From an uncultured Bacteroidales bacterium (GTDB lineage: Bacteria > Bacteroidota > Bacteroidia > Bacteroidales > Paludibacteraceae): a stretch of 63,625 nt of DNA. A model generated the notes under the pieces. It made no database searches. It was not told the DNA's origin and saw only the letters and a program-made list of their open reading frames with translations. A program made the translations under genes and the position numbers. The stretch's first letter is position 1. Every line of letters starts with the position of its first letter. Of the stretch, positions 1 to 63,625 are shown piece after piece. The stretch covers positions 16,018-79,642 of the forward strand of contig CADBZO010000003.1 in NCBI GenBank assembly GCA_902799185.1, read 5' to 3'.

Positions 1-8
1 TTTTGTTG

Positions 9-1658
9 TTACTTGTACAGGAATCGTTTGATGGATTTCTTCGGAGTCTTCTCGAACGGTTTCTCCTGCACCTCGATATTCGATACCTTGCTGTAAGAAG
101 GGATGAGGTTGTTGAGTTTCTCGAGGTTGGCTTTCATCAACTGCTGAATCTCATCAAGGGTCATTCGTTTGGTCAGTGTCTCGTCGGGGAAGACGAGTGC
201 CACTAATTTGCCCTCGCGCTCAACGATGAGCGATTCGCCTACCGCCTCCTGGTTATTAAGTTTGTCCTCTATCTCCTCGGGGTAGATATTCTGTCCCGAA
301 GCACCGAGGAACATAGTCTTGCAGCGGCCTTTGATATAGATGTTTTTCTTCTTGTCGAGCCGTCCTAAATCGCCGGTGCGCATCCATCCGTCCTCCGTGA
401 AGACGGCTTTGGTAGCCTCTTCGTTCTTGTAATACCCGAGCATGACGTTCTCGCCTCTGACGAGTATCTCGCCGATACCCGCTTCGTTGGGGTTGTCTAT
501 CTTCACCTCCATGTTCGTCACCGGCACGCCGCCCGAGCGGGCTTTGAAATACTTAGGCGGGTTGCCGCCGATGAGTGGGCCGCACTCCGTCATGCCGTAT
601 CCGATGGATAGCGGGAAATGGATGTCCATAAGGCATTTCTCTACGATGGGGTTCATCGCAGCACCGCCGCAGATGAAATATCTCAGTTTGCCGCCGAAAG
701 CACTGCGAAGGCCGCTTTTGACGCGTGCCTTGAGCAGATCGCCGACGATAGGTACGTGCCAGAATGCACGGATGGCCCACTTGCTGAGCGTGGGGTCAAG
801 GTTCTTCTTGTATATTTTTTCGATCACCAGCGGCACCGTGACCACGAGGTACGGCTGTACGTCCTTGAGCGCTTTGAGCAGGATAGAGGGGGTTGGACTC
901 TTGGTCAGAAAATAGATATGTGTGCCCGAGCAGAGGGGGTAGAGCAACTCACAAACCTGGCCGAACATATGCGCCAGCGGCAGCATCGAGACAAGCCGTT
1001 GACCCGGATCTACAGGCAGCATTTTCATTCCCACCTCCACGTTATTGCTCAGTGAGCGGCCATTGAGCATCACGCCCTTGGGACTGCCCGTAGAACCGGA
1101 GGTGTAGTTGATGAGCGAGACGGCATCGGGATCGGCGGTGAAAGAGATGTCCTCCGGCTCGATGCCATGTACATATTTGGCTTGGAAAGCCTCGTTCCAT
1201 TTGCTTTTGAGACTCTGCTCTTTGAGCCCGAGCTTTTCACTGAGATAGAGTGGTCGCCAGTCTTCGAGCGAGAGTACGGCTTTCAGACGCGCAGGAAGCG
1301 GCTGGTGCTGCAACTCCTTCCATACATACGGGCCGACGAAGAGCAGGTCGCTGTCCGAGTGGTCCAGCAGATGGTTGATATCCTCTGCCGTAAAATCCTG
1401 CAATATACTCACGCACACGCCTTCGTACGACGCGATGGCCAGATAGGCTACCGCCCAGTTGGCGCAGTTGCGACCCGCCAACGCGATCTTGTCCCCGCGC
1501 TTGATCCCCAGTTGCTCAAACAACACATGCAGACGCAGCATCTCTACCGCCAGCTCGCCGAAAGTGTACTCATGCTCCTCTCCGTAATCCGTCAGAGCCG
1601 CGTCGTTCCACTGATGAACCATGACATCCGTCAGGTAATGTAAATAGTGTCTTTGCAT
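9..1658 (-). CDS. Long-chain acyl-CoA synthetase (AMP-binding), copy 1
   Basis: This is an ANL-superfamily adenylating enzyme of about 549 residues, expected to activate fatty acids as acyl-AMP and transfer them to CoA at the membrane. The P-loop YTSGSTGSPKG is at about residues 185-195. The motif YGMTECGPL lies mid-protein, MRTGDLG near residue 450, and a C-terminal Lys sits in the KTPKKSIKRFLYK tail. I start at the ATG at 1658 (MQRHYLHYL); an upstream in-frame TTG falls inside the promoter and cannot be used. The next gene upstream on this strand is a clear paralog, with a long identical stretch around GYYKNEEATKAVFTEDGW. The gene has its own promoter, so it can be transcribed apart from copy 2. 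The chain-length preference cannot be read from the sequence. Confidence 0.9.
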   Translation of the reverse strand: MQRHYLHYLTDVMVHQWNDAALTDYGEEHEYTFGELAVEMLRLHVLFEQLGIKRGDKIALAGRNCANWAVAYLAIASYEGVCVSILQDFTAEDINHLLDHSDSDLLFVGPYVWKELQHQPLPARLKAVLSLEDWRPLYLSEKLGLKEQSLKSKWNEAFQAKYVHGIEPEDISFTADPDAVSLINYTSGSTGSPKGVMLNGRSLSNNVEVGMKMLPVDPGQRLVSMLPLAHMFGQVCELLYPLCSGTHIYFLTKSPTPSILLKALKDVQPYLVVTVPLVIEKIYKKNLDPTLSKWAIRAFWHVPIVGDLLKARVKSGLRSAFGGKLRYFICGGAAMNPIVEKCLMDIHFPLSIGYGMTECGPLIGGNPPKYFKARSGGVPVTNMEVKIDNPNEAGIGEILVRGENVMLGYYKNEEATKAVFTEDGWMRTGDLGRLDKKKNIYIKGRCKTMFLGASGQNIYPEEIEDKLNNQEAVGESLIVEREGKLVALVFPDETLTKRMTLDEIQQLMKANLEKLNNLIPSYSKVSNIEVQEKPFEKTPKKSIKRFLYK

Positions 1659-1677
1659 AACCAAACCAATTTTGCCT

Positions 1678-1709
1678 GCAAAATTACAAAAAATATTTGA
1701 CATATGCAA
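1678..1709 (-). promoter_or_regulatory. Bacteroidetes-type promoter of acyl-CoA synthetase copy 1
   Basis: The -7 box TAATTTTGC (1678-1686) and -33 TTG (1707-1709) are 20 nt apart. The -33 box extends to TTGCATATGTCAA, the form shared by many promoters in this window. Confidence 0.85.
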
Positions 1710-1808
1710 ATATTATTATAAAAAACAGGCGCACGGCCTCTCGGTAATGCGCCAGCTTTGATTTCCCATTTCAGAGAAATCCATCTACTTACTCACTTTT
1801 TATTTAAA

Positions 1809-1829
1809 TATACAACAGAACGTTGTATA
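1809..1829 (-). terminator. Weak hairpin after acyl-CoA synthetase copy 2
   Basis: An 8-bp stem, TATACAAC/GTTGTATA with a 5-nt loop, follows the stop of copy 2. A/T-rich sequence rather than a clean T run comes after it, so terminator function is uncertain. Confidence 0.3.
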
Positions 1830-1836
1830 TGGGTAT

Positions 1837-3486
1837 TTACTTGTACAAATAGCGTTTGATAGAGCGTTTCGGCGTCTTCTCAAACTCCGAAGCTACGAGT
1901 TCTATCGCGCTGATCTGGCTGTACTGCGGCAGGTCTCTGTTAACCGCCACTCGGTTCTCCTCCATCTGTTGTGTCAGGCTCTTGGTGCCCAGCAGTTTCT
2001 TGCCGTCCGGCGTGGTGTCGGGGAAGACGAGTGCTACCAGCTTATGGTCGCGGTCCACTACAATCGACTCTACTACGCACGGCATGGAGTTGAGCTTGTC
2101 CTCCAGTTCCTCCGGGTAGATATTCTGGCCGGAAGGTCCGAGGATCATGTTCTTCGACCGTCCGTGGATGAAGATATTTCCCTCTTTGTCCAGTACGCCC
2201 AGGTCGCCGGTACGCATCCATCCGTCCTCGGTGAAGACAGCCTTGGTAGCCTCTTCGTTCTTGTAGTAGCCCATCATGACGTTGACACCCTTCACCTGGA
2301 TCTCGCCGTCCTTATGGATAGGATCTTCGCTGTCGATACGTACGCGGCATTGCTCCAGGTCTTTTCCGCAGCTGTGGAACTTGTATGCCCACCAGTCTTC
2401 GTAGCTGATCAGCGGTGCGCACTCGGTCATGCCGTAGCCTACACAGTATTGGTATTTGATATCATGGAGCACTTGCTCTACCTCGCCGTTGAGGGCAGCA
2501 CCGCCGATGATGAGGTAACGGAGTTTGCCGCCGAACGTCTTGTCCAAGCCCTCTTTGACCTTGCCGCGGATGATGCGGTTGATACCCGGAGTCTTCCAGA
2601 GGATCTTCATCATCGGGCTGCTGATTTTCGGCAGTACGCCTTTCTTTACAATCTTCTCAATCACCAGAGGTACGGTCAGAATCATGAACGGCTGTACCTG
2701 CGCGAAAGCCTTCATCAGCACGGTCGGAGTAGGAGCCTGGGTCAGGAAATAGGTCTCTGCGCCCTCGCATACCTGATAGAGGAACTCGTACATCAGACCG
2801 AACATATGCGCGATAGGCAGCATGGAAAGCACGCGGTCACCCGGTTTGTGGGGGATGCGGTGGGATGCAAAATCTACGTTTCCGCTCAGGTTCAGATGGC
2901 TCAGCATCACGCCTTTCGGGTTACCCGTCGAACCGGAGGTGTAGTTGATCACCGCCAGCTCGTCCAGATTATCGGTAGGCAGGTTCATGTCCTCCAGCTT
3001 CACGCCATCGGGATAGGCCTTGGCAAACGCAGCCTCTGCGCCCTCGAAGGCTTTCCGGGTCGCCGGGTCGGCATCCACGATGGTCATGTCGTCCATGAAG
3101 ATCGTCGCCTTGAGACCCTTCATCTGGGTGGTGTCAATCTTCTTCTTGACATTCGGGCCTACATACAGGAGCACGGCGCCCGAGTGGTCCACCAGACTGT
3201 AGATGCCGTCCGCCGTGAAATCCGGCAGAATGGATACTACCACTGCCTTGTAACTCTCCGCAGCCAGAAAAAGCAGACCCCAGTTGGCGCAGTTACGGCC
3301 ACAGAGCGCGATCTTGTCGCCCTCCTTGATGCCCATTTCCTGCCAGGTAATATGGAGCTTCTTCATTGCTGCCGCCAACTCGGCATACGTATATTTGTTC
3401 ACGCCGTCCAGATCCGCTAATGCGAGTTTGTCCCAGCGGCGTGCCATCGTTTCTTGTAGATACGCAAGGTAATGTTTTGTTGCCAT
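1837..3486 (-). CDS. Long-chain acyl-CoA synthetase (AMP-binding), copy 2
   Basis: This 549-residue paralog of the neighbouring ligase is expected to make acyl-CoA from fatty acid, ATP and CoA. It has the adenylation P-loop YTSGSTGNPKGVML at about residues 180-195, YGMTECAPL, the MRTGDLG hinge region and the C-terminal KTPKRSIKRYLYK lysine. The start ATG (MATKHYLAYL) sits about 29 nt after a TACCTTTGC box. A TetR gene lies immediately upstream on the same strand, and a palindrome lies between the two genes. The arrangement resembles fatty-acid-responsive TetR control of fadD-type genes in other bacteria; that parallel is an inference. Confidence 0.9.
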   Translation of the reverse strand: MATKHYLAYLQETMARRWDKLALADLDGVNKYTYAELAAAMKKLHITWQEMGIKEGDKIALCGRNCANWGLLFLAAESYKAVVVSILPDFTADGIYSLVDHSGAVLLYVGPNVKKKIDTTQMKGLKATIFMDDMTIVDADPATRKAFEGAEAAFAKAYPDGVKLEDMNLPTDNLDELAVINYTSGSTGNPKGVMLSHLNLSGNVDFASHRIPHKPGDRVLSMLPIAHMFGLMYEFLYQVCEGAETYFLTQAPTPTVLMKAFAQVQPFMILTVPLVIEKIVKKGVLPKISSPMMKILWKTPGINRIIRGKVKEGLDKTFGGKLRYLIIGGAALNGEVEQVLHDIKYQYCVGYGMTECAPLISYEDWWAYKFHSCGKDLEQCRVRIDSEDPIHKDGEIQVKGVNVMMGYYKNEEATKAVFTEDGWMRTGDLGVLDKEGNIFIHGRSKNMILGPSGQNIYPEELEDKLNSMPCVVESIVVDRDHKLVALVFPDTTPDGKKLLGTKSLTQQMEENRVAVNRDLPQYSQISAIELVASEFEKTPKRSIKRYLYK

Positions 3487-3514
3487 CTTTTGTAAGTTTC
3501 TTTCCTAATTCGCT

Positions 3515-3523
3515 GCAAAGGTA
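3515..3523 (-). promoter_or_regulatory. -7 box of acyl-CoA synthetase copy 2, lacking a -33 TTG
   Basis: TACCTTTGC matches the Bacteroidetes -7 element. The place 20 nt upstream (3544-3546) reads ACA instead of TTG and lies inside a palindrome, so this promoter departs from the rest of the window and may depend on a regulator. Confidence 0.6.
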
Positions 3524-3532
3524 CTCATTTGT

Positions 3533-3552
3533 TTTCGAATGTTTGTTCGAAA
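3533..3552. promoter_or_regulatory. Putative TetR operator (inverted repeat)
   Basis: TTTCGAA (3533-3539) and TTCGAAA (3546-3552) form an inverted repeat with a 6-nt spacer. It covers the -33 position of the acyl-CoA synthetase copy 2 promoter and lies just downstream of the tetR stop codon. TetR-family dimers bind palindromes of this size; that this regulator binds here is an inference. Confidence 0.5.
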
Positions 3553-3565
3553 GAGTGATTTTTTC

Positions 3566-4156
3566 TTAGATTTTCAGTAATTTGTGTAATTCTGAATATG
3601 TTTTATCCAATAATGAAAAGTCCATTGGGAGTTGACCGAGGCCGGAATCGTAGCTGTTTTTGACGTGTGAGAACATCAGCGCCATCTGGTCCCGGTCTAT
3701 GTCCCAACGGATCAGTCCGGCGCGCTGGTCGTGGTAAATAGCTTTGCGCCAGAGCTCCACCTCTTTGAGCGCCAGACGTTGGGCTTTGCGGTGGAGGGCG
3801 GGGAAACGGCTATAGGCGGTGAACATCAGGTTATTGACATTTCCCGTATTGATATTTTTGACATCAAAGGTCATCAGCGCTTCTTCCAGACTCATGAGGT
3901 ACCCCCGGATAGCGGCAATCATCTCTTCTATCCCGGCGTCCTCCGGCACGGAGTTCAGCGCGCGCTGTTTGGGTTCCAGGAAATAACGCTCCATACATAT
4001 CCGGAAGAGCTCGTCCTGGTCGCGGAAATAATAGTAGAGTGTGCCACGACCCATGTCCAGCGCGTATTGCAGATCCGTGATACTCACGTTCTGAAATCCT
4101 TTTAGCGCATACAGCTCCATGGCTTTGCGGATGATATAGTCCCTGCGGTCTTTCAT
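3566..4156 (-). CDS. TetR/AcrR family transcriptional regulator
   Basis: A 196-residue one-component regulator. The N-terminal 55 residues form a TetR helix-turn-helix, with ALKGFQNVSITDLQYALDM followed by GTLYYYFRDQDELF, the family's usual LYYHF-type signature. The remaining residues are the variable helical ligand-binding and dimer domain. It lies 6 nt after the patatin gene and directly before an acyl-CoA synthetase gene whose promoter carries a palindrome. The most likely role is sensing a fatty acid or acyl-CoA and controlling lipid turnover; the ligand is inferred from context only. Confidence 0.88.
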   Translation of the reverse strand: MKDRRDYIIRKAMELYALKGFQNVSITDLQYALDMGRGTLYYYFRDQDELFRICMERYFLEPKQRALNSVPEDAGIEEMIAAIRGYLMSLEEALMTFDVKNINTGNVNNLMFTAYSRFPALHRKAQRLALKEVELWRKAIYHDQRAGLIRWDIDRDQMALMFSHVKNSYDSGLGQLPMDFSLLDKTYSELHKLLKI

Positions 4157-4162
4157 GTCTAA

Positions 4163-4960
4163 TCACGCGTGCGCGCGTTCGTATTTAAATATAGCCTCGC
4201 TCATGAGCCTTTTACCCTCTGCGATGATCTCTTCTGCGCGGTCGAAATCAAAGGTGTTGTAGGCGTACTGGCGCATCACAGCGTGGATGTCCGGCGGAGT
4301 GAGGCGGCATTCGAGAAGCGTGTTCTGCTGGATCTGGATGTCGTTCATGCGGTCGAGGATACCGACAAAACGTGCGCGCTCCATGGGCTTGGAGTCCTTG
4401 CCGCTGATATCCATGGCTGCCAGCAGGTCGCCTTTCTGCCGCTCTACGGCGTGCAGGGGCAGCGGGCTGACGATGCCGCCGTCGGTGAGCACGCGGTGGT
4501 CCATCCGTACGGGCTCGAAAAACAGCGGGATACTGATTGACGCACGCACGGCTTGGAAAAGGCTTCCGGTGCGGAAGACTACCTCTTCACTGGTACTCAT
4601 GTCCGTTGCGATGATGGTACAGGGGATATTCAGCTCCTCTATCGGCCTGTCCGGCACCACTTTCTCCAGCTCCTCGATGATCCGCTGGCCTTTGACCAGT
4701 GAGTTGCCGCTGAGCAAGTTGATATCCATCATTCTCAGAATGAGCTGTTTATCGACCTGCAGGAACCACTCTTTGGCTTCTTTGAGCTGTCCGGCGGCGT
4801 ACATGCCGGCGATGATTGAACCCATAGAGCAGCCGGCTATACTCGTGATGGTATAGCCGTGCTCCTCCAGAGCTTCTATGGCTCCGATGTGCGCGAGTCC
4901 TCTTGCGCCGCCGGAGCCGAGAACCAGCGCTACGTTTTTATTTTCTCTATCAACTATCAA
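4163..4960 (-). CDS. Patatin-like phospholipase
   Basis: A 265-residue patatin-fold lipid acyl hydrolase using a Ser-Asp dyad. The oxyanion-loop motif GSGGARGLAHIG is at about residues 15-26, the nucleophile elbow GCSMG near residue 43, and the catalytic Asp is in DGGIVSPLP near residue 160. It lacks an obvious signal peptide, so it is likely cytoplasmic or membrane-peripheral. No ATG precedes the first motif in this frame: the only usable start is a TTG inside a short tandem repeat, and an in-frame stop lies two codons upstream of it. Its neighbours TetR and acyl-CoA synthetase suggest release and reactivation of fatty acids from phospholipid. Confidence 0.87.
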   Translation of the reverse strand: MIVDRENKNVALVLGSGGARGLAHIGAIEALEEHGYTITSIAGCSMGSIIAGMYAAGQLKEAKEWFLQVDKQLILRMMDINLLSGNSLVKGQRIIEELEKVVPDRPIEELNIPCTIIATDMSTSEEVVFRTGSLFQAVRASISIPLFFEPVRMDHRVLTDGGIVSPLPLHAVERQKGDLLAAMDISGKDSKPMERARFVGILDRMNDIQIQQNTLLECRLTPPDIHAVMRQYAYNTFDFDRAEEIIAEGKRLMSEAIFKYERAHA

Positions 4961-4985
4961 CTCTCAACTATCAACTCTCAACTTT
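4948..4985. repeat. Short tandem repeat, family TTGATAGTTGA
   Basis: Degenerate repeats of AACTATC/AACTCTC fill the gap between the gcvT stop and the patatin coding region and contain the patatin TTG start codon. The same family occurs at 61509-61539. Confidence 0.8.
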
Positions 4986-6084
4986 AAACTATCCTCGCCG
5001 GTTGCAGTTTCTCGCGGATCTTGATATAGATGACGGTCTCTTTCTTGGCGAAAGGTGTCTGTACGTACCCCATGCCGATACCTACCTTGGTGTTCGGCAG
5101 CATGATACCCGAGGTCACGTGTCCGATTACGTTGCCCGCCTCGTCGCATATCTCATAGCCGTTGCGCGGGATAGCGCGCTCCAGACACTCGAAATGTACC
5201 AGTTTGCGTTTCACGCCCTCGGCTTTCTGCGCCTTGAGGTAGTCGCGGTCGATGAAGTCTTTGGCATCGAGCTTGGTAATCCATCCCAGACCGGCCTCCA
5301 GCGGAGAGGTGGTGTCGTCGATGTCATGGCCGTAGAGGCAGTACCATTTCTCCAGACGGAGGCTGTCGCGTGCGCCCAGACCTATCGGCGCGAGTCCGAA
5401 CGGCTTGCCTACTTCGAAGAGTGCGTCCCAAATCTGTTTGCCTTTCTCCGCCGGGAAATAGAGCTCGAATCCGCCGGCTCCGGTGTAGCCCGTATTGGAG
5501 AGAATAACGCCCGGAACGCCCGCAAAACTCCATTCGCGGAATGCATAGTAGTCGATGGACTTCAGGTCGGCGTCGGTCAGCAGTTGCAGCAGTTCCACGG
5601 CTTTGGGGCCCTGAACGGCTAACTGGCCGTAACGCTCGGAGGCGTTTTCAAGCTTGACATCCGCCCATTCGGGATTGGTACTTTGTACTTTGTCCCTTAG
5701 TACCTTGTTCACCCATTCCCAGTCTTTGTCGATATTGCCGGCATTGACGACCATGAGGTACTTCGTGGTGGAGTACTTGTAGATGATCAGGTCATCAACG
5801 ATACCGCCTTTGCCGTTCGGCATGCAGGTGTACTGCGCCTTGCCGGAGGCGATGACGGAGAGGTCGTTGGTGGTGATATACTGCAGGAAATCAAGCGCGT
5901 GCTCGCCTTTGACCCAGAACTCGCCCATGTGGCTCACGTCGAACACGCCTACGCCCTCGCGGACGATCATGTGCTCTTGGTTAATACCGGTAGGGTACTG
6001 GATAGGCATGTTAAACCCTGCGAACTCGGCCATCTTGGCGCCTAACGCAATGTGAATGTCTGTAAACGGTGTGGTTTTTAGCAT
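4984..6084 (-). CDS. gcvT: Glycine cleavage system aminomethyltransferase (T protein)
   Basis: A 366-residue T protein. It takes the aminomethyl group from lipoylated H protein and, with tetrahydrofolate, releases ammonia and methylene-THF. Family motifs include [13 protein letters not shown] near residue 50, [17 protein letters not shown] near 85, [16 protein letters not shown] near 190 and [18 protein letters not shown] near 235. The start ATG gives [12 protein letters not shown], typical of the family. Residues [10 protein letters not shown] (about 128-137) are encoded by a GTACAAAG-type repeat that seems to have been inserted in frame. glyA (serine hydroxymethyltransferase) is elsewhere in the window; the other glycine cleavage genes are not. 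Confidence 0.95.
5677..5706. repeat. Short tandem repeat, family GTACAAAG, in frame inside gcvT
   Basis: Units of GGTACTTTGT/ACTTTGTCCC encode [10 protein letters not shown] in GcvT. The same word family recurs in seven other places in this window, mostly inside genes. Confidence 0.7.
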
Positions 6085-6095
6085 AATATGAATTG

Positions 6096-6146
6096 TTTAA
6101 CGTCGCTTCTGCGACCATTTGAACTATTTAATGTCGCTCTGCGACC
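6096..6146. repeat. Two copies of a small hairpin repeat at the pepT 3' end
   Basis: Two units reading TTTAAYGTCGCT(T)CTGCGACC, each with a GTCGC/GCGAC stem, are spaced 31 nt apart. The second unit encodes the last residues of PepT (KVAERH) and its stop codon. Confidence 0.65.
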
Positions 6147-7327
6147 TTCTTGACGATTTCCAAAATCACCTCCATGGCTTTCTCCAGCGATGGAACAGGC
6201 AGGTACTCGTAGCGGCTGTGGAAATTCTCTCCGCCGGCGAAGATATTGGGGCAGGGGAGGCCTTCGAAGCTGAGCCTTGCGCCGTCAGTGCCGCCGCGGA
6301 TGGGTTTGATAACCGGTGTCACGCCCGCTGCCTCGATAGCCTCTTTGGCCAGATCGATCACGTGCATCACCGGTTCGATCTTCTCCCGCATGTTGTAGTA
6401 TTGGTCACGCAGTTCTATCTCCGCCGTGCCCTCGCCGTATTTCTCGTTGATATGCGTGACGATGGTTTGCATCGCCTGTTTGCGGCTCTCGAAGCGTGCG
6501 CGGTCATGGTCGCGGATGATATAGCTGAGTGTGGACTCCTCTACGGTGCCGCTCATCCCCGTGAGGTGGAAGAACCCTTCGTACCCGCGGGTCTGTTCCG
6601 GCGTTTCGCTCGGGGGAAGCATGGAGGCAAACTCATTGGCGATGTACATCGAGTTGCGCATTTTATGGTACGCCGTACCCGGGTGGACGTTCACGCCGTG
6701 GATGCGTATCTTGCACGCCGCGGCGTTGAAGTTCTCAAACTCCAGCTCGCCGACGGCGCCGCCGTCCATGGTGTAGGCCCAATCGGCGCCGAAGGCCGCT
6801 ACGTCGAAATGGTCCGCGCCGCAACCTATCTCCTCGTCCGGAGTGAAGCCGATACGGACCTTGCCGTGTTTGATCTCCGGGTGCGAGACCAGGTACTCCA
6901 TGGCGGTCACTATCTCTGCTATGCCGGCTTTGTCATCCGCGCCGAGCAGGGTGGTGGTGTCCGTCACAATCACGTCCTGACCATGGTACCGCTCGTCGAT
7001 ATACGCACGCTCCTCCGCCTTGACGATAGAGGCCTTCACGTCTTTGCCGCTGGCGTCTGGGGAGGTGTCCATATGGGCGATAAAACCAACCACTGGGATC
7101 TTACCCCCCTCTCCTTGGGAGAGGGTCGGGGAGAGGTTGCTCTCCAGCGTCGCCATGATATAGCCGTTTCCGTCCAGCGTCACTTCGCTCAGGCCGATAG
7201 CCCGTAACTCGTCCGCCAGAAACCGGGCAAAGACCATCTGGCCCGGGGTGGAAGGCGTCTTGCCGCTGTTCTCGTCGCTTGTTGTCTCGAACGATACGTA
7301 TTTCAGAAATCTGTCTGTTATATTCAT
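6128..7327 (-). CDS. pepT: Peptidase T (tripeptide aminopeptidase)
   Basis: A cytoplasmic M20B zinc aminopeptidase of about 399 residues that removes N-terminal residues from tripeptides. Metal-site motifs are visible in order: [11 protein letters not shown] (His, Asp) near residue 85, [11 protein letters not shown] (bridging Asp) near 135, TPDEEIGCG (catalytic and metal Glu) near 175, [14 protein letters not shown] near 195, and [14 protein letters not shown] (His) near 375. I start at the ATG at 7327 (MNITDRF); a GTG three codons upstream is less likely. Residues [12 protein letters not shown] before the first metal motif come from an inserted GC-rich palindrome. The family normally runs straight through here, so this is an added loop. 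Confidence 0.95.
7104..7138. repeat. GC-rich palindromic element inserted in frame in pepT
   Basis: A CCCTCTC/GAGAGGG hairpin followed by TCGGGGAGAGG encodes [10 protein letters not shown]. It has the same architecture as the elements at 7331-7366 and 48656-48691. Confidence 0.7.
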
Positions 7328-7330
7328 CTG

Positions 7331-7366
7331 TCTCACCTCCCTTGTGGGGAGGTCGGGTGGGGTTAT
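7331..7366. repeat. GC-rich palindromic element between pepT and the lipoprotein gene
   Basis: A CCTCCC/GGGAGG-type hairpin with a TTGTG loop followed by TCGGGTGGGG fills the short gap upstream of the pepT start. Confidence 0.65.
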
Positions 7367-7370
7367 TGGA

Positions 7371-7916
7371 TTATTTGTTTCCGAAAGCTCCTAATAATGT
7401 GCTGAGTGCGCCTGCGTACTGGGCGGCCGTGTTGGCGTACTGGGCGGCGGTGTTAGCGCCCTCGCTGATCTTGGTGGTGGTGCTCTGTACGGTCTCGTTG
7501 TTCTTGACCATCTCTGCCAGACTGTTGGTTACGGTCTGTACGTTGTTCTGGGTGATGAGACCTAACGAAGAGGCGATCAGACCCTTGCCGAACTCAGTCA
7601 GGTAAGTCTTGTCCTTGTAGTTCTCTTTCAGTCCCTGGCAGTTGGAGATGAGCGTGATGGTGTTCATCGCGTTCTGGAGATTGGTGTAGTCGTACTTGTT
7701 GCCGTCGGCTTTGTACTGTTTGTAGAGAGCCTGCATGGCGGCTCCTGCTCCCTGGCCAGCGCCCATGGCGGCGTTTGTGCCCTGAGTGGCTGTCACGGCC
7801 GGAGTGGTCGTACTTTGTACATTGTTGCTTGGTACATTACTACTGGTGCTGTTCTGCATGAATCCGCAGCCGCTCAACAGAATGACGGCTGCCGTCAAAA
7901 TCACATTTTTTTTCAT
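7371..7916 (-). CDS. Small Ala/Thr/Asn-rich lipoprotein, unknown function
   Basis: A 181-residue protein with a lipoprotein signal peptide (hydrophobic run, lipobox LLSGC, Cys near residue 17), so it is lipid-anchored in the envelope. A low-complexity Ser/Thr/Asn linker (about residues 20-55) comes next, then a helical region with no motif I recognise. The C-terminus repeats NTAAQYA twice. Part of the linker ([11 protein letters not shown]) is encoded by a GTACAAAG-family repeat. The start codon overlaps the stop of the upstream dehydrogenase by 4 nt (ATGA), so the two are probably translated together. Confidence 0.75.
7810..7839. repeat. Short tandem repeat, family GTACAAAG, in a lipoprotein linker
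   Basis: Words GTACTTTGTACATT and GGTACATTA encode the Asn/Ser/Thr linker just after the lipidated Cys. Confidence 0.65.
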
Positions 7917-8881
7917 AATACTATATTCATTTTGTTAATGTCGTTATTCATAAACGCTAAAATGTTGTCCGTTACGTTCTCGCACATGGCAATCCGTCCT
8001 TCCCATGTGCCGGTGCCGGTGTGCGGCGAGAGGACTACGTTGGGCAGGCTCAGCAGCTCTGCATTCACCTGCGGTTCGTGTTCATACACATCCATCGCCG
8101 CGCCGGCGATGATTCCGCTCTTGAGCGCTTCTGTCAGGGCTGCCTCATCTACGTGTGCTCCGCGCGCGGTATTGATGAGGTACGCGCTCCGTTTCATCAT
8201 CCCTAACTCCGGCTTGCCGATCAGGTGGTGTACTGCCGGCGTGTAAGGCAGGTTGAGCGATACGAAATCGCTGTCCTGCAATAGTGTCTGGAAATCTACG
8301 TATCCGGCTTGCTCGATTACCTCCCTGCGCCAGTCCTTTGTACATGGTATATCGTCCCTTTGTACATCAATAGGTTTTCGGTTATGGTAAATCACCTTCA
8401 TTCCGCTGGCGAGCGCCCGTCGTGCGAGCGCCTGGCCGATACGTCCCATGCCGATGATGCCGAGCGTCTTGCCGTAGAGCGAGTGACTGAGGTGCTGCAT
8501 CACGCCGAACCGGCTTTTGCCGGCCCGCATCTCACGGTCGAACTCGCTTACCCTCCGCGCCACATCAATCATCAGCGCAAAAGCCAGCTCCGCCGTGGGT
8601 TCGATTACCGGCTGCGGGGTGTTCGTTACGCGGATCCCGCGCTCGCGGCACGCATCCAGATCAATATTGTTGTACCCCGCGCCGAAGTTTGCCACCAGCC
8701 TCAGGTTCGGCATCGTTTCTATCAGCTCCCGCGGCACCCGGTAGTCGAACGTACTCACCAGCACCTCCGCATCCGTCCGGTCCGCCTCACCGGGCATCAG
8801 CAGACTTACAGTCTCTTCTGTCTGTCCGCCCAGCCGCCTGAACCCTTCCGCCGGCAATTCTGTGGTAAAAGCTATCTTCAT
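7913..8881 (-). CDS. D-isomer-specific 2-hydroxyacid dehydrogenase
   Basis: A 322-residue NAD(P)-dependent oxidoreductase that interconverts 2-oxo acids and D-2-hydroxy acids. The Rossmann motif GIIGMGRIGQALARRA is near residue 150. The catalytic residues are Arg in INTARGAHVDEAAL (about 235), Glu in DVYEHEPQV (about 264) and His in SPHTGTGTWEGR (about 285). The ATG at 8881 (MKIAFTTELP) is chosen because the longer reading frame runs back through the promoter. A GTACAAAG-type repeat encodes part of the loop after KVIYHNRKPI. Substrate (glyoxylate, hydroxypyruvate or similar) is not determined. Confidence 0.92.
   Translation of the reverse strand: MKIAFTTELPAEGFRRLGGQTEETVSLLMPGEADRTDAEVLVSTFDYRVPRELIETMPNLRLVANFGAGYNNIDLDACRERGIRVTNTPQPVIEPTAELAFALMIDVARRVSEFDREMRAGKSRFGVMQHLSHSLYGKTLGIIGMGRIGQALARRALASGMKVIYHNRKPIDVQRDDIPCTKDWRREVIEQAGYVDFQTLLQDSDFVSLNLPYTPAVHHLIGKPELGMMKRSAYLINTARGAHVDEAALTEALKSGIIAGAAMDVYEHEPQVNAELLSLPNVVLSPHTGTGTWEGRIAMCENVTDNILAFMNNDINKMNIVL
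8335..8370. repeat. Short tandem repeat, family GTACAAAG, inside the dehydrogenase gene
   Basis: Two copies of CCTTTGTACAT, 26 nt apart, encode residues around DVQRDDIPCTKD, just after the nucleotide-binding strand. Confidence 0.6.
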
Positions 8882-8906
8882 TTGCTCCGTTAAAACCTTT
8901 GCGAGT

Positions 8907-8938
8907 GCAAAGTTACAACAAAAAATCGACATATGCAA
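8907..8938 (-). promoter_or_regulatory. Promoter of the 2-hydroxyacid dehydrogenase operon
   Basis: -7 box TAACTTTGC (8907-8915), 20-nt spacer, -33 TTG (8936-8938) in the context TTGCATATGTCGA. It probably drives dehydrogenase, lipoprotein, pepT, gcvT, patatin and tetR. Confidence 0.85.
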
Positions 8939-8947
8939 GTGCATATG
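8930..8947. promoter_or_regulatory. 18-bp palindrome over the -33 box
   Basis: CATATGCA-AG-TGCATATG is a perfect inverted repeat with the -33 TTG at positions 10-12 on the minus strand. Equivalent palindromes lie in the same register at 50490-50507 and 53254-53271. Confidence 0.6.
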
Positions 8948-9076
8948 AAGAAAAATTCATTTTTTCTGCAAATGAGTATGAAGAAAAATTCATTTTTTTC
9001 TGCAAGTGCATATGAAGAAAAATTCATTTTTTCTGCAAGTGCATATGAAGAAAAATTCATTTTTTCTGCAAGCGTT
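8940..9076. repeat. 33-bp tandem repeat, four copies
   Basis: Units with TATGAAGAAAAATTCATTTT start at 8944, 8977, 9011 and 9044, giving periods of 33, 34 and 33 nt. Each unit holds a GAAAAA/TTTTTC hairpin and a TGCAAGTG word. One related unit is found upstream of rel (about 50500-50535). The reading frames across it are repeat artefacts. Confidence 0.9.
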
Positions 9077-9201
9077 CGGCTGTTTTTTTGCAAAAAATGC
9101 CCGTGTTGGTATATATCCGCCGGCCAAACCCTGTCTTATACTGAAATAGGTTTAGCCTTCCCGTAGCCCTCTTGTAAGGAGCGCATCAGACTAAAATAGG
9201 A

Positions 9202-9272
9202 CCTGCATCGGACCTGCATCGTATCCTACCGTACCTTATATATACATAGTATATATCCCGTGATTTTGAAAA
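9202..9272 (-). repeat. Dispersed intergenic element, copy A
   Basis: About 70 nt around an AT-rich palindrome (ATATATAC/GTATATAT), ending in GTCCGATG words. On the minus strand it is colinear with 50575-50651 (shared TTTCAAAATCACGG start and GATACG near the end). Confidence 0.6.
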
Positions 9273-9301
9273 CGTAATCTCTCAAAAAAATACCAGAACG
9301 C

Positions 9302-9333
9302 TTGCATATTTGCAATTTTTGTTGTAACTTTGC
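9302..9333 (+). promoter_or_regulatory. Promoter of the SpoIIE/alarmone operon
   Basis: -33 TTG (9302-9304, TTGCATATTTGCA), 20-nt spacer, -7 box TAACTTTGC (9325-9333). The nearest ATG is 40 nt downstream. The rest of the roughly 225 nt upstream gap holds only dispersed element copy A and no gene. Confidence 0.85.
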
Positions 9334-9372
9334 ACCCGCAATAAGATTGCATTGCCAAAAAGTGGAAAACGA

Positions 9373-11466
9373 ATGAAAAAACAATCGTCCAATATGTCAA
9401 AATCATCCAAAATGTCAATCCGGTCGAAGTCCGGGTTCTGGATACTGCTGGTAGCGGCTGCGCTGTTAGAGAGCATTGCGTGCATCCAGTATTTCACCAG
9501 CCGTGCGGCGATCCGGAGGGAGGCGTGTACCCGCGCCAGGACGGAGTTGCGCGCAGCGGAGCTGGAAATCAACGTGCACACTGCCGAGATGGAAGCGGCT
9601 GCGAAGATGTTAGCCGCTATGGCGGAATACCATATAGAAGAGCCGGAAATGATGTACGGCATGACGCGTATCCTGCTGAATACGCTGTCTAATGTAGAGA
9701 GCGCCGGTATCGCTTTTATCCCGGATTACTACCCCGAATGCGGTCATTGGTTTGAGGTGTGCAGCAGCCGTGCCGCGGATGCGCCGGGCGGTATATACAC
9801 CCGTCAGATAGGCGGACCGGAGCATGACTATTTCCGGGCGGAGTGGTTTCATAACGGTCTTAGTATCGACAGCGCGTGGTGGTGCGAGCCGTATCTCGAC
9901 GATGCGGGGGCGCAGACCATGGTAGTCAGTTGTTCGTATCCCGTACATAGCCGGGAGGGGAAGGTCGTTGCGGTGGTGTGCATCGACCTCTCGCTGAGCA
10001 AACTGACCAAGGTGTCCGAATACCTGCAGGTGTTCAAGGATAGTTATTATTCCATCCGTTCCTCCACGGGGGCCGACTTGGTACAACGGCCGGACACCAC
10101 GCCGGGGCGCAAGTACCTGACTTTCGACGAGGAGATAGACGCTACGGGGTGGCATATGTCGATCATCATTCCCGAAGATATTCTGTATGCCGATCTCAAG
10201 AAGTTAGGCATGTTGATTACGATACTGATGTTTTTGGGGTTGGCGCTGCTGGTGTTTATCATGTACCGCGCCGGTATGAATATGCAGCGTCTGATTACGG
10301 TCAATACCCAGAAAGAGCGCATGGAGAACGAGCTGGAGATCGCGCAGACCATCCAGAACGCCATGTTGCCGAAAGTCTTCCCGCCGTTCCTGGATTGCAA
10401 GGACCTCAATATATACGGTTCTGTCAAGCCGGCGAAGGAGATAGGCGGAGACCTGTATGATTTCTATATCCGCCATGAGAAGCTGTTCTTCTGTATCGGC
10501 GATGTGAGCGGCAAGGGCGTTCCGGCGGCGCTGATTATGGCGACGACCCGATCGCTGTTCCGTACGATCACCTCGCATGAGGAAGAAGCGGCGGCTATCA
10601 TGCGTCAGATCAACGACGCTATGTCGGAGAACAACGAGCAGAACATGTTCGTGACGCTCTTCCTGGGCGTGCTGGATCTGAATACGGGCGTGCTGGAATA
10701 CTGCAACGCCGGCCATAACGCGCCGGTGCTCCTGCCGAGCGACCGGTCGGTCAAAGAGGTGGAGGTGCTACCTAATCTGCCGTTAGGTGTGATGAGCGGT
10801 TTTACGTTCACCGCCCAGAAGACGAAGATGCAGCCGGACGACGTGCTGTTCCTCTATACCGACGGTCTGACGGAGGCGGAGAACATACGTCATGAGCTCT
10901 TCGGCGAGGAGCGGATGAACGGGGTGCTGGCTGCCGCCAAAGGTGAGGAGCTGGGGCCGCGTAATCTGGTGATGAAGATGCAGGAGGCGGTGACGGCTTA
11001 CGTAGGCGAGGCGCAGCAGAGCGACGACCTGACGATGCTCGCAGTCCGTTACCAACGCCCGGCAATCGTCATGCGCAACGATATCCAGCAGATACCGACT
11101 CTCTCCGAATGGATCGAGGGACTGGATATTCCGAAGGAGCTGAATATGCCGGTGAACCTGGCGCTGGAGGAGGCGGTGACGAACGTCATGCTGTACGCAT
11201 ACCCCGGTCAGCGGGACGGAAAAGTCTTTGTAGAGTACGCCGAGAACCACAACGAGCATGAGAAGACGCTCGTCTTCACTATCTCTGACTGCGGTGTGCC
11301 GTTCGACCCCACACAGGCACCGGAGGCGGATATATCCCTCTCCGCCGAGGAACGCGCCATAGGCGGTCTGGGCATCCACCTGGTACGCCAACTGATGGAC
11401 GAAATCCGGTACGAGCGGGTGGAGGAGAAGAATGTACTGACGCTGGTTAAGAGAATTGAAAGGTGA
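9373..11466 (+). CDS. Membrane sensor with SpoIIE-type PP2C phosphatase and HATPase domain
   Basis: About 697 residues. TM1 is near residues 20-41, followed by an extracytoplasmic Cache-like domain (AEWFHNGLSIDSAWW, then VVAVVCIDLSLSKL), TM2 near 277-300 and a coiled linker. A SpoIIE/RsbU PP2C phosphatase follows from about 345 to 540 (GGDLYDFY, GDVSGKGVPAALIM, YTDGLTEAEN). The C-terminus is a GHKL/RsbW-like ATPase (ALEEAVTNVMLYAYP, DCGVPFDP, GGLGIHLVRQL). It thus carries both the phosphatase and the anti-sigma-type kinase of a partner switch and should act on the STAS protein encoded next. I prefer the ATG at 9373; a TTG at 9352 is an in-frame alternative. Confidence 0.93.
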   Translation: MKKQSSNMSKSSKMSIRSKSGFWILLVAAALLESIACIQYFTSRAAIRREACTRARTELRAAELEINVHTAEMEAAAKMLAAMAEYHIEEPEMMYGMTRILLNTLSNVESAGIAFIPDYYPECGHWFEVCSSRAADAPGGIYTRQIGGPEHDYFRAEWFHNGLSIDSAWWCEPYLDDAGAQTMVVSCSYPVHSREGKVVAVVCIDLSLSKLTKVSEYLQVFKDSYYSIRSSTGADLVQRPDTTPGRKYLTFDEEIDATGWHMSIIIPEDILYADLKKLGMLITILMFLGLALLVFIMYRAGMNMQRLITVNTQKERMENELEIAQTIQNAMLPKVFPPFLDCKDLNIYGSVKPAKEIGGDLYDFYIRHEKLFFCIGDVSGKGVPAALIMATTRSLFRTITSHEEEAAAIMRQINDAMSENNEQNMFVTLFLGVLDLNTGVLEYCNAGHNAPVLLPSDRSVKEVEVLPNLPLGVMSGFTFTAQKTKMQPDDVLFLYTDGLTEAENIRHELFGEERMNGVLAAAKGEELGPRNLVMKMQEAVTAYVGEAQQSDDLTMLAVRYQRPAIVMRNDIQQIPTLSEWIEGLDIPKELNMPVNLALEEAVTNVMLYAYPGQRDGKVFVEYAENHNEHEKTLVFTISDCGVPFDPTQAPEADISLSAEERAIGGLGIHLVRQLMDEIRYERVEEKNVLTLVKRIER

Positions 11467-11499
11467 AAATTGAAAGGTGAAAGGAAAATTGAAAGGAAA
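11453..11499. repeat. Short tandem repeat, family GAAAGGTGAAAATT
   Basis: Degenerate GAAAGGTGAAAATT words span the end of the sensor gene and the gap before the STAS start. The family recurs at 23943-23971 and 37731-37765. Confidence 0.75.
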
Positions 11500-11505
11500 A
11501 AATAT

Positions 11506-11808
11506 ATGGAAACAACTATTCAAAAAAACGGCAACCAGGTGGTAGCGCTTTTCAAGGGCCGTCTGGACACCGCCGCCGCAGTCACAACCGCCGAGGAGGT
11601 GAAACCGCTCATGGAAGCGGCCAACAGCGAGATTATCCTCGATTGCAGCCAACTGGAGTACATCTCTTCGTCGGGTCTGCGTATCTTCCTCTCTATCCGT
11701 AAGGAAGCAGCGGCACACGGCTCGAAAGTGATTGTCCGGAATATCAGCGCCGACATCCGTCAGGTGTTCATGATGACCGGATTCATCAGCCTTTTTGAGA
11801 TACAGTAA
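11506..11808 (+). CDS. STAS-domain anti-sigma factor antagonist
   Basis: A 100-residue single STAS domain of the SpoIIAA/RsbV type. The phospho-site region LEYISSSGLRIFLSI (Ser about 54-56) is intact, so it can be phosphorylated by an RsbW-like kinase and dephosphorylated by SpoIIE. Both activities are present in the protein encoded just upstream. I start at the ATG at 11506 (METTIQKNG); the longer frame begins in repeat DNA. Its stop overlaps the next start by one base. No sigma factor is encoded in the window, so the final target may not be a sigma factor. Confidence 0.92.
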   Translation: METTIQKNGNQVVALFKGRLDTAAAVTTAEEVKPLMEAANSEIILDCSQLEYISSSGLRIFLSIRKEAAAHGSKVIVRNISADIRQVFMMTGFISLFEIQ

Positions 11809-12863
11809 TGGAAGGGTTGGATCTACACTGCCAAATGCTCGTGGAGGACTACCGCGAGGCGCAGCCGGTACTGGAGCGCATGAAGACGGAGGTCCTTGCG
11901 ATGTTACGTGAGGCGCTGGACCGCAACGGTTTGGTGGTGACGGCAGTCGAGGCGCGGGTGAAGACGGAAGAGAGCCTGGCGGGCAAGCTGGCGCTCAAGG
12001 GAGCCAAGTACGCCACGCTGAGCGACATCACCGACCTCGTAGGCGCACGAATCATCACGTTCTATACCGACGACGTGGACCGTATCGCTTCCATGGCGGA
12101 GCAGCTGTTCGACATCGACTGGCAGAACTCCGTGGACAAACGCAAGCTCCACCAACTGGACAGCTTCGGTTATAACTCGCTGCATTATATATGCCGCCTG
12201 CCGGGCTATGAGTACCGGTTCGAGCTGCAGCTCCGTACGACGCTCCAGCACGCCTGGGCGGCTATCAACCACGACACGGGTTACAAATCCGGCGTGGAGA
12301 TCCCGCGGGAGTATATCCGTCAGCTCAACCGCTTGGCGGGTATGCTGGAGATGGCGGACGACGAGTTCAGCCGTATCCGTACGGAGATCAACGACTACCG
12401 CCGGAGGGTGCAGCAGCTGGTGCAGAACGGCAAACTGGACGACGTGCTGCTGGACGGCGACACGTTCCGCTCCTATCTGCAGGCACGGCCGCTGGAGGCA
12501 CTCAACAAACGTATCGCCGCCATCAACCAGGCGGAGATACAGGAGGTGCCGCTCATCCGTTACCTGCGTGTCCTCAAAGCACTCGGCTGCGAGACCTTAG
12601 GCGACGTGAGCCGGCTCATCCGCAAATACGAGGATGACGCCTACCGTCTGGCGCGGCACCAGTTAGGCAACACCGACCTCGATATCATCTCTTCTGCCGT
12701 GGGACTGCAGAATATCTGTATCGTCTGCATCCTCTCCACCGGTGGCGGGAAGATAGGCCTGGAGCGCCTCTTCGACGCCCTCAACGGCCATAACAGCCAG
12801 AACGAAGCCCTCGCCGCTCTGACCTATGAACAAGCATCGAATTTACCTTTTATGAACAAATAG
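11808..12863 (+). CDS. RelA/SpoT-domain alarmone synthetase without an HD domain
   Basis: A 351-residue protein with a RelA/SpoT nucleotidyltransferase domain in the first ~190 residues and an unrecognised helical C-terminus. Synthetase motifs are present: SDITDLVGARI (catalytic Asp, about 72-82), FGYNSLHYI (about 119-127) and FELQLRTTLQHAW (Glu about 138). No HD hydrolase, TGS or ACT domain is present, so it resembles small alarmone synthetases or toxSAS enzymes and would make (p)ppGpp, (p)ppApp or modify another substrate. It overlaps the STAS gene by 1 nt and is 2 nt from the next gene. A separate full-length Rel is encoded at 48173-50413. Confidence 0.9.
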   Translation: MEGLDLHCQMLVEDYREAQPVLERMKTEVLAMLREALDRNGLVVTAVEARVKTEESLAGKLALKGAKYATLSDITDLVGARIITFYTDDVDRIASMAEQLFDIDWQNSVDKRKLHQLDSFGYNSLHYICRLPGYEYRFELQLRTTLQHAWAAINHDTGYKSGVEIPREYIRQLNRLAGMLEMADDEFSRIRTEINDYRRRVQQLVQNGKLDDVLLDGDTFRSYLQARPLEALNKRIAAINQAEIQEVPLIRYLRVLKALGCETLGDVSRLIRKYEDDAYRLARHQLGNTDLDIISSAVGLQNICIVCILSTGGGKIGLERLFDALNGHNSQNEALAALTYEQASNLPFMNK

Positions 12864-12865
12864 AT

Positions 12866-13705
12866 ATGAAACCCGTACTGATTGATTTGAACGACTATGT
12901 GCGCACCGGCGAAGGAGCCAACGGCGCCAGTTATAACCATAAGACCGACCCCAATATCATGCTCAAACTCTATTTCCGCAATTTCGAGGCGGCGGAGAAA
13001 GAGCTGGTGTTGGCGCAGAAGGTCTATGCCATGGGCATCCCGACACCCGAACCCGGCGACCTCGTCACCGACGGCAAGCAGACAGGTATCCGTTTTCGCC
13101 GCATAGAAGGCAAGAAATCCTATTCCCGTGCCTGCGGCGACAACCCGGAGAAGACCGAAGAGTACGCGCAGGAGTTCGCGCGGCTGTGCAAGCAGCTGCA
13201 CGCCACCCACGTGGACACCACTCAGTTTGAGAACGTAAAAGACCGTTTCTACGCAATGCTGGACGCCAACCCGGATTTCACTCCGGAGCAGAAAGAGAAG
13301 ATCCGTGCGTTCATCGCTGCGGCTCCGGACGCCGATACGGCGCTGCACGGAGACCTGCAGTTCGGCAACGGTATCTTCGTGGAGAAAGACGGAGAGCGCA
13401 AGCAGTATTTCATCGACCTGGGCGATTTCAGTTACGGCTATTACATGTTCGACTTAGGAATGGTGTATCTCTGCTGCTGCCTCAATAACGAAGAGTGGAC
13501 GCAGGAGGTCAACCATATGTCCAATGCCACCGCCCGCCGTTTCTGGGACGCTTTCGCCCGCGAGTATTTCGGCCCGGAGGCGGATCTGGAGCAGGTGGAG
13601 AAAGAGGTGCGTGTGTATGCCGGTATCAAGACTCTGATGGTAGAGCGTGACACCCATTGCCCTATGCCGCAGTTCCGTGCTATGCTGGAGGGAACGGTGT
13701 ATTAG
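12866..13705 (+). CDS. APH-fold phosphotransferase (TIGR02172-like)
   Basis: A 279-residue protein of the aminoglycoside-phosphotransferase/choline-kinase fold. The catalytic loop ALHGDLQFGNGIF (His-Gly-Asp, about residue 160) and the metal-binding FIDLGDFSYGYYMFDLG (about 175-190) are intact. The N-terminus has a P-loop-like GEGANGASYNH. Its resemblance is to a family of unknown substrate known from Fibrobacter and Clostridia (my recognition), not to antibiotic-resistance enzymes. Tight spacing to the synthetase gene suggests it phosphorylates something in the same pathway; the substrate is unknown. Confidence 0.82.
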   Translation: MKPVLIDLNDYVRTGEGANGASYNHKTDPNIMLKLYFRNFEAAEKELVLAQKVYAMGIPTPEPGDLVTDGKQTGIRFRRIEGKKSYSRACGDNPEKTEEYAQEFARLCKQLHATHVDTTQFENVKDRFYAMLDANPDFTPEQKEKIRAFIAAAPDADTALHGDLQFGNGIFVEKDGERKQYFIDLGDFSYGYYMFDLGMVYLCCCLNNEEWTQEVNHMSNATARRFWDAFAREYFGPEADLEQVEKEVRVYAGIKTLMVERDTHCPMPQFRAMLEGTVY

Positions 13706-13762
13706 GAGATTTGAGATTTGACATTTGAGATTTGACATTTGAGATTTGACATTTGATATTTG
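13706..13762. repeat. Short tandem repeat, family GACATTTGAGATTT
   Basis: Four degenerate GAGATTTGACATTT units (period 14) fill the gap between the APH-fold gene and the HD gene and end at the ATG. Confidence 0.85.
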
Positions 13763-14353
13763 ATGGCGAATAAATATTTAGACACAGACTTGCTGGACCG
13801 CGCGATTATCTTTGCGGTCAAAGCGCACCATGACACGGAGCGCCGCGGCAAGGGTTTTCCGTATATCGTCCATCCCATGGAGGCGGTGGAAATCGTAGCA
13901 ACTATCACGTCCGACCAGGAGCTGCTGGCGGCTGCGGCGCTGCACGACACGATAGAGGACACCGACGTCACGGTCGAGGAACTGCGTGAGGCGTTCGGCG
14001 AACGTGTAGCCGCGCTGGTACATGCCGAGAGCGACCGTTTCACCGAAGGCGTCTCCGAGGAGGACAGCTGGCACGACCGCAAGCAGGCGGCGATAGACCG
14101 TCTGGCGGCGGCTTCCCATGACGCGAAGATAGTAGCGATGGGTGACAAACTGAGCAACATGCGCGCTATCTGGCGCGACTACCAGACGAAAGGCGATGCG
14201 CTCTGGTCGATCTTCCATGTGAAGGACAAAGCCTCGCACGAGTGGCATTACCGCGGCCTCGCCGTCTCCCTCGCGGAGCTGGGCGACACCTTTGCCTACC
14301 GCGAGTTCGTGCGGCTCATTGACGAAGTATTCGGGAAGGGACAAAGAGACTAA
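13763..14353 (+). CDS. HD-domain small alarmone hydrolase-like protein (SpoT/MESH1 type)
   Basis: A 196-residue single HD domain. The metal and substrate motifs match the Rel/MESH1 hydrolase class: KGFPYIVHPMEA (about 31-42), ALHDTIEDTDV (HDxxED, about 59-69) and AKIVAMGDKLSNM (Asp and Asn, about 120-132). There is no synthetase domain. I start at the ATG at 13763, right after the repeat. In the same operon as a synthetase, it could reset alarmone levels or neutralise a toxic synthetase, as known for HD-type antitoxins of toxSAS pairs. That role is an inference; generic phosphohydrolase activity is the alternative. Confidence 0.88.
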   Translation: MANKYLDTDLLDRAIIFAVKAHHDTERRGKGFPYIVHPMEAVEIVATITSDQELLAAAALHDTIEDTDVTVEELREAFGERVAALVHAESDRFTEGVSEEDSWHDRKQAAIDRLAAASHDAKIVAMGDKLSNMRAIWRDYQTKGDALWSIFHVKDKASHEWHYRGLAVSLAELGDTFAYREFVRLIDEVFGKGQRD

Positions 14354-14379
14354 GTACCAAGTGACCAAGTACCAAGGAG
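14341..14379. repeat. Short tandem repeat, family GTACCAAG
   Basis: AAGTACCAAGTGACCAAGTA-type words cover the end of the HD gene and the gap before the phosphatase ATG. Confidence 0.7.
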
Positions 14380-14381
14380 TA

Positions 14382-15185
14382 ATGTACGTACAATTCGATA
14401 ATATCGTTAACGCACGCGATTTAGGCGGGTTAGCAGGAGCCGGCGGCAAGACCGTCCGTCCGCACCGGTTGCTGCGTACGGCGCATCTGCACGACGCCTC
14501 GCCGGAAGATCTGGCGCGGCTGCGTAACGAGTACAGGCTGGCGAAGATCTTCGATTTCCGTTCCCTGGGAGAAGCGGCTGCGTTGCCCGACCGGGAGGTG
14601 GAAGGCGCCACTCATCATCTGCTGCCGACCATTGATCTCTCGGCGGAGAAACTGACGGAACAGCCTATCCCGCAGGAGGCGTTTCTGGACCTGGAAAGAC
14701 ATATTGTCAATTACTCGTTCTATCCCGAAGTGCAGGCTATGGCGCGGAATATGTACCCTTCGCTTATCCGGAGCGAGTATTCACAGCTCCAATACGCAGC
14801 ATTCCTCAGGCTTATCGTGGAAGCTCCCGAAGACGGCGGCATCCTCTGGCATTGCTTCCAGGGAAAGGACCGGACGGGGTGGGGCGCTGCCTATCTGCTC
14901 TCCGCCTTAGGGGTGTCGCGTGAAGATATCATCGCAGATTTCGACCTCTCCAACACCGCGTACCGCGAGCTGGTCAACAGCCTCTACGCCGAGATAGAAG
15001 CGCGTGGTGGAGGCGAGGCGGAGAAGGAAGTGGTGCTGGCGTTCATGGGTGTCTCTACGCCTAATTTCATCCGTACGCTCGACCTAATCGACCGTGAGTT
15101 CGGCGGAATGATGAGTTACCTCAACGAACAGCTTCTCCTCTCCCGCGAGGATATACAATTGTTGCGCAAGCGATTTTTGCAATAA
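14382..15185 (+). CDS. Tyrosine/serine protein phosphatase (Cys-based, PF13350-like)
   Basis: A 267-residue dual-specificity-like phosphatase. The N-terminal NARDLGGL and KTVRPHRLLRTAHL motifs are typical of the Y_phosphatase3 group, and the active-site loop HCFQGKDRTG (Cys-x5-Arg, about residues 156-162) is intact. I start at the ATG at 14382 (MYVQFDNIV), after the repeat; the longer frame overlaps the HD gene. No signal peptide is seen, so it is cytoplasmic. As part of the operon it may act on phosphoproteins, phosphoinositides or small phosphorylated metabolites made by the APH-fold kinase; none of these is shown. Confidence 0.9.
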   Translation: MYVQFDNIVNARDLGGLAGAGGKTVRPHRLLRTAHLHDASPEDLARLRNEYRLAKIFDFRSLGEAAALPDREVEGATHHLLPTIDLSAEKLTEQPIPQEAFLDLERHIVNYSFYPEVQAMARNMYPSLIRSEYSQLQYAAFLRLIVEAPEDGGILWHCFQGKDRTGWGAAYLLSALGVSREDIIADFDLSNTAYRELVNSLYAEIEARGGGEAEKEVVLAFMGVSTPNFIRTLDLIDREFGGMMSYLNEQLLLSREDIQLLRKRFLQ

Positions 15186-15217
15186 ACCCATAAACTTATA
15201 AACCCATAAACTTATTA
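15185..15217. repeat. Short tandem repeat, family AACCCATAAACTTAT
   Basis: Two full copies of AAACCCATAAACTTAT plus a partial fill the gap between the phosphatase and YtxH genes. Confidence 0.75.
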
Positions 15218-15222
15218 ACTCA

Positions 15223-15444
15223 ATGAAAGATCTGATCAAGACCACGATTGTTTTTGCCGCCGGCGCTGCCGTAGGTGCCGCTGTCGCGATGCTCCTCACC
15301 CCGAAGACCGGCGAGGAGGTACGTAATCGGCTCCACGACCTTGCCGAGGACGCTAAGAAACGCGCGCAGGACTACTGCGAGCAAGTGAAGAAAGAGATCG
15401 AGGAAGCGCAAGCTCCCGCTGAACCTGCAACCGAGGAGGCATAA
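15223..15444 (+). CDS. YtxH-like small envelope protein
   Basis: A 73-residue YtxH-type protein: one N-terminal membrane segment rich in Gly and Ala (FAAGAAVGAAVAMLL), the family motif TPKTGEEVRNRL, then a charged coiled-coil tail. YtxH proteins are linked to general stress responses in Firmicutes through the sigma-B partner switch (established knowledge), which fits the SpoIIE/STAS genes upstream. The gene is 1 nt from the next one. Confidence 0.85.
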   Translation: MKDLIKTTIVFAAGAAVGAAVAMLLTPKTGEEVRNRLHDLAEDAKKRAQDYCEQVKKEIEEAQAPAEPATEEA

Positions 15445-15445
15445 G

Positions 15446-15937
15446 ATGGAAAACGAAGTATTCGAACAACTCAAATCCGACGTCACCGCCTGCGGTGAGT
15501 CGTTCGGCAAGGTAGGCCAGCTGCGCCTCATCGGTATCGTGAGCCGTGTGTTAGGTCTGTTCCTGATGATCTTCACGGTCGTTCTGCTGGTCTTTGCTCT
15601 GTTGGCTTTCGGATCGGTAGCGGCTATTGACGCCCTCTCGGCCGTGATGCCTGTCTGGGCGGCGGCGCTGATCATGGGGAGTTTGTATGTGCTCCTGATA
15701 GCGGTAGCCGTAGTGTGCCGCAAGCCGCTGTTCGTACATCCGTTCATCCGTTTGATGAGCAAGGAGATTAACACGGAGGAAGAGTTGGCGCTCAAGACCA
15801 TGGAAGCGGAGCACAAAGCGGAGATACAGTATATCCGTTTGGAGACGAAGGTGGAGAACGCCACCCGCGAGCTGAGCCTCTATGCCTCCCTCGCTTCCCG
15901 TATATGGTCATGGATAACCGGTAAAATAGGCAAGTAA
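15446..15937 (+). CDS. Holin-X-like (phage holin superfamily) membrane protein
   Basis: A 163-residue protein with two adjacent membrane helices (about residues 34-60 and 68-92) and amphipathic flanks. This layout matches the chromosomal 'phage holin family'/Holin-X proteins that sit beside YtxH genes in many bacteria. No lysis genes or phage genes are nearby, so a lysis role is unlikely; it is probably an envelope-stress membrane protein. The start ATG follows the YtxH stop directly and its stop touches the next ATG. Confidence 0.75.
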   Translation: MENEVFEQLKSDVTACGESFGKVGQLRLIGIVSRVLGLFLMIFTVVLLVFALLAFGSVAAIDALSAVMPVWAAALIMGSLYVLLIAVAVVCRKPLFVHPFIRLMSKEINTEEELALKTMEAEHKAEIQYIRLETKVENATRELSLYASLASRIWSWITGKIGK

Positions 15938-16993
15938 ATGTTTTCCCGTCTATACGGCGTGTTACTGCCGTTCTTCGTCAGCTTTCTGCTGGCGTATATT
16001 CTGGATCCCGTAGTGGGCTTCGTGCAGACCAAATGCCGCGTGCGTAACCGCGCACTGGCGGTGATGGTGACGCTTGTGCTGGCCGTGGGGATTGTCGTAG
16101 GTGCCGTAGCCGCGCTCCGCAAACCCGTTACCGAGCAGGTCAATGCCGCCTGGGCGGGCTTCCAGAGTTACGTAGCGGCATTCGATATTAACGACTATGT
16201 CTCGGCTCAGACCCAGGAGAAACTGCTCAAATGGCAGTCCGAATGGGATTGGCACTCGGTGCTTGCCAACCCGGAGCTGTCCAACTCCCTCAAGGAGCTG
16301 GTACCGAAGATAGGTAACTGGATTACCGGCGGGCTGAGTTGGATGAGCGAGCTGATGGTAGTCTTCATCGGACTGATGTACCTCATCTTCCTGATGATTG
16401 ATTTCCCGAATATCCGTGCCGGTTACAGCAAGTTCATACCCCGGAAGATCCGTCCGCAGGTAGTGACGCTCATGGGTGATATAGATCGGAACATGAACGC
16501 CTATTTCCGCGGCCAGGCTACGGTAGCGACGTGCGTAGGAATCCTCTTTGCAATCGGCTTCACTATCACGGGTCTGCCAATGGGTATCGCCATGGGACTG
16601 ATCATCGGTCTGCTGAATATGGTGCCGTACATGCAGGCATTAGGTATTCCGCCCTGTATCGTCCTCTGCCTCATCCAGTCTGCCCAGACAGGCCAGCCGG
16701 TGTGGCTCACGCTCCTGATGATGGCGGCTGTGTTCGTGGTGGTGCAGTCGATCCAGGATCTCGTTCTGACGCCTAAGATCATGGGAGACGTGACAGGCAT
16801 GGGCCCCGCGGCAATACTCCTCAGCCTCAGTATCTGGGGCGCGCTCTGCGGCGTGATAGGAATGATTATCGCCCTGCCGGTGACGACGCTGATTATCAGT
16901 TATTATGAGCGTTATGTAGCTAACCGCGGCGTAGCCAGCCGCGCTCATCAGGCGCATTATAAAGGCAGGCTCCGCAACAACTACCGTCTGTAA
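15938..16993 (+). CDS. AI-2E family transporter (PF01594-like permease)
   Basis: A 351-residue polytopic inner-membrane protein of the AI-2E/YdiK/PerM class: an N-terminal helix pair (LLPFFVSFLLAYILDPVVGF), a helix-rich cytoplasmic middle part, and the conserved block VTGLPMGIAMGLIIGLLNMVPYMQ, then LSIWGALCGVIGMIIALPVT. Members include Na+/H+ antiporters and the name-giving autoinducer exporter; the substrate here is unknown. It is the last gene of the operon and is followed by a strong terminator. Confidence 0.9.
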   Translation: MFSRLYGVLLPFFVSFLLAYILDPVVGFVQTKCRVRNRALAVMVTLVLAVGIVVGAVAALRKPVTEQVNAAWAGFQSYVAAFDINDYVSAQTQEKLLKWQSEWDWHSVLANPELSNSLKELVPKIGNWITGGLSWMSELMVVFIGLMYLIFLMIDFPNIRAGYSKFIPRKIRPQVVTLMGDIDRNMNAYFRGQATVATCVGILFAIGFTITGLPMGIAMGLIIGLLNMVPYMQALGIPPCIVLCLIQSAQTGQPVWLTLLMMAAVFVVVQSIQDLVLTPKIMGDVTGMGPAAILLSLSIWGALCGVIGMIIALPVTTLIISYYERYVANRGVASRAHQAHYKGRLRNNYRL

Positions 16994-17011
16994 CCCGGAC
17001 CCCAAGGGCAT

Positions 17012-17046
17012 AAAAAAATCTCGCTATAAAGCAGCGAGATTTTTTT
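17012..17046. terminator. Bidirectional terminator
   Basis: An ATCTCGCT/AGCGAGAT stem with a 7-nt loop is flanked by A and T runs. It serves the AI-2E operon and the converging acyl-CoA synthetase, whose stop codon lies in the stem. Confidence 0.9.
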
Positions 17047-18949
17047 CGTTCATGAGTTCCTTGCCTTCCGGCGTGTAGGCGTAGTCGATACGGTCTCGGA
17101 AGTAGGTCTCCACCTTTCCGCGTACGACCTTCATCGTGGAGTTGACCAGGTGGTTCTGTTCCGTCCATGGCTCGTCCAGTACCGCTATAGCGGCAGGCAG
17201 CCAGGCTTCGGGGAAGATACCGTCCCGGCTTCCGCCCGGACGATAGGAGTCCACCTCGCTCTGGATCTTGAGGAGCATGCACTCCTTGCCCTCGCGGGTA
17301 GCGGGGTCTTTGCCCTGACTCTTTGTCCACGCCTGCAGCGCCTCTTTGTTCGGCACCATGAGGAGAATCGTATAAGGGTCCTGGTTGTTATGCAGGATAC
17401 ACTGATCGACATATACACTGCCGTCCGTCAGCGAGTCCTCGAAGCCCTCCGGGCTGTATTTCTCGCCGTCGGCGCGGATGAGCAGCGATTTGAACCGTCC
17501 TACTACCCACAGGTAGCCCGGGTGCTCTTGGGTCACATAGCCCATGTCGCCCGTGTGGAGCCATCCGTCGATGACGGTGGCTGCGGTGCTCTCGGGGTTC
17601 TTCCAGTAACCTGCCATCACGTTCTCTCCCTTGATGACTATCTCGCCGCGCTCGCCGTCCGGCACAATATTACCTTCTGAGTCGCAAATCTTCAGTTCCA
17701 TCGGCGTGACGATGCGTCCGGACGACCCGAAGATAGCTCCGTCGGGGGAGTTGGAGCAGATGATAGGCGTAGCCTCGCTCAGTCCGTAGCCCTGGAACAT
17801 CGGCATCCCTACCGCACAGAAATAGCGTTGCAACGCAATGTCGAGCAGTGCGCCGCCGCCGACGAAGAACTTCATCCGTCCGCCGAAGTTCTCCCGTACG
17901 GCTTTGAAGATGAGGCGGTCAAAGAGCTTCACCAGCGGCCATCGCCATGCATTGCGCCATCCGCCCCGGTTCCAGTACTCGCGGTTATAGGCGATGGCGT
18001 TGTTGAGGGCGAAGTTATAGAGTTTCTCCACTTTCGGCCCTTTGGCATGGATGGCGGTCTCGATGCTCTTGCGGAAATTACGCGCCAGCGCCGGTACGGA
18101 GAGCATCACATGGGGGCGCACCTCTTTGATGGCTACAGGGATGTTTTTGAGCGTTGCCATCGCCGTCTTGCCTACCGGCACGGTAGCTATGGAGCCTCCG
18201 TAACTCATCATTGTATAGAAGCCCGCTACGTGCGCAAAACAGTGGTCCAGCGGCAAAATGATGAGCATGACGTCATCTATATCGCAATGGATAACCGAAC
18301 TGCCCTGCTCCACGTTCGCCGTGTAGTTGCGGTGGGTGAGGAGAATACCTTTCGGGTCAGCCGTAGTACCGGAGGTGTAGCTGATATTGGCATAGTCGTC
18401 GGGTCCGACGGAGGAATAACGGGCTTGGAAGGAAGCCGGGTCTTTGGCCAGCAACTCGTCGCCCAGCCGGATCACCTCGTCGATGTGAATCTCTTTCTCC
18501 TCATAACTCTCCAGCGGGTCGAAGACAATCACTCTCTCCACCAGCGGGCAGTCGGCAATGATCTTGCGGATCTTCGGCAGCTGCTGGCCGGAGCACATGA
18601 CAAACCGTGCGTCGGAGTGCCGGATACGGAAGAGCAGATCGCTTGCTTCCTCCAGCTTGATACTCAGCGGTACGTTCACGCCTCCGGCGTAGAGGATACC
18701 TAACTCCCCCGTGACCCAGAGGTTGCGTCCCTGGCTGAGGAGTGCCACGCGCTCGCCTTTCTGCAACCCCAGCGCCATCATGCCGGCACCGATGCGGTGG
18801 GCTATCTCCCGCGTCTCGCGGAAAGAGGTTGTTTCCCATTTATCGTTAATCTTCTCGCGCAGGAATACATGCTCGCTGTAACGGCGCGTGTAGTGCTCCA
18901 CGAAATCAATAATCGTAGGTCTCTCTTTGGTCATCTTTTCCATATTCAT
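17024..18949 (-). CDS. Long-chain acyl-CoA synthetase, large type (FAA1/TIGR-like)
   Basis: About 641 residues, longer than the two ligases at the window start and of a different subfamily. The adenylation P-loop is YTSGTTADPKGILLTH near residue 190, with GYGLSEATPII, HTGDMGYV and the C-terminal catalytic-Lys region NSTMKVVRGKVE. It lacks a signal peptide. The start is MNMEKMTKERP at 18949, only about 14 nt after the -7 box; 18943 is an alternative ATG. Expected to activate long-chain fatty acids for membrane-lipid recycling. Confidence 0.9.
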   Translation of the reverse strand: MNMEKMTKERPTIIDFVEHYTRRYSEHVFLREKINDKWETTSFRETREIAHRIGAGMMALGLQKGERVALLSQGRNLWVTGELGILYAGGVNVPLSIKLEEASDLLFRIRHSDARFVMCSGQQLPKIRKIIADCPLVERVIVFDPLESYEEKEIHIDEVIRLGDELLAKDPASFQARYSSVGPDDYANISYTSGTTADPKGILLTHRNYTANVEQGSSVIHCDIDDVMLIILPLDHCFAHVAGFYTMMSYGGSIATVPVGKTAMATLKNIPVAIKEVRPHVMLSVPALARNFRKSIETAIHAKGPKVEKLYNFALNNAIAYNREYWNRGGWRNAWRWPLVKLFDRLIFKAVRENFGGRMKFFVGGGALLDIALQRYFCAVGMPMFQGYGLSEATPIICSNSPDGAIFGSSGRIVTPMELKICDSEGNIVPDGERGEIVIKGENVMAGYWKNPESTAATVIDGWLHTGDMGYVTQEHPGYLWVVGRFKSLLIRADGEKYSPEGFEDSLTDGSVYVDQCILHNNQDPYTILLMVPNKEALQAWTKSQGKDPATREGKECMLLKIQSEVDSYRPGGSRDGIFPEAWLPAAIAVLDEPWTEQNHLVNSTMKVVRGKVETYFRDRIDYAYTPEGKELMNEKNLAAL

Positions 18950-18962
18950 TACTTTTGCGGAT

Positions 18963-18994
18963 GCAAAGGTACTACTTTTTTCTGATATATGCAA
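18963..18994 (-). promoter_or_regulatory. Promoter of the large acyl-CoA synthetase
   Basis: -7 box TACCTTTGC (18963-18971), 20-nt spacer, -33 TTG (18992-18994) in TTGCATATATCAG. The -33 box touches the upstream gene's terminator. Confidence 0.85.
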
Positions 18995-19023
18995 AAAAAA
19001 AGACACCGAAATGTCTTTTTTTT
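18993..19023 (-). terminator. Terminator of the DUF4491/winged-helix pair
   Basis: AGACA/TGTCT stem, loop CCGAAA, with A and T tracts on both sides, just after the DUF4491 stop codon. Confidence 0.8.
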
Positions 19024-19029
19024 AGTACT

Positions 19030-19317
19030 TCAGTATTTCCTCTTGGGGTTCTTGGGAAACCAGCCTTTGCGAACGCGGTCGCGTTGCTTGAAGACCTCAC
19101 CGATGCCCCAGAAAGCGGAGAAGGCAAAGATACCCAGGAAGATGGATACGTACGTGTTTGCTACAAACAGCGACGCGCCGGCGGCGATGAGTCCTACGAT
19201 GAGGAACGCCCACCACGAGCGCACGCCGAAATAATACTCCGCCTTGATCACCAGCGGGTGGAAGAGGCCGATACACAGAAAGGCACCGGCGCCTAATAAC
19301 AGTCCTTCGTAATTCAT
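19030..19317 (-). CDS. DUF4491-like small membrane protein
   Basis: A 95-residue protein with three predicted membrane helices (about 5-25, 33-52, 55-75) and a basic C-terminal tail (KNPKRKY). It opens with NYEGLLLGAGAFLCIGLFHPLVIKAEY in pieces typical of the DUF4491 family of Bacteroidetes and Firmicutes; function unknown. It follows the winged-helix gene by 4 nt and the two end at one terminator, so they are co-transcribed. Confidence 0.8.
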   Translation of the reverse strand: MNYEGLLLGAGAFLCIGLFHPLVIKAEYYFGVRSWWAFLIVGLIAAGASLFVANTYVSIFLGIFAFSAFWGIGEVFKQRDRVRKGWFPKNPKRKY

Positions 19318-19321
19318 ATTG

Positions 19322-19645
19322 TCATTTCTTGAGTTGGGTGATTTTACCGGCGTAGGTGCAGTCCGGGTAGGTGCCGCGGATGGTCTCGATAGGCGCAGAT
19401 TTGGAAAACCCTAATTTGCGCCGCAGGGCGTTCAGGTGCACGTCTATGGTCCCCGTGTCGTACCGGAAGCGCTCGCCCCATACGCGCTCCAACAATTTGT
19501 CGCGCGTGCATATATGGTTGGCGTGCGAAGACAGGTAATCCAGCAGCCCGAACTCCAGTCCGGTCAACCGTATCTCCCTGCCGTCCTTCCGGACAACCCG
19601 CTTCTCGCGGTCCGCTTCTATGCCGGTTCCTATCAGATGGTACAT
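19322..19645 (-). CDS. Stand-alone OmpR/PhoB-type winged-helix DNA-binding protein
   Basis: A 107-residue protein consisting of a trans_reg_C domain only: RLTGLEFGLLDYLSSHANHI, then LLERVWGE and the recognition and wing part TIDVHLNALRRKLG...IETIRGTYP. No receiver domain is present, so it is not controlled by ordinary phospho-transfer. The start is the ATG at 19645 (MYHLIGTGIEAD); the promoter lies 16 nt upstream. It could regulate its own operon or the neighbouring acyl-CoA synthetase. Confidence 0.85.
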   Translation of the reverse strand: MYHLIGTGIEADREKRVVRKDGREIRLTGLEFGLLDYLSSHANHICTRDKLLERVWGERFRYDTGTIDVHLNALRRKLGFSKSAPIETIRGTYPDCTYAGKITQLKK

Positions 19646-19661
19646 GTTCTTCAATCAGGCT

Positions 19662-19693
19662 GCAAAGGTAGTGCATTTTTTTGAATTGTGCAA
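19662..19693 (-). promoter_or_regulatory. Promoter of the winged-helix gene
   Basis: -7 box TACCTTTGC (19662-19670), 20-nt spacer, -33 TTG (19691-19693). Confidence 0.8.
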
Positions 19694-19742
19694 ATAAAAA
19701 TCTCCAAAATGCCGTGCAGAATTGATTTTTCTTCTGAAATTC

Positions 19743-19774
19743 TTGCGTAATTCCAAAAAAATATGTACCTTTGC
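19743..19774 (+). promoter_or_regulatory. Promoter of the secreted 155-residue protein
   Basis: -33 TTG (19743-19745, TTGCGTAATTCCA), 20-nt spacer, -7 box TACCTTTGC (19766-19774). Confidence 0.8.
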
Positions 19775-19803
19775 AGTCATAACCAATAAAACACATCAAT
19801 AAT

Positions 19804-20271
19804 ATGAAAAAACTTTTACTTCTTACTGCTCTTTTGTTTAGTGCCGCGATAGTGGTACCGGCACAGAAAATTGAACGAGAATGGGTGGATTTGGCGTTGC
19901 CGAGTGGTACGCTTTGGGCTGCTCAGCCCGAAGAGGGATACTATACCTACAATCAGGCAAGAGAGGCTTTCGGCGGGCAGTTACCTACAGAATGGCAATG
20001 GGACGAACTCATCAAAAGCTGCGACATTGAAGAGGACTATGGCAAAAAGTCTTTTTTGAAATTAACAGGAAAGAACGGTAATACTTTGGTTATACCTTCA
20101 ATGGGTATGATGGCTATGGGCTCGAAACCCCATGATTTGGATAAGTTCGCTTTTTGGTCGTTTACAACGGCATATTATGATAAGAAATATGCCTTTTACT
20201 TTGGTAACACTGTCGAAGTGCGGCAGGCGAACAAGTCTTGGCACATACCTGTTCTGTTAGTTAACAAATAG
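19804..20271 (+). CDS. Secreted protein of unknown function
   Basis: A 155-residue protein with a clear Sec signal peptide (MKKLLLLTALLFSAAIVVPA, cleavage near AQ). The mature start WVDLALPSGTLWA is a sequence found in many secreted Bacteroidetes and Fibrobacter proteins (the Fibro-slime/major paralogous domain type). There is no lipobox and no catalytic motif I recognise. It is monocistronic, with its own promoter and no close downstream gene. Confidence 0.7.
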   Translation: MKKLLLLTALLFSAAIVVPAQKIEREWVDLALPSGTLWAAQPEEGYYTYNQAREAFGGQLPTEWQWDELIKSCDIEEDYGKKSFLKLTGKNGNTLVIPSMGMMAMGSKPHDLDKFAFWSFTTAYYDKKYAFYFGNTVEVRQANKSWHIPVLLVNK

Positions 20272-20336
20272 CACAGACTTTTTTCTGGCAGCGTGAACCT
20301 TCGCATGCGCGCGATTTGTACGGACGTGTTTCTGTT

Positions 20337-20380
20337 AAATCGGGTATATCGTGTGCGTAAATCGGGTATATCGTGTGCGT
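20337..20380. repeat. 22-bp direct repeat, two exact copies
   Basis: Two adjacent identical copies (20337-20358 and 20359-20380) beginning AAATCGGGTATATC. They lie in the 435-nt gap before the next secreted protein, where I see no gene. Confidence 0.85.
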
Positions 20381-20487
20381 AAACGATACGATGGTTTACT
20401 CGGTGCGCCTTATGCAAGACGTGAAATAAAGCCCCGACGAACGTAGATTTGTGTTTTTGAGAAGCATATTGTCTCATGAATTTGATA

Positions 20488-20519
20488 AGCGGTAGCCTGA
20501 AACGGACTACCGCTTTTTT
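20488..20519 (+). terminator. Rho-independent terminator
   Basis: AGCGGTAG/CTACCGCT stem, 11-nt loop, then six T. It lies far (about 220 nt) downstream of the secreted 155-residue gene. Confidence 0.7.
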
Positions 20520-20532
20520 ATCGTGTTTAACT

Positions 20533-20582
20533 GTCGGCATACATGCCGACCTTTTCTCGGACTCTCATCGGACCTTTATCGG
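20533..20582. repeat. Palindrome plus GTCCGATGAGAG-family repeats
   Basis: GTCGGCAT-AC-ATGCCGAC (20533-20550) followed by CTCGGACTCTCATCGGACC words; on the other strand these read GTCCGATGAGAGTCC. The family recurs at 9199-9221, 37702-37730 and 50634-50668. Confidence 0.65.
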
Positions 20583-20630
20583 CTTTACCCTCACGCCTCT
20601 CCCCAATAGTGGTGAAATTGCGTTCCGGGC

Positions 20631-20662
20631 TTGCAGGAAAGGAGATTTTTTTGTAATTTTGC
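20631..20662 (+). promoter_or_regulatory. Promoter of the 519-residue secreted protein
   Basis: -33 TTG (20631-20633), 20-nt spacer, -7 box TAATTTTGC (20654-20662). Confidence 0.8.
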
Positions 20663-20706
20663 ACAAAATTTAACAATACACAATTAATAATAAAAAAAAC
20701 AAGCTT

Positions 20707-22266
20707 ATGAGAAAAATGTTCTTTTTAGCAGCCTTAGGGCTGAGTGCGATGGTGCAGGCCGTCGAGTTGGACTATTACAAAACACTTATTGACGAGCAGG
20801 CGGATGCGACCAAGGGGCAGACCCAGTTGTACGCGCTGGAGTATAGTACAGACGGCAGTCTGTATCTGCTATCCAGTTACCAGACGGCTTCCGCCGAAGA
20901 GGTGGGTATGAATTTCAATGGCAGTACTTACCAAGGAGCCACTGCCAGCAAGTGGGGTTCGCGTGCCGGAGATATGAAATACTCCAACTTGCGCAACTCG
21001 TTCCTTGCCAAGATTGACGCCAACGGCGATCTGCTGTGGGCTCGCGCCGACACGACGGGCGACTATGATTTGGCAAATACGGCAGTGGCTGCTACCGCGG
21101 ACGGCGGTGTCATTTATGCCGACAAGTTCCGCACCCGCAAGGGCGTGTATATGGGCTTTATCAATGTGTATGACAAGAATGGAAACGTGGTAGGCAGCAA
21201 TAACATGTCGTTCACCAACTACGACTCTATCGTAGTGGACGGCAAGAAAGTATTCCGTAAAGAGGCTTTCTCATGGGCAGGCGTAGCGTTGAGCGAGGAC
21301 AGTTTCGTATATGTGGCAGGTGCTCAGGCTGACACCCTTCTGCCGGTATGGAACGACTCGATTTTCCCGCGTAAGGCTTGGAACACCAAAGGCGCCATGA
21401 GCAGCAACTGTAATACGGTTATTCTGAAATACAAAGCGCAGTACAACCAGTTTCATGACCTGGACTATGTAGGCGCCGTAATCAACAGCGACGAACTGGT
21501 GTATGACCGTCCGCTCGGTCTGCACTACGAGAACGGCAAACTGTATGTAGCCGGTACGTACAGCAACGGCACTGAGACCGGTATCTATGCGGCGCGCTAT
21601 GACAAGAACCTCAACCGCGAGTATATCCAGTACCACCCGGTAAACGGTTCGCTGCAGTTCCAGCAGACCAAGTTCGAAGACGGCAAGATCTATGTTTGCG
21701 GCGGTCTGGCGAAAGGCAGTATTACCGTGGGCGACAAGACCCTCGCTACCAACGGTAATTTCAACCACGGTCTGGTCTATGTGATGAGCATGGCAGACGG
21801 TTCGGTAGTGGATGCCGCAGTATATTCGGCAGCAAATAATGCATTGAATATTACGATTGCAGCTTTCGTATCCAATGATGGAGTTGTTGCATACAACTAT
21901 GAATTTGGAAGTCTGAGAGCTCTTCATTATGACAAAAATATGAATCTGGTGAGCACCGATACGCTGGCTACAGGCGGTGGTTCGTCAAACGTCTCGGTGG
22001 TTGGACGCAGTGCCGACGGTAAGAAGACCGCAGTAGGGCTTCGCGCACGCACAACGGCAGACTTCAATCTCTTAGGAGAGACAATGAACTTCGCCGACAA
22101 AACCAACTGGTACAGCGTGTTAGCCGTGCTGAATACCGCAGGTCAGAAAGAGGATACAGGCGTAGAGAATGTACAAGGGGAAAATGTACAATGTACCAAG
22201 TTCATCAAGAACGGTCAACTCTATATCCGCTATAACGGAAGAACGTACAATGTATTAGGATTCTAA
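20707..22266 (+). CDS. Secreted repeat-type protein with putative T9SS C-terminal tail
   Basis: A 519-residue protein with a signal peptide (MFFLAALGLSAMVQA). The body is a series of beta-rich segments pairing 'YALEYSTDGSLYLL', 'AKIDANGDLLWAR', 'VYVAGTYSNGT' type strands, suggesting a beta-propeller or SBBP-like fold. The last ~25 residues, KFIKNGQLYIRYNGRTYNVL, match the tail of the pectinesterase in this window and look like a type IX secretion sorting tail. The preceding NVQGENVQCT is encoded by a GTACAA repeat. Export across the outer membrane is inferred from the tail. Confidence 0.75.
   Translation: MRKMFFLAALGLSAMVQAVELDYYKTLIDEQADATKGQTQLYALEYSTDGSLYLLSSYQTASAEEVGMNFNGSTYQGATASKWGSRAGDMKYSNLRNSFLAKIDANGDLLWARADTTGDYDLANTAVAATADGGVIYADKFRTRKGVYMGFINVYDKNGNVVGSNNMSFTNYDSIVVDGKKVFRKEAFSWAGVALSEDSFVYVAGAQADTLLPVWNDSIFPRKAWNTKGAMSSNCNTVILKYKAQYNQFHDLDYVGAVINSDELVYDRPLGLHYENGKLYVAGTYSNGTETGIYAARYDKNLNREYIQYHPVNGSLQFQQTKFEDGKIYVCGGLAKGSITVGDKTLATNGNFNHGLVYVMSMADGSVVDAAVYSAANNALNITIAAFVSNDGVVAYNYEFGSLRALHYDKNMNLVSTDTLATGGGSSNVSVVGRSADGKKTAVGLRARTTADFNLLGETMNFADKTNWYSVLAVLNTAGQKEDTGVENVQGENVQCTKFIKNGQLYIRYNGRTYNVLGF
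22168..22200. repeat. Short tandem repeat, family GTACAA, before the C-terminal tail
   Basis: AATGTACAAGGGGAAAATGT-type words encode NVQGENVQCT, the hinge before the putative sorting tail. Confidence 0.6.
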
Positions 22267-22291
22267 GAATCCGGTAAGCCATAAGATAAAA

Positions 22292-22325
22292 AATACGGCT
22301 CGCAGTGATGCGGGCCGTATTTGTC
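22292..22325. terminator. Bidirectional terminator between convergent genes
   Basis: AATACGGC/GCCGTATT stem with a 14-nt loop and T tract, 25 nt after the secreted-protein stop codon. Confidence 0.8.
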
Positions 22326-22358
22326 TTTTGTCTTTCGACTTTCGACTTTTGTCTTTCA
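22322..22358. repeat. Short tandem repeat, family GTCTTTTGTCTTTC
   Basis: GTCTTTTGTCTTTCGACTTT words run up to the stop codon of the OB-fold lipoprotein. The family recurs at 25183-25244 and, in frame, at 26821-26858. Confidence 0.75.
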
Positions 22359-22793
22359 CTCCTCCGTGATGATCTCGTAGGAGAGGGCATTGACGTAATA
22401 CTTGCGGACGGTGGAGGAGAAAGCGCAGGCCTCTTCACCTTCGTGGTGGTGTTCCTCTGCTGCCGGTTGCCCTTCTACCGGTACGTCAATAGCCTGCACT
22501 ACTCCGCGGACACGCAGGGTGTTGTTGATGCACTCAGGCGCAAACGCCTCAAATCCTACGGCATTGCAACGCAGGAATACGCCTTGCTCACCGCCGTTGA
22601 GGAACGCCTTGCGTCCGCCGTGCTTGCAGAGGTGCATACAATAGCCCTCCACGAGAATGGTGTCGCCTGCGAGCGAGTCACCTGTGGTCAATACGTCACC
22701 AACCGAATAAACGGTCTCTTGCACTTGTGCCTGTTTCTGGCACGCAGTAAACGCTACCAGCGCTACTGCCATCATCAAAAGAATCTTTTTCAT
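22356..22793 (-). CDS. Small lipoprotein with OB-fold-like domain
   Basis: A 145-residue lipoprotein: signal peptide MKKILLMMAVALVAFTAC with the lipidated Cys near residue 18. The mature part contains VEGYCMHLCKHGGRKAFLNG, a Cys/His-containing strand pair seen in small Bacteroidales OB-fold envelope proteins, then VRGVVQAIDV and a His/Glu-rich stretch (EEHHHEGEE) that could bind metal. Function unknown. It is the last gene of the DUF6850/DUF4876/TonB locus, 11 nt after DUF6850. Confidence 0.7.
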   Translation of the reverse strand: MKKILLMMAVALVAFTACQKQAQVQETVYSVGDVLTTGDSLAGDTILVEGYCMHLCKHGGRKAFLNGGEQGVFLRCNAVGFEAFAPECINNTLRVRGVVQAIDVPVEGQPAAEEHHHEGEEACAFSSTVRKYYVNALSYEIITEE

Positions 22794-22804
22794 TGTTATA
22801 ATGG

Positions 22805-23947
22805 TTAAAAAGTTAATCCTGTTTCGATACCTACCTGCCAGGCATGTGCGTTCTCGTATTGATGGAGTCGCGCCTGCGCACCCACGAGCCAGGAGAACTT
22901 GCCTTTCAGCGGGAAGGTGTATTGCAGATGTACGCACTCCTGTACATGCTGCATGAAGGCGTCGTAATCCACTTCTCCGGCAAACAGCAAATCACCCACA
23001 GGAAGCGGCAGACGGTAGTCGCCATATACATTCGCCAGCACGGTGTTGAGGCGGTAGTTGCGTGCGATGAGCAGCAACTGGTAATAGTTGTTGGCATTGT
23101 CCCCGTAGAGATACTGGCTGCCGCGTTTGAGTTCGAGCGCTGCGGTAGCCAGTACGCGCCAGCGCTCAGCGGCATAGCCCAACTGCGCCGTCAGCGTGTG
23201 GGTGTGAAGACCGGCGATAGGAACCTGGGTGTTGATGGTCAGTTCTTTCGTCAGATGAATCCAGTCGTACTGCACACCCGCCATGAAGCCGGTTGTAGGC
23301 AGTAGTTGGATACCTACGCCGGCACGATAGCCGCTGTAGTAACTGATTTTGTTGTTCGACGAGAAACGCGTGTACGGCTCCGTGTCGTTCGCCATATGAT
23401 AGATGGTCGTCTCCCCCAACTCCGAATAGAACCGCACCTCGTTGTTCTGTTTATACCTTCCTCCGTACGCAATGAGACACAGGGCATAGCGTTGCCATTG
23501 ATAGCCTACGGAAGCTTCTATGCGCAGGTCGGATACCTTGTTCTTCGCACGTGGGTCGCGCATGCGATAACTCTGTTCGGCGCGGAACTGCAGCGCGGCG
23601 TGCCATAGAAGGTGGTTCTTGCGCATTCGGTAGCCACCGTAGAAGGAATAGGTCTCACGCCGCATGTCGCCGCCGATGGTATCCACCGTCAGGTATGGCG
23701 CCGTCAGGCGGAAATCCGCATTGTCCACATAGCGTGTCTGTCGGTTGTCCTCCCAGCGGTACGACGCCTCGCCAAAAACACGGCTCACCTCATTGAAATC
23801 ATACACGGACTGCGCCTGAACGGCAAAACCGCCTCTCTGCCTGCCCTCGATAACCTGCGTGCCCCTGCCGAACGAGCCGGAGAGGGTAAGGTCCGTGCGG
23901 GCCGTGTCCGTGACCAATGCAGTTATTATGGCTAATAAGATTTTCAC
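22805..23947 (-). CDS. DUF6850-like outer-membrane beta-barrel protein
   Basis: A 380-residue protein with a short signal peptide and a body made of alternating amphipathic strands ending in the aromatic residue typical of outer-membrane barrels (VGIETGLTF). Order and neighbours (TonB receptor, DUF4876, DUF6850) match a locus I recognise from Bacteroides. No ATG is available: the start is a GTG at 23947 that belongs to a GAAAGGTGAAAATT repeat. It probably works with the receptor and surface lipoprotein in uptake of an unknown ligand, perhaps a metal complex. Confidence 0.75.
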   Translation of the reverse strand: MKILLAIITALVTDTARTDLTLSGSFGRGTQVIEGRQRGGFAVQAQSVYDFNEVSRVFGEASYRWEDNRQTRYVDNADFRLTAPYLTVDTIGGDMRRETYSFYGGYRMRKNHLLWHAALQFRAEQSYRMRDPRAKNKVSDLRIEASVGYQWQRYALCLIAYGGRYKQNNEVRFYSELGETTIYHMANDTEPYTRFSSNNKISYYSGYRAGVGIQLLPTTGFMAGVQYDWIHLTKELTINTQVPIAGLHTHTLTAQLGYAAERWRVLATAALELKRGSQYLYGDNANNYYQLLLIARNYRLNTVLANVYGDYRLPLPVGDLLFAGEVDYDAFMQHVQECVHLQYTFPLKGKFSWLVGAQARLHQYENAHAWQVGIETGLTF

Positions 23948-23971
23948 CTTTCAATTTTCACCTTTCAATTT
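23943..23971. repeat. Short tandem repeat, family GAAAGGTGAAAATT
   Basis: Two units lie between DUF4876 and DUF6850; the GTG start of DUF6850 and the last DUF4876 codons are inside or next to it. Confidence 0.75.
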
Positions 23972-25176
23972 ATAAAGTAGAACGGGTCGGCGCTTACGCC
24001 TGCCTCAAAATCATCGGTTGAGTTATTGTTATCCATCAGCAGCCGTCTGCCGTTTATTATTCCGAGGGTCTTGCGGCGTACGGCTTTGCCGAAACGTGTC
24101 TTGTCGCTGCCGGTGGGTGCCACGTAAGTGTAGCCGGCATCCAGACGGTCGCTGAAAGTGAGCCATTGGAAGGTCTCGGACGGCGCAAGATTGACGGCAT
24201 CCACAATCCATTCGTTGGGAATCATATAACTTTTCTTGGACTGTGAAAACGTACCCGCAGCGGTCACTAACTCGTAGTTGTATTGTACGTACAGCGAGTC
24301 GGTGGCGAAATACTGCTCGGCAGTCACACCTTCGGGGAAACGCGCCAAGCCGAAGGACTTGTGCCCCTGGTTGTGCGGCACCCAGATAGTATAGGTATAG
24401 CAATAGAGCTTGTCGAGGTTGGTCACTTCCGGATTGTCCACGTCCGTCACTCCGGCAGAGGACGAGAGGTCATACCACTCGAAGTCCGCAGCACTCAGAT
24501 CAAATGAGTTGGTGTTCGCTTCCGTGTGGTCCATCGCATTATCGGCAATAAGAACAGCTTCGCCCGGTGCTACACGGTAGGTGTCGCCCTCACCGGGAAT
24601 CCGGTACATGGCGTCCACGGCAAAATACTTGTCCCGGAAATCGTTGTCGAGGTTGTATTTCTGTACGGAGTTCAAATCCGCCTCTATCAGTATAAGTCCG
24701 TCTGCCGAAAGAGTGTCGGCAGAGTTGTTGAATACAACGAAATACTTGTCGCCGACATAGCGTTTGCCTTCCGGCGTCTCGGTACCGGCAAAGAAGATCT
24801 CCGCCAGCACAAAACCGACATTGCCCTTGGTGACAAAATCCGCTTTGAGTTCTACGGTGCAGTCTTCGGTCAGGGCTACGCCGCGTTTGTAAGCGCGGAT
24901 GGGTTGTCCGTCGCCGGTAGCGGAGAGAGACAGGTCGTAGTAGCCTTGCGGCAGCGTGAGGCTCAGGGCGCTGTCCTTGTAATCCTTGTTCATGTTGATG
25001 TCATGCGCCGTGAGATATATGTTGCTGATACTGTCAATGCCCTCCGCATGGAGCAGCACAGTCAGCCGCGCTGTATTTTCTGCGGTCTGCTGCTCGCAGC
25101 CAACGAAAGTTCCAAGTACCAAGGGACAAAGTACCAAGTACCAAGGAACGAAGTAATTTTTATAGTTTGTTTTCAT
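23965..25176 (-). CDS. DUF4876-like surface lipoprotein
   Basis: A 403-residue lipoprotein whose signal peptide ends in LGTFVGC (Cys near residue 27). A beta-sandwich-like region ARLTVLLHAEGI... PQGYYDLSLSATGDGQPIRAYKRG follows, then a longer domain with GKRYVGDKYFVVFNNSADTL and a C-terminal ...FEAGVSADPFYFIN. It resembles DUF4876 proteins encoded beside TonB receptors and probably forms the surface lid or ligand-binding partner. The hydrophobic core of the signal peptide (VPWYLVLCPLVLGTF) is encoded by GTACCAAG repeats, so repeat DNA has become the export signal. Confidence 0.8.
   Translation of the reverse strand: MKTNYKNYFVPWYLVLCPLVLGTFVGCEQQTAENTARLTVLLHAEGIDSISNIYLTAHDINMNKDYKDSALSLTLPQGYYDLSLSATGDGQPIRAYKRGVALTEDCTVELKADFVTKGNVGFVLAEIFFAGTETPEGKRYVGDKYFVVFNNSADTLSADGLILIEADLNSVQKYNLDNDFRDKYFAVDAMYRIPGEGDTYRVAPGEAVLIADNAMDHTEANTNSFDLSAADFEWYDLSSSAGVTDVDNPEVTNLDKLYCYTYTIWVPHNQGHKSFGLARFPEGVTAEQYFATDSLYVQYNYELVTAAGTFSQSKKSYMIPNEWIVDAVNLAPSETFQWLTFSDRLDAGYTYVAPTGSDKTRFGKAVRRKTLGIINGRRLLMDNNNSTDDFEAGVSADPFYFIN
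25104..25153. repeat. Short tandem repeat, family GTACCAAG, encoding a signal peptide
   Basis: CCAAGTACCAAGGGACAAAG-type units encode residues FVPWYLVLCPLVLGTF of the DUF4876 lipoprotein. Confidence 0.75.
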
Positions 25177-25182
25177 ATCTGC

Positions 25183-25244
25183 TTTTGTCTTTTGTCTTTT
25201 GTCTTTTGTCTTTTGTCTTTTGTCTTTTGTCTTTCTTCTCTTGT
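25183..25244. repeat. Short tandem repeat, family TTTTGTC (period 7)
   Basis: About eight near-perfect TTTTGTC heptamers fill the gap between the TonB receptor stop and the DUF4876 start. Confidence 0.9.
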
Positions 25245-27806
25245 CTATATATTCAGATTTATCTCCATTCCGAAATAAGGGCTTGAGGTGCGGTGGATGG
25301 TTACCATTCCTCCGTTGGTGCCGCTCACTTGATAATCCGGCAGTATATCCAGTAATCGGTTGACATACAAGGCAATAGAGGCAAACCGTGTGATGCTCTT
25401 TTGTACTCGCAGGTTCAGGTATCCCTCAAACGGCACCGTGCGGCGGATGAATTGACCGGTGTTGTAATCAAAGATAAGGGTCTTGAGTATCGCGTCTTCC
25501 GCCTCCGCGTTGCCGTACGGGTGGAGTTTTCCGTCCCCCGATGATATATATGCTACCGGTCTCCCGTTCTTCTCCATGGTTTTCGAGGCGGTGTAAAAAG
25601 TAGTCTCTAATGTGGCACTCACCGTCAGGCCAATCTTTTGTATATACACATCCGCCACGAGGTTGGAACTCAGACTCTCGCGGATATACCCCTCCGTCCA
25701 GTCGTAGAGACCGATATAATGGTCGGTCACATTCACGCCGTCGATGATGCCGGGGCTTTTCTCTGTGGAGAACATCTGCTCACTGTTGCTATAGACCGTT
25801 CTGAGCCAGGCTCCGTTGAGTGTGAACCGCGTGCAGATAGCCGGGATTCGCGGGCTCTGGTATTGCCACTCCACGCCGCGTTTGTAAACACGGCTGCCGT
25901 TGGCTGTCGAGGAGTAGGGTAGCAGCCGGTTGTACGTGCTTTCGCTGATAGTATAACGGAAAGGCTCCACTTGCATCATACCGCGGAACGCGTTCTGCAT
26001 GTCTTCTTCGAAATAGGTGACGCTCAGACGGTGTCTTTGTATGTCCAGCCCTGCCCGCACTTCCCATTTGAGGTTGCGTGCCGGCTGTAGGGCGTAGTTG
26101 GTCGGATTGACGATGTGGGTGTATATCTGCATGGTCTCGTCTGCCGGAGCGATGGGCTTGTCGGGTGCCTGCAAGTCCATATAGAGCAGGTTGGGCGACA
26201 GTTGCAGCAGGGTAGGCATCTTGGTGTGCTGCCCGACCGCTGCGGCTATATAGACCTTGCCTTTGGCAAACGGGAAATTGACGGTCAGGTTCGCCCTCGG
26301 GTCGAGATAGCACTTGCCGCTGACGGCATACGCACTCCCCAGCCCCAGCAGCGATGTGCCTCGCAGACCGATGTTGAGGTCAAGGCTTACGTGCTCGTGT
26401 ACGGGAAAGGTAATGTCGTCCTGGATATACCATGCCAGTTGGTTGGTGGCAGGGATGTCGTAGTACGCCCGCGGACGCAGTTGCGACGAGTAGTTGAGCG
26501 GACGGCTGAGGTCATAGACCTGTCCGCGACCGAAATTCTTCGCGTATCGCCACTCAATGCCGATATTCGCTTTGTGGTCCAGCCGCCAGGTGGAGAAATA
26601 GAACTCCGCTTTGGGACGCACGAACACGTTGAGCGGAAGACCCTCTACCGTGTGCTGCGCCGTGTACTTATAGGGCAGGAACGCTACGGTGGCTTCGCCC
26701 TCCTGCATATTATCGATAGCCGGGTTCTTAGGCGTAGTCAACTGGACAAAACGCGTCTGGTCAATGCGGTCAATCTCGCCCGAAAGGTTCGCCTGTACGC
26801 TCAGCCTCCAGTCGAAGTAGGTCTTTTGACTTTCTACTCTTGACTTTGGACTAAAGACCACCGTGTTGTTCCAGCTCAGTTTATGGTACTGGCTGCGGTA
26901 GCTGTCCTCGCGGTTGTTATGGATGTCGGGGTCTATCTTCTCGTTGTCCATGCTGCCGGTGTAGTCGAGATGGCTCTGCCAGCGGATACGGTAGTCCTCT
27001 GCCTGCCATTTCTGCTGCAGGCGCACGGAGCCTGTGATACGCTGGTAGTTCTCCAGCGTGTTCGTCGGGTCGGCTTTGGCGTTCAGGTAGTCCAGTCCGA
27101 AATTGAGTACCGTCTGTTCGTTGTTCCATCCGATACCTTTGCCGAAGAACAGCAGTTTGCTGAACCCGTCGGCTTTGAAGCGGGCACGCCACGGAGTGGG
27201 CTTGCTGGTGCGCTCGATACGCACTACGCCGGATGTTACATCGCCGTACTCGGCTCCCGCTATACCGCGGATGATCTCTACTTTCTCAATGTCGTCCGTC
27301 GAGATGGTACGCATATCTACGCCCGCGCCCACGCTGTTGCGTTTGGCGTCCGCGCCACTCACGTCCGACTGTACGTATTGCATGTTGGCGTCTGTGCTCA
27401 CCGGCGCGCCGTCAATTACAAACGACGTGCCTAACGACGAGGCGTCGTAGTCGCCGCTACCGGCGCCGTTCGTCGCCTCGCGCAGACGGATGGTGTTGGC
27501 GTTGGTCAGGTTCGGGTCCTTGGTCGTACCGCCCGGCAGGGTTTGCAGAATATCTGTGAATGAGGAGGGCTGCAAGTGCTGCATAGCCTCTTTGCCGATG
27601 ACCGACGCACTGCTTTGGGCGGTCTGTTCCTGCGCCGTCACCACCACTTCCTGCAACGTGAACATCCGCTCGACACTGTCCAACATGGCTTGTTGTGTGC
27701 TGTTCCACCGCATCGAATCCGGGGAAGATAATGGCAACGCAACCGTGCCGGGAACCGGTACAGTCAATAACAGACTTATGAAAAAGCTTCTTATTTTCAA
27801 TGACAC
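25245..27806 (-). CDS. TonB-dependent receptor (DUF4876/DUF6850 locus)
   Basis: About 853 residues: signal peptide (IRSFFISLLLTVPVPGTVALP), plug domain from VVVTAQEQTAQSSASVIGKE (about 50-170, including IEKVEIIRGIAGAEYGDVTSG), then a 22-strand-type barrel ending in YFGMEINLNI. It lacks the CarboxypepD_reg domain of SusC-type receptors. The promoter is at 27820-27851, so the upstream ATG-like frame cannot be used; I place the start at the GTG at 27806, with the TTG at 27800 as an alternative. Residues near SRVESQKTYFDW come from a GTCTTTTGAC-type repeat. Ligand unknown. Confidence 0.88.
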   Translation of the reverse strand: MSLKIRSFFISLLLTVPVPGTVALPLSSPDSMRWNSTQQAMLDSVERMFTLQEVVVTAQEQTAQSSASVIGKEAMQHLQPSSFTDILQTLPGGTTKDPNLTNANTIRLREATNGAGSGDYDASSLGTSFVIDGAPVSTDANMQYVQSDVSGADAKRNSVGAGVDMRTISTDDIEKVEIIRGIAGAEYGDVTSGVVRIERTSKPTPWRARFKADGFSKLLFFGKGIGWNNEQTVLNFGLDYLNAKADPTNTLENYQRITGSVRLQQKWQAEDYRIRWQSHLDYTGSMDNEKIDPDIHNNREDSYRSQYHKLSWNNTVVFSPKSRVESQKTYFDWRLSVQANLSGEIDRIDQTRFVQLTTPKNPAIDNMQEGEATVAFLPYKYTAQHTVEGLPLNVFVRPKAEFYFSTWRLDHKANIGIEWRYAKNFGRGQVYDLSRPLNYSSQLRPRAYYDIPATNQLAWYIQDDITFPVHEHVSLDLNIGLRGTSLLGLGSAYAVSGKCYLDPRANLTVNFPFAKGKVYIAAAVGQHTKMPTLLQLSPNLLYMDLQAPDKPIAPADETMQIYTHIVNPTNYALQPARNLKWEVRAGLDIQRHRLSVTYFEEDMQNAFRGMMQVEPFRYTISESTYNRLLPYSSTANGSRVYKRGVEWQYQSPRIPAICTRFTLNGAWLRTVYSNSEQMFSTEKSPGIIDGVNVTDHYIGLYDWTEGYIRESLSSNLVADVYIQKIGLTVSATLETTFYTASKTMEKNGRPVAYISSGDGKLHPYGNAEAEDAILKTLIFDYNTGQFIRRTVPFEGYLNLRVQKSITRFASIALYVNRLLDILPDYQVSGTNGGMVTIHRTSSPYFGMEINLNI
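26821..26858. repeat. Short tandem repeat in frame in a TonB receptor loop
   Basis: GTCTTTTGACTTTCTACTCT-type words encode PKSRVESQKT, in a predicted loop between barrel strands. Confidence 0.6.
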
Positions 27807-27819
27807 TTTGATTTTGAGT

Positions 27820-27851
27820 GCAAAATTACTGCTTTTTTCCGGAACAGGCAA
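27820..27851 (-). promoter_or_regulatory. Promoter of the TonB/DUF4876/DUF6850 locus
   Basis: -7 box TAATTTTGC (27820-27828), 20-nt spacer, -33 TTG (27849-27851). It places transcription start only a few nucleotides before the GTG at 27806. Confidence 0.8.
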
Positions 27852-27883
27852 TCCCCATTTGTGGGGATTTAAATGGTAGATAT

Positions 27884-27915
27884 TTGCATATATGCAGTTT
27901 TTTTTGTAATTTTGC
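27884..27915 (+). promoter_or_regulatory. Promoter of the ABC exporter operon
   Basis: -33 TTG (27884-27886, TTGCATATATGCA), 20-nt spacer, -7 box TAATTTTGC (27907-27915). Confidence 0.85.
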
Positions 27916-27920
27916 ACGGC

Positions 27921-27968
27921 AAATGAGTAAAATGACAAAATGGTAAATGACCAAATGGCAAATGATGA
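27921..27968. repeat. Short tandem repeat, family AAATGACCAAATGG
   Basis: AAATGGTAAATGACC-type units cover the leader and the first codons of the ABC ATPase gene and offer several in-frame ATGs. Confidence 0.75.
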
Positions 27969-28671
27969 GATGATTCGTTTTGACCACGTGACGCACTATT
28001 ACGGCAAACGGCTGATATATGAAGACTTGTCGTTCTCGGTGCCACGCGGACGGATTTTAGGCCTGCTGGGCAAGAACGGAACCGGCAAGACCACCACTAT
28101 CAATATCCTGTCGGGCTTCATACAGCCCCATGCCGGTTCGTGCCGGCTGTTAGGTTATGACACGCGCACGATGCCTGCTAAGGAACGTGCGCGTATAGGC
28201 TTGCTGTTGGAGGGGCACGTGCAATACCCATTTATGACGATTGCGCAGATAGAGCGATTCTATGCGCCTTTCTTCCCCAGATGGAACAAGGAGGCATACT
28301 ACGAACTGATGCGGTTGCTGAAGGTGAAAGACTACCAGCTGCTGAGCCAGATGTCGAACGGTCAGCGCTCGCAGGTGGCGCTCGGTCTCTTGATGGCGCA
28401 GGATCCCGAGTTACTGATATTGGACGATTTCTCGCTGGGGCTTGACCCGGGCTACAGACGGCTCTTCGTGGAGTACCTGCGGGATTTCTGCAAGCGCGGA
28501 GAGAAAACGGTATTCCTGACCTCGCATATCATACAGGATCTTGAACGGCTGGTGGACGACTGTATTATCATGGACTACGGACGCATTCTCAAACAATGTC
28601 CCGTGTCCGAACTCATCACGCCGGACAAGACGCTGGAAGATACCTTTATAGATTTAACGGGAAAATATTGA
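27940..28671 (+). CDS. ABC transporter ATP-binding protein (ABC-2 type)
   Basis: A 243-residue nucleotide-binding subunit. Walker A GKNGTGKTT is near residue 47, the signature is MSNGQRSQVALG (a variant of LSGGQ), Walker B LLILDDFSLGLDP near residue 160 and the switch His is in LTSHI. The residue after the Walker B Asp is Asp, not the usual catalytic Glu. MVNDQMANDE at the N-terminus is repeat-encoded, and MIRFDHVTHYYG at 27970 may be the original start. It pairs with the permease encoded 4 nt downstream; the substrate is unknown. Confidence 0.92.
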   Translation: MVNDQMANDEMIRFDHVTHYYGKRLIYEDLSFSVPRGRILGLLGKNGTGKTTTINILSGFIQPHAGSCRLLGYDTRTMPAKERARIGLLLEGHVQYPFMTIAQIERFYAPFFPRWNKEAYYELMRLLKVKDYQLLSQMSNGQRSQVALGLLMAQDPELLILDDFSLGLDPGYRRLFVEYLRDFCKRGEKTVFLTSHIIQDLERLVDDCIIMDYGRILKQCPVSELITPDKTLEDTFIDLTGKY

Positions 28672-28675
28672 TCAC

Positions 28676-29347
28676 ATGATACAATCAATCTTTTATAAGG
28701 AATGGCTGAAGCTGCGGATCTTCTGGGGGCTGGCAGTAGCGGTGCATATAGGAATGGTGGCGTATATACTGCTGTCGCTGCGCAGTACGTTGATGGCTTC
28801 GGGCGTAGTGGAGACCTGGGCGACGATGATCGGACGCGACGTGCTGATGGTGAACCGGCTGATGTATGTGCCGTTAGTGACAGGCGTAGTGCTCGCTATC
28901 TGCCAATGGCTGCCGGAGATGCAGCAGAAACGTATCCGCCTCACCCTGCATCTGCCGGTTGATTACACGCTCAGTATAGGCGCCATGCTGATGAGTTCGC
29001 TTGCGGGCTTATGCCTGCTGTTCGCCATGGATGCGGTTGTATTAGCGGTAGTGGAACAACTCTGGCTGCCGCGCGAACTGGTATGGCGGACTTTCCTCAC
29101 CTGTCTGCCGTGGTATATAGGCGGACTGATGGGGTATAACGTGGCGTCATGGTGTATCGTGGAGCCGCAATGGACGATGCGGTGCGTAAACGGACTGATC
29201 GGCGCACCGCTCGTGGCGCTCTGTTTTCTCACCGCCCAGCCGGCGTGCTACACTACCATGTTACCGTGGTTGGCGTTGCTGCTCGTAGCCGTTGTCTGGC
29301 TGCCGTTCTATAGTGTTTATCGTTTCAAACAGGGGAAAGGACTATGA
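28676..29347 (+). CDS. ABC-2 type transporter permease subunit
   Basis: A 223-residue protein with about six hydrophobic helices (near 17-38, 60-80, 98-125, 140-160, 172-190, 195-212) and a short basic end. It begins SIFYKEWLKLRIFW, typical of ABC-2 permeases, with the amphipathic entry helix first. It has no ATPase motifs. Its 3' end overlaps the next gene by 4 nt, so the three genes form one operon. Confidence 0.85.
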   Translation: MIQSIFYKEWLKLRIFWGLAVAVHIGMVAYILLSLRSTLMASGVVETWATMIGRDVLMVNRLMYVPLVTGVVLAICQWLPEMQQKRIRLTLHLPVDYTLSIGAMLMSSLAGLCLLFAMDAVVLAVVEQLWLPRELVWRTFLTCLPWYIGGLMGYNVASWCIVEPQWTMRCVNGLIGAPLVALCFLTAQPACYTTMLPWLALLLVAVVWLPFYSVYRFKQGKGL

Positions 29348-30474
29348 TGAAAGTACAAAGCCTCAAATATGTTATCATTGTTTTGGCAGTCATGGTTGCT
29401 GCATGGCTGTTGCCTGCGCTCTATGAAATAGTTTTTCCACGTACGGGCAAAATGCCTTTTGTGGTCTATTCGTGTCTGGATAGTACGTTTATCTGTTTTG
29501 AGACGCAGGAGAACAAACAGGTGCGTTATGTGGATTTCCGCGGACAGGAGTTCACCAAAGCCGAGGCGGACAGCCTGCTGCCGTTGTTCTCTTTCCGCCA
29601 GCTGGTAGCCGAAGGACGGCTGCCCGACTCGCTCTATGGCGTGGCGCTTACGCCCAAACTGATCCAACAGAACGCCTTCCATTTCAAGACCTCGCCCAAA
29701 CAACTGAACAAACCCGCCGTGGGACTTTATACGATGTTCGAGTCCGCTTCGGGCAATGTGGACTTGGTGCTCCCGCCCGATGTGTTCCGCCTGACGGACG
29801 AAGGCTTGGAGTTCATTGATTGTGAGACGAACACCGTCAATAGAGCCAAATCCCTCTCTTTCTCCCGCGAACTGGCCAAACACGGATTTGTCTTCCCTGT
29901 GCATCTCATCTGGGGCAACGGTACCACCCGCAAGGACTACGACAACGGTTTTCTCCTCACCGATAGCGAGGACAAACTCTACCAGATGAAGATGGTCAAA
30001 GGAATGCCGTGGGTGAGGGAAATCCTAAATGAGAAAATAAGTAAATGCGGAAATGAGAAAATTGGTAAATGGAAGCAACTTTTCACGTTGGAGCCTGCCA
30101 ACCGCAAACTTATCGGTCTGGTTGTCAGCGAGGACAATCGCCTCTTCGCCGTCCGCTCCGATGGTCAGTTAGCCGAGATAGGAAAAAATGACCAAATGGT
30201 AAATGACCAAATGGTAAATCTTCTTTATGATCCACAGCAAATGCAGATTTCCATAGTGGGCGATCTGTTCCATTGGACAATCACTGAATATACGGTTACG
30301 GACAGCCGCTACTATGCCGTTGATGCCAATGATTTCCATCTGGTGGCAGCGGAGACAGTACCGGATCCGGAGCTTCCGCTCTCGCAACGTATCGAGCGAT
30401 GGATACTGCCAATACGCCTGCGTTTCACCTCCTGGCAGACCCAGATGGTGAAGCCAAACATCAATGACGATTGA
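29344..30474 (+). CDS. DUF4857-like membrane-anchored protein of an ABC exporter operon
   Basis: A 376-residue protein with one N-terminal membrane anchor (about residues 8-28) and a large extracytoplasmic part (VVYSCLDSTFICFETQENKQVRYVDF). This matches DUF4857 proteins that Bacteroidetes encode next to ABC-2 exporters; function unknown. Two separate repeat-derived stretches interrupt it: NEKISKCGNEKIGKW and KNDQMVNDQMVN. Both keep the frame. Its start overlaps the permease stop. Confidence 0.8.
   Translation: MMKVQSLKYVIIVLAVMVAAWLLPALYEIVFPRTGKMPFVVYSCLDSTFICFETQENKQVRYVDFRGQEFTKAEADSLLPLFSFRQLVAEGRLPDSLYGVALTPKLIQQNAFHFKTSPKQLNKPAVGLYTMFESASGNVDLVLPPDVFRLTDEGLEFIDCETNTVNRAKSLSFSRELAKHGFVFPVHLIWGNGTTRKDYDNGFLLTDSEDKLYQMKMVKGMPWVREILNEKISKCGNEKIGKWKQLFTLEPANRKLIGLVVSEDNRLFAVRSDGQLAEIGKNDQMVNDQMVNLLYDPQQMQISIVGDLFHWTITEYTVTDSRYYAVDANDFHLVAAETVPDPELPLSQRIERWILPIRLRFTSWQTQMVKPNINDD
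30027..30072. repeat. Short tandem repeat, family AAATGAGAAAATAAGTAAATG, in frame
   Basis: Encodes NEKISKCGNEKIGKW in the DUF4857 protein. The same words occur at 44381-44416 on the opposite strand. Confidence 0.7.
30185..30219. repeat. Short tandem repeat, family AAATGACCAAATGG, in frame
   Basis: Two and a half units of AATGACCAAATGGTA encode NDQMVNDQMVN in the DUF4857 protein. Confidence 0.8.
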
Positions 30475-30493
30475 CGGTTCCGGCTTATAAAAG

Positions 30494-30515
30494 CGCTCAA
30501 ACGGGCGGTTTTTTT
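30494..30515 (+). terminator. Terminator of the ABC exporter operon
   Basis: CGCTC/GGGCG stem with AAAC loop followed by a run of T, 19 nt after the DUF4857 stop codon. The stem is short, so efficiency is uncertain. Confidence 0.55.
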
Positions 30516-30545
30516 ATGCTTAGGAACGATTAATCTTCGTTTTTC

Positions 30546-30577
30546 TTGCATAATTGAAAAAAAAATACTACCTTTGC
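30546..30577 (+). promoter_or_regulatory. Promoter of the HMA-like/Ig-like/pnuC operon
   Basis: -33 TTG (30546-30548, TTGCATAATTGAA), 20-nt spacer, -7 box TACCTTTGC (30569-30577). Confidence 0.85.
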
Positions 30578-30595
30578 ACGCAAATTGGTAATACA

Positions 30596-30895
30596 ATGAA
30601 AAAAATACTCATCCTTTTATTAGCGCTCATGCCGGTTTGGGGAGTCCATACCGGTAAGGCGGACCGGCGGACTGAGGTCCTCGCCTGCGACCTGCGCTGC
30701 CAGGGCTGTTGCGACAAGGTTATGAAGAATATCGCCTTTGAGAAAGGCGTGAAGGACTTGCAATGCGACCTCAAGAGCAAGACCGTTACTGTTACCTTCG
30801 ACACCCGCAAGACTACTATCGACGAGCTCTTGAAAGCCTTTGAGCGCATTGGCAAGCCCGCCAAGGTAGTGACAGAAAAAAATAACCGTCCATGA
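30596..30895 (+). CDS. Exported heavy-metal-associated (HMA-like) domain protein
   Basis: A 99-residue protein with a signal peptide (MKKILILLLALMPVWG) and one ferredoxin-like HMA domain. The metal-site region CDLRCQGCCDKVMKNI keeps two Cys in a CxxC-like loop (CQGC) plus an extra Cys. The rest (GVKDLQCDLKSKTVTVTFDTRKT, then LLKAFERIG) follows the HMA pattern closely. It probably binds copper or another soft metal in the periplasm. I start at the ATG at 30596, after the promoter. Its stop overlaps the next start (ATGA). Confidence 0.85.
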   Translation: MKKILILLLALMPVWGVHTGKADRRTEVLACDLRCQGCCDKVMKNIAFEKGVKDLQCDLKSKTVTVTFDTRKTTIDELLKAFERIGKPAKVVTEKNNRP

Positions 30896-32721
30896 CCCGC
30901 AAAGACCTGCTCATACTCGTCCTGCCGTGGATTATCATCGGTTGTGCCAATCGCGGCATAGGACCGCAGGGCGGACCGAAAGACTCGGTGCCGCCGGCAC
31001 CTCTGCGTTCTGTGCCGGAGAACGGCGCGGTGGAGTTTCATGGTAACAGGCTGGAGATAGCTTTCAATGAGTATCTGCAGCTCGATAATATCGGTCAGAA
31101 TCTGATTATGTCCCCTCCGCAGAACCGGCCGCCTGATGTCAAGGTGCGCGGTAAGAGACTGCTGGTGCAGTTTGCCGACAGCCTGCGGGACAGTACTACC
31201 TACACGCTTGATTTCGGGAATGCGGTATGTGACTTTACGGAGAAGAACCCGATACGGAACTACCTCTTTGCTTTCTCCACAGGTCCGTTCATCGATACGC
31301 TGGAGGTGCGAGGTAAGGTCTATGACGCCCGCACGCTGAACCCGATGGAGCAGATTTTTGTCGGCATTCACAGCAATCATGCAGACTCGGCTTTCACCCG
31401 TCTGCCTTTTGACCGTATCGCGCGGACGGACACCGCGGGTGCGTTCGTTATCAGTAATATCCATGCCGGCAGCTACCGGCTTTATGCCGTGGATGAGGTC
31501 AGCCGCGACTACCGTCTTACCCCGGGTGAGGCACTGGCTTTCGCGGACAGTATCCTCACGCCTGAGGTGCATCCGCATTATGAGACCGACTCGCTGGGAC
31601 GTGACACGCTCCTGGGGTATGACTACGGTCCCGCGGATCTGATACTATGGCTTTTCAAGGAGAACCAGCAGCGGCTCTATCTGCAATCCACCACCCGTGA
31701 GCAGCAGCACCTTATCCGGTTCTCTTTCTCCGCCCCGCCGGACAGCCTGCCTTCCCTCCGCGCCCTGCCGCCCTACGCAGTGGACAGCACCCGAACGGAC
31801 TCCATCTGGACGGATCCTATGCCGTATATCCACACGCAGTTCAGCGAGAAAAACGACTCCCTCACGCTCTGGCTGACGGATAGTATCGCTATCGCGCAGG
31901 ACTCGATCTTCCTGGAGGTCCGTTACCGCCGTACCGACAGCCTCTATCAGTTGGAGTGGGCTACTGATACTCTCCGTGCTATCTGGCGCGCTCCGCGTCT
32001 CTCGGCCAAAGCCAAAGCTGCGCTGGAGCGGAGGAACAAAGCACGTACGCTGGAACTCAAATCCAATGCCCGTAACGGATTCGAACTCTACGACACTATC
32101 GCGGTGAGCTGCGCTTCTCCCATAGCATCCGTGATGATGGATTCCATCCATCTGTTCGAGCGTGTTGACACGGTGCTCAAGCCGGTGGCTCTCACGCTGT
32201 TAAAACACGATACGCTACCGTTGCAGCTGCGTTTTGCAGCACCTCTGCGTGCCGGTAAGAAATACGAAATCCGGTTGGACTCCGCGGCGCTCTTTGACGT
32301 CTATGGGGTGACCAACAAACCAGTCAAATTCTCCCTGCAACTCAAGACCCCGGAGGATTACTCTACGCTCCGTGTCAAACTCACTCCGTTCATGGCGAAT
32401 GCGCGTATCCAGGTGCTGAACGCCAAGGACGAGGTACTGCGGGAACTGACGGCTGTCCCCGAAGGGGCGTTCTTCAACTACCTCAAGCCCGACACTTATT
32501 ACCTGCGCCTCTATCTGGACGAGGACGGCGACGGGCAGTGGACAACCGGCTCGTGGAAAGACCACAGGCAGCCGGAACCGGTGTATTATTTCCCGGACAA
32601 ACTGCAGACGAAATCCAACTGGGATTTTGAGGAGGAGTGGAATTATCTGGCGGTACCGCAACTGGAAGCCAAACCCAAGGAACTGATCAAAGCCGCCGCG
32701 GCTGCGATGAAGAAGAAATAA
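30892..32721 (+). CDS. Ig-like (Big_5) domain lipoprotein
   Basis: A 609-residue lipoprotein: signal with lipobox IIIGCAN (Cys near residue 18), then the conserved Bacteroidetes opening GPQGGPKDSVPP. An SbsA-type Ig-like domain (FNEYLQLDNIGQNL, DSTTYTLDFGNAV) covers about residues 35-120, followed by a carboxypeptidase-regulatory-like domain (VRGKVYDARTLNPMEQIFV) and two further beta-rich modules. Members of this group are widespread and conserved, but the function is unknown to me. It is translationally coupled to the HMA-like gene and 1 nt from pnuC. Confidence 0.85.
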   Translation: MTRKDLLILVLPWIIIGCANRGIGPQGGPKDSVPPAPLRSVPENGAVEFHGNRLEIAFNEYLQLDNIGQNLIMSPPQNRPPDVKVRGKRLLVQFADSLRDSTTYTLDFGNAVCDFTEKNPIRNYLFAFSTGPFIDTLEVRGKVYDARTLNPMEQIFVGIHSNHADSAFTRLPFDRIARTDTAGAFVISNIHAGSYRLYAVDEVSRDYRLTPGEALAFADSILTPEVHPHYETDSLGRDTLLGYDYGPADLILWLFKENQQRLYLQSTTREQQHLIRFSFSAPPDSLPSLRALPPYAVDSTRTDSIWTDPMPYIHTQFSEKNDSLTLWLTDSIAIAQDSIFLEVRYRRTDSLYQLEWATDTLRAIWRAPRLSAKAKAALERRNKARTLELKSNARNGFELYDTIAVSCASPIASVMMDSIHLFERVDTVLKPVALTLLKHDTLPLQLRFAAPLRAGKKYEIRLDSAALFDVYGVTNKPVKFSLQLKTPEDYSTLRVKLTPFMANARIQVLNAKDEVLRELTAVPEGAFFNYLKPDTYYLRLYLDEDGDGQWTTGSWKDHRQPEPVYYFPDKLQTKSNWDFEEEWNYLAVPQLEAKPKELIKAAAAAMKKK

Positions 32722-32722
32722 G

Positions 32723-33385
32723 ATGCAACGCCGTAAATGGTTCGATAATGGTTTTCTGGCGTTCGGTCTGCTGATCCAGATTGTCACGTTCTTTCTCATG
32801 CCGCACGATAGTTGGCTTTCGCTCCTCAGCGGCTGTCTTGGGATATGCTCGGTGTGTCTTACGGCGCAGGGGAATATCCTTACTTTTGCATTCGGATTTG
32901 CGCAAGTGGGTACTTATACCTATTTGTGTCTTACCCAGCGTTTCTACGGCGAGATAGCCATCAACGCCTATTATTTCGTAACGATGATATACGGCGTGTA
33001 TGTATGGCGCAAGCGCCTGCAAACCGGAGCTGAAGAGGACACCCATACGACGGTCGTTCCCCGCAGTCTGTCGCGGCCGGTGATAGCCGGACTGATGGTA
33101 TGCACGTTTTTAGCTTCCTGGTTGGCAGGGTGGGGGTTGGCTACTTTCACGGACGACACCCAGCCTTATCTCGATGCTTATACGACAGTACCCGCGCTGG
33201 TGGCGCAGGTACTGATGATATTGGTTTATCGCGAGCACTGGTTCATATGGCTCGCCGTGGATGTGCTGAGTGTGGTGTTATGGCTCCGGGCAGGCGATTA
33301 CTGCATGACGGCGCAGTACGCTTTCTGGTGCGCCAACTGCCTCTACGGCCTTCACCGCTGGAAATCTCTCACCCATAACCCGTAA
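32723..33385 (+). CDS. pnuC: PnuC-type nicotinamide riboside transporter
   Basis: A 220-residue inner-membrane protein of the PnuC family with about seven helices. Family-typical pieces are GNILTFAFGFAQVGTYTYL, then NAYYFVTMIYGVYVWRK and FIWLAVDVLSVVLWL. PnuC proteins take up nicotinamide riboside or related vitamins (some members carry thiamine or riboflavin); no nucleotide kinase gene is adjacent, so the substrate is open. It ends 5 nt from the convergent DUF4837 gene, with no terminator hairpin visible between them. Confidence 0.88.
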   Translation: MQRRKWFDNGFLAFGLLIQIVTFFLMPHDSWLSLLSGCLGICSVCLTAQGNILTFAFGFAQVGTYTYLCLTQRFYGEIAINAYYFVTMIYGVYVWRKRLQTGAEEDTHTTVVPRSLSRPVIAGLMVCTFLASWLAGWGLATFTDDTQPYLDAYTTVPALVAQVLMILVYREHWFIWLAVDVLSVVLWLRAGDYCMTAQYAFWCANCLYGLHRWKSLTHNP

Positions 33386-33390
33386 CCCTT

Positions 33391-34419
33391 TCACTTTTCG
33401 TTCGGCATCTTCAAGGTATAAAGAACAGCCTCGCACTGACGCATGGCGTTGCGTTTCTTCTGGCCGGCGGCAAAGAGGAACGTCTCGGCTGTCACTACGC
33501 GTGCGTTGACTTGGTCCAGACGGGTCAGCGATACATACGGACCGCCCATCGCCTCGCCGTCCTCTATCTTCCATAACCCGCGGGTCTCTACTCCGTAGAA
33601 GCCTCCTACGGTATCGCGTAGCATGGGGACGGAGCGGCTCACCGGCGGGAAATGTTTGTACTCCGTTCCCATATGGCTGCCGGGCACCTGGGCGGTCACT
33701 ATCTGCCCTAACACCGCATTGCGCATTTCTACGAGTGCCTCGTTGGAGAACTGTTCCTGAGACGTGTATGGATAGCTGTAAACGAGTACATCCTTACGCA
33801 TCGGGCCCTTGTTGTTGCAACACCAAAGGACATTTACCATTTGGTTATTTACCATTTGGTCATTTATGGACAGGACGGTGTCCATGATCAGTATGTAGTC
33901 CTCGGGGATAAGGAGGTCGTAACCCTGTTTGTTCAGTATCGCACGTGCGTCCTTGTTCGTATTCGCGCGATAGAAACGGATCTGCCGCGCTAACTCTTCG
34001 CGTACAAACCATTCGCGCACCGCTTCGCCGTTCTCCGACCAATACTGCAGAAACGCCTCCTCGCTCGGTGCCTGGATACGTACCATGGCTTGCGGCTTGG
34101 ACCATATATCGCGGCTGTATTTGGTTTGTACCATTGTATATTTGTGTTCGTCGATATCAACGAGCAGGATATTCCGTGTGGACTTGAGGAAGTTGTCAAA
34201 CTGAGCCACCGGCACGTGCGAGACGGTGAATACAGGCTCCATCTGCGGCAGACCATACATGTCTGCTCCCATCGTGGCACATATCGGTTCTTTCACGCCA
34301 CCGGCGCTAACCACCAGGCACTCATAGATACTCCCTGTAGCCGAAGTGAGCAGTCGCTCGCTCTTGCTGCAACTCATTAAAACCAGCGCACTCAGCGCTA
34401 AAAACAACATTTTTTTCAT
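33391..34419 (-). CDS. DUF4837-like lipoprotein
   Basis: A 342-residue lipoprotein: signal MKKMLFLALSALVLMSC with Cys near residue 17. The opening ATGSIYECLVVSAGG and the block YSRDIWSKPQAMVRIQAPS are typical of DUF4837, a Bacteroidetes family of unknown function. Residues SINDQMVNNQMVNVL are repeat-derived and sit between two conserved strands. I use the ATG at 34419, downstream of a promoter that faces the AraC gene's promoter. Confidence 0.82.
   Translation of the reverse strand: MKKMLFLALSALVLMSCSKSERLLTSATGSIYECLVVSAGGVKEPICATMGADMYGLPQMEPVFTVSHVPVAQFDNFLKSTRNILLVDIDEHKYTMVQTKYSRDIWSKPQAMVRIQAPSEEAFLQYWSENGEAVREWFVREELARQIRFYRANTNKDARAILNKQGYDLLIPEDYILIMDTVLSINDQMVNNQMVNVLWCCNNKGPMRKDVLVYSYPYTSQEQFSNEALVEMRNAVLGQIVTAQVPGSHMGTEYKHFPPVSRSVPMLRDTVGGFYGVETRGLWKIEDGEAMGGPYVSLTRLDQVNARVVTAETFLFAAGQKKRNAMRQCEAVLYTLKMPNEK
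33831..33868. repeat. Short tandem repeat, family AAATGACCAAATGG, in frame in DUF4837
   Basis: Encodes NDQMVNNQMVN, nearly identical to the insert in the DUF4857 protein 3.6 kb away. Confidence 0.8.
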
Positions 34420-34439
34420 CTTTGCGTCAATTTTTTTGT

Positions 34440-34470
34440 GCAAAATTACTAAAAAATTTGCATATATCAA
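34440..34470 (-). promoter_or_regulatory. Promoter of the DUF4837 gene
   Basis: -7 box TAATTTTGC (34440-34448), 19-nt spacer, -33 TTG (34468-34470). It interlocks with the divergent araC-type promoter. Confidence 0.7.
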
Positions 34471-34489
34471 AAAAAAATTGTAATTTTGC
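34458..34489 (+). promoter_or_regulatory. Promoter of the AraC-family gene
   Basis: -33 TTG (34458-34460, TTGCATATATCAA), 20-nt spacer, -7 box TAATTTTGC (34481-34489). The ATG starts only 7 nt after the box, so the mRNA should be leaderless or nearly so. Confidence 0.85.
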
Positions 34490-34495
34490 ACCCGA

Positions 34496-35389
34496 ATGAG
34501 TAAAAAATTAACATCTAATCCCGCTACTCACATGACGTTGTTCACTGATTTTATTTTTCTCACGAATGAGGTCGAAGGTTTCAAGCAGTGCCGCGAGACA
34601 CGCTCTGAGACATCCACGACGGCCATCTTGTGTACCGCAGGTCACATTAATGTGTACTACCGCGGCGAGATGCTTCGTATCAATCAGAATGACCTATTCG
34701 TTCGAGTACCCAACGCTACGGAGCTTGGGCCGTATGAAATCTCTCCGGATTTCCAGTTTGTAATGATTGCTATCCCGAACACTATCTTCGAGGGACTGAT
34801 GCTCGACCATATGCGTGTAGAACCCAGGTGGTGGCAGAAGTTGGAGTACTTGAAATCGCATCCTATTTTTCCTCTCAATGAAGTGTCCCGGGAGTTCTTT
34901 CACACGTACGTGCATCTCTTGACGCTTCAGCTCAATGACAGACTCTCGGATTACCGCCACCAGATCCTGCAACTTATTGCTCGCGCCGCTACCATGGAGT
35001 TGCTCAACTATATGGACAAAGTAGTGAAATTTACGGAGCATGAAATATCGCGCCAGACAGTGAACTCCAGCGATTACACGTTCCATTCGTTCATGCACAT
35101 GCTGCGTGAGCACCCGCACGAGCGTGAAGTACAGTGGTATGCCAAGGAGTTGGGTATCACGCCCAAATATCTCTCGGAGATATGCAAGGAGCGTAGCGGA
35201 CGTTCCGCCAGCGAGTGGATAGCGGATATCACGGTCTCGGAGCTCAAGCAGTACCTGCGTAACACGACATTGCCTATACGCGAGATAGCCAAGGTGATGG
35301 AGTTCCCTAATGCCAGCTTCTTCTGCCAGTACACCAAGAAGCATACCGGCATGACTCCGAATCATTTCCGAAAACAAAAGATGGCGTAA
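34496..35389 (+). CDS. AraC-family transcriptional regulator
   Basis: A 297-residue one-component regulator. The N-terminal part is a cupin-like ligand domain (GHINVYYRGEMLRINQNDLFVRVP). The C-terminal ~100 residues are a double helix-turn-helix: AKELGITPKYLSEICKERSG, then IREIAKVMEFPNASFFCQYTKKHTGMTP. Ligand and targets are unknown. It may control itself and the divergent DUF4837 gene, because their promoters overlap. Confidence 0.9.
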   Translation: MSKKLTSNPATHMTLFTDFIFLTNEVEGFKQCRETRSETSTTAILCTAGHINVYYRGEMLRINQNDLFVRVPNATELGPYEISPDFQFVMIAIPNTIFEGLMLDHMRVEPRWWQKLEYLKSHPIFPLNEVSREFFHTYVHLLTLQLNDRLSDYRHQILQLIARAATMELLNYMDKVVKFTEHEISRQTVNSSDYTFHSFMHMLREHPHEREVQWYAKELGITPKYLSEICKERSGRSASEWIADITVSELKQYLRNTTLPIREIAKVMEFPNASFFCQYTKKHTGMTPNHFRKQKMA

Positions 35390-35408
35390 AAGCCGGCAGA
35401 CAAACAAA

Positions 35409-35437
35409 ATCCTCCGCTCGGACAGCGGAGGATTTTT
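35409..35437. terminator. Bidirectional terminator between the araC-type gene and glyA
   Basis: ATCCTCCGCT/AGCGGAGGAT stem with a 5-nt loop followed by T residues; A-rich on the other side. Confidence 0.9.
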
Positions 35438-35440
35438 CGT

Positions 35441-35472
35441 AGGCATGCACGCGTGAATGCCTGCATGCAGGC
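35441..35472. repeat. Two overlapping palindromes
   Basis: AGGCATGCACGCGTGAATGC starts a 22-nt near-perfect palindrome (35441-35462). A perfect 14-nt palindrome, GCCTGCATGCAGGC (35459-35472), overlaps it just before the glyA stop codon. Confidence 0.7.
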
Positions 35473-35478
35473 TCGCTT

Positions 35479-36774
35479 TTACCAGGCGAACAACGGATGT
35501 TGTACCATCTCGCGGTTGACTTCTTCGCGCACCATCTCGATGACTGCTGTGCTCTGTACCGTGTTTCCTTGTACGTCGGTCAGCACGCGGTCGATGAGTT
35601 CTACTATCCAGCCCATCTTGTCTTCTCTCAGACCGCGGGTGGTGATGGCCGGTGTGCCGAAACGGAGACCCGAGGTCTGGAAGGCGCTACGGCTGTCGAA
35701 CGGGACCATGTTCTTGTTGGTCGTGATATCCGCAGAGACGAGTGCCTGCTCCGCTACTTTTCCCGTCAGCTCCGGAAATTTTGTACGCAGGTCAATCAGC
35801 ATGGAGTGGTTGTCCGTACCGCCGGAGATAACTTTGTATCCCTTGGCCATGAACGCCTCTGCCATGACGGCCGCGTTCTTCTTCACCTGTTGCTGGTAGG
35901 TCTTGAAACCGTCGGTCAGCGCCTCTCCGAAAGCAACCGCTTTGGCTGCTATCACGTGCTCCAAAGGACCGCCTTGTGTGCCGGGGAACACTGCTGAGTC
36001 GAGCAGGGTACTCATCTTCTTGAGCTCGCCCTTCGGCGTGGTTTTTCCCCATGGGTTGTCAAAATCCTTACCCATGAGAATCACACCGCCACGAGGACCG
36101 CGGAGAGTCTTATGCGTGGTTGAGGTTACTATATGTGCATATTTGAGCGGATTTTCCAACAGCCCTGCGGCAATCAGACCTGCCGGGTGAGCCATATCGA
36201 CCATGAAGATTGCGCCTATCTCGTCCGCTACGCGCCGGATGCGGGCGTAGTCCCACTCGCGGCTGTAGGCACTCGCGCCGGCGATGATCAGTTTCGGCTT
36301 ATGCGTGCGCGCCTTCTGCTCCAGATCGTCGTAATCCACGCGTCCTGTCTCTTCCTTCAGGTCATAACCAATGGCGTTGAACATCAGTCCGCTGAAGTTC
36401 ACCGCGGAACCGTGACTTAGGTGACCGCCGTGACTCAGGTTAAGCCCCATGAACGTGTCGCCGGCTTTGAGGCACGCCATGAATACCGCCATATTCGCCT
36501 GGGCTCCTGAATGGGGCTGTACGTTCACGTACTCGGCGTTGTAGAGCTTCTTCAGCCGCTCGCGGGCAATATTCTCCGCTATATCCACGATTTCGCACCC
36601 GCCGTAATAACGGTGAGACGGATAGCCCTCCGCATACTTATTGGTCAATACGCTGCCCATCGCTTCCATCACCTGGTCGCTCACGAAGTTCTCGCTTGCA
36701 ATCAACTCAATGCCTTTCGTCTGACGCTCACGCTCCCGGCGGATGACATCAAAAATCTCTGTGTCTCTGTTCAT
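35479..36774 (-). CDS. glyA: Serine hydroxymethyltransferase
   Basis: A 431-residue PLP enzyme converting serine and THF to glycine and methylene-THF in the cytoplasm. The start [14 protein letters not shown] is normal for the family. Key blocks are [10 protein letters not shown] (about 24-33), [15 protein letters not shown] (about 47-61), the loop [11 protein letters not shown], and the PLP lysine in [14 protein letters not shown] (about 226). The length is standard for Bacteroidetes. It has its own promoter and probably supplies one-carbon units together with GcvT. Confidence 0.97.
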
Positions 36775-36812
36775 AGTATTTTTGTTTTATGGATCTCTTT
36801 TGTATTGCGGCT

Positions 36813-36844
36813 ACAAAGGTACAACAAAAATTGCACATATGCAA
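36813..36844 (-). promoter_or_regulatory. Promoter of glyA
   Basis: -7 box TACCTTTGT (36813-36821), 20-nt spacer, -33 TTG (36842-36844, TTGCATATGTGCA). Confidence 0.8.
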
Positions 36845-36969
36845 GTTTTTGAAGTATTTTTTGACGAATAGAATGCAATTCTGTCTGTTTTGGACCACAG
36901 CACCGAAGATCAGATTGACGCACGGTATCTCGTCGGTATCCGGCAAGTGCGACCATTGTCTCCCTCTAC

Positions 36970-37010
36970 GAAATAAAAACAGCAGCCTTTACGGTTGCTG
37001 TTTTTATTTC
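36970..37010 (-). terminator. Terminator of tRNA-His
   Basis: A 15-bp stem, GAAATAAAAACAGCA with its complement, closes an 11-nt loop; on the minus strand it ends in a T-rich run right after the tRNA. Confidence 0.9.
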
Positions 37011-37011
37011 G

Positions 37012-37085
37012 GGTGGAGAGTGGGGCTCGAACCCACGACACTCGGAACCACAATCCGATGCTCTGCCAACTGAGCTATGACCACC
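37012..37085 (-). tRNA. tRNA-His (anticodon GTG)
   Basis: The cloverleaf reads G-1, then TAGCTCAGTTGGCAGAGC as D arm, an anticodon stem TCGGA/TCCGA with loop TTGTGGT, and T arm GTGGG/CCCAC with TTCGAGC. The extra 5' G opposite C73 identifies tRNA-His. No complete CCA end is encoded. The acceptor stem has two adjacent mismatches (T5 opposite T68 and C6 opposite C67), which is unusual. A promoter at 37176-37207 and a terminator at 36970-37010 frame it. Confidence 0.9.
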
Positions 37086-37088
37086 ATG

Positions 37089-37154
37089 TACATTTACCAT
37101 TTGGTCATTTACTATCTGGTCATTTATTTGGCCATTTAGTCAACTTCCATTTGG
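37089..37154. repeat. Short tandem repeat, family AAATGACCAAATGG, in the tRNA leader
   Basis: Four to five units such as CATTTACCATTTGGTCATTT lie between the tRNA-His promoter and the tRNA 5' end and would be part of the precursor. Confidence 0.75.
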
Positions 37155-37175
37155 CGCCTTTTTTCAAAAGCGGGT

Positions 37176-37207
37176 GCAAAGGTACTACTTTTTTTTGACA
37201 TATGCAA
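37176..37207 (-). promoter_or_regulatory. Promoter of tRNA-His
   Basis: -7 box TACCTTTGC (37176-37184), 20-nt spacer, -33 TTG (37205-37207, TTGCATATGTCAA). Confidence 0.85.
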
Positions 37208-37231
37208 ATATTTTGGCAAAAAAATGCATTT

Positions 37232-37699
37232 CTACTGCATTATTTCTGCCAAAGGGACCTTAACGAAGTCTCTTTCCTGCCATAAAGGGTGTGGAAGCGT
37301 GAGGATATTTACCATTTTGCCATTTACCATTTGAACATTTTGACATTTGATTTCTGCACCGGAATCATCAAAAGCACGGATGAGGTCAATGTCTATCGGG
37401 CGGTCGGAGTAGGCAGGGAGAGTAGAGAGAGATGATTGTGGAGACGTCTTTTTCGTACGCCCTAAGGAGCGTTCGATGGATTGGGTGAGATGTAATACCT
37501 CCAAGGGCGTTTTGTCGCATTCGAGTGAACAGCAGAGATTGCAGAACTTATTCTCCGAATCAAAGCCCCAGGGTTCGGAGTAGTAAAAGGATGAGCAGCG
37601 CCGGACGGGACCGATATGCTGCTCAATGAGTTGTACGGCTTGGCGGAGTGTTTGTTCGCGGTTGCCTAAGTTTGAGCCTAAAGAGAGATAATATATCAT
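37232..37699 (-). CDS. folK: 2-amino-4-hydroxy-6-hydroxymethyldihydropteridine pyrophosphokinase
   Basis: A 155-residue HPPK that transfers pyrophosphate from ATP to the pterin precursor of folate. Family motifs are YLSLGSNLGNREQTLRQAV at the start, SSFYYSEPWGF (about 40-50), the substrate block FCNLCCSLECDKTPLEVL, SIERSLGRTKK and RPIDIDLI (metal-binding Asp residues). I start at the ATG at 37699. The stretch CQNVQMVNGKMVN before LTLPHPLW comes from an AAATGG-type repeat inserted in frame between strongly conserved parts. Confidence 0.93.
   Translation of the reverse strand: MIYYLSLGSNLGNREQTLRQAVQLIEQHIGPVRRCSSFYYSEPWGFDSENKFCNLCCSLECDKTPLEVLHLTQSIERSLGRTKKTSPQSSLSTLPAYSDRPIDIDLIRAFDDSGAEIKCQNVQMVNGKMVNILTLPHPLWQERDFVKVPLAEIMQ
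37306..37351. repeat. Short tandem repeat in frame in folK
   Basis: Words TTTACCATTTTGCCATTTAC and similar encode CQNVQMVNGKMVN just before the conserved LPHP motif. Confidence 0.75.
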
Positions 37700-37701
37700 T
37701 T

Positions 37702-37730
37702 GAGACTCCGATGAAAGTCCGATAAAGGGA
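37702..37730. repeat. GTCCGATGAAAG-family repeat
   Basis: GAGACTCCGATGAAAGTCCG and GATAAAGG words directly upstream of the folK ATG; same family as 9199-9221, 20557-20582 and 50634-50668. Confidence 0.65.
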
Positions 37731-37765
37731 GGAGGTGAAAGGTGAAAGGTGAAAGGGGGGAGGGG
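37731..37765. repeat. Short tandem repeat, family GAAAGGTGAAAGG
   Basis: Three GGTGAAA units between cvpA and folK, followed by a G-rich run. Confidence 0.7.
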
Positions 37766-37773
37766 ATAGGGGA

Positions 37774-38262
37774 TTATTTTACGGCTTTTTCGAGTTGATC
37801 CACGGCCTCCACGGCGTAAGGGTAGAGTATGGATGTCTTGACAATCTCCGCCTTGTCCAGCCAATGGAAGGTGCGGTTGGTATGCTCCATGGCAAAAACG
37901 ACTATCAAAATCAGGACAGCGAATTTGAGCAAGCCGAAGACTCCTCCCAGCGTGCGGTTGATCCATCCCAAATGAATGACTCTCAGAAGGCGTGTGAGCA
38001 TACGCGCCAGCAGCGACAGGAGGATGGCTATTGCCAGAAAGACGAGCACGTATGCCACTACGTTACACACCTCTTGCGGCCATGCAAACGAGCGGAGCAG
38101 CCAAGCCGAGAAAGAGGGCGCAACCATACGCGCGCCGAGCACTCCGAAAATCACCACCACGAAGGCGATGATTTCGGAGATGAACCCGCGCATGATTCCT
38201 CTGACCAATCCTACCAGGAGCGGCAGGAGAATCAGAACGTCCAACCAGTTGATTCCTTTCAT
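37774..38262 (-). CDS. CvpA family membrane protein
   Basis: A 162-residue inner-membrane protein with four helices. It opens NWLDVLILLPLLVGLVRGIMRGF, the CvpA hallmark (Asp in helix 1, RGF turn), and continues with the conserved RLLRVIHLGWINRTLGGVFGLLK. CvpA proteins are linked to colicin V export and envelope homeostasis; the mechanism is unresolved. Its start overlaps the stop of the DUF5689 gene by 4 nt. Confidence 0.88.
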   Translation of the reverse strand: MKGINWLDVLILLPLLVGLVRGIMRGFISEIIAFVVVIFGVLGARMVAPSFSAWLLRSFAWPQEVCNVVAYVLVFLAIAILLSLLARMLTRLLRVIHLGWINRTLGGVFGLLKFAVLILIVVFAMEHTNRTFHWLDKAEIVKTSILYPYAVEAVDQLEKAVK

Positions 38263-39569
38263 TGAAGCTTGTAGTACTTGTACTCTTCCGGATCAAACTC
38301 TACCGGGGTCCAGGTGCTATCCACCGCCGGAGAGAATTTATCCGCCTGGTATTTATTCATGTCAATATCGGCGATACCGATTCCGGGGATTCCACGCGGC
38401 GTGAGTGACCACTCTTTTCCGGTCAGGTTCTTCAGGCCTCCGGCATATGTGCTGGACGCATTATCGCAATACCATCCCAGAATACCAGTGATATTTCCCG
38501 ACCATTTCGCGCAGTTCACAACGGCGTTGGTCAAATCAGGCTGTGCGCCGGGGAGGAAATAGTTGGCGAACTTGCAGTACTCCGAACTGGAGACGCAGAT
38601 GGTTTGCTGGCCGGACTTATTGGCGATGATACGCGATTGGGGGTAGCCCAGGTTCTTGGTAGTAGGAGCAAAGACGTTTGCGTAGTCCACCGAATCCGGA
38701 TGCGCATAGACGCAATCCGCCATAACGCCGTCCTGGGTGTAATACTGGCCGGTGAAGTGGACATTGGTCAGTTTGACCAGACGTGCGTCCAGTTTGCGGA
38801 TGAGCTGCATATCACTCAGTGTGTTCGACATCTTGAACCGGATTCCGCGTGCGCTATAGAGGTCCGTGAGGGTACACTCGTCGTAGATCAGTTTGGACTG
38901 GTCCGGCGTGCCGATCAGTTTGACCGCATTACGGAACTTAGCCGCCGGAATACGTCCCGGAGCCCATCCTACTTTCTCTTGTGCGCTGGAAGCGTAGATA
39001 TTATTGTTGTAGGTAGGGATACAGAGTTGCGGCTGGTTGGCATAACGTCCGATAGCCAAGCCGTTGCAACGGATGAGTATCTCTTGTCCTATCTGGAACA
39101 TGCCACCCATCGAACCCATGTCCACCGAGAGACGGAGGTTCTGCTGCTTGAGGTCGCCGGTTCCCGGCAGGGACCAGCTGACAGCCTGCTGGATAACCAT
39201 GGACTTATAGAAGTTTCCGGAGTAGTCATCGGTGGTGACACGTCCGCGGAGATAGATACCGATGGTATCTGTCGGGATGGTATCTACCGAGAAGAGATAG
39301 ATGCCGTCCTCGCCGTTGGTGGAACGCTTACGGTAAGGCGTGGTGTCGTTGCCGAAATCACCTTTCTCCGTCATGAACTCATCGAGGAACTCATGGATGG
39401 TATAGAGTTTGTAACCGTCCGGGTTCTCCTCTTCAAGCATCGCTTCCAGCGAGGAGGGGTCCGCCTCGACAAACACGTCCTCCTCGGTCAATGCACGCGG
39501 TTCGCATGAACTTACCAGAAGTACGAAAGAGCACAGTACAAAGTACAACAGATATTTATTCGTCTTCAT
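38259..39569 (-). CDS. DUF5689-like lipoprotein partner of a TonB receptor
   Basis: A 436-residue lipoprotein with Cys near residue 22 (VLLVSSC). The body contains an OB-like segment around YLRGRVTTDDYSGNFYKSMVIQ and a later RLVKLTNVHFTGQY, which I recognise as the DUF5689 type. It follows the large TonB receptor by 6 nt and probably forms its surface partner, analogous to SusD with SusC. The signal-peptide core (YLLYFVLCSFVLLV) is encoded by GTACAAAG-type repeat words, as in the DUF4876 lipoprotein. Confidence 0.82.
   Translation of the reverse strand: MKTNKYLLYFVLCSFVLLVSSCEPRALTEEDVFVEADPSSLEAMLEEENPDGYKLYTIHEFLDEFMTEKGDFGNDTTPYRKRSTNGEDGIYLFSVDTIPTDTIGIYLRGRVTTDDYSGNFYKSMVIQQAVSWSLPGTGDLKQQNLRLSVDMGSMGGMFQIGQEILIRCNGLAIGRYANQPQLCIPTYNNNIYASSAQEKVGWAPGRIPAAKFRNAVKLIGTPDQSKLIYDECTLTDLYSARGIRFKMSNTLSDMQLIRKLDARLVKLTNVHFTGQYYTQDGVMADCVYAHPDSVDYANVFAPTTKNLGYPQSRIIANKSGQQTICVSSSEYCKFANYFLPGAQPDLTNAVVNCAKWSGNITGILGWYCDNASSTYAGGLKNLTGKEWSLTPRGIPGIGIADIDMNKYQADKFSPAVDSTWTPVEFDPEEYKYYKLQ
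39519..39552. repeat. Short tandem repeat, family GTACAAAG, encoding a signal peptide
   Basis: Words GAAGTACGAAAGAGCACAGT and ACAAAGTACAAC encode LLYFVLCSFVLLV of the DUF5689 lipoprotein. Confidence 0.65.
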
Positions 39570-39575
39570 AATTGC

Positions 39576-42500
39576 TTAGAATTTATAGGTTACTGTTAAG
39601 AAGAAGTTCACGCCCCAAGCGTAGTAGTACTTGGACGGGTATTTCCAAGCATTGGCGGTGATGACGGAGTTGTGGTAGTCTTTCTCGCCTTGCAGTACGC
39701 CGCGCGGGAGACGAGCCTGCTGGTAACCGCCGGTTTTGAAATGCGTGTTATTGGTGAGGTTCGTCACGCTCAGGTTAATAGACAGCGACTGGCGTTTAGG
39801 CAGGTAGATCAGTTTTCCCACCGAAGCGTCGATGATGAAGCGGTTGAGCGGGTTGGTAGCCGCCAGTTCCTCCTGCATGGTCATGAGGTTGTACGGATAT
39901 TTAAGTTGCGGAACACCGTTGGCGTCCAGCACTGCGTTCTCATATACCGCATTGCCGTTCTCCTCCATGGAAACGCGGAGAGCCTTGCCGTCCGTTGTCT
40001 CGATGGCGTTGGCATAGCTGTCTCCGAACCATCCATTGACAGAGGTACCGTCCATACGAATACCGGTGTACAAGCCTTGCATACGACGGCTCGGCGCAAC
40101 AGAGAGGTAGTTCCAATCGTGGTAGTTGACGGTAATGTCGGCGAACCACATCTTGGGGTGGAAGAAGCTCAGTTTGAGGCTGGCGTTGACTTGCGGTCCT
40201 GTAGAGAGGCGTACGCCCTTGAGGAGCACTTTGTCCTTGGTCTCGAACACCAGAGCGCCTGTCGTCTCGTTCTGGGTCATCGGCATACCATTTTCCGCTG
40301 ATTGAACGGCAATAGCATCGCTGGTGTAGCGGTAGTCGCCAACGGAAGCGACACCGGTGAGGGTGAAGTAGGTACCCATCTTCACAGCTATCGCCGCCTC
40401 ACCGCCGATATAGCGTTTGTCGATGCCGGTCATAGCCTGGTTGACGAAGGTACGGGCCTCGTCGTCGTAGTAACCGTTGAGCTCGGTACCGTTCCAGGAC
40501 TGGGTGAAGAATCCCGTGATACGACCACGGACGATAGGGTAGTTGAACGAATAGGTGAGGTCGGCTGAAGCAACTTTCTCACTGGCAGCATAGAAATCCG
40601 TCAGGTTCTTGGCGTTATCGTGGGTGTAGATGTTATCCACCACGCGGTCATGTACACGTTGCGAAATATAGGCATCGCGAGCGTACGGAGCACGCGTCTC
40701 AGCCATGGCGTTCAATTTCAAGTGGTTGCGTCCGTTGATCTTATAGGTAGCACCGAGCTTGAAGGCGGGGTCGAAGAAATGGTGTGCTTCGCCTACCAGA
40801 CGTTCTCCGGCTGCTAATTTCTTGCCGTCGAGCATCTGCTCCCAAGCATTTCTGCCGACGTATTTCCAATAGTCGTCGGTGCCTTTCTCCAAGTCGGTCA
40901 GTGCCGCAATCTTGGTCAGATACCAAGCACGTCCGTTGAACATATCCGTGCTGCGTTGCATGGAGGAGTAACGGAGGGCGAGTGCGTAGTAGAGATCGAC
41001 CTCGTTGAAGGACCACTCGTTCTGGAACCACGCTTTGACATTGCCCATGTTGATGCGGTAGTTATATCCGAAGCGGCGGCCGTTGGCTTTGATGACGTCA
41101 TCATAGCCGTCACGGATTTCGTTCAGACGGACATTGGCTATATCCTCCTGGGTGAATCCGCTGTTGGTAGCCAACTCCTTGATATCACGGTCAGCGAAAG
41201 CGTCTATATCAATCCACTGGTTACCGCCGAGCAGATCGTCAATCGTCTTATAGTGAATACCTTGCGAGAACTTGCCTTCAACGCCGAGGGTCATCTTTAG
41301 GTGTTTGTACTTGGTATTGACGTAGTTGAACGAAGCGGAAGCCTCCTGGATATCATTGTGGCGGCGCTCCTGGATATAACGTGCCGAGCCGTTTGGGTTG
41401 TTGTAGTTATTCGCCAAGTTGGCAGCGTAGATGTTATCCCAATCAATCTGGGTCGTCTTGTTGTCGCGGCTCTTCCAGAGGTTGACGAGTGCGTTATACT
41501 GGTTGATATCCACCGTCGGGCCAACCAGATTGCCATCATCGCCGATGAAACCGGAGCCCAGGCTGCTGCCGGGAATACCGTTGCTGAAAGTATTTCCGAC
41601 GAACAGCCCCCACGGATAGTGTTCTCCGGTGTCGTCACCGAGCTGCATCTCCGAGTGCTTGAGGTTCGCGTTCGGGTTTGCCAGCTGGCCGTCCCACATG
41701 AACGAAGGCATGTTCCGGTAGTAATCCGGACGGGGATCGGGTGCGTTGTAGAAGTTCAGGGCGGAGTTGGAGTACCAGGAGTAGTGGTAACCTGCTGCTA
41801 CCTTGAAATGCTGATCCTCGTCAATCTTATACTCATAGGCTGCTACTACCGTCGGGTCAAAGGATTTGACGATACGGGAGTTACGCACCTTGCCGTCCTG
41901 GTAGCCCCAGTAGGGGTTATAATAGATTGATCCTGTCAGGTCGTACGCCTCCTGTGTCACGGCTGCGTTCTGGCCACGCTCGGTAGGAGCACCGAAGGTA
42001 ATGAGTTTCAGGCGGGCGTTGTCCCATATTTTCTCAGCCGAGAGGAAATAGCCCAGCGAGTAGTACTTGATACCTTCGCCGATGATTCCTTTGTTGTCGA
42101 TGTAGGGCGAGAAGCGGTATGCCAACTGCGCTACTACAGCCCATCCGTTGGGCATGACGCCTGAAGCGTAGGTAGCGTTCACGCGCGCTTTGTAGTTACG
42201 GTTGGTACCCGCAGCGCCTACTTTCCATCCTTGTGCATAGCGGCTGGCCCCCATGAGGTAGTTGGTCGATTGACCGATACCACCAAAGGTGAAGTTAGTC
42301 GCCTCCAGGGGGTTGAGAACCTCTTTATAGCGGCTGGCATCGTTGAGACCGCCCATGGCGGAGTAGTTGAAGTTTCCGCGTTCCTGCGAGTTGAAGTTCA
42401 CGCCCTCGATGTAGTAGTTCTCTACGTTCGACTGGTATCCGCGGTTACGGTACCGTGCTGTGGACCAACCGAAGGAGGTGGTGGAGTTGAACACATCCGT

Positions 42501-42944
42501 GGAAGCGGAGGCGGAGGAGGCCTGTGCCTGCGAGCGTCCTTCGTCGTCGCTCATCTCTTCCTCGGTGAGGTTCAGCAGGATCTCGTCCTGTGTCTGCGAG
42601 ACGATGTCCTGTTGGAGCGAGAGTTTTCCTAACTCCGTTGTCTGGTTCGCCTGCAGGTTAATCAACTCGAGACCGGCTACATAGCCGTCCGCCTCAATCA
42701 GCACCTCTTCGTCCATAGGCTCCAGATAGAGCAGCGTGAACTCACCGGCGGCGTTTGTCGTAGTGGAGATGTTCTGGTTGGCCAGCGTAATCTTCGCGCC
42801 TACGATAGGTGTCTGTGTGGCTTCGTCGAGAACTTGGCCTCTAAGTGATGTCTGCGCTACAGCACAAATGCTGATGGAGAGAGCAAACATCAGAGAAAAG
42901 AGTTGTTTCTTAGCCAAAATGGCACGATTGACTTCGTTTTTCAT
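39576..42944 (-). CDS. TonB-dependent receptor with carboxypeptidase-regulatory-like domain
   Basis: An 1122-residue outer-membrane receptor. Signal peptide to about residue 30 (FALSISICAVAQ), CarboxypepD_reg-like domain about 31-115 (LRGQVLDEATQTPIVGAKITL), a plug-like region with NYYIEGVNFNSQERGNFNYS, then a large barrel ending YYAWGVNFFLTVTYKF. A Ser/Ala-rich linker (QAQASSASASTDVF) sits near residue 145. Only 34 nt separate it from asnS, with no recognisable promoter, so it may be read from upstream. It pairs with the DUF5689 lipoprotein; substrate unknown. Confidence 0.9.
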   Translation of the reverse strand: MKNEVNRAILAKKQLFSLMFALSISICAVAQTSLRGQVLDEATQTPIVGAKITLANQNISTTTNAAGEFTLLYLEPMDEEVLIEADGYVAGLELINLQANQTTELGKLSLQQDIVSQTQDEILLNLTEEEMSDDEGRSQAQASSASASTDVFNSTTSFGWSTARYRNRGYQSNVENYYIEGVNFNSQERGNFNYSAMGGLNDASRYKEVLNPLEATNFTFGGIGQSTNYLMGASRYAQGWKVGAAGTNRNYKARVNATYASGVMPNGWAVVAQLAYRFSPYIDNKGIIGEGIKYYSLGYFLSAEKIWDNARLKLITFGAPTERGQNAAVTQEAYDLTGSIYYNPYWGYQDGKVRNSRIVKSFDPTVVAAYEYKIDEDQHFKVAAGYHYSWYSNSALNFYNAPDPRPDYYRNMPSFMWDGQLANPNANLKHSEMQLGDDTGEHYPWGLFVGNTFSNGIPGSSLGSGFIGDDGNLVGPTVDINQYNALVNLWKSRDNKTTQIDWDNIYAANLANNYNNPNGSARYIQERRHNDIQEASASFNYVNTKYKHLKMTLGVEGKFSQGIHYKTIDDLLGGNQWIDIDAFADRDIKELATNSGFTQEDIANVRLNEIRDGYDDVIKANGRRFGYNYRINMGNVKAWFQNEWSFNEVDLYYALALRYSSMQRSTDMFNGRAWYLTKIAALTDLEKGTDDYWKYVGRNAWEQMLDGKKLAAGERLVGEAHHFFDPAFKLGATYKINGRNHLKLNAMAETRAPYARDAYISQRVHDRVVDNIYTHDNAKNLTDFYAASEKVASADLTYSFNYPIVRGRITGFFTQSWNGTELNGYYDDEARTFVNQAMTGIDKRYIGGEAAIAVKMGTYFTLTGVASVGDYRYTSDAIAVQSAENGMPMTQNETTGALVFETKDKVLLKGVRLSTGPQVNASLKLSFFHPKMWFADITVNYHDWNYLSVAPSRRMQGLYTGIRMDGTSVNGWFGDSYANAIETTDGKALRVSMEENGNAVYENAVLDANGVPQLKYPYNLMTMQEELAATNPLNRFIIDASVGKLIYLPKRQSLSINLSVTNLTNNTHFKTGGYQQARLPRGVLQGEKDYHNSVITANAWKYPSKYYYAWGVNFFLTVTYKF

Positions 42945-42978
42945 ACCGATTGTTTGTTTGTGTTTTTTATGAAGTTTA

Positions 42979-44376
42979 TTAGAATTCAGCAGTCTTCGGT
43001 GTACGCGGGAATGGGATCACGTCTCGTATGTTCTGCATACCCGTGACGAAGAGCATCAGCCGCTCAAATCCCAGACCAAATCCGGCGTGCGGCGCGGAGC
43101 CGAAACGGCGTGTGTCGAGGTACCACCACATGTCTTTCATCGGGATGTGTCGGCGCTCGATCTCAGCGTTCAGTTTGTCCAGACTCTCCTCACGCACCGA
43201 ACCACCGATGATCTCGCCTATCTGCGGGAAGAGAACGTCGGTTCCCTGAACGGTCTTGTCGTCGGCGTTGAGTTTCATGTAGAAGGCCTTGATTTCCTTC
43301 GGGTAATCGGTCATGATCACCGGTTTCTTGAAGTGCTCTTCCACGAGGTAACGCTCGTGCTCCGAACTGAGGTCGTCTCCCCAGTTGCAGGGGAACTCGA
43401 ATTTCTTACCGTTCTTAATCGCCTCCTGAAGGATATTGATACCCTCGGTGTAAGGCAGACGGACGAACTCGGTATCCACTACCGATTTAAGACGCTCGAT
43501 GAGTCCTTTGTCCATGTACTGGTTGAGGAACTCCAGATCGTCCATACAGTGCTCCAGCGCCCAGCGGACGCAGTATTTGATGAAGTCCTCCTCGAGGTCC
43601 ATCAGTTCGTCCTTCTGGATAAACGCCACTTCCGGCTCAATCATCCAGAACTCCGCCAGGTGACGGGGTGTGTTGCTGTTCTCGGCGCGGAAAGTAGGAC
43701 CGAAGGTATAGATTTTTCCCAACGCCATGGCGCCTAACTCGCCCTCCAGCTGTCCGCTGACGGTCAGCGCAGTCATCTTACCGAAGAAATCATCGCTGTA
43801 GTCGATCTGTCCGTCCTCGGTCTTCTTGAGGTTATAGAGGTTCTTGGTGGTCACCTGGAACATCTGGCCGGCTCCCTCGCAGTCGCTGGCTGTGATGAGC
43901 GGCGTATGGAAATAGAAATATCCATGCTCGTGGAAATAGGTGTGGATAGCCATCGCCATATTGTGGCGGATGCGGAAGACGGCACCGAACGTATTCGTAC
44001 GCGGACGCAGGTGCGCAATCGTGCGCAGGTATTCCATACTTAACCCTTTCTTCTGCAGGGGGTATTTCTCCGGGTCGGCGGTGCCATAGACCTCCAGTTC
44101 CTTGAGCTGGATTTCCACAGCCTGGCCGGCTCCCTGGCTCTCCACCAAAATACCCGTGGCGGAGATACACGCACCGGTGGTCACCGGTTTGAGTTTCTCC
44201 TCGTCAAACTGTGTCAGATCCACTACGATCTGGATGTTTTTGATTGTCGAGCCGTCGTTGAGGGCGATAAACGATACCTGTTTGTTGCCGCGGCGGCTGC
44301 GTACCCATCCACGCACGTTGATCTCGGCTCCGAAATCCCTGCGTTGGAGGGCGTCAATAATTACTGTTCTTTGCAT
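42979..44376 (-). CDS. asnS: Asparagine--tRNA ligase
   Basis: A 465-residue class IIb aminoacyl-tRNA synthetase. The OB-fold anticodon domain is at about 15-100 ([22 protein letters not shown]). Class II motifs are 1 ([21 protein letters not shown]), 2 ([21 protein letters not shown], about 220) and 3 ([21 protein letters not shown], near the end), given here in parts of each motif. [11 protein letters not shown] is typical of AsnS rather than AspS. It starts at [10 protein letters not shown]. Confidence 0.96.
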
Positions 44377-44380
44377 AAAA

Positions 44381-44434
44381 ACATTTACTTATTTTCTCAT
44401 TTACATATTTTCTCTTTGATCAATTTGATCAATC
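44381..44434. repeat. Short tandem repeats between asnS and dnaB
   Basis: Two word types: CATTTACTTATTTTCTCATT (same family as 30027-30072) and TTGATCAATTTGATCAATCA, running to the dnaB stop codon. Confidence 0.7.
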
Positions 44435-46007
44435 AGAATGCGGGTGCGATGTTTTCGCCCAAACTATTCAGGGTAGCTCCGTCGGGGCTCATCTGTTGTC
44501 CGAAAGAGACGGCTCCTATGGAACTGTTCATACTCGACTGTATCGACATACTCTCTGCGGCGGAAGCCATCGGCATCATCTCATCAGCATCGACAGCCTC
44601 GTCCTCATTCTGGAACTTGGCGTACTTGCCTCGGAAGCGGAGCCATATACTGTCTGTAGCACCGTTACGATGCTTGGCTACGATGATCTGCGCCAGACCT
44701 CGCAGGTCTTTGCCCGTCTTGTCATCGTTGTAGAGATGGTAGTATTCGGGGCGGTGGATGAAGCATACCATGTCGGCGTCCTGCTCGATGGCACCGGACT
44801 CACGCAAGTCGCTCAACTGCGGTGTCTTGCCCTCCACACCTTGACGCGCCTCCACACCACGGTTGAGCTGCGAGAGGGCGATGATAGGTATGTCCAGCTC
44901 TTTAGCCAAGGCTTTCAGGCTTCGTGAGATGATAGACACCTCCTGCTCACGGCTTCCGAAAGAAGAGCCCTGGGCGTTCATGAGCTGCAGGTAGTCGATG
45001 ATAATCAGACGGATACCATGCTCACGCACGAGTTTGCGCGCTTTGGAACGGAGCTCGAAGATCGAGAGCGAAGGCGTGTCGTCCAGATAGAGCGGGGCAC
45101 CCTTCATGATATTGATCTTCGTGTTCAGCCGGCGTGTGTCCTCCTTAGTCATCTTACCGGTCTTAATCTTGTCACCTTCCAGTTCGCAGACGTTCATAAT
45201 CAGACGGTTGACAAGCTGTACGTTACTCATCTCCAGCGAGAAGATCGCTACGGGTATCTTGCGGTCCACCGCCATGTTTTTCGCCATGGAGAGCACGAAA
45301 GCGGTCTTACCCATGGCAGGGCGGGCGGCGATGATTACAAGGTCCGGCGTCTGCCATCCCGAGGTGATCTTGTCCAGCGCATGGAAACCGGACGGGATAC
45401 CGGATATTGAGCCGTCGTTCCTTGACGCTTTTTCCATGCGGGCGAAAGCCTCTTCGATGACGGGGTCTATCTGCGTCACGTCGCGTTTCTGGGAGCGTTG
45501 AGATATCTCGAAGATACCAGCCTCGGCTTCCTGCATCAGTTCCTCAATATCCTGGGTCTCGTCAAAGCCTTTCTCCTCTATCTGCGCCGCCATGGCGATG
45601 AGGTCCCGTGCCGTAGCTTTCTGGGCAATCACCTGTGCGTGGTAGCGTAGGTGGGCGGTGGAAGCCACACGCCGTGTCAAGTCGGCTATATAGACGGCTC
45701 CGCCGGCTTTCTCCAGCGTGCCGAGGCTCCGCAGTTTCTCAGCTACGGAGAGTATGTCTATCGGCTGGTCCTTGCTTGCCAGTTCCCGGATAGCTTCATA
45801 GACCAGTCTGTTCTGGTCCTTGTAGAACACCTCCGGGCGCAGCAGGTCGGCTACCGTACCGTAGGCGTCTTTCTCAATCATGATGGCACCCAGCACGGAG
45901 TCTTCCAACTCCTGTGCCTGCGGGGGTAACTTACCCATCTCATTGGCGCCTACTTTGATGATTGTCGTCTGCGGCGTGCGTTTACTGTTTTTGTTGGTTA
46001 TGGCCAT
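44433..46007 (-). CDS. dnaB: Replicative DNA helicase
   Basis: A 524-residue DnaB hexameric helicase. The N-terminal domain is at about 25-125 (PPQAQELEDSVLGAIMIEKDA), and the RecA-like motor carries Walker A ARPAMGKTAFVLSMA (near 230), Walker B LIIIDYLQLM (near 345) and SQLNRGVEARQ. A C-terminal extension of about 50 residues (MASAAESMSIQ...) is not part of the core fold. There is no intein. Its start lies inside the 3' end of meaB (26-nt overlap), so translation is coupled. Confidence 0.97.
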   Translation of the reverse strand: MAITNKNSKRTPQTTIIKVGANEMGKLPPQAQELEDSVLGAIMIEKDAYGTVADLLRPEVFYKDQNRLVYEAIRELASKDQPIDILSVAEKLRSLGTLEKAGGAVYIADLTRRVASTAHLRYHAQVIAQKATARDLIAMAAQIEEKGFDETQDIEELMQEAEAGIFEISQRSQKRDVTQIDPVIEEAFARMEKASRNDGSISGIPSGFHALDKITSGWQTPDLVIIAARPAMGKTAFVLSMAKNMAVDRKIPVAIFSLEMSNVQLVNRLIMNVCELEGDKIKTGKMTKEDTRRLNTKINIMKGAPLYLDDTPSLSIFELRSKARKLVREHGIRLIIIDYLQLMNAQGSSFGSREQEVSIISRSLKALAKELDIPIIALSQLNRGVEARQGVEGKTPQLSDLRESGAIEQDADMVCFIHRPEYYHLYNDDKTGKDLRGLAQIIVAKHRNGATDSIWLRFRGKYAKFQNEDEAVDADEMMPMASAAESMSIQSSMNSSIGAVSFGQQMSPDGATLNSLGENIAPAF

Positions 46008-47082
46008 ATGCGGCTAATAAGTTATGGGCAGCGATGAAGCTGCTTACCTCGTTGTTCAACACTTGTCTCTCGGCTACTTCTATGCGGTGCTCCATCTGTT
46101 CGTTCTTGTAGAACCCGTCCAACAGCGCCTGGTTGATGGTCTCATACATCCAATATTTCGCCTGCTCCGTACGATGGGCGTCGAAATAGCCGTTTTTGCG
46201 CGTGAAATCAATATATTGTTCTATATTCTCCCACACCTCTTTCACACCGGTGTGGTCGATGGCGGAGCAGCAGATTGCCTCGGGTTTCCATCCCGACTCG
46301 GGAGGCGGGAAGAGTGCGAGTGCGTTCTTGAAACTCACGCGCGCTGCGTGTGCGCGTTCAATATTATTTCCGTCGCATTTGTTGATGGCTATGCCATCCG
46401 CCATCTCCATGATACCGCGTTTGATACCTTGCAGTTCGTCTCCGGTACCGGTCACTTGGAGCAACAGAAAATAGTCCACCATGGAGTGCGCCGCCGTCTC
46501 GGACTGGCCTACGCCTACGGTCTCCAGAAGGATGGTATCAAAACCGGCAGCCTCACAGAGGACGATCGTCTCCCGTGTCTTACGCGCCACTCCTCCGAGC
46601 GACCCTGCCGACGGGCTGGGGCGGATGAAGGCGTTGGACTTCACGGAGAGCTCGTTCATTCGGGTCTTGTCGCCCAAGATAGAGCCTTTGCTCCGCTCCG
46701 AGGAAGGGTCGATGGCGAGTACCGCCAGTTTCTTGCCTTGGTCGCATAACTCGCTGCCGAGCGCCTCTATGAACGTCGATTTGCCGGCTCCCGGCACGCC
46801 TGTTATACCAACTCTGACGGAGTTACCTGCGTACGGCAGACAGAGCTCAATCACTTTCTGCGCGATTGCCTGGTCGGCTAACAGGTTGCTCTCCACCAGG
46901 GTTACGGCCTGGCTCAGGATCGTCATGTCTCCACGGCGGATCCCCTCGAAATACTCTTCGGGGGTAAGTACCGTCTTCTTGCGGCGGAAGGTGGCGTACG
47001 GGTTGACGGAAGGCAGGTTCTGTACGCCTGCATTCACCGTCAGTCCTTTGTATTCCGCACTATTTTCAGGATGGTCTATCAT
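45982..47082 (-). CDS. meaB: Methylmalonyl-CoA mutase-associated GTPase
   Basis: A 366-residue SIMIBI GTPase of the MeaB/ArgK family, which protects and reloads adenosylcobalamin-dependent methylmalonyl-CoA mutase. P-loop GVPGAGKST is near residue 100, with DPSSERSKGSILGDKTRM, the switch VETVGVGQSE and the base-specificity motif NKCDG. I use the ATG at 47082 (MIDHPEN); a GTG four codons upstream is an alternative. It overlaps the DUF1573 stop by 4 nt. The mutase genes are not in the window. Confidence 0.95.
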   Translation of the reverse strand: MIDHPENSAEYKGLTVNAGVQNLPSVNPYATFRRKKTVLTPEEYFEGIRRGDMTILSQAVTLVESNLLADQAIAQKVIELCLPYAGNSVRVGITGVPGAGKSTFIEALGSELCDQGKKLAVLAIDPSSERSKGSILGDKTRMNELSVKSNAFIRPSPSAGSLGGVARKTRETIVLCEAAGFDTILLETVGVGQSETAAHSMVDYFLLLQVTGTGDELQGIKRGIMEMADGIAINKCDGNNIERAHAARVSFKNALALFPPPESGWKPEAICCSAIDHTGVKEVWENIEQYIDFTRKNGYFDAHRTEQAKYWMYETINQALLDGFYKNEQMEHRIEVAERQVLNNEVSSFIAAHNLLAAYGHNQQKQ

Positions 47083-48164
47083 TGTACCGTCCACTTCACC
47101 GTGATTTTCTTCTTGGCGTGCTCGTAGTCGTTGCTGATGAGCAGCATCTGGCGGGTGTATGCGCCCGGTTTCAGGCCTTTTGTGCTGACCTCTACGGTGA
47201 TAGCACCTTTCTTGCCGGATTTCAGTGTCTTACCGCCTTTGAGGGTGATGTGCTCGTCCTCGCAATAGAGTCGGCGGATCTCCAGCGGGTTAACACCGGT
47301 GTTCTTATATCTGAACAAAGCCTTGCCTACCTTGCCTGCAGCGATGGTACCGAGGTCAATCTCGCTGGCGGTCTCCAGGATAGGAGCCTGCTGTTTGTCC
47401 TCCACGCTCAGTGCGCTGAAATCCTCGTAGATGTCGGCTTTGATGACGAGTTTGTACTCCTCGCTCTTCTCCATCTTACCGTCGATGACTACGTATGCCT
47501 CTGCCTCTACCGGGCCGTAAAGCTTGGTAGCCTTGGTGTCCAGGGCAAAGAGGAACTTGCCTATCTCGTTGGCTTTGACAGCAGGCAGCGATACCTGGGT
47601 GCCGAGATACGCCTCTGCGCTGGCCGGAGCCAGGACGAGGGCTACGGAGTGCTCTTCCTTACCGAGGTTGGCGTACTCCAGTTCGGCGATTTTGCTCTCG
47701 CCTTTCTTAACGGAGCCCATGTCAAGCGTCTTGCTCTTCATGCTCAGTGCGCCTACCGTCATGGTGTATTTGTTGACCGGTTTGGCCTGCTTCGGAATCA
47801 CCTCACCCTTGATATATACTTTTTTCGTAGCCTCGGTAGCGTTGGAAGTGATGGTTACGGTTTTCTGGAAACGTCCCGGGCGACCGTTGGGGTTGTAGGT
47901 GACGGTAATCGAACCTGTCTGTCCCGGCTCTACCGGCTCTTTGGTCCAGGTAGGCGTGGTGCACCCGCAGCTGGCGCGGACGTTGCTCAGTACGAGCGGA
48001 GCCATTCCTTCGTTCTTGAACTCAAATACTACCGACACGCGGCCGTTCTCCTCGTGGATCTTACCGAAATCATGTTCGGTCTTCTCGAATGTAATCACCG
48101 GCTGTTGTGCCATCATGGCTACTGCTGTGAGAGCCATGCAGAGAGTACTGAAAATCTTTTTCAT
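47079..48164 (-). CDS. DUF1573 domain exported protein
   Basis: A 361-residue protein with a signal peptide (MKKIFSTLCMALTAVAMMAQ). The first ~90 mature residues form a DUF1573/MSP-like Ig domain: FEKTEHDFGKIHEENGRVSV, then ASCGCTTPTWTKEPVEPGQT, with the family's CGCT motif. At least one more similar domain follows (EIDLGTIAAGKVGKALFRYKN). Envelope-located, function unknown. It overlaps meaB by 4 nt and is 8 nt after rel. Confidence 0.9.
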   Translation of the reverse strand: MKKIFSTLCMALTAVAMMAQQPVITFEKTEHDFGKIHEENGRVSVVFEFKNEGMAPLVLSNVRASCGCTTPTWTKEPVEPGQTGSITVTYNPNGRPGRFQKTVTITSNATEATKKVYIKGEVIPKQAKPVNKYTMTVGALSMKSKTLDMGSVKKGESKIAELEYANLGKEEHSVALVLAPASAEAYLGTQVSLPAVKANEIGKFLFALDTKATKLYGPVEAEAYVVIDGKMEKSEEYKLVIKADIYEDFSALSVEDKQQAPILETASEIDLGTIAAGKVGKALFRYKNTGVNPLEIRRLYCEDEHITLKGGKTLKSGKKGAITVEVSTKGLKPGAYTRQMLLISNDYEHAKKKITVKWTVQ

Positions 48165-48172
48165 ACAATTAA

Positions 48173-50413
48173 TTAGTCTATATTAACTCGTTTGACTTCT
48201 TTGATGTCTTCTATCTTGCGTATCGCTTTGAGCAGTTCGTCCAGCTCGGAGCGGTCATACACGTAAATCTCCATGGTGCCTTTGAAAATACCGTCTTCGC
48301 TGGAGATATTGATGGCGCGCATGTTGATATGGAAATCCTTGGTCATGGTCTGCATCACCTGGATGAACACGCCGAACTTGTCTATACCTTTCAGTTCGAT
48401 AGTCTCCACGAACGACTGTACGCGGTGGGTGTTCCATGTGGCGGAGTAGATACGTTTGCCGAAACTGGTCTTGAGCAGGTTCGCCTCCGGGCAGTCGATT
48501 TTATGGATGTGCATCAGTCCTTTCTCGTCCAAGTAGCCCAACACCTCGTCTCCAGGGATTGGATGGCAGCAGGGGCTGAGAACAAATTTCTTGCCTAACT
48601 CGTCATCTGTCAGGACGATGGTATGCGGACCTTTCTTGGGTTTGACGATTTCTTTCTCTCCCTCTTCGGACGGGAGGGGCGGAGTGGGGTCTTTCTTCCC
48701 GATAAACGGTATATACGACCGCCAGCCTTTCTTCGGATAGACAATCTCATGCAGGTTGTCCAGCCGGATAGCTCCCTGTCCCACCTGGGCGTAGAGTTCC
48801 GCGGGCTGTGTCATATGGTGGTAGTTCAATAACCGTGCCAAAGCCATGTCGTGGTTCTGTGCCAGGTCCTTGTCCATCCTGATAGCATCTTCCACCAGCC
48901 TCTCGCCGTGCTTGACGTAACGCCGTTCTTCCCTCCGGAAATACTGGCCCAGCGCGTTACGCGCTTTGGCCGTTGTTACGATGTCGAACCACTCCCTCTG
49001 CGGGTGCTGGCTGTTGGAGGTGAGCACCTCCACCTGGTCGCCGCCTTTGAGTTTGTAGGACATCGGCACAAGCGTATGGTTCACTTTAGCGCCGATACAG
49101 TGCTCGCCCAACTCGGAGTGGAGCAGGAAGGCGAAGTCGAGCGCCGTAGCTCCCAACGGCATGGTCTTGATCTCGCCTTTGGGCGTGAAGACGAACACCT
49201 CTTGGGCAAACAGGTTGAGTTTGAACGTGCCGAGGAACTCCATTGCGTCTTTCTCCGGATGCTCGAGTATCTCTTTGATCTCCCGCAGCCATTTGTCCAG
49301 CTCGCCGTCGTCGCTCTCGCCCGTCTTATATTTCCAATGGGCGGCATAACCGCGCTCGGCTATCTCGTTCATGCGGTCGGTCCTGATCTGTACTTCTATC
49401 CATTCGCCGTTGTTGCCCATCACCGTGACGTGCAGCGCCTCGTAGCCGTTCGCTTTCGGCGTAGATATCCAGTCTCGGATACGCTCGGGATGCGGACGGT
49501 AGAGCTCCGTGATTGCGGAATAAATCATCCAGCACTGGTCTTTCTCGCTCATCGACTCATTGGGCGTGAATACGATCCGCACCGCCAGAAGATCATATAC
49601 GTCCTCGAAGGCGCATTGCTGACGCATCATTTTCTTCCATACCGAATAGACGGATTTGATGCGGGCTTTGAGAGTAAAGGCATAGCCCATGTTCGTCAGA
49701 CGCTCGCGGATAGGTTCGGCGAACTGCTCGAAACTCTCCATCTGGCTGCTTTTCACCGCCTCCAGTTTGTCGTGTATCTCCTGCCATGTGTCCGGGTGCT
49801 CGTATTTGAAACTCAGATCCTCCAGCTCCGTCTTGATAGGGAAGAGACCGAGCCTGTGCGCCAGCGGCGCGTATATATATTGGGTCTCTCCGGCAATCTT
49901 ATATTGTTTGTCCAAAGGCTGTGCCCCCAGGGTCCGCATGTTATGCAGCCTGTCGGCAATCTTGATGAGCACGACGCGTATGTCATCGCTGATGGTTAGC
50001 AGCAGTTTGCGGAAGTTCTCCGCCTGCTCGCTCGCCTGGTCGCCGAACACACCGCCGCTGATTTTCGTCAGCCCGCTCACTATCTGGGCAATCTTCTCTC
50101 CGAACAGCCCCTGTATATCCTCCACAGTATAGTCCGTATCCTCCACTACATCGTGCAGCAATGCCGAGCAGATACTCGTGCTGCCCAGACCTATCTCTTT
50201 CACGCAAATACGCGCGACGGCGATGGGGTGCAGTATATACGGCTCTCCGCTCAAGCGGCGCACACCGTAGTGCGCCTGGTTCGCAAAATTGAACGCATGG
50301 GTGATAAGCTCCACTTTCTGCCTGTGCGGCGTGCGCGCGTAGTCGTCCAACAAGGACTGGAACTCCCGCTGGATCATTTGCTCTTCTTCCGGTGTAAACT
50401 CACTCTTTTGCAT
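48173..50413 (-). CDS. rel: Bifunctional (p)ppGpp synthetase/hydrolase
   Basis: A 746-residue long RSH protein. HD hydrolase: LLHDVVEDTDYTVEDI (near residue 85) and KIADRLHNMRTL. Synthetase: RIKSVYSVWKKM, DLLAVRIVF, PKANGYEALHVTV and EVQIRTDRM (near 345). TGS domain at about 400-460, helical and zinc-finger-like region (SPCCHPIPGDEVLGY), and ACT domain at the end. Both activities look intact. Residues TPPLPSEEGE come from an inserted GC-rich palindrome in the linker before the zinc-finger region. This is the main stringent-response enzyme, next to which the 12-kb locus looks accessory. Confidence 0.96.
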   Translation of the reverse strand: MQKSEFTPEEEQMIQREFQSLLDDYARTPHRQKVELITHAFNFANQAHYGVRRLSGEPYILHPIAVARICVKEIGLGSTSICSALLHDVVEDTDYTVEDIQGLFGEKIAQIVSGLTKISGGVFGDQASEQAENFRKLLLTISDDIRVVLIKIADRLHNMRTLGAQPLDKQYKIAGETQYIYAPLAHRLGLFPIKTELEDLSFKYEHPDTWQEIHDKLEAVKSSQMESFEQFAEPIRERLTNMGYAFTLKARIKSVYSVWKKMMRQQCAFEDVYDLLAVRIVFTPNESMSEKDQCWMIYSAITELYRPHPERIRDWISTPKANGYEALHVTVMGNNGEWIEVQIRTDRMNEIAERGYAAHWKYKTGESDDGELDKWLREIKEILEHPEKDAMEFLGTFKLNLFAQEVFVFTPKGEIKTMPLGATALDFAFLLHSELGEHCIGAKVNHTLVPMSYKLKGGDQVEVLTSNSQHPQREWFDIVTTAKARNALGQYFRREERRYVKHGERLVEDAIRMDKDLAQNHDMALARLLNYHHMTQPAELYAQVGQGAIRLDNLHEIVYPKKGWRSYIPFIGKKDPTPPLPSEEGEKEIVKPKKGPHTIVLTDDELGKKFVLSPCCHPIPGDEVLGYLDEKGLMHIHKIDCPEANLLKTSFGKRIYSATWNTHRVQSFVETIELKGIDKFGVFIQVMQTMTKDFHINMRAINISSEDGIFKGTMEIYVYDRSELDELLKAIRKIEDIKEVKRVNID
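48656..48691. repeat. GC-rich palindromic element inserted in frame in rel
   Basis: CTCCCTCTTCGGACGGGAGG followed by GGCGGAGTGGGG encodes TPPLPSEEGE. Same stem-loop-G-run layout as 7104-7138 and 7331-7366. Confidence 0.7.
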
Positions 50414-50466
50414 ACGTCTTGGTCTCTCTCAATGTACCTTTTTTGTTCAAAAACACAAAATCGGCT

Positions 50467-50498
50467 ACAAAGATACAACAAAAAATTGACATACGCAA
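50467..50498 (-). promoter_or_regulatory. Promoter of rel
   Basis: -7 box TATCTTTGT (50467-50475), 20-nt spacer, -33 TTG (50496-50498, TTGCGTATGTCAA). Confidence 0.8.
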
Positions 50499-50507
50499 GC
50501 GCGTATG
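50490..50507. promoter_or_regulatory. 18-bp palindrome over the rel -33 box
   Basis: On the minus strand CATACGCG-CT-TGCGTATG, one mismatch from perfect symmetry, in the same register as at 8930-8947 and 53254-53271. A single copy of the 33-bp unit (AAGAAAAATCCATTTTTCTG) follows at 50508-50527. Confidence 0.6.
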
Positions 50508-50574
50508 AAGAAAAATCCATTTTTCTGTCATTTTTCAATAATTTTGAACAACAGCTTGTGTAGAACAGGCTGCT

Positions 50575-50651
50575 GTTTCAAAATCACGGAATATATACTT
50601 TAGTATATATAGGGTGTGGTATGATACGTTCCGAGTCCGATGAGAGTCTTA
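50575..50651 (+). repeat. Dispersed intergenic element, copy B
   Basis: It holds a perfect palindrome ATATATACT-TT-AGTATATAT and GTCCGATGAGAGTC words, colinear with copy A at 9202-9272 (minus strand). The 255-nt gap between rel and the next gene holds only this element and the rel promoter. Confidence 0.6.
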
Positions 50652-50668
50652 TGAGAGTCTTATACGCC

Positions 50669-51373
50669 TTACGCGACTCCTTTTTGCAACGCGTACTTGT
50701 GCTGCAAGATGGCTTTCGCTAGTTCGCGAGCATGGGAGACGGCATAGCAGCGGCGGTAGATACCGTCGACCTTGATCCAGACCATCGGATTGGCGGAGAG
50801 CCCGGAGGAGGTATAAACGGCATCTATGCAACTGACGGGAATACGGACCTCTTCTTCTGATTTTAGGACCCAGTTCTCCTGTATGATCAGCGTATCCCCG
50901 TCAATGATGTATTTGTTGCGTCCCTGTTGCAAGCCTGTTCTTATCAGCAATGCAACCATAACCACACACATCAGTATAAATGTAACGGAATGTCCTATCT
51001 CTTTAAGCACTATGAAATAACGGGTCAAGGCGTCTCCGAATGTATAGCCTGTCCATACATCGTGGAAAATATCCCCTACCGCACACATCGGTATTATTAT
51101 AATTATAAACAGAGGGGCCATGGCATAATCCATCAGGGTGTAACGGTTGCTGAAATCCTGCCGTTCGGTAACCGGCGCGCTGAGTTCCTCTTCGGTTAGC
51201 ACCACCGGGTTCTTGCGGTAATTAACAAACCAGCCCCAGAGAAAAAGGGGACCGCAGAAGAGGCACTCTGCAATCAAAAGAACCCATCCATGTAAAGTCT
51301 TAGAGAAGCCTAAGAAGAGTCCGCATAGAACGAAAGCCAGACAGACTTGCAGAATAAGCACAAAACGTTTCAT
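50669..51373 (-). CDS. Membrane protein with C-terminal PH-like domain, unknown function
   Basis: A 234-residue protein with four predicted membrane helices (about 5-22, 28-48, 85-105, 125-150) and a soluble C-terminal part, KYIIDGDTLIIQENWVLKSEEEVRIP, then ISCIDAVYTSSGL-like and DGIYRRCYAVSHARELAKAIL strands and helix that resemble a bacterial PH domain. I do not recognise the family firmly. It follows the membrane-tethered HTH gene by 8 nt, so the two probably work together. Confidence 0.7.
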   Translation of the reverse strand: MKRFVLILQVCLAFVLCGLFLGFSKTLHGWVLLIAECLFCGPLFLWGWFVNYRKNPVVLTEEELSAPVTERQDFSNRYTLMDYAMAPLFIIIIIPMCAVGDIFHDVWTGYTFGDALTRYFIVLKEIGHSVTFILMCVVMVALLIRTGLQQGRNKYIIDGDTLIIQENWVLKSEEEVRIPVSCIDAVYTSSGLSANPMVWIKVDGIYRRCYAVSHARELAKAILQHKYALQKGVA

Positions 51374-51381
51374 AAGATTAT

Positions 51382-51843
51382 TTATTTAGAGGTGAATAAT
51401 TGTTTTGCCAATTCGTCCAGTTGCGCGGCGGTGGTATTCATGCGTTGCGCAATGAGTTGGCGGCGTTTGTAATAGGTGCGTTTTGACATGCCTGTAAATT
51501 GCAGAATATCTGTGTTGTCCACACCGAGTCCTATCAGTGTCAGCACCTGCATGTCGGTGTCTGTGAGCGACGGGTATAGCCGCCTGATGCGTTTTGCCTT
51601 GTCCGTGAAGAGCAGTTGCAGATCGTCCAATGCGTGTGGGGAGCCGGATTGTTCCTTGATCTGGCGGAGCAATAACCGGTACCTTTTTTCTTCTTCGAGC
51701 TGATGCGCGAGCATGCGGATTCGCATGTCCTTAACTTCGCGTTTGAGGAAGAAGATCCGACCTCCTACCAAACAGATGACCAGCCAAACCGCCAAGTTGG
51801 CTATAATAATGATGTCCGCTTCGCTGAAAAGATTTCCTAACAT
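51382..51843 (-). CDS. Membrane-anchored LuxR-like helix-turn-helix protein
   Basis: A 153-residue protein: one N-terminal membrane helix (about 10-32), a coiled-coil linker rich in Glu/Arg/Lys (about 35-65), and a C-terminal HTH, LYPSLTDTDMQVLTLIGLGV followed by MSKRTYYKRRQLIAQRMN. The HTH resembles those at the ends of large Bacteroidetes sensor-regulators, but the sensor repeats are missing. It may bind DNA from the membrane. The start ATG is about 30 nt after its promoter. Confidence 0.75.
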   Translation of the reverse strand: MLGNLFSEADIIIIANLAVWLVICLVGGRIFFLKREVKDMRIRMLAHQLEEEKRYRLLLRQIKEQSGSPHALDDLQLLFTDKAKRIRRLYPSLTDTDMQVLTLIGLGVDNTDILQFTGMSKRTYYKRRQLIAQRMNTTAAQLDELAKQLFTSK

Positions 51844-51872
51844 AGTGTTGTGGTGTTGATTTCAAATTCGGT

Positions 51873-51904
51873 GCAAAGGTACTATAAAAAAATGAACTGC
51901 GCAA
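51873..51904 (-). promoter_or_regulatory. Promoter of the membrane-HTH pair
   Basis: -7 box TACCTTTGC (51873-51881), 20-nt spacer, -33 TTG (51902-51904). Confidence 0.8.
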
Positions 51905-52055
51905 TACCTTTTCTTTCCTTTTATCACATTAAAATGTGCGAAAGAGAAAATAAAATACAGAAATTCAGCGAAATGCGAAATGATACTATGTGGTAATGCG
52001 TCGCACAAAAAACATGTATCGTCCAATCCCCTCTTTCAAAAAAATCTTCAAAGAC

Positions 52056-52087
52056 TTGCATATGTCAAAAAAAAGCAGTATCTTTGC
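52056..52087 (+). promoter_or_regulatory. Promoter of the 353-residue lipoprotein gene
   Basis: -33 TTG (52056-52058, TTGCATATGTCAA), 20-nt spacer, -7 box TATCTTTGC (52079-52087). Confidence 0.85.
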
Positions 52088-52138
52088 GTTCGATTTGACA
52101 AACCAAATACATACAACTCATTAAAATACATCACCATA

Positions 52139-53200
52139 ATGAAAAACAAATCTACCATTCTTTTAGCCGTGTTGCTTTTGGGGACACTGGTTTTCAGCCT
52201 CTTGGGATGCAAAAAAGACAAAGAAAAGGAAATGGAACCGGCTGCTTTTACCGCCTCCGACATAGCCGGGCTGTGGAGTGCCGTGCAAGAAGGCGCGTAT
52301 GAAGAAACAGAGTATGGACTCTATTTCCGGCTGAATGCGGATGCTACATTTGAGAGTTATGAGATACGGAGCAACGGCGAGTTTTGTTACGAGAAGGGCG
52401 CTTTCACGATAACCCGAAAAACCGTTGCCTTCAACAAGAAGGAATCCGGCCGTATGTTCCTCAAAACCAATGGTAAGGATTATTATGTCGGCGACTTTAG
52501 AAACGAGAAATGGAAATCCGATTTCCTTCAGATAGTGCTCTCTTCAGTCAGCAACGACAGGCTCCAATTGGAGACAGGAAGCGGAGTGGGAGTTCACTTC
52601 CAGAAGATAACAGCGCTTCCCTCCGAATGGAACAGCGAGTATTCCGAGCCGGAGATGACACCCACGGAGAGTCTGTTGGTAGCACAATGGGATCTTACTT
52701 CGAAATTTCAGATTTCCGGCACTGATACACATTACTCCAACGCCCGTTCTCCTGAGGAACAGGGAATAGTGTTGCAGCCGGATGGAGCAATCGGTTTTCG
52801 AGTGTTTCTTGCCAACGAGGTGTGGGCTGACCAGCACCAAGCCGGAAAGGTGGGTGATGAGGAGTATGTGATGATTTACATGGAAGATGTGCGATGGACT
52901 TTTGCAGAAGGCAAACTGTCGCTTTATTGTAACGGCTATGATGCGTACGGATTGGATGATTCGGGCGAGAAGACGAACTCCCGTTACGTGACTTTGACAG
53001 AGCCGTTAAGATTTGATTATCAGATTGTTACCTTTACGCAGCATTGGCTGTTGCTCTACCGTCCAACGGGCAATATGTACTTTGCTTTCCATCGCTCTGC
53101 AAATCCATATACAGCACCCCGGAAGATGTCCGTTTCCGTTGCGCCAAAGACCGTTTTCGCCACTTCCAATGCTTCTGCAAAGAAAGCTTTCCGGATGTAA
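52139..53200 (+). CDS. Lipoprotein of unknown function
   Basis: A 353-residue lipoprotein: signal NKSTILLAVLLLGTLVFSLLGC, Cys near residue 25, followed by a Lys/Glu-rich spacer. Two similar halves each begin with a lipocalin-like opening, ASDIAGLWSAVQEGAYEETEY (about 40) and LLVAQWDLTSKFQISG (about 185), and continue with short beta strands, so it may be a duplicated calycin-like fold. No enzyme motif is visible. I start at the ATG at 52139; the longer frame passes through the promoter. Monocistronic. Confidence 0.75.
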   Translation: MKNKSTILLAVLLLGTLVFSLLGCKKDKEKEMEPAAFTASDIAGLWSAVQEGAYEETEYGLYFRLNADATFESYEIRSNGEFCYEKGAFTITRKTVAFNKKESGRMFLKTNGKDYYVGDFRNEKWKSDFLQIVLSSVSNDRLQLETGSGVGVHFQKITALPSEWNSEYSEPEMTPTESLLVAQWDLTSKFQISGTDTHYSNARSPEEQGIVLQPDGAIGFRVFLANEVWADQHQAGKVGDEEYVMIYMEDVRWTFAEGKLSLYCNGYDAYGLDDSGEKTNSRYVTLTEPLRFDYQIVTFTQHWLLLYRPTGNMYFAFHRSANPYTAPRKMSVSVAPKTVFATSNASAKKAFRM

Positions 53201-53253
53201 GAGATAAGAGGTGAAAAAGAAGTGAGAAAAATCACAAAAATAGAGAAAATTGG

Positions 53254-53271
53254 CATACACACTTGTGTATG
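53254..53271. promoter_or_regulatory. 18-bp palindrome over the pectinesterase -33 box
   Basis: CATACACA-CT-TGTGTATG, perfect symmetry, -33 TTG at positions 10-12; third member of the set with 8930-8947 and 50490-50507. Confidence 0.65.
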
Positions 53272-53294
53272 TCGATTTTTTTTTGTAACTTTGC
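53263..53294 (+). promoter_or_regulatory. Promoter of the pectinesterase gene
   Basis: -33 TTG (53263-53265, TTGTGTATGTCGA), 20-nt spacer, -7 box TAACTTTGC (53286-53294). Confidence 0.85.
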
Positions 53295-53372
53295 AGCCGC
53301 AAAGTGTGTGTTAAGAAATAGCCAACAAAAAATAACTGAAATTAACCTTTTTAATAACCCGATTTTATTACA

Positions 53373-56150
53373 ATGAAAAAGATTTTCACAATGATGGCAG
53401 CGGCTCTGGTGAGCACAGCCATGTGGGCAGGCGCGAATGACCTGCTATGGGATTACACGGAGGCGACAAAAGCTCCGAGTAGTCCTGACAACGGATTGTA
53501 TTTCTTAAATGCATTCTTTGATGCCGCCGGAACAAAAAACGGACTTCACGGAATCAAGCTCAACGACGGCGGTTACGCTTATTTCACGAAAGCAGCAGTA
53601 GCCGGAAAGCTGAAACTCGGCTATGGTCCGCGCAGTGGTTCCAACAAAGCCAACATCGATGTGTACACATGGGAAGGCGACGCTACTGTTGTCCCTGCCA
53701 AAACGGAGATGACGCTTGTAGCCACTACGGTAGAGTTGACAGAGTATGGATTTGCAACGGTTGAGTTGAGCGAGACGCAGAACAATATCTATCTGTGCCG
53801 TCATAACGGCGTAGAGACGGGTCTGCAGGTAATCCAGTTTGTAGAGAACGTAGCGCGTACGTTTACGGATTTCGAGATGATCATGTCCAACATGGCATCG
53901 GAGTATGACTTTACTACTCTGCCGGAGGGTGTATCCGCCAGCGGTACGTTCAATAAAGACCAACACGGCTACCGCAATTTCACAATTACGGTACCGGTAG
54001 ATGGAACTGTACGTTTCACTCTTGGCGACTGCCAATACGGCAACCAACCGATTTCCGTGACGAACAAAGCAGGCAATACGATAGCAACGCTTACATACCC
54101 GAAGGCCGGCTGCTACGACAACACGGACAAGGATAGGGGCAATGTATTCACGTATATTTATCTGGGCGATGCAGACACACTAACCTTTGGTCCGATTCAG
54201 TATTGCAATTATTTCAAAGCAGAGGCGGCAGAAATCACTCCGTGCAATGTTACTTTCAAGGATCAGAACGGTACCACGTTAGGTAAGATAGAGACCTATG
54301 AAGGTGCCAATTTGACCGTACTGCCTTATAGCGAGAGCGATCTGACCATCCCCGAGGGGGAAGTGTTCCGCGGATGGTTCTATACGAACGGCAAGAAAGC
54401 CGCTGTAGGCGACGCCATCAACGGCAATACCACTATTACAGCCAAGGTGACTCCTGTTGAGACTGCTACCGTCGGAAGTGTGCAGACGTATGATTTCGCC
54501 TCAGAGATTTTCTATCCGGAGGATCATGAGACGGTAACGGCTAATGGCGGCAAATACTACAACACCCACGGCTGGTATTTCAATGCAGACGGAAACATCG
54601 AGATTCAGGTGGCAGGCAACGCTATCGTTATTGTGACGCTCTGCACCTATTCGGAGACAGGCGACGTGATTTTGAGCAACGGCGAGACGGAGATCGGACG
54701 TACCCGTGTAGTAAAGAACGGAACGGAAGGTGAAACTGCAACGCCTGACGGCACCGAGTATTCGTACAAATACACCGGCAAGGCAACGACGCTGACGCTG
54801 AGCTGGACGGCAAAGCAATATATCCATAAGATTGTTGTTTACAATGTATTGGATTTCCTGGAGAAAGATGAAGCAACAGGTTATTTCATGGTTCCTTCAG
54901 GCGATGTGGCATCGTTCCTGTTGGCACTGGTACAAGCCGAGAGCGGCGACAAAATCTTCCTGCCGAACGGTGTTTATGACTTAGGCGAGACCTGTCTGAC
55001 GACTATCGCGAAAGACAATATCGCTATTATCGGTCAGTCGATGGAAGGCGTGATCATCAAGAACGCTCCGGACGCAGCGAAAGAGTCAATCGACAAGACT
55101 GCAACTATCAAAATCAACAAGAACGTCAGGAATACCTACTTGCAGGATCTGACTCTCCAGAATGCGCTGGATTACTACAAGAACAACAACGGCCGCGCCG
55201 TAGCTCTGTGGGATCAGGGAACGCAAACTGTTTGCAAGAACGTGCGTCTGCTGAGTTATCAGGATACGTACTATAGCAACCTGCAAGGTGCGCTGAAATA
55301 CTTCGAGGACTGCGAGATTCATGGAACGGTGGATTTCATCTGCGGTGACGGTAGCGTTTATTTCAAGAACAACCTGTTGTACTGCGAGAAACGTAACTCG
55401 AACGGCGGCGGCAGCGACGCATTGACCGCTAACAACGGTCCTGCAACGGACAAGGGTTATGTGTTTGAGAGCTGTACGGTGAAGAGCGAGTGCCCGACCG
55501 TAAGTATGGGTCGCGCATGGAACAACACACCGAGTGTAGCGTTCCTGAATACGACAGTGGACTACAGCGCAGGCGAGTTCAGCTTCTCGGACGGCAACAA
55601 GATCGAGCGTTGGACCAAAGAACTGATGAGCGCCAATGCCTGGCCTAAGTTCGGCGAGTACAACACCCATCTGGCTGACGGAACGGTGCTGACTCCGGCA
55701 AGCAATGTGGTTACTTTCGTAGATACGAAGAGCGGCAATGCAACGAAAGACATCGAGACCGTTCTGAGCGCTGAGCAGGCTGCTGCCTATACGATGGAAT
55801 ACACTCTCGGCGCATGGGCGGCAACGGCGAAGGCAGATGCAACGCAGGCAGTGGTAGAGGATCTGGATAATATAGACCCCAATGGTATCTATCTGATTGA
55901 ATGTAAGGAAACGAAAACACCATATATTGTAAAGGGGATAGAGAACTGGCCGGAAGGATGTGAATATACCATCCGTAAAGCCAATGCCCGCGGCGGTTTC
56001 GGCTTGCAAGCCGGCGAAAATCCGAAAGAGGGTATCGAGAACACCGCTGCCAGTAATGCGAAAACCCAAGCAGTCAAGACAATGAAGGACGGACAGATCG
56101 TCATCGTTCGCGACGGCAAAGCGTTTAATATGCTTGGTGCGCAACTATAA
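53373..56150 (+). CDS. Multidomain secreted pectinesterase with putative T9SS tail
   Basis: A 925-residue protein: signal peptide to about 20, two or three beta-sandwich modules (about 20-290 and 380-490, carbohydrate-binding-like), an InlB/Flg_new-like repeat (CNVTFKDQNGTTLGKIETYE...GEVFRGWFYTNGK, about 290-355), and a CE8 pectin methylesterase domain from about 500 to 770. Catalytic motifs are intact: LLSYQDTYYSNLQG, HGTVDFICGDGSVYF and VSMGRAW. The C-terminus (VKTMKDGQIVIVRDGKAFNML) matches the tail of the 519-residue secreted protein. It would remove methyl groups from pectin outside the cell. No pectate lyase gene is close by. Confidence 0.92.
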   Translation: MKKIFTMMAAALVSTAMWAGANDLLWDYTEATKAPSSPDNGLYFLNAFFDAAGTKNGLHGIKLNDGGYAYFTKAAVAGKLKLGYGPRSGSNKANIDVYTWEGDATVVPAKTEMTLVATTVELTEYGFATVELSETQNNIYLCRHNGVETGLQVIQFVENVARTFTDFEMIMSNMASEYDFTTLPEGVSASGTFNKDQHGYRNFTITVPVDGTVRFTLGDCQYGNQPISVTNKAGNTIATLTYPKAGCYDNTDKDRGNVFTYIYLGDADTLTFGPIQYCNYFKAEAAEITPCNVTFKDQNGTTLGKIETYEGANLTVLPYSESDLTIPEGEVFRGWFYTNGKKAAVGDAINGNTTITAKVTPVETATVGSVQTYDFASEIFYPEDHETVTANGGKYYNTHGWYFNADGNIEIQVAGNAIVIVTLCTYSETGDVILSNGETEIGRTRVVKNGTEGETATPDGTEYSYKYTGKATTLTLSWTAKQYIHKIVVYNVLDFLEKDEATGYFMVPSGDVASFLLALVQAESGDKIFLPNGVYDLGETCLTTIAKDNIAIIGQSMEGVIIKNAPDAAKESIDKTATIKINKNVRNTYLQDLTLQNALDYYKNNNGRAVALWDQGTQTVCKNVRLLSYQDTYYSNLQGALKYFEDCEIHGTVDFICGDGSVYFKNNLLYCEKRNSNGGGSDALTANNGPATDKGYVFESCTVKSECPTVSMGRAWNNTPSVAFLNTTVDYSAGEFSFSDGNKIERWTKELMSANAWPKFGEYNTHLADGTVLTPASNVVTFVDTKSGNATKDIETVLSAEQAAAYTMEYTLGAWAATAKADATQAVVEDLDNIDPNGIYLIECKETKTPYIVKGIENWPEGCEYTIRKANARGGFGLQAGENPKEGIENTAASNAKTQAVKTMKDGQIVIVRDGKAFNMLGAQL

Positions 56151-56165
56151 TTTTAAATTTTATAT

Positions 56166-57830
56166 ATGAATTGGTTTAGTAGTTTATTTTTTGGTACAGG
56201 CATAGCACATTCCATTTTTGTGCTTGCCATCGCGATCGCCGCGGGTATCTTCTTGGGCGCGAAACTGAAGTTCAAGGGGATTACCCTCGGCATCACGTGG
56301 ATTTTGTTCTGCGCGATTGCGTGCAGTCATTTCGGTATGACGCTGGACCCGTTGGTGGAGTCGTTTGCTAAAGACCTCGGCCTCATTCTGTTCGTCTATT
56401 CGATCGGTTTGCAGGTAGGTCCGGGTTTCTTCTCCTCGTTCGGCAAAGGCGGTCTGAGTTTGAACATGTTAGCGGCGAGTATCGTGCTCCTGGGGTGCGC
56501 TACGGCGTATGCGATTCACCTCCTGAGCGGTGTAGATATCGCCACGATGACCGGAGTGCTTTTCGGTGCTGTGACGAACACGCCGGGTCTGGGTGCCGCC
56601 CAACAGGCGTATCAGGATCTGACGGGTGTCTCGAATCCCGACATCGCTTCCGGCTATGCCATGGCGTACCCGTTAGGCGTGGTAGGTATCCTGTTTGCGA
56701 TGATGGTCATCCGCTGGGTCTTCCGAATCAAGATGGACAAGGAGGAAGAGCAGGTGACGGCCGAGAAAGGCGAGGTGCAGCAAGTAGAGCACTACGACAT
56801 GAAGCTGACGAACCCGCAGGTAGAAGGCATCCGTGTGCGCGATTTGAAACTGCTGACGCATGTGAATATCGTGGTGAGCCGTCTGCTGGACACCCACGGC
56901 AACGAGTTCATGCCGGACGCTGACACGATTCTGCATGTAGGCGACCGAGTGCGTTTCGTAGGAGACGCCAAGAACGAGCGTACTATCATGCTTCTCGGCG
57001 AACAGACCGAGGTGGCCTGGGAGGAGAAAGAGAAAGATGTGCATCTGGTAAACAAACACATTGTGATTACCAAGCCGAAGATCAACGGCAAACGTATCGG
57101 CGACCTGAAAGTCCGTGCGGCTTACCAGATAACCATCACACGTATCCGCCGTGCGGGTATTGAGCTGCTGGCAACGCCGGATCTGATCCTGCAGATGGGT
57201 GACCGCCTGACGGTGGTAGGCGAGCAAGAGGCTGTGGAGAAAGTGTCCCGGGTATTCGGTAACTCGTCCAAGAAACTGGATGCACCGAATCTGGCATCGC
57301 TCTTCTTCGGCATCGTGCTGGGTGTGACACTCGGTTCTATTCCGTTTGCACTGCCTGGTCTGAGTCAGCCGTTCAAGTTAGGTATCGCCGGCGGCTCGCT
57401 GATTGTAGCTATCCTGATTGGTGCCTTTGGTACAAAATGGCACCTCGTGACCTATACCACCACTTCCGCCAACCTCATGATCCGCGAGATAGGTATCGCC
57501 CTGTTCCTCGCGTCCGTGGGATTCGGCGCAGGCAAGAGTTTCATTCCTACCTTGCTGGACGGCGGCTATGTGTGGATCGGCTACGGTGTGATTATCACGC
57601 TCCTGCCGCTGATTCTCGTAGGTATCATCGGCCGCAAGTGGATGAAGCTGGATTATTTCACGCTGATGGGACTGATTGCCGGCTCGACGACGGATCCTCC
57701 TGCATTGGCTTATGCCACTTCGCAGAGCTCCCAGAACGACCGCGCCGCGGTGGCATATTCCACGGTTTATCCGTTGACCATGTTCCTCCGTGTGCTGACG
57801 GGACAGCTGATGATCCTGCTGTTTTTATAG
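56166..57830 (+). CDS. AspT/YidE-type transporter with two RCK_C domains
   Basis: A 554-residue inner-membrane protein: two membrane halves of five to six helices each (about 10-190 and 385-554) flank two TrkA_C/RCK_C domains (about 205-375; VRDLKLLTHVNIVVSRL and IGDLKVRAAYQITITRI). The duplicated Asp-Al_Ex motifs include VGPGFFSSFGKGGL and GAVTNTPGLGAAQQAY in the first half and GSTTDPPALAYAT in the second. This family includes the aspartate:alanine exchanger; substrate unknown here. It follows the pectinesterase stop by 15 nt. Confidence 0.9.
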   Translation: MNWFSSLFFGTGIAHSIFVLAIAIAAGIFLGAKLKFKGITLGITWILFCAIACSHFGMTLDPLVESFAKDLGLILFVYSIGLQVGPGFFSSFGKGGLSLNMLAASIVLLGCATAYAIHLLSGVDIATMTGVLFGAVTNTPGLGAAQQAYQDLTGVSNPDIASGYAMAYPLGVVGILFAMMVIRWVFRIKMDKEEEQVTAEKGEVQQVEHYDMKLTNPQVEGIRVRDLKLLTHVNIVVSRLLDTHGNEFMPDADTILHVGDRVRFVGDAKNERTIMLLGEQTEVAWEEKEKDVHLVNKHIVITKPKINGKRIGDLKVRAAYQITITRIRRAGIELLATPDLILQMGDRLTVVGEQEAVEKVSRVFGNSSKKLDAPNLASLFFGIVLGVTLGSIPFALPGLSQPFKLGIAGGSLIVAILIGAFGTKWHLVTYTTTSANLMIREIGIALFLASVGFGAGKSFIPTLLDGGYVWIGYGVIITLLPLILVGIIGRKWMKLDYFTLMGLIAGSTTDPPALAYATSQSSQNDRAAVAYSTVYPLTMFLRVLTGQLMILLFL

Positions 57831-57877
57831 ACCGCTTCGCTAAAAGAATAAGAACCGCTGCGCTGAAGGAATAAAGA
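57829..57877. repeat. Imperfect direct repeat before the MATE gene
   Basis: Two units, GACCGCTTCGCTAAAAGAAT and GAACCGCTGCGCTGAAGGAAT-like, about 24 nt apart, fill the gap between the AspT-like and MATE genes. The short GC stems recall the units at 6096-6146. Confidence 0.6.
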
Positions 57878-57882
57878 CGGTA

Positions 57883-59223
57883 ATGAAATCCGTAAACAGG
57901 GAAATATTGCGTTTGGCGATACCTAGTATCCTGGCGAATATCACTATTCCGCTGGTAGGTATAGTAGATACCGCGATAGTGGGGCATTTGAGCAATGCCG
58001 CCGCTATCGGCGGTATAGCTATCGGAACAATGCTCTTTGACCTGTTGTACTGGAACTTCGGCTTCCTGCGTGTCGGCACTTCAGGCCTCACGGCGCAAGC
58101 CTATGGTGCAGGCCGGCCGGCCGAGTGCCGTAAGATCCTCATGCAGAGTCTTACCGTGGCGATGACAGCCGCCTTGGCTGTCTGGGCGATCCAATGGGTC
58201 TTTGTGACCGTTGTGCTGGCGGTGGTGCCGTGCTCGGCGGAGGTAGCGGAAATAGCACGCGATTATTTCTATGTCCGTATATGGGCGGCACCGGCTACAC
58301 TCAGCCTCTTCGCCCTCAAGGGATGGTTCATCGGCATGCAGGACACCAAGAGCCCCATGGCGGTGGATATACTGGTGAACGCGGTGAACATGATAGCCAG
58401 TTACTATCTCGCCGTCTATACCCCGCTGGGTGTAACAGGCGTGGCGTGGGGAACGCTCATCGCGCAGTACAGCGGTTTGCTGCTGGCAACGGGGATTCTG
58501 ATAACCTGGTATTCCGATATATCGGTATTCCGGGATTCCGAGAGCTGGCGGGCTGCCATGCAATGGACGGAGATGAGACGGATGATGGCGCTGAACGGCA
58601 ACCTCTTTATCCGCTCGCTCTGTTTCATGGTGGTGTATGTAGGTTTCACCTCCCTGGCAAGCCGTTATGGCGACACGGAACTGGCGGTGAGCAGTATCCT
58701 GATGAAGCTGTTTATGTTCTTCTCCTATTTCGTGGACGGATTTGCCTATGCCGGCGAGGCGCTGGTAGGAAAAGCCTTCGGGGAAGGACACAGGGAGCAT
58801 GCACCGGAGACCGGCAGTGTCGGCGCGGTGGTGCGCACGCTGTTCCTCTGGTCGCTTGGAGTAGGGCTGGTCTTCACCGTCCTCTATGCTTTTTGGGGCA
58901 ACGAGTGCATGGCGTTGATGACGAGTGACGCAGACGTGCTGACGGCATCCGGACGGTATATAGGATGGCTGATAGCCATGCCGGTAGTGAGTGCTCTGGC
59001 GTTTATGTGGGACGGTATCTATGTAGGTGCCACGGCGGGCATACAGATCCGTAATGCAATGATCTGGGCGGCAGTGGGTTTTGTGGCGCTGTATGCCGCC
59101 ACGTACCGTTTCTGCGGACCGCAGGCGTTGTATATCGCTTATTTCGCCCATTTGGCAGCGCGGGTGGTCTATCTCACGGCTGTGTGGCGGCGCGTAGAGA
59201 GAGATGGAGTGGCGGATATTTGA
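57883..59223 (+). CDS. MATE family efflux transporter (DinF-like)
   Basis: A 446-residue twelve-helix multidrug/toxic-compound exporter. The N-terminus REILRLAIPSILANITIPLVG, then VDTAIVGHL, is the DinF/NorM signature, and FVDGFAYAGEALVGKAFGEG forms the matching motif in the second half. It should use Na+ or H+ to export cationic compounds; no substrate can be read. It overlaps the phosphopantetheinyl transferase gene by 20 nt. Confidence 0.93.
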   Translation: MKSVNREILRLAIPSILANITIPLVGIVDTAIVGHLSNAAAIGGIAIGTMLFDLLYWNFGFLRVGTSGLTAQAYGAGRPAECRKILMQSLTVAMTAALAVWAIQWVFVTVVLAVVPCSAEVAEIARDYFYVRIWAAPATLSLFALKGWFIGMQDTKSPMAVDILVNAVNMIASYYLAVYTPLGVTGVAWGTLIAQYSGLLLATGILITWYSDISVFRDSESWRAAMQWTEMRRMMALNGNLFIRSLCFMVVYVGFTSLASRYGDTELAVSSILMKLFMFFSYFVDGFAYAGEALVGKAFGEGHREHAPETGSVGAVVRTLFLWSLGVGLVFTVLYAFWGNECMALMTSDADVLTASGRYIGWLIAMPVVSALAFMWDGIYVGATAGIQIRNAMIWAAVGFVALYAATYRFCGPQALYIAYFAHLAARVVYLTAVWRRVERDGVADI

Positions 59224-59794
59224 CCATATGGAATACTGTACGGAGACGGAGGTGCAGGCCATGCTGCCGCTCGTCTCCGACCAACGGCGCGAGCAGGCGC
59301 TGCGGTACAAGCACACTCTCGGCCGTTTCTGCTGCCTCAAGAGCTGGCTGATGCTTCGGGAGATGACAGGCGAGGCAGGGGAATTTGAATATAACGAGCA
59401 CGGCAAACCGTTTCTGCCGAACGGACCGTACTTCTCCATCAGCCACTGCAAGGCCGGCATTGCAGTAGCTATAGACTGCGAGCCGGTAGGCATAGATATC
59501 GAATCCGTGCGGCAGGCGGACGACGACCTTATTAAGCGCGTGATGTGCGCGCGTGAACAGGAAATGATCCGCAGCGCGGAGCATCCGGAGAGAACCTTTA
59601 CCAGACTATGGACCATGAAAGAGGCGGTTGTCAAGGCGCAAGGCACAGGCATCACCTCGTTTGAACAACTGCAGACGGTGCTCGACGTGAACGAGCGGAA
59701 GCTGCAAACAACAGAGAAAGAGAATTATATATACACGATAGCATATGGAAAACTACATTGTTTCAGCGCGAAAGTACAGACCGCAGAATTTTGA
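59204..59794 (+). CDS. 4'-phosphopantetheinyl transferase (Sfp/AcpT type)
   Basis: A 196-residue enzyme that moves phosphopantetheine from CoA to a carrier-protein Ser. The two metal/CoA motifs are present: VGIDIESVR (near residue 93) and WTMKEAVVKAQG (near 140). The upstream KPFLPNGPYFSISHCKAG is also typical. It is most likely the acyl-carrier-protein activator for fatty-acid synthesis or an aryl-polyene/secondary pathway. The 3' end overlaps dnaX by 50 nt, so their translation is coupled. Confidence 0.92.
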   Translation: MEWRIFDHMEYCTETEVQAMLPLVSDQRREQALRYKHTLGRFCCLKSWLMLREMTGEAGEFEYNEHGKPFLPNGPYFSISHCKAGIAVAIDCEPVGIDIESVRQADDDLIKRVMCAREQEMIRSAEHPERTFTRLWTMKEAVVKAQGTGITSFEQLQTVLDVNERKLQTTEKENYIYTIAYGKLHCFSAKVQTAEF

Positions 59795-61508
59795 GTCGGT
59801 GGTAGGTCAGCAGGCCCTTACCCAGACCCTGCAGAACGCTATCCGTCAGAACCATCTGGCGCATGCGTATCTGTTTTGCGGGCCGCGAGGGGTAGGTAAG
59901 ACCACCTGTGCACGTATCTTCGCCAAGACAATCAACTGCCTTAACCCGCAGAACGGCTACGACGCATGTAACGAGTGCGAGAGCTGCAAGGCGTTCAACG
60001 AACAGCGGTCGTTCAACATCCACGAACTCGATGCGGCGTCCAACAACTCCGTCGAGGATATCCGTTCGCTCATCGACCAGGTGCGCATCCCGCCTCAGAT
60101 AGGCAAGTACTCCGTCTATATCATCGACGAGGTACACATGCTATCTGCCGGCGCTTTCAACGCCCTGCTCAAGACGCTGGAGGAACCGCCTTCATATGCC
60201 ATCTTTATCCTTGCCACTACGGAGAAACACAAGGTACTGCCTACTATCCTGAGCCGTTGCCAGGTATATGACTTCAACCGCATCACCGTGCCTGACACCA
60301 TCGCGTATCTGCAATCGGTAGCGCAGAAAGAAGGCATCACCGTAAGCGAAGAGGCACTGAACGTAGTAGCCCAGAAAGCCGACGGAGGAATGCGTGATGC
60401 CCTTTCAATCTTTGATCAACTGGTAGCTTTCTGCGGCACCACGATCACCTACGAGCGTACGATAGAGGTGCTCAACGTCCTCAATGCCGATTATTACTTC
60501 TCGCTGGTGGACAATGCCCTTGCGCACAACGTACCGCAAGCGTTGCTGCTCTTCAACGACGTACTGAACCACGGCTTCGACGCCGGACATTTCGTTACGG
60601 GTTTTGCGCAGCATCTGCGCGACGTGCTGGTGAGCAAAGACCCGCAGACCCTGCCTCTTCTGGAGACCGGCGAAGCGATCCGTCAGCGGTATGCCGAGCA
60701 AGCGCAGCGGTGCCATCCGATGTGGATATTCCAGGCGCTGGACATCCTCAACACCTGCGATATCAACTACCGCACCGCGCGTAACAAACGCCTCACGGTG
60801 GAGCTCGCCCTCGTCAAACTCTGTAACTTAGGCGTAGCGCAGAACTTGCCGCAACAGGCTCAGAATACTCAGAATACTCCGAATACTCCGAATACTCCGA
60901 ATACTCAGAATACTCAAAGTTCTCCGAATACTCAGAATACTCAGAGTTCTCCGAGTACTCCGACAACTCCGAAGATTCCGAGTACTCAGCCGGTACAGGC
61001 TCCCGTACCACAGCCCGCTACGGCTTCTATCCCGAAAATACCCAAGATGCCGAGTATAGGACTGGGCTTCGGTCCTAAACCCGCCGCCCAGGCGGCTCCT
61101 GCCCAACCGCAAGCCGCTGAACCCCAGCAGCCTCAGGAGGAGCAGAACCGCCCTTTTACGGCTGACCAACTCCGTGACGCGTGGGTTGGTCTGGCAGCCA
61201 CTCACGCTGAGGAACCGCGTCTTAAAGAACTGATAGAGAGCTATGTACCGCGTCTGCTGGACGAGCAGACGGCGGAGATACAGATGCCTAACCCCTGGCA
61301 GATGACCCAGATGCGCAAGGCCATGCCCGAGCTGGCACGGCAGTTGCGTGCCGCCCTGCATAACGACCATCTGCATATCCAACTGGTGCAAGCCGAATAC
61401 TCCCAGGAGCAGATGGCTTTCACCGCTGAGGAGAAATACAAACTGATGGTGGAGCAGAACCCCGCCTTGGCGCAACTCAAGGAACGGCTCGACCTTCAGA
61501 TTGACTAA
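59745..61508 (+). CDS. dnaX: DNA polymerase III subunits gamma/tau
   Basis: A 587-residue clamp-loader ATPase. Walker A GPRGVGKTTCARIFAKT is near residue 45, zinc-binding Cys residues in CNECESC near 78, LDAASNNSVEDIR near 100, Walker B/DEVHMLS near 128 and the SRC motif region near 168. After domain III (to about 370) there is a low-complexity linker of Asn-Thr-Pro/Gln tripeptides (about 375-415), then a Pro/Gln/Ala-rich part and a C-terminal domain. I see no slippery sequence for a gamma-type frameshift. Confidence 0.96.
   Translation: MENYIVSARKYRPQNFESVVGQQALTQTLQNAIRQNHLAHAYLFCGPRGVGKTTCARIFAKTINCLNPQNGYDACNECESCKAFNEQRSFNIHELDAASNNSVEDIRSLIDQVRIPPQIGKYSVYIIDEVHMLSAGAFNALLKTLEEPPSYAIFILATTEKHKVLPTILSRCQVYDFNRITVPDTIAYLQSVAQKEGITVSEEALNVVAQKADGGMRDALSIFDQLVAFCGTTITYERTIEVLNVLNADYYFSLVDNALAHNVPQALLLFNDVLNHGFDAGHFVTGFAQHLRDVLVSKDPQTLPLLETGEAIRQRYAEQAQRCHPMWIFQALDILNTCDINYRTARNKRLTVELALVKLCNLGVAQNLPQQAQNTQNTPNTPNTPNTQNTQSSPNTQNTQSSPSTPTTPKIPSTQPVQAPVPQPATASIPKIPKMPSIGLGFGPKPAAQAAPAQPQAAEPQQPQEEQNRPFTADQLRDAWVGLAATHAEEPRLKELIESYVPRLLDEQTAEIQMPNPWQMTQMRKAMPELARQLRAALHNDHLHIQLVQAEYSQEQMAFTAEEKYKLMVEQNPALAQLKERLDLQID
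60861..60989. repeat. 9-bp tandem repeats in dnaX
   Basis: About 13 degenerate units of AATACTCCG/AATACTCAG/AGTTCTCCG encode Asn-Thr-Pro, Asn-Thr-Gln and Ser-Ser-Pro tripeptides in the linker. Confidence 0.9.
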
Positions 61509-61539
61509 AAGTTGATAGTTGACAGTTGATAGTTGATAG
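61509..61539. repeat. Short tandem repeat, family TTGATAGTTGA
   Basis: AGTTGATAGTTGACAGTTGA-type units exactly fill the gap between the dnaX stop and the ygiQ ATG; same family as 4948-4985. Confidence 0.85.
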
Positions 61540-63252
61540 ATGGCTGACCTTTTGAAATACCTGCCTACGACCCGCAAGGAGACCGATCTGCGCGGATGGG
61601 ATGAAGTGGACATCGTCTTCTTCTCCGGCGACGCGTATATCGACCACCCTTCTTTCGGCGCGGCGGTGCTGGGACGCGTGCTGGAGGCGGCGGGTTACCG
61701 CGTGGCGATAGTGCCCCAGCCGGACTGGCACGGCGACTACCGCGATTTCAGGAAGTTCGGTCGCCCGCGGCTCTATTTCGCCGTTTCGGCGGGCTCAATG
61801 GACTCCATGGTCAACCATTATACGGCGGCGAAAAGACGCCGTTCAGACGATGCCTATACGCCGGAAGGCAAGGCGGGCGCACGGCCGGATTACTGCACCA
61901 TCACCTACTGCAAGATACTCAAGCAGCTCTATCCCGACGTGCCGGTAATCATCGGAGGTATAGAAGCTTCGATGCGGCGGCTGACACATTATGACTACTG
62001 GCAGGACAAGCTGATGCCCTCCATCCTTGTGGACAGCGGTGCAGACCTCCTCGTCTATGGCATGGGCGAGCAAGCCATGACGGAGATTGCGGAACAAATT
62101 AAAAATGAAAAATTAAAAATTATAAACGGAGTGCCGCATGACGTACCTCAGACGGCATATCTGACTTCCAATAAAGAAGAACTGCCGCCGGACGCCATTA
62201 TGCTTGCGAGCCATGAGGAGGTGGTACGGGACAAGCGCAAGCATGCGGAGAACTTCCGGTTGATGGAGATAGAGTCGAATAAGATTAACCAGACGACCCT
62301 GGTCCAGCAGGTAGGACGGCAGTATGTCATCGTCAACCCATCTTATCCGCCGATGACGACGGAACAGCTCGATGCGGTTTACGACCTGCCGTACCAATAT
62401 ACGCCCCATCCTAAGTACAAAGACAAGCGTATCCCTGCTTATGAGATGATCAAATGGTCGGTTTGCATGCACCGCGGCTGTTTCGGCGGATGCTCGTTCT
62501 GCACCATCTCTGCCCACCAGGGCAAACAAATCGTCTCACGTTCCAAGGCGTCTATCCTGCGCCAGATACAGCGGCTGAGTCGACTGCCGGACTGGCACGG
62601 GGTCATCTCCGACCTCGGCGGACCCTCGGCGAACATGTATATGATGCACGGCAAGGACCGCTCCGTCTGCGAGAAGTGCGCACGTGCCAGCTGTCTGCAA
62701 CCGGCTATATGCAAGAACCTCAACCGTGATTTTGGACCGCTCTTGGATATCTACCGTACGGTGGACCAGCTGCCCTATGTCAAGCACGCCTTTGTCGGGT
62801 CGGGTATCCGATACGACCTCATGAGCGATGACTACGCACGGCAGCTCATCACCCGCCATGTCTCCGGACGGCTCAAAGTGGCGCCCGAGCACTGTTCCGA
62901 CACCGTGCTCAAAATGATGCGCAAACCTTCCTGGGAGAACTACCTGCGCTTCCGCGAGCTCTTCCTGCGTATCAATAAAGAAGCAGGGTTGAACCAGCAA
63001 CTCATCCCGTATTTCATCTCTTCCCATCCCGGCTGCACGAACCGCGACATGTCGCTTCTGGCAGACGAGACCCGGAAGATGCACTACCACCCCGAGCAGG
63101 TGCAGGATTTCACGCCTACGCCCATGACGCTCTCCACCACTATGTTTTACACCGGCATAGACCCTTATACCGGTCAGACTGTCTATGTAGCCCGAACACC
63201 CGAACAGAAGAAACAGCAGAACCGCTATTTCTTCTGGTACAAAAATAAATGA
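61540..63252 (+). CDS. YgiQ family radical SAM protein
   Basis: A 570-residue protein with an N-terminal cobalamin-binding-like domain (VDIVFFSGDAYIDHPSFGAA, about 20-130) and a radical SAM core whose 4Fe-4S motif is in RGCFGGCSFC (CxxxCxxC, about residue 313). The C-terminal DUF3362-like part has GCTNRDMSLLADETRKMHYH. The reaction is unknown. Residues QIKNEKLKIINGV (about 186-198) come from an in-frame AATTAAAAATGAAAAA repeat. Length and other motifs are as in the family. Confidence 0.93.
   Translation: MADLLKYLPTTRKETDLRGWDEVDIVFFSGDAYIDHPSFGAAVLGRVLEAAGYRVAIVPQPDWHGDYRDFRKFGRPRLYFAVSAGSMDSMVNHYTAAKRRRSDDAYTPEGKAGARPDYCTITYCKILKQLYPDVPVIIGGIEASMRRLTHYDYWQDKLMPSILVDSGADLLVYGMGEQAMTEIAEQIKNEKLKIINGVPHDVPQTAYLTSNKEELPPDAIMLASHEEVVRDKRKHAENFRLMEIESNKINQTTLVQQVGRQYVIVNPSYPPMTTEQLDAVYDLPYQYTPHPKYKDKRIPAYEMIKWSVCMHRGCFGGCSFCTISAHQGKQIVSRSKASILRQIQRLSRLPDWHGVISDLGGPSANMYMMHGKDRSVCEKCARASCLQPAICKNLNRDFGPLLDIYRTVDQLPYVKHAFVGSGIRYDLMSDDYARQLITRHVSGRLKVAPEHCSDTVLKMMRKPSWENYLRFRELFLRINKEAGLNQQLIPYFISSHPGCTNRDMSLLADETRKMHYHPEQVQDFTPTPMTLSTTMFYTGIDPYTGQTVYVARTPEQKKQQNRYFFWYKNK
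62096..62126. repeat. Short tandem repeat, family AATTAAAAATG, in frame in ygiQ
   Basis: AAATTAAAAATGAAAAATTA-type words encode QIKNEKLKII. Their A/T content contrasts with the surrounding gene. Confidence 0.8.
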
Positions 63253-63296
63253 ACCCATAGTAAATGACTAAATCGTACATAGTCTCATGGTCAAAC

Positions 63297-63625
63297 ACTA
63301 TCGTATCAATCCCGACACGCTCCAGCTGGAGCGCATAGAACACGGACTCCGGTACTGGCTCCGCCGGTCCGGAGGATATATCATAGGCGGATTCGGTATA
63401 GGAATGATTTTCTTCTATACCTTCCTTTATTTCTTCCCCTCGCCCCGGGAGGCATCCCTCATGCAGCAGAACCGCAACCTCACAGCCGAACTCGAACTGA
63501 TGGGAAAGCAGGTGGACCAGATGCAGATTGTGCTCTCCGACCTCTCCCAACGCGATGACAACCTCTATCGCGCTATCCGTGGTGCAGAGCCTATCCCGCT
63601 CAGCGCACGTATGGGAGCCACGCAG
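63297..63625 (+). CDS. M23 metallopeptidase-like envelope protein, N-terminal part
   Basis: Partial gene: 109 codons from the ATG at 63297 to the window edge. The product begins MVKHYRINPDTLQLERIEHG, has one membrane helix (about residues 33-55, ending in YFFPSPRE) and then a coiled-coil (NRNLTAELELMGKQVDQMQI, then LSDLSQRDDNLYRAI). This matches the start of the Bacteroidetes M23 (LytM) peptidase proteins that act on peptidoglycan; the catalytic domain lies outside the window, so the call rests on the N-terminus. Confidence 0.7.

Follow-up and report, generated by a model that had tools for sequence, protein, structure and literature searches.

The window analysed here is a 63,625-nt stretch of DNA from an uncultured Bacteroidales bacterium (Paludibacteraceae; GCA_902799185.1, contig CADBZO010000003.1, positions 16,018–79,642 of the forward strand). 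The feature under study spans window positions 9302–17046 and contains nine ORFs, all on the same strand and at the positions originally predicted. Domain searches recovered the families that the original prediction had named: SpoIIE with HATPase_c_2 and PDC, STAS, RelA_SpoT, APH, HD_4, Y_phosphatase3, YtxH, a holin-X-like protein (a match under the Pfam cut-off, 21.4 versus 28.4 bits) and AI-2E. The catalytic motifs, which it had described as intact, are so at the window locus, and among relatives their residues are invariant or nearly so. Probable starts are ATG codons at 9373, 11506, 11808, 12866, 13763 and 14379; counted from these, the intergenic gaps are 39, −1, 2, 57, 25, 37, 1 and 0 nt.

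A promoter-like element, TTGTTGTAACTTTGCA, lies at 9319–9334 on the + strand and fits TAnnTTTG, which we take to be the Bacteroidota promoter element. Allowing up to 2 mismatches, the window holds 8 copies against 0.04 expected, and a second exact copy lies at 8906–8921 on the minus strand. A sigma-70 promoter scan, with a model unsuited to Bacteroidota, gave sites no more numerous than in shuffles. A terminator hairpin (−19.5 kcal/mol, z −5.0) lies between convergent genes at about 17012–17047. The gaps between genes had been described as tiny or filled by repeats, and they are: every operon gap of at least 25 nt overlaps a short tandem array, including the 7/14-nt array that occupies the APH–HD spacer (13706–13763). 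Other spacers in the window overlap such arrays too, and we therefore rejected the repeats as a special feature of the operon.

The first gene (9373–11466, + strand) is predicted from domain searches to encode a membrane sensor with a periplasmic PDC domain, a SpoIIE/PPM phosphatase domain and a C-terminal RsbW/SpoIIAB-type HATPase; its ORF opens at TTG 9352, the likelier start being ATG 9373. Both the PPM phosphatase and the RsbW/SpoIIAB-type kinase retain their catalytic residues, and the metal-site and ATP-site residues are conserved in the alignment of relatives; one protein carries both domains, as originally described. For the phosphatase, the nearest NCBIfam name is SiaA, far under cut-off (49.8 versus 700 bits). 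The second gene (11506–11808, + strand, likely start ATG 11506) encodes a STAS protein whose S-S-S-G phospho-motif (YISSSG) places a phosphorylatable residue in the S/D-S-[ST]-G context. Across 107 rows (6 gapped, L145 mis-extracted), ORF position S67 is serine or threonine in all that can be aligned, and S68 is replaced by Q in four (L212–214 and L216). The parts resemble those of SpoIIAA/SpoIIAB/SpoIIE and RsbV/RsbW/RsbU, with phosphatase, kinase and STAS motifs intact, but the kinase is fused to the phosphatase and sensor and the cluster lacks the cognate sigma factor of those systems: none was found among the nine genes or the blast-annotated operon neighbours. A PF01740 search of the window's genome (86.7% complete) found no further stand-alone STAS, the second match being a SulP-like transporter; the genome carries one weak HATPase ORF of 223 aa. 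These results agree with the suggestion that the switch operates without a sigma factor.

The third gene (11808–12863, + strand), here SYN, is by sequence, profile and fold comparison a predicted alarmone synthetase with a RelQ/RelP-like catalytic domain (residues about 1–204) and an added helical C-terminal domain (about 205–351) unlike any solved structure. It has a RelA_SpoT domain and no HD domain, and residues R50, K52, K60, D76, R81, Y122, E139, Q141, H155 and K160 are present in 111/111 rows. Its C-terminal domain is modelled well (pLDDT 87, pTM 0.86), yet a fold search gave no PDB match at E 0.001 and no Pfam TPR match was found in SYN. Weak TALE-repeat matches at residues 291–341 were absent from the profile search and were therefore taken as chance.

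Downstream lie an APH-type phosphotransferase (12866–13705, + strand) that passes the TIGR02172 cut-off (234.7 versus 228.2 bits) and, on domain searches, a small alarmone hydrolase (SAH)-type HD protein (13763–14353, + strand, likely start ATG 13763). The latter is a stand-alone HD domain with the RSH metal and ED motifs; H38, H62-D63, E66-D67 and D129 are conserved in 104/104 rows, and the nearest solved chains are the SAH structures 7qoc and 7qoe. A Y_phosphatase3-type phosphatase with an HC(F/A)QGKDRT loop follows at 14379–15185 (+ strand), and the YtxH, holin-X-like and AI-2E genes occupy 15223–16993 (+ strand).

To survey the arrangement in Bacteroidales, we examined 80 named loci picked by SYN, the best 80 of 309, which are close relatives with 73–94% SYN identity. 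Among these best 80, STAS is present in 78 and lies immediately 5' of SYN in 77; SpoIIE, APH and HD are each present in 75, the phosphatase in 67, and all six genes stand in the window order in 59. The YtxH, holin-like and AI-2E trio follows the operon in only 1 (L097). The proposed nine-gene set thus holds for its first six members, which are grouped beyond chance as a conserved unit of SpoIIE/RsbW-type sensor, STAS, SYN, APH-type kinase, SAH-type HD hydrolase and Tyr-phosphatase; the last three genes are downstream neighbours outside it.

Linkage between the switch and SYN persists, in rearranged form, in three further families (f135, f133 and f57) at 51–57% SYN identity. The kinase is a separate ORF in f135 and f133 (137 and 133 aa), and the order in f57 is SYN-HD-APH-SpoIIE-STAS. 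Linkage of switch, SYN and HD is therefore conserved across four family-level lineages (these three and the home family, f1), and the concern that the gene order is unique to this genome falls away. Individual loci lack parts: two keep STAS-SYN without SpoIIE (L150, L174), and one keeps SpoIIE-STAS-SYN without APH, HD or phosphatase (L149). SYN also occurs without the switch: a fourth other family retains SYN-HD, and the loci concerned are L215 and L217 (SYN-HD) and L170 (SYN-APH-HD-phosphatase). No switch gene was found by tblastn with the window proteins at 12 loci of distant small alarmone synthetase (SAS) relatives (L077–L088, E weaker than 1e-50), nor by window-protein comparison at L051–L053.

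Within one lineage, many gut bacteria carry this sensor and switch beside enzymes predicted to make and destroy the starvation alarmone ppGpp, an arrangement suggesting that ppGpp could be set directly by a signal from outside the cell. While the parts, their intact motifs, their linkage and their co-occurrence can be read from sequence, we infer the enzyme activities, the signal, the docking of STAS on SYN and its sign, and the accessory-enzyme roles. Our preferred reading, to which we give a probability of about one half, is a sigma-free partner switch that controls SYN as a dedicated small alarmone synthetase. The periplasmic PDC domain would sense a signal and shift the phosphatase/kinase balance of the sensor, whose two activities would set phosphorylation of STAS at S-S-S-G. 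In one of its states STAS would dock on SYN, most likely on the added C-terminal domain, altering the rate at which the RelQ/RelP-like domain transfers pyrophosphate from ATP to GDP or GTP; by analogy with SiaC, unphosphorylated STAS would be the activator. The co-encoded HD enzyme would clear the product, so that output could be pulsed or reset, and APH, an optional cytidylate-kinase-like protein and the phosphatase would be accessory enzymes or second outputs. Direct control of SYN by STAS is predicted, with precedents in SiaC–SiaD, HsbA–HsbD and the C-terminal brake of the T. denticola SAS. Counting against this reading are the loci that have SYN but no switch, the STAS-APH fusions described below, similar switches that adjoin NRPS-like genes or transporters in these genomes, and the incompleteness of the genome, with its weak HATPase ORF.

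Among 200 genomes of the same family, SYN (counted at 50% identity or more) is present in 24. The operon-type HD occurs in 23/24 genomes with SYN and 0/176 without it, and a strong APH in 22/24 and 0/176. The absence of strong APH wherever SYN is absent also fits an unlikely but serious alternative, in which the APH kinase is the target of STAS (or itself modifies the switch), with SYN-HD as a parallel branch of the operon's output. Two natural STAS-APH fusions, both in genomes that have no SYN, make APH a candidate for the direct partner of STAS; one (L235, 397 aa) adjoins SpoIIE/HATPase and STAS genes, but the other (L285, 412–424 aa) has no SpoIIE nearby. In f155, switch and APH are absent together. 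However, SpoIIE-STAS-SYN occurs without a nearby APH at L149, L129 and L038, APH occurs without the switch at L170 and lies only on another contig in G158, and a cytidylate-kinase-like gene replaces it at L049/L050 (HD-SpoIIE-SYN-CMPK-like-STAS). Whole-protein mirror-trees (50 rows) gave r 0.45 for STAS-SpoIIE, 0.20 for STAS-phosphatase, 0.19 for STAS-SYN and 0.02 each for STAS-APH and STAS-HD; they revealed no STAS-SYN coevolution, which weighs against the preferred reading, and the STAS-APH value counts against APH as partner. Switch subtype B requires 2–3 changes on SYN trees versus 5 for APH, 7 for HD and 6 for the phosphatase, and L143 joins a B-like SYN to an A-type switch. Subtype is tracked by 9/185 variable columns of SYN and 0/155 of APH (L163 included), a comparison that speaks against APH as partner but is confounded by adjacency. 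On trees without L163, L166 and L172, SYN itself nearly follows subtype; the column covariation, which had looked strong, is therefore not independent of gene adjacency, which can also account for subtype B tracking SYN, and we dropped it as a separate sign of coupling.

It is improbable that SYN is instead a toxic SAS (acting by tRNA pyrophosphorylation or ppApp) with HD as hydrolase antitoxin, the switch arming growth arrest or defence. The SYN-HD pair does resemble faRel-aTfaRel as described in PMC11782079, residues 29–152 of SYN match the PADLOC model PDC-S33 (4.6e-14), and presence is patchy, at 20/35 genomes of the genus. Against this, SYN is closest in sequence and fold to the (p)ppGpp synthetases RelQ/RelP, with CapRel ranking lower, it is kept across many species together with the signalling front end, and the HD protein has no PADLOC match. 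No relative was found among the viral contigs scanned, and a viral origin was rejected. Least probable is that the switch has its target outside the operon, whether an undetected anti-sigma factor or some other protein, and that SYN-HD is only co-transcribed. In its favour, sigma factors are what canonical STAS/RsbW pairs regulate, the neighbours of homologous switches vary in these genomes, and the genome is incomplete and has one weak HATPase ORF; against it, no other stand-alone STAS was found and the linkage to SYN survives rearrangement across four families.

The preferred reading, STAS control of SYN, has its closest parallels in c-di-GMP signalling. In SiaABCD of Pseudomonas aeruginosa, as described in PMC7278518 and PMC8457831, one operon combines a membrane PP2C phosphatase and a kinase with a small phosphoprotein, and together these gate a nucleotide second-messenger synthase. 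The differences are that SiaC belongs to DUF1987 and takes its phosphate on Thr, that the synthase SiaD, with a GGDEF domain, is a diguanylate cyclase, that the SiaB kinase is separate, and that the text examined reports no hydrolase gene; our locus has STAS, RelA_SpoT and a kinase fused to the sensor. In HsbR-HsbA-HsbD of P. aeruginosa, according to PMC5085249, a single protein with kinase and phosphatase activity controls the state of a STAS protein, which in turn binds the synthase of a second messenger; binding of this kind is predicted here. Unlike the window sensor, HsbR is a response regulator without a membrane sensor, HsbA also binds the anti-sigma factor FlgM and the product is c-di-GMP. 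SYN shares catalytic fold and residues with RelP/RelQ and differs in its extra C-terminal domain of ~147 aa and fixed link to the switch. Treponema denticola (Tde-SAS/Tde-SAH; DsRel, ActSpo2) likewise has a SAS with a C-terminal helical domain, which brakes catalysis, and a SAH in the genome; that domain is a TPR, the loci lie at distant tags (TDE1711, TDE1690), and the accessible part of the report mentions neither STAS nor SpoIIE (PMC10434055). A literature search, largely of titles and abstract openings with closed-access papers and preprints outside its scope, found no account of an alarmone synthetase paired with a STAS or SpoIIE switch, and a word search found neither ppGpp nor alarmone in the accessible text of PMC8256260. 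On the best reading, the partner switch would gate its alarmone synthetase much as SiaABCD and HsbRA-HsbD gate c-di-GMP.

If so, an extracellular signal could feed into the stringent-response messenger directly and independently of the ribosome, alarmones would join sigma factors and c-di-GMP as outputs of STAS partner switching, and an alarmone synthetase would carry a new regulatory domain. We tentatively propose a first partner-switch-gated alarmone system, in which a Cache-type phosphatase/kinase would read an extracellular signal, STAS would dock on the new helical domain of a (p)ppGpp synthetase and the system's own hydrolase would reset it, the same plug-in switch serving peptide synthetases and transporters elsewhere in the lineage.

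The linkage of the SpoIIE/HATPase sensor, STAS, the RelA/SpoT-type synthetase (SYN), APH and the HD protein, on which the original prediction hung, is kept in most of the closest Bacteroidales loci. We searched a SYN alignment against 84,980 species genomes, found a relative encoded in 309 stretches and retained the best 80. Among these best 80 of 309, STAS was present in 78, SpoIIE, APH and HD in 75 each and the phosphatase in 67. Of the last three genes, AI-2E was found in 1/80 and the other two, YtxH and holin-like, in 2/80 each. SYN lay immediately downstream of STAS in 77 loci, and 59 had the six genes complete and ordered as in the window. Several gene-poor loci, L097, L106, L142, L144 and L175 among them, run into the end of their contig. 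Others are true variants: SYN-APH-HD-phosphatase without the switch (L170), STAS-SYN without SpoIIE (L150, L174), SpoIIE-STAS-SYN only (L149), a locus without APH (L129) and one in which tblastn revealed no HD (L101).

The source genome (2.43 Mb, 86.7% complete) has as its closest named relative a rumen Bacteroidales MAG (L097, 94% SYN identity), the remaining named relatives being MAGs of uncultured Bacteroidales, Paludibacteraceae or Bacteroidaceae. Nine ORFs run in the same direction at 9352-16993, and their families agree with those first listed, although the holin-X match falls under the Pfam cut-off. The sequence at 9319-9334 is presumably a Bacteroidota-type promoter element, and a strong hairpin lies at about 17012-17047. 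A 41-nt inverted repeat (88%; 8899-8939 and 9301-9341) common to the divergent promoter regions flanks a 33-nt tandem array. Many spacers in the window are filled by short (7-16 nt) tandem arrays (for example, 4947-4993, 13706-13763, 25182-25246 and 61510-61539), which occupy 705/5135 non-coding bases versus 643/58490 coding bases.

The catalytic motifs, predicted to be intact, proved conserved in the SYN, HD and sensor alignments. ATP- and acceptor-binding residues known from SAS, mapped from a profile search and from PMC11782079, were invariant in 111/111 SYN rows (the window plus 110 loci, some genomes being in both the named and unnamed sets). SYN is closest to RelQ and RelP by sequence and by fold. 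Its added C-terminal domain is all-helical and was modelled well (pLDDT 87, pTM 0.86), and a fold search of the PDB with it gave nothing better than E 2.5; the full-length model had a pLDDT of 83.7 and a pTM of 0.58, so the position of this domain against the catalytic part is uncertain. HD keeps its metal ligands and ED motif in 104/104 rows, and small alarmone hydrolases are its closest solved chains. Phosphatase and kinase residues are both conserved in the sensor. STAS has a conserved S-S-S-G motif, in which S67 appears the better candidate phospho-site because four rows with Q at the last Ser still have S67.

We counted co-occurrence in 200 family genomes (24 with SYN, 176 without) as raw counts that ignore relatedness. 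Operon-type HD (E <1e-75) was found in 23/24 SYN genomes and 0/176 others, where the best HD match was 2.2e-19 and most were long Rel/SpoT proteins; in the 24th SYN genome, G109, the HD encoded at the locus is a diverged one. Strong APH matches (E <1e-59) occurred in 22/24 and 0/176, with a cytidylate-kinase-like gene in place of APH in G045 and G109. STAS matches were found in all 24 SYN genomes and in 17 SYN-free genomes. APH lies on a different contig in G158, as do grouped HD, cytidylate-kinase-like and phosphatase genes in G009. The cytidylate-kinase-like gene (PF13189) occurs in 15/110 loci (for example, L105:4984-5535 and L050:8506-9138) at varying operon positions, the L131 copy being 3.3 kb upstream.

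That STAS would act on SYN, as part of a sigma-free partner switch gating alarmone synthesis, is favoured by their fixed adjacency and by the persistence of the pair where other genes are lost. It is also favoured by the lack of a second stand-alone STAS in the source genome, where PF01740 matched the operon STAS and a SulP-like transporter; HATPase_c_2 matched the operon protein strongly, a histidine kinase and, weakly, a 223-aa ORF. We also counted changes on trees for a second STAS subtype (B, 12 loci). Subtype B forms a single clade on STAS and both SpoIIE catalytic domains (1 change), with 2 changes on the SYN catalytic domain, 3 on its C-terminal domain, and 4, 5, 7 and 6 on the sensor domain, APH, HD and phosphatase, respectively. 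On these trees SYN accompanies the switch more closely than do APH, HD and the phosphatase, but map distance alone could yield the same order. A caveat is L143, where SYN is B-like and the switch A-type, and the mirror-tree correlation of STAS with SYN, only 0.19 (50 rows), counts against such action. The main rival, that STAS and APH work together, is suggested by STAS-APH fusions in two SYN-free genomes, found by Pfam at L235:6744-7937 and by blastp and TIGR02172 at L285:3379-4617; among SYN-free genomes seen, L235 is also the one whose SpoIIE/HATPase (55%) and STAS (61%) most resemble those of the operon. The fusions hint at joint action, which we rate as less probable than control of SYN by STAS.

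Gating of SYN by the switch would resemble SiaC-SiaD, in which a STAS-like phosphoprotein gates a diguanylate cyclase (PMC7278518; PMC8457831, which also names BgrV-BgrR alongside), and HsbA-HsbD, with a diguanylate cyclase gated likewise (PMC5085249). In the T. denticola SAS, a C-terminal TPR domain brakes catalysis, according to PMC10434055. What is new here is the predicted combination of the switch with an alarmone synthetase and hydrolase, plus the SYN C-terminal domain.

SYN at >=50% identity was present in 24/200 family genomes, our own included; 20 of these 24 belong to the genus, where 20/35 genomes have it. Their 24 loci (window, L034-L050, L089-L094) carry STAS in 24, SpoIIE and HD in 23 each, APH in 21 and the phosphatase in 20. 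In the order sample, 9/393 genomes had SYN at E <1e-150, of which 7 lie outside the home family, spread over four families. The switch is present in 5/7 (three in f135, one each in f133 and f57) and is rearranged in all three families, with the kinase a separate ORF in f135 and f133. Both f155 genomes (L215, L217) have SYN-HD without the switch; in its place, what may be an ABC transporter for amino acids lies on one side of the pair and a cupin on the other, perhaps another input module. As far as seen, switch-linked SYN is a Bacteroidales feature within the genomes searched, since the remaining SYN matches in the phylum sample (395 genomes) were all weaker, at best 1e-44, and none of the 12 neighbourhoods retrieved for them carried a switch; coverage of other phyla consisted of the 14 named controls in the family searches. 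At L219:8145-10739, an 864-aa ORF starts with a SAS-like domain (about 30% identity), upstream of which is a weak HD_4 match below cut-off.

We also retrieved the surroundings of further STAS genes or of split loci, 20 neighbourhoods in all. No sigma factor was found among their annotated neighbours, most ORFs being annotated solely by blast against window proteins. SpoIIE-STAS may be a plug-in switch, with varied neighbours: SpoIIE/HATPase-STAS pairs adjoin very large AMP-binding ORFs in 6/20 (L238, L242, L244, L245, L246 and L252), that of L245 being by Pfam an NRPS with condensation domains and a terminal reductase-type domain, and other neighbours are CitMHS-type transporters, an ABC transporter or an acyltransferase.
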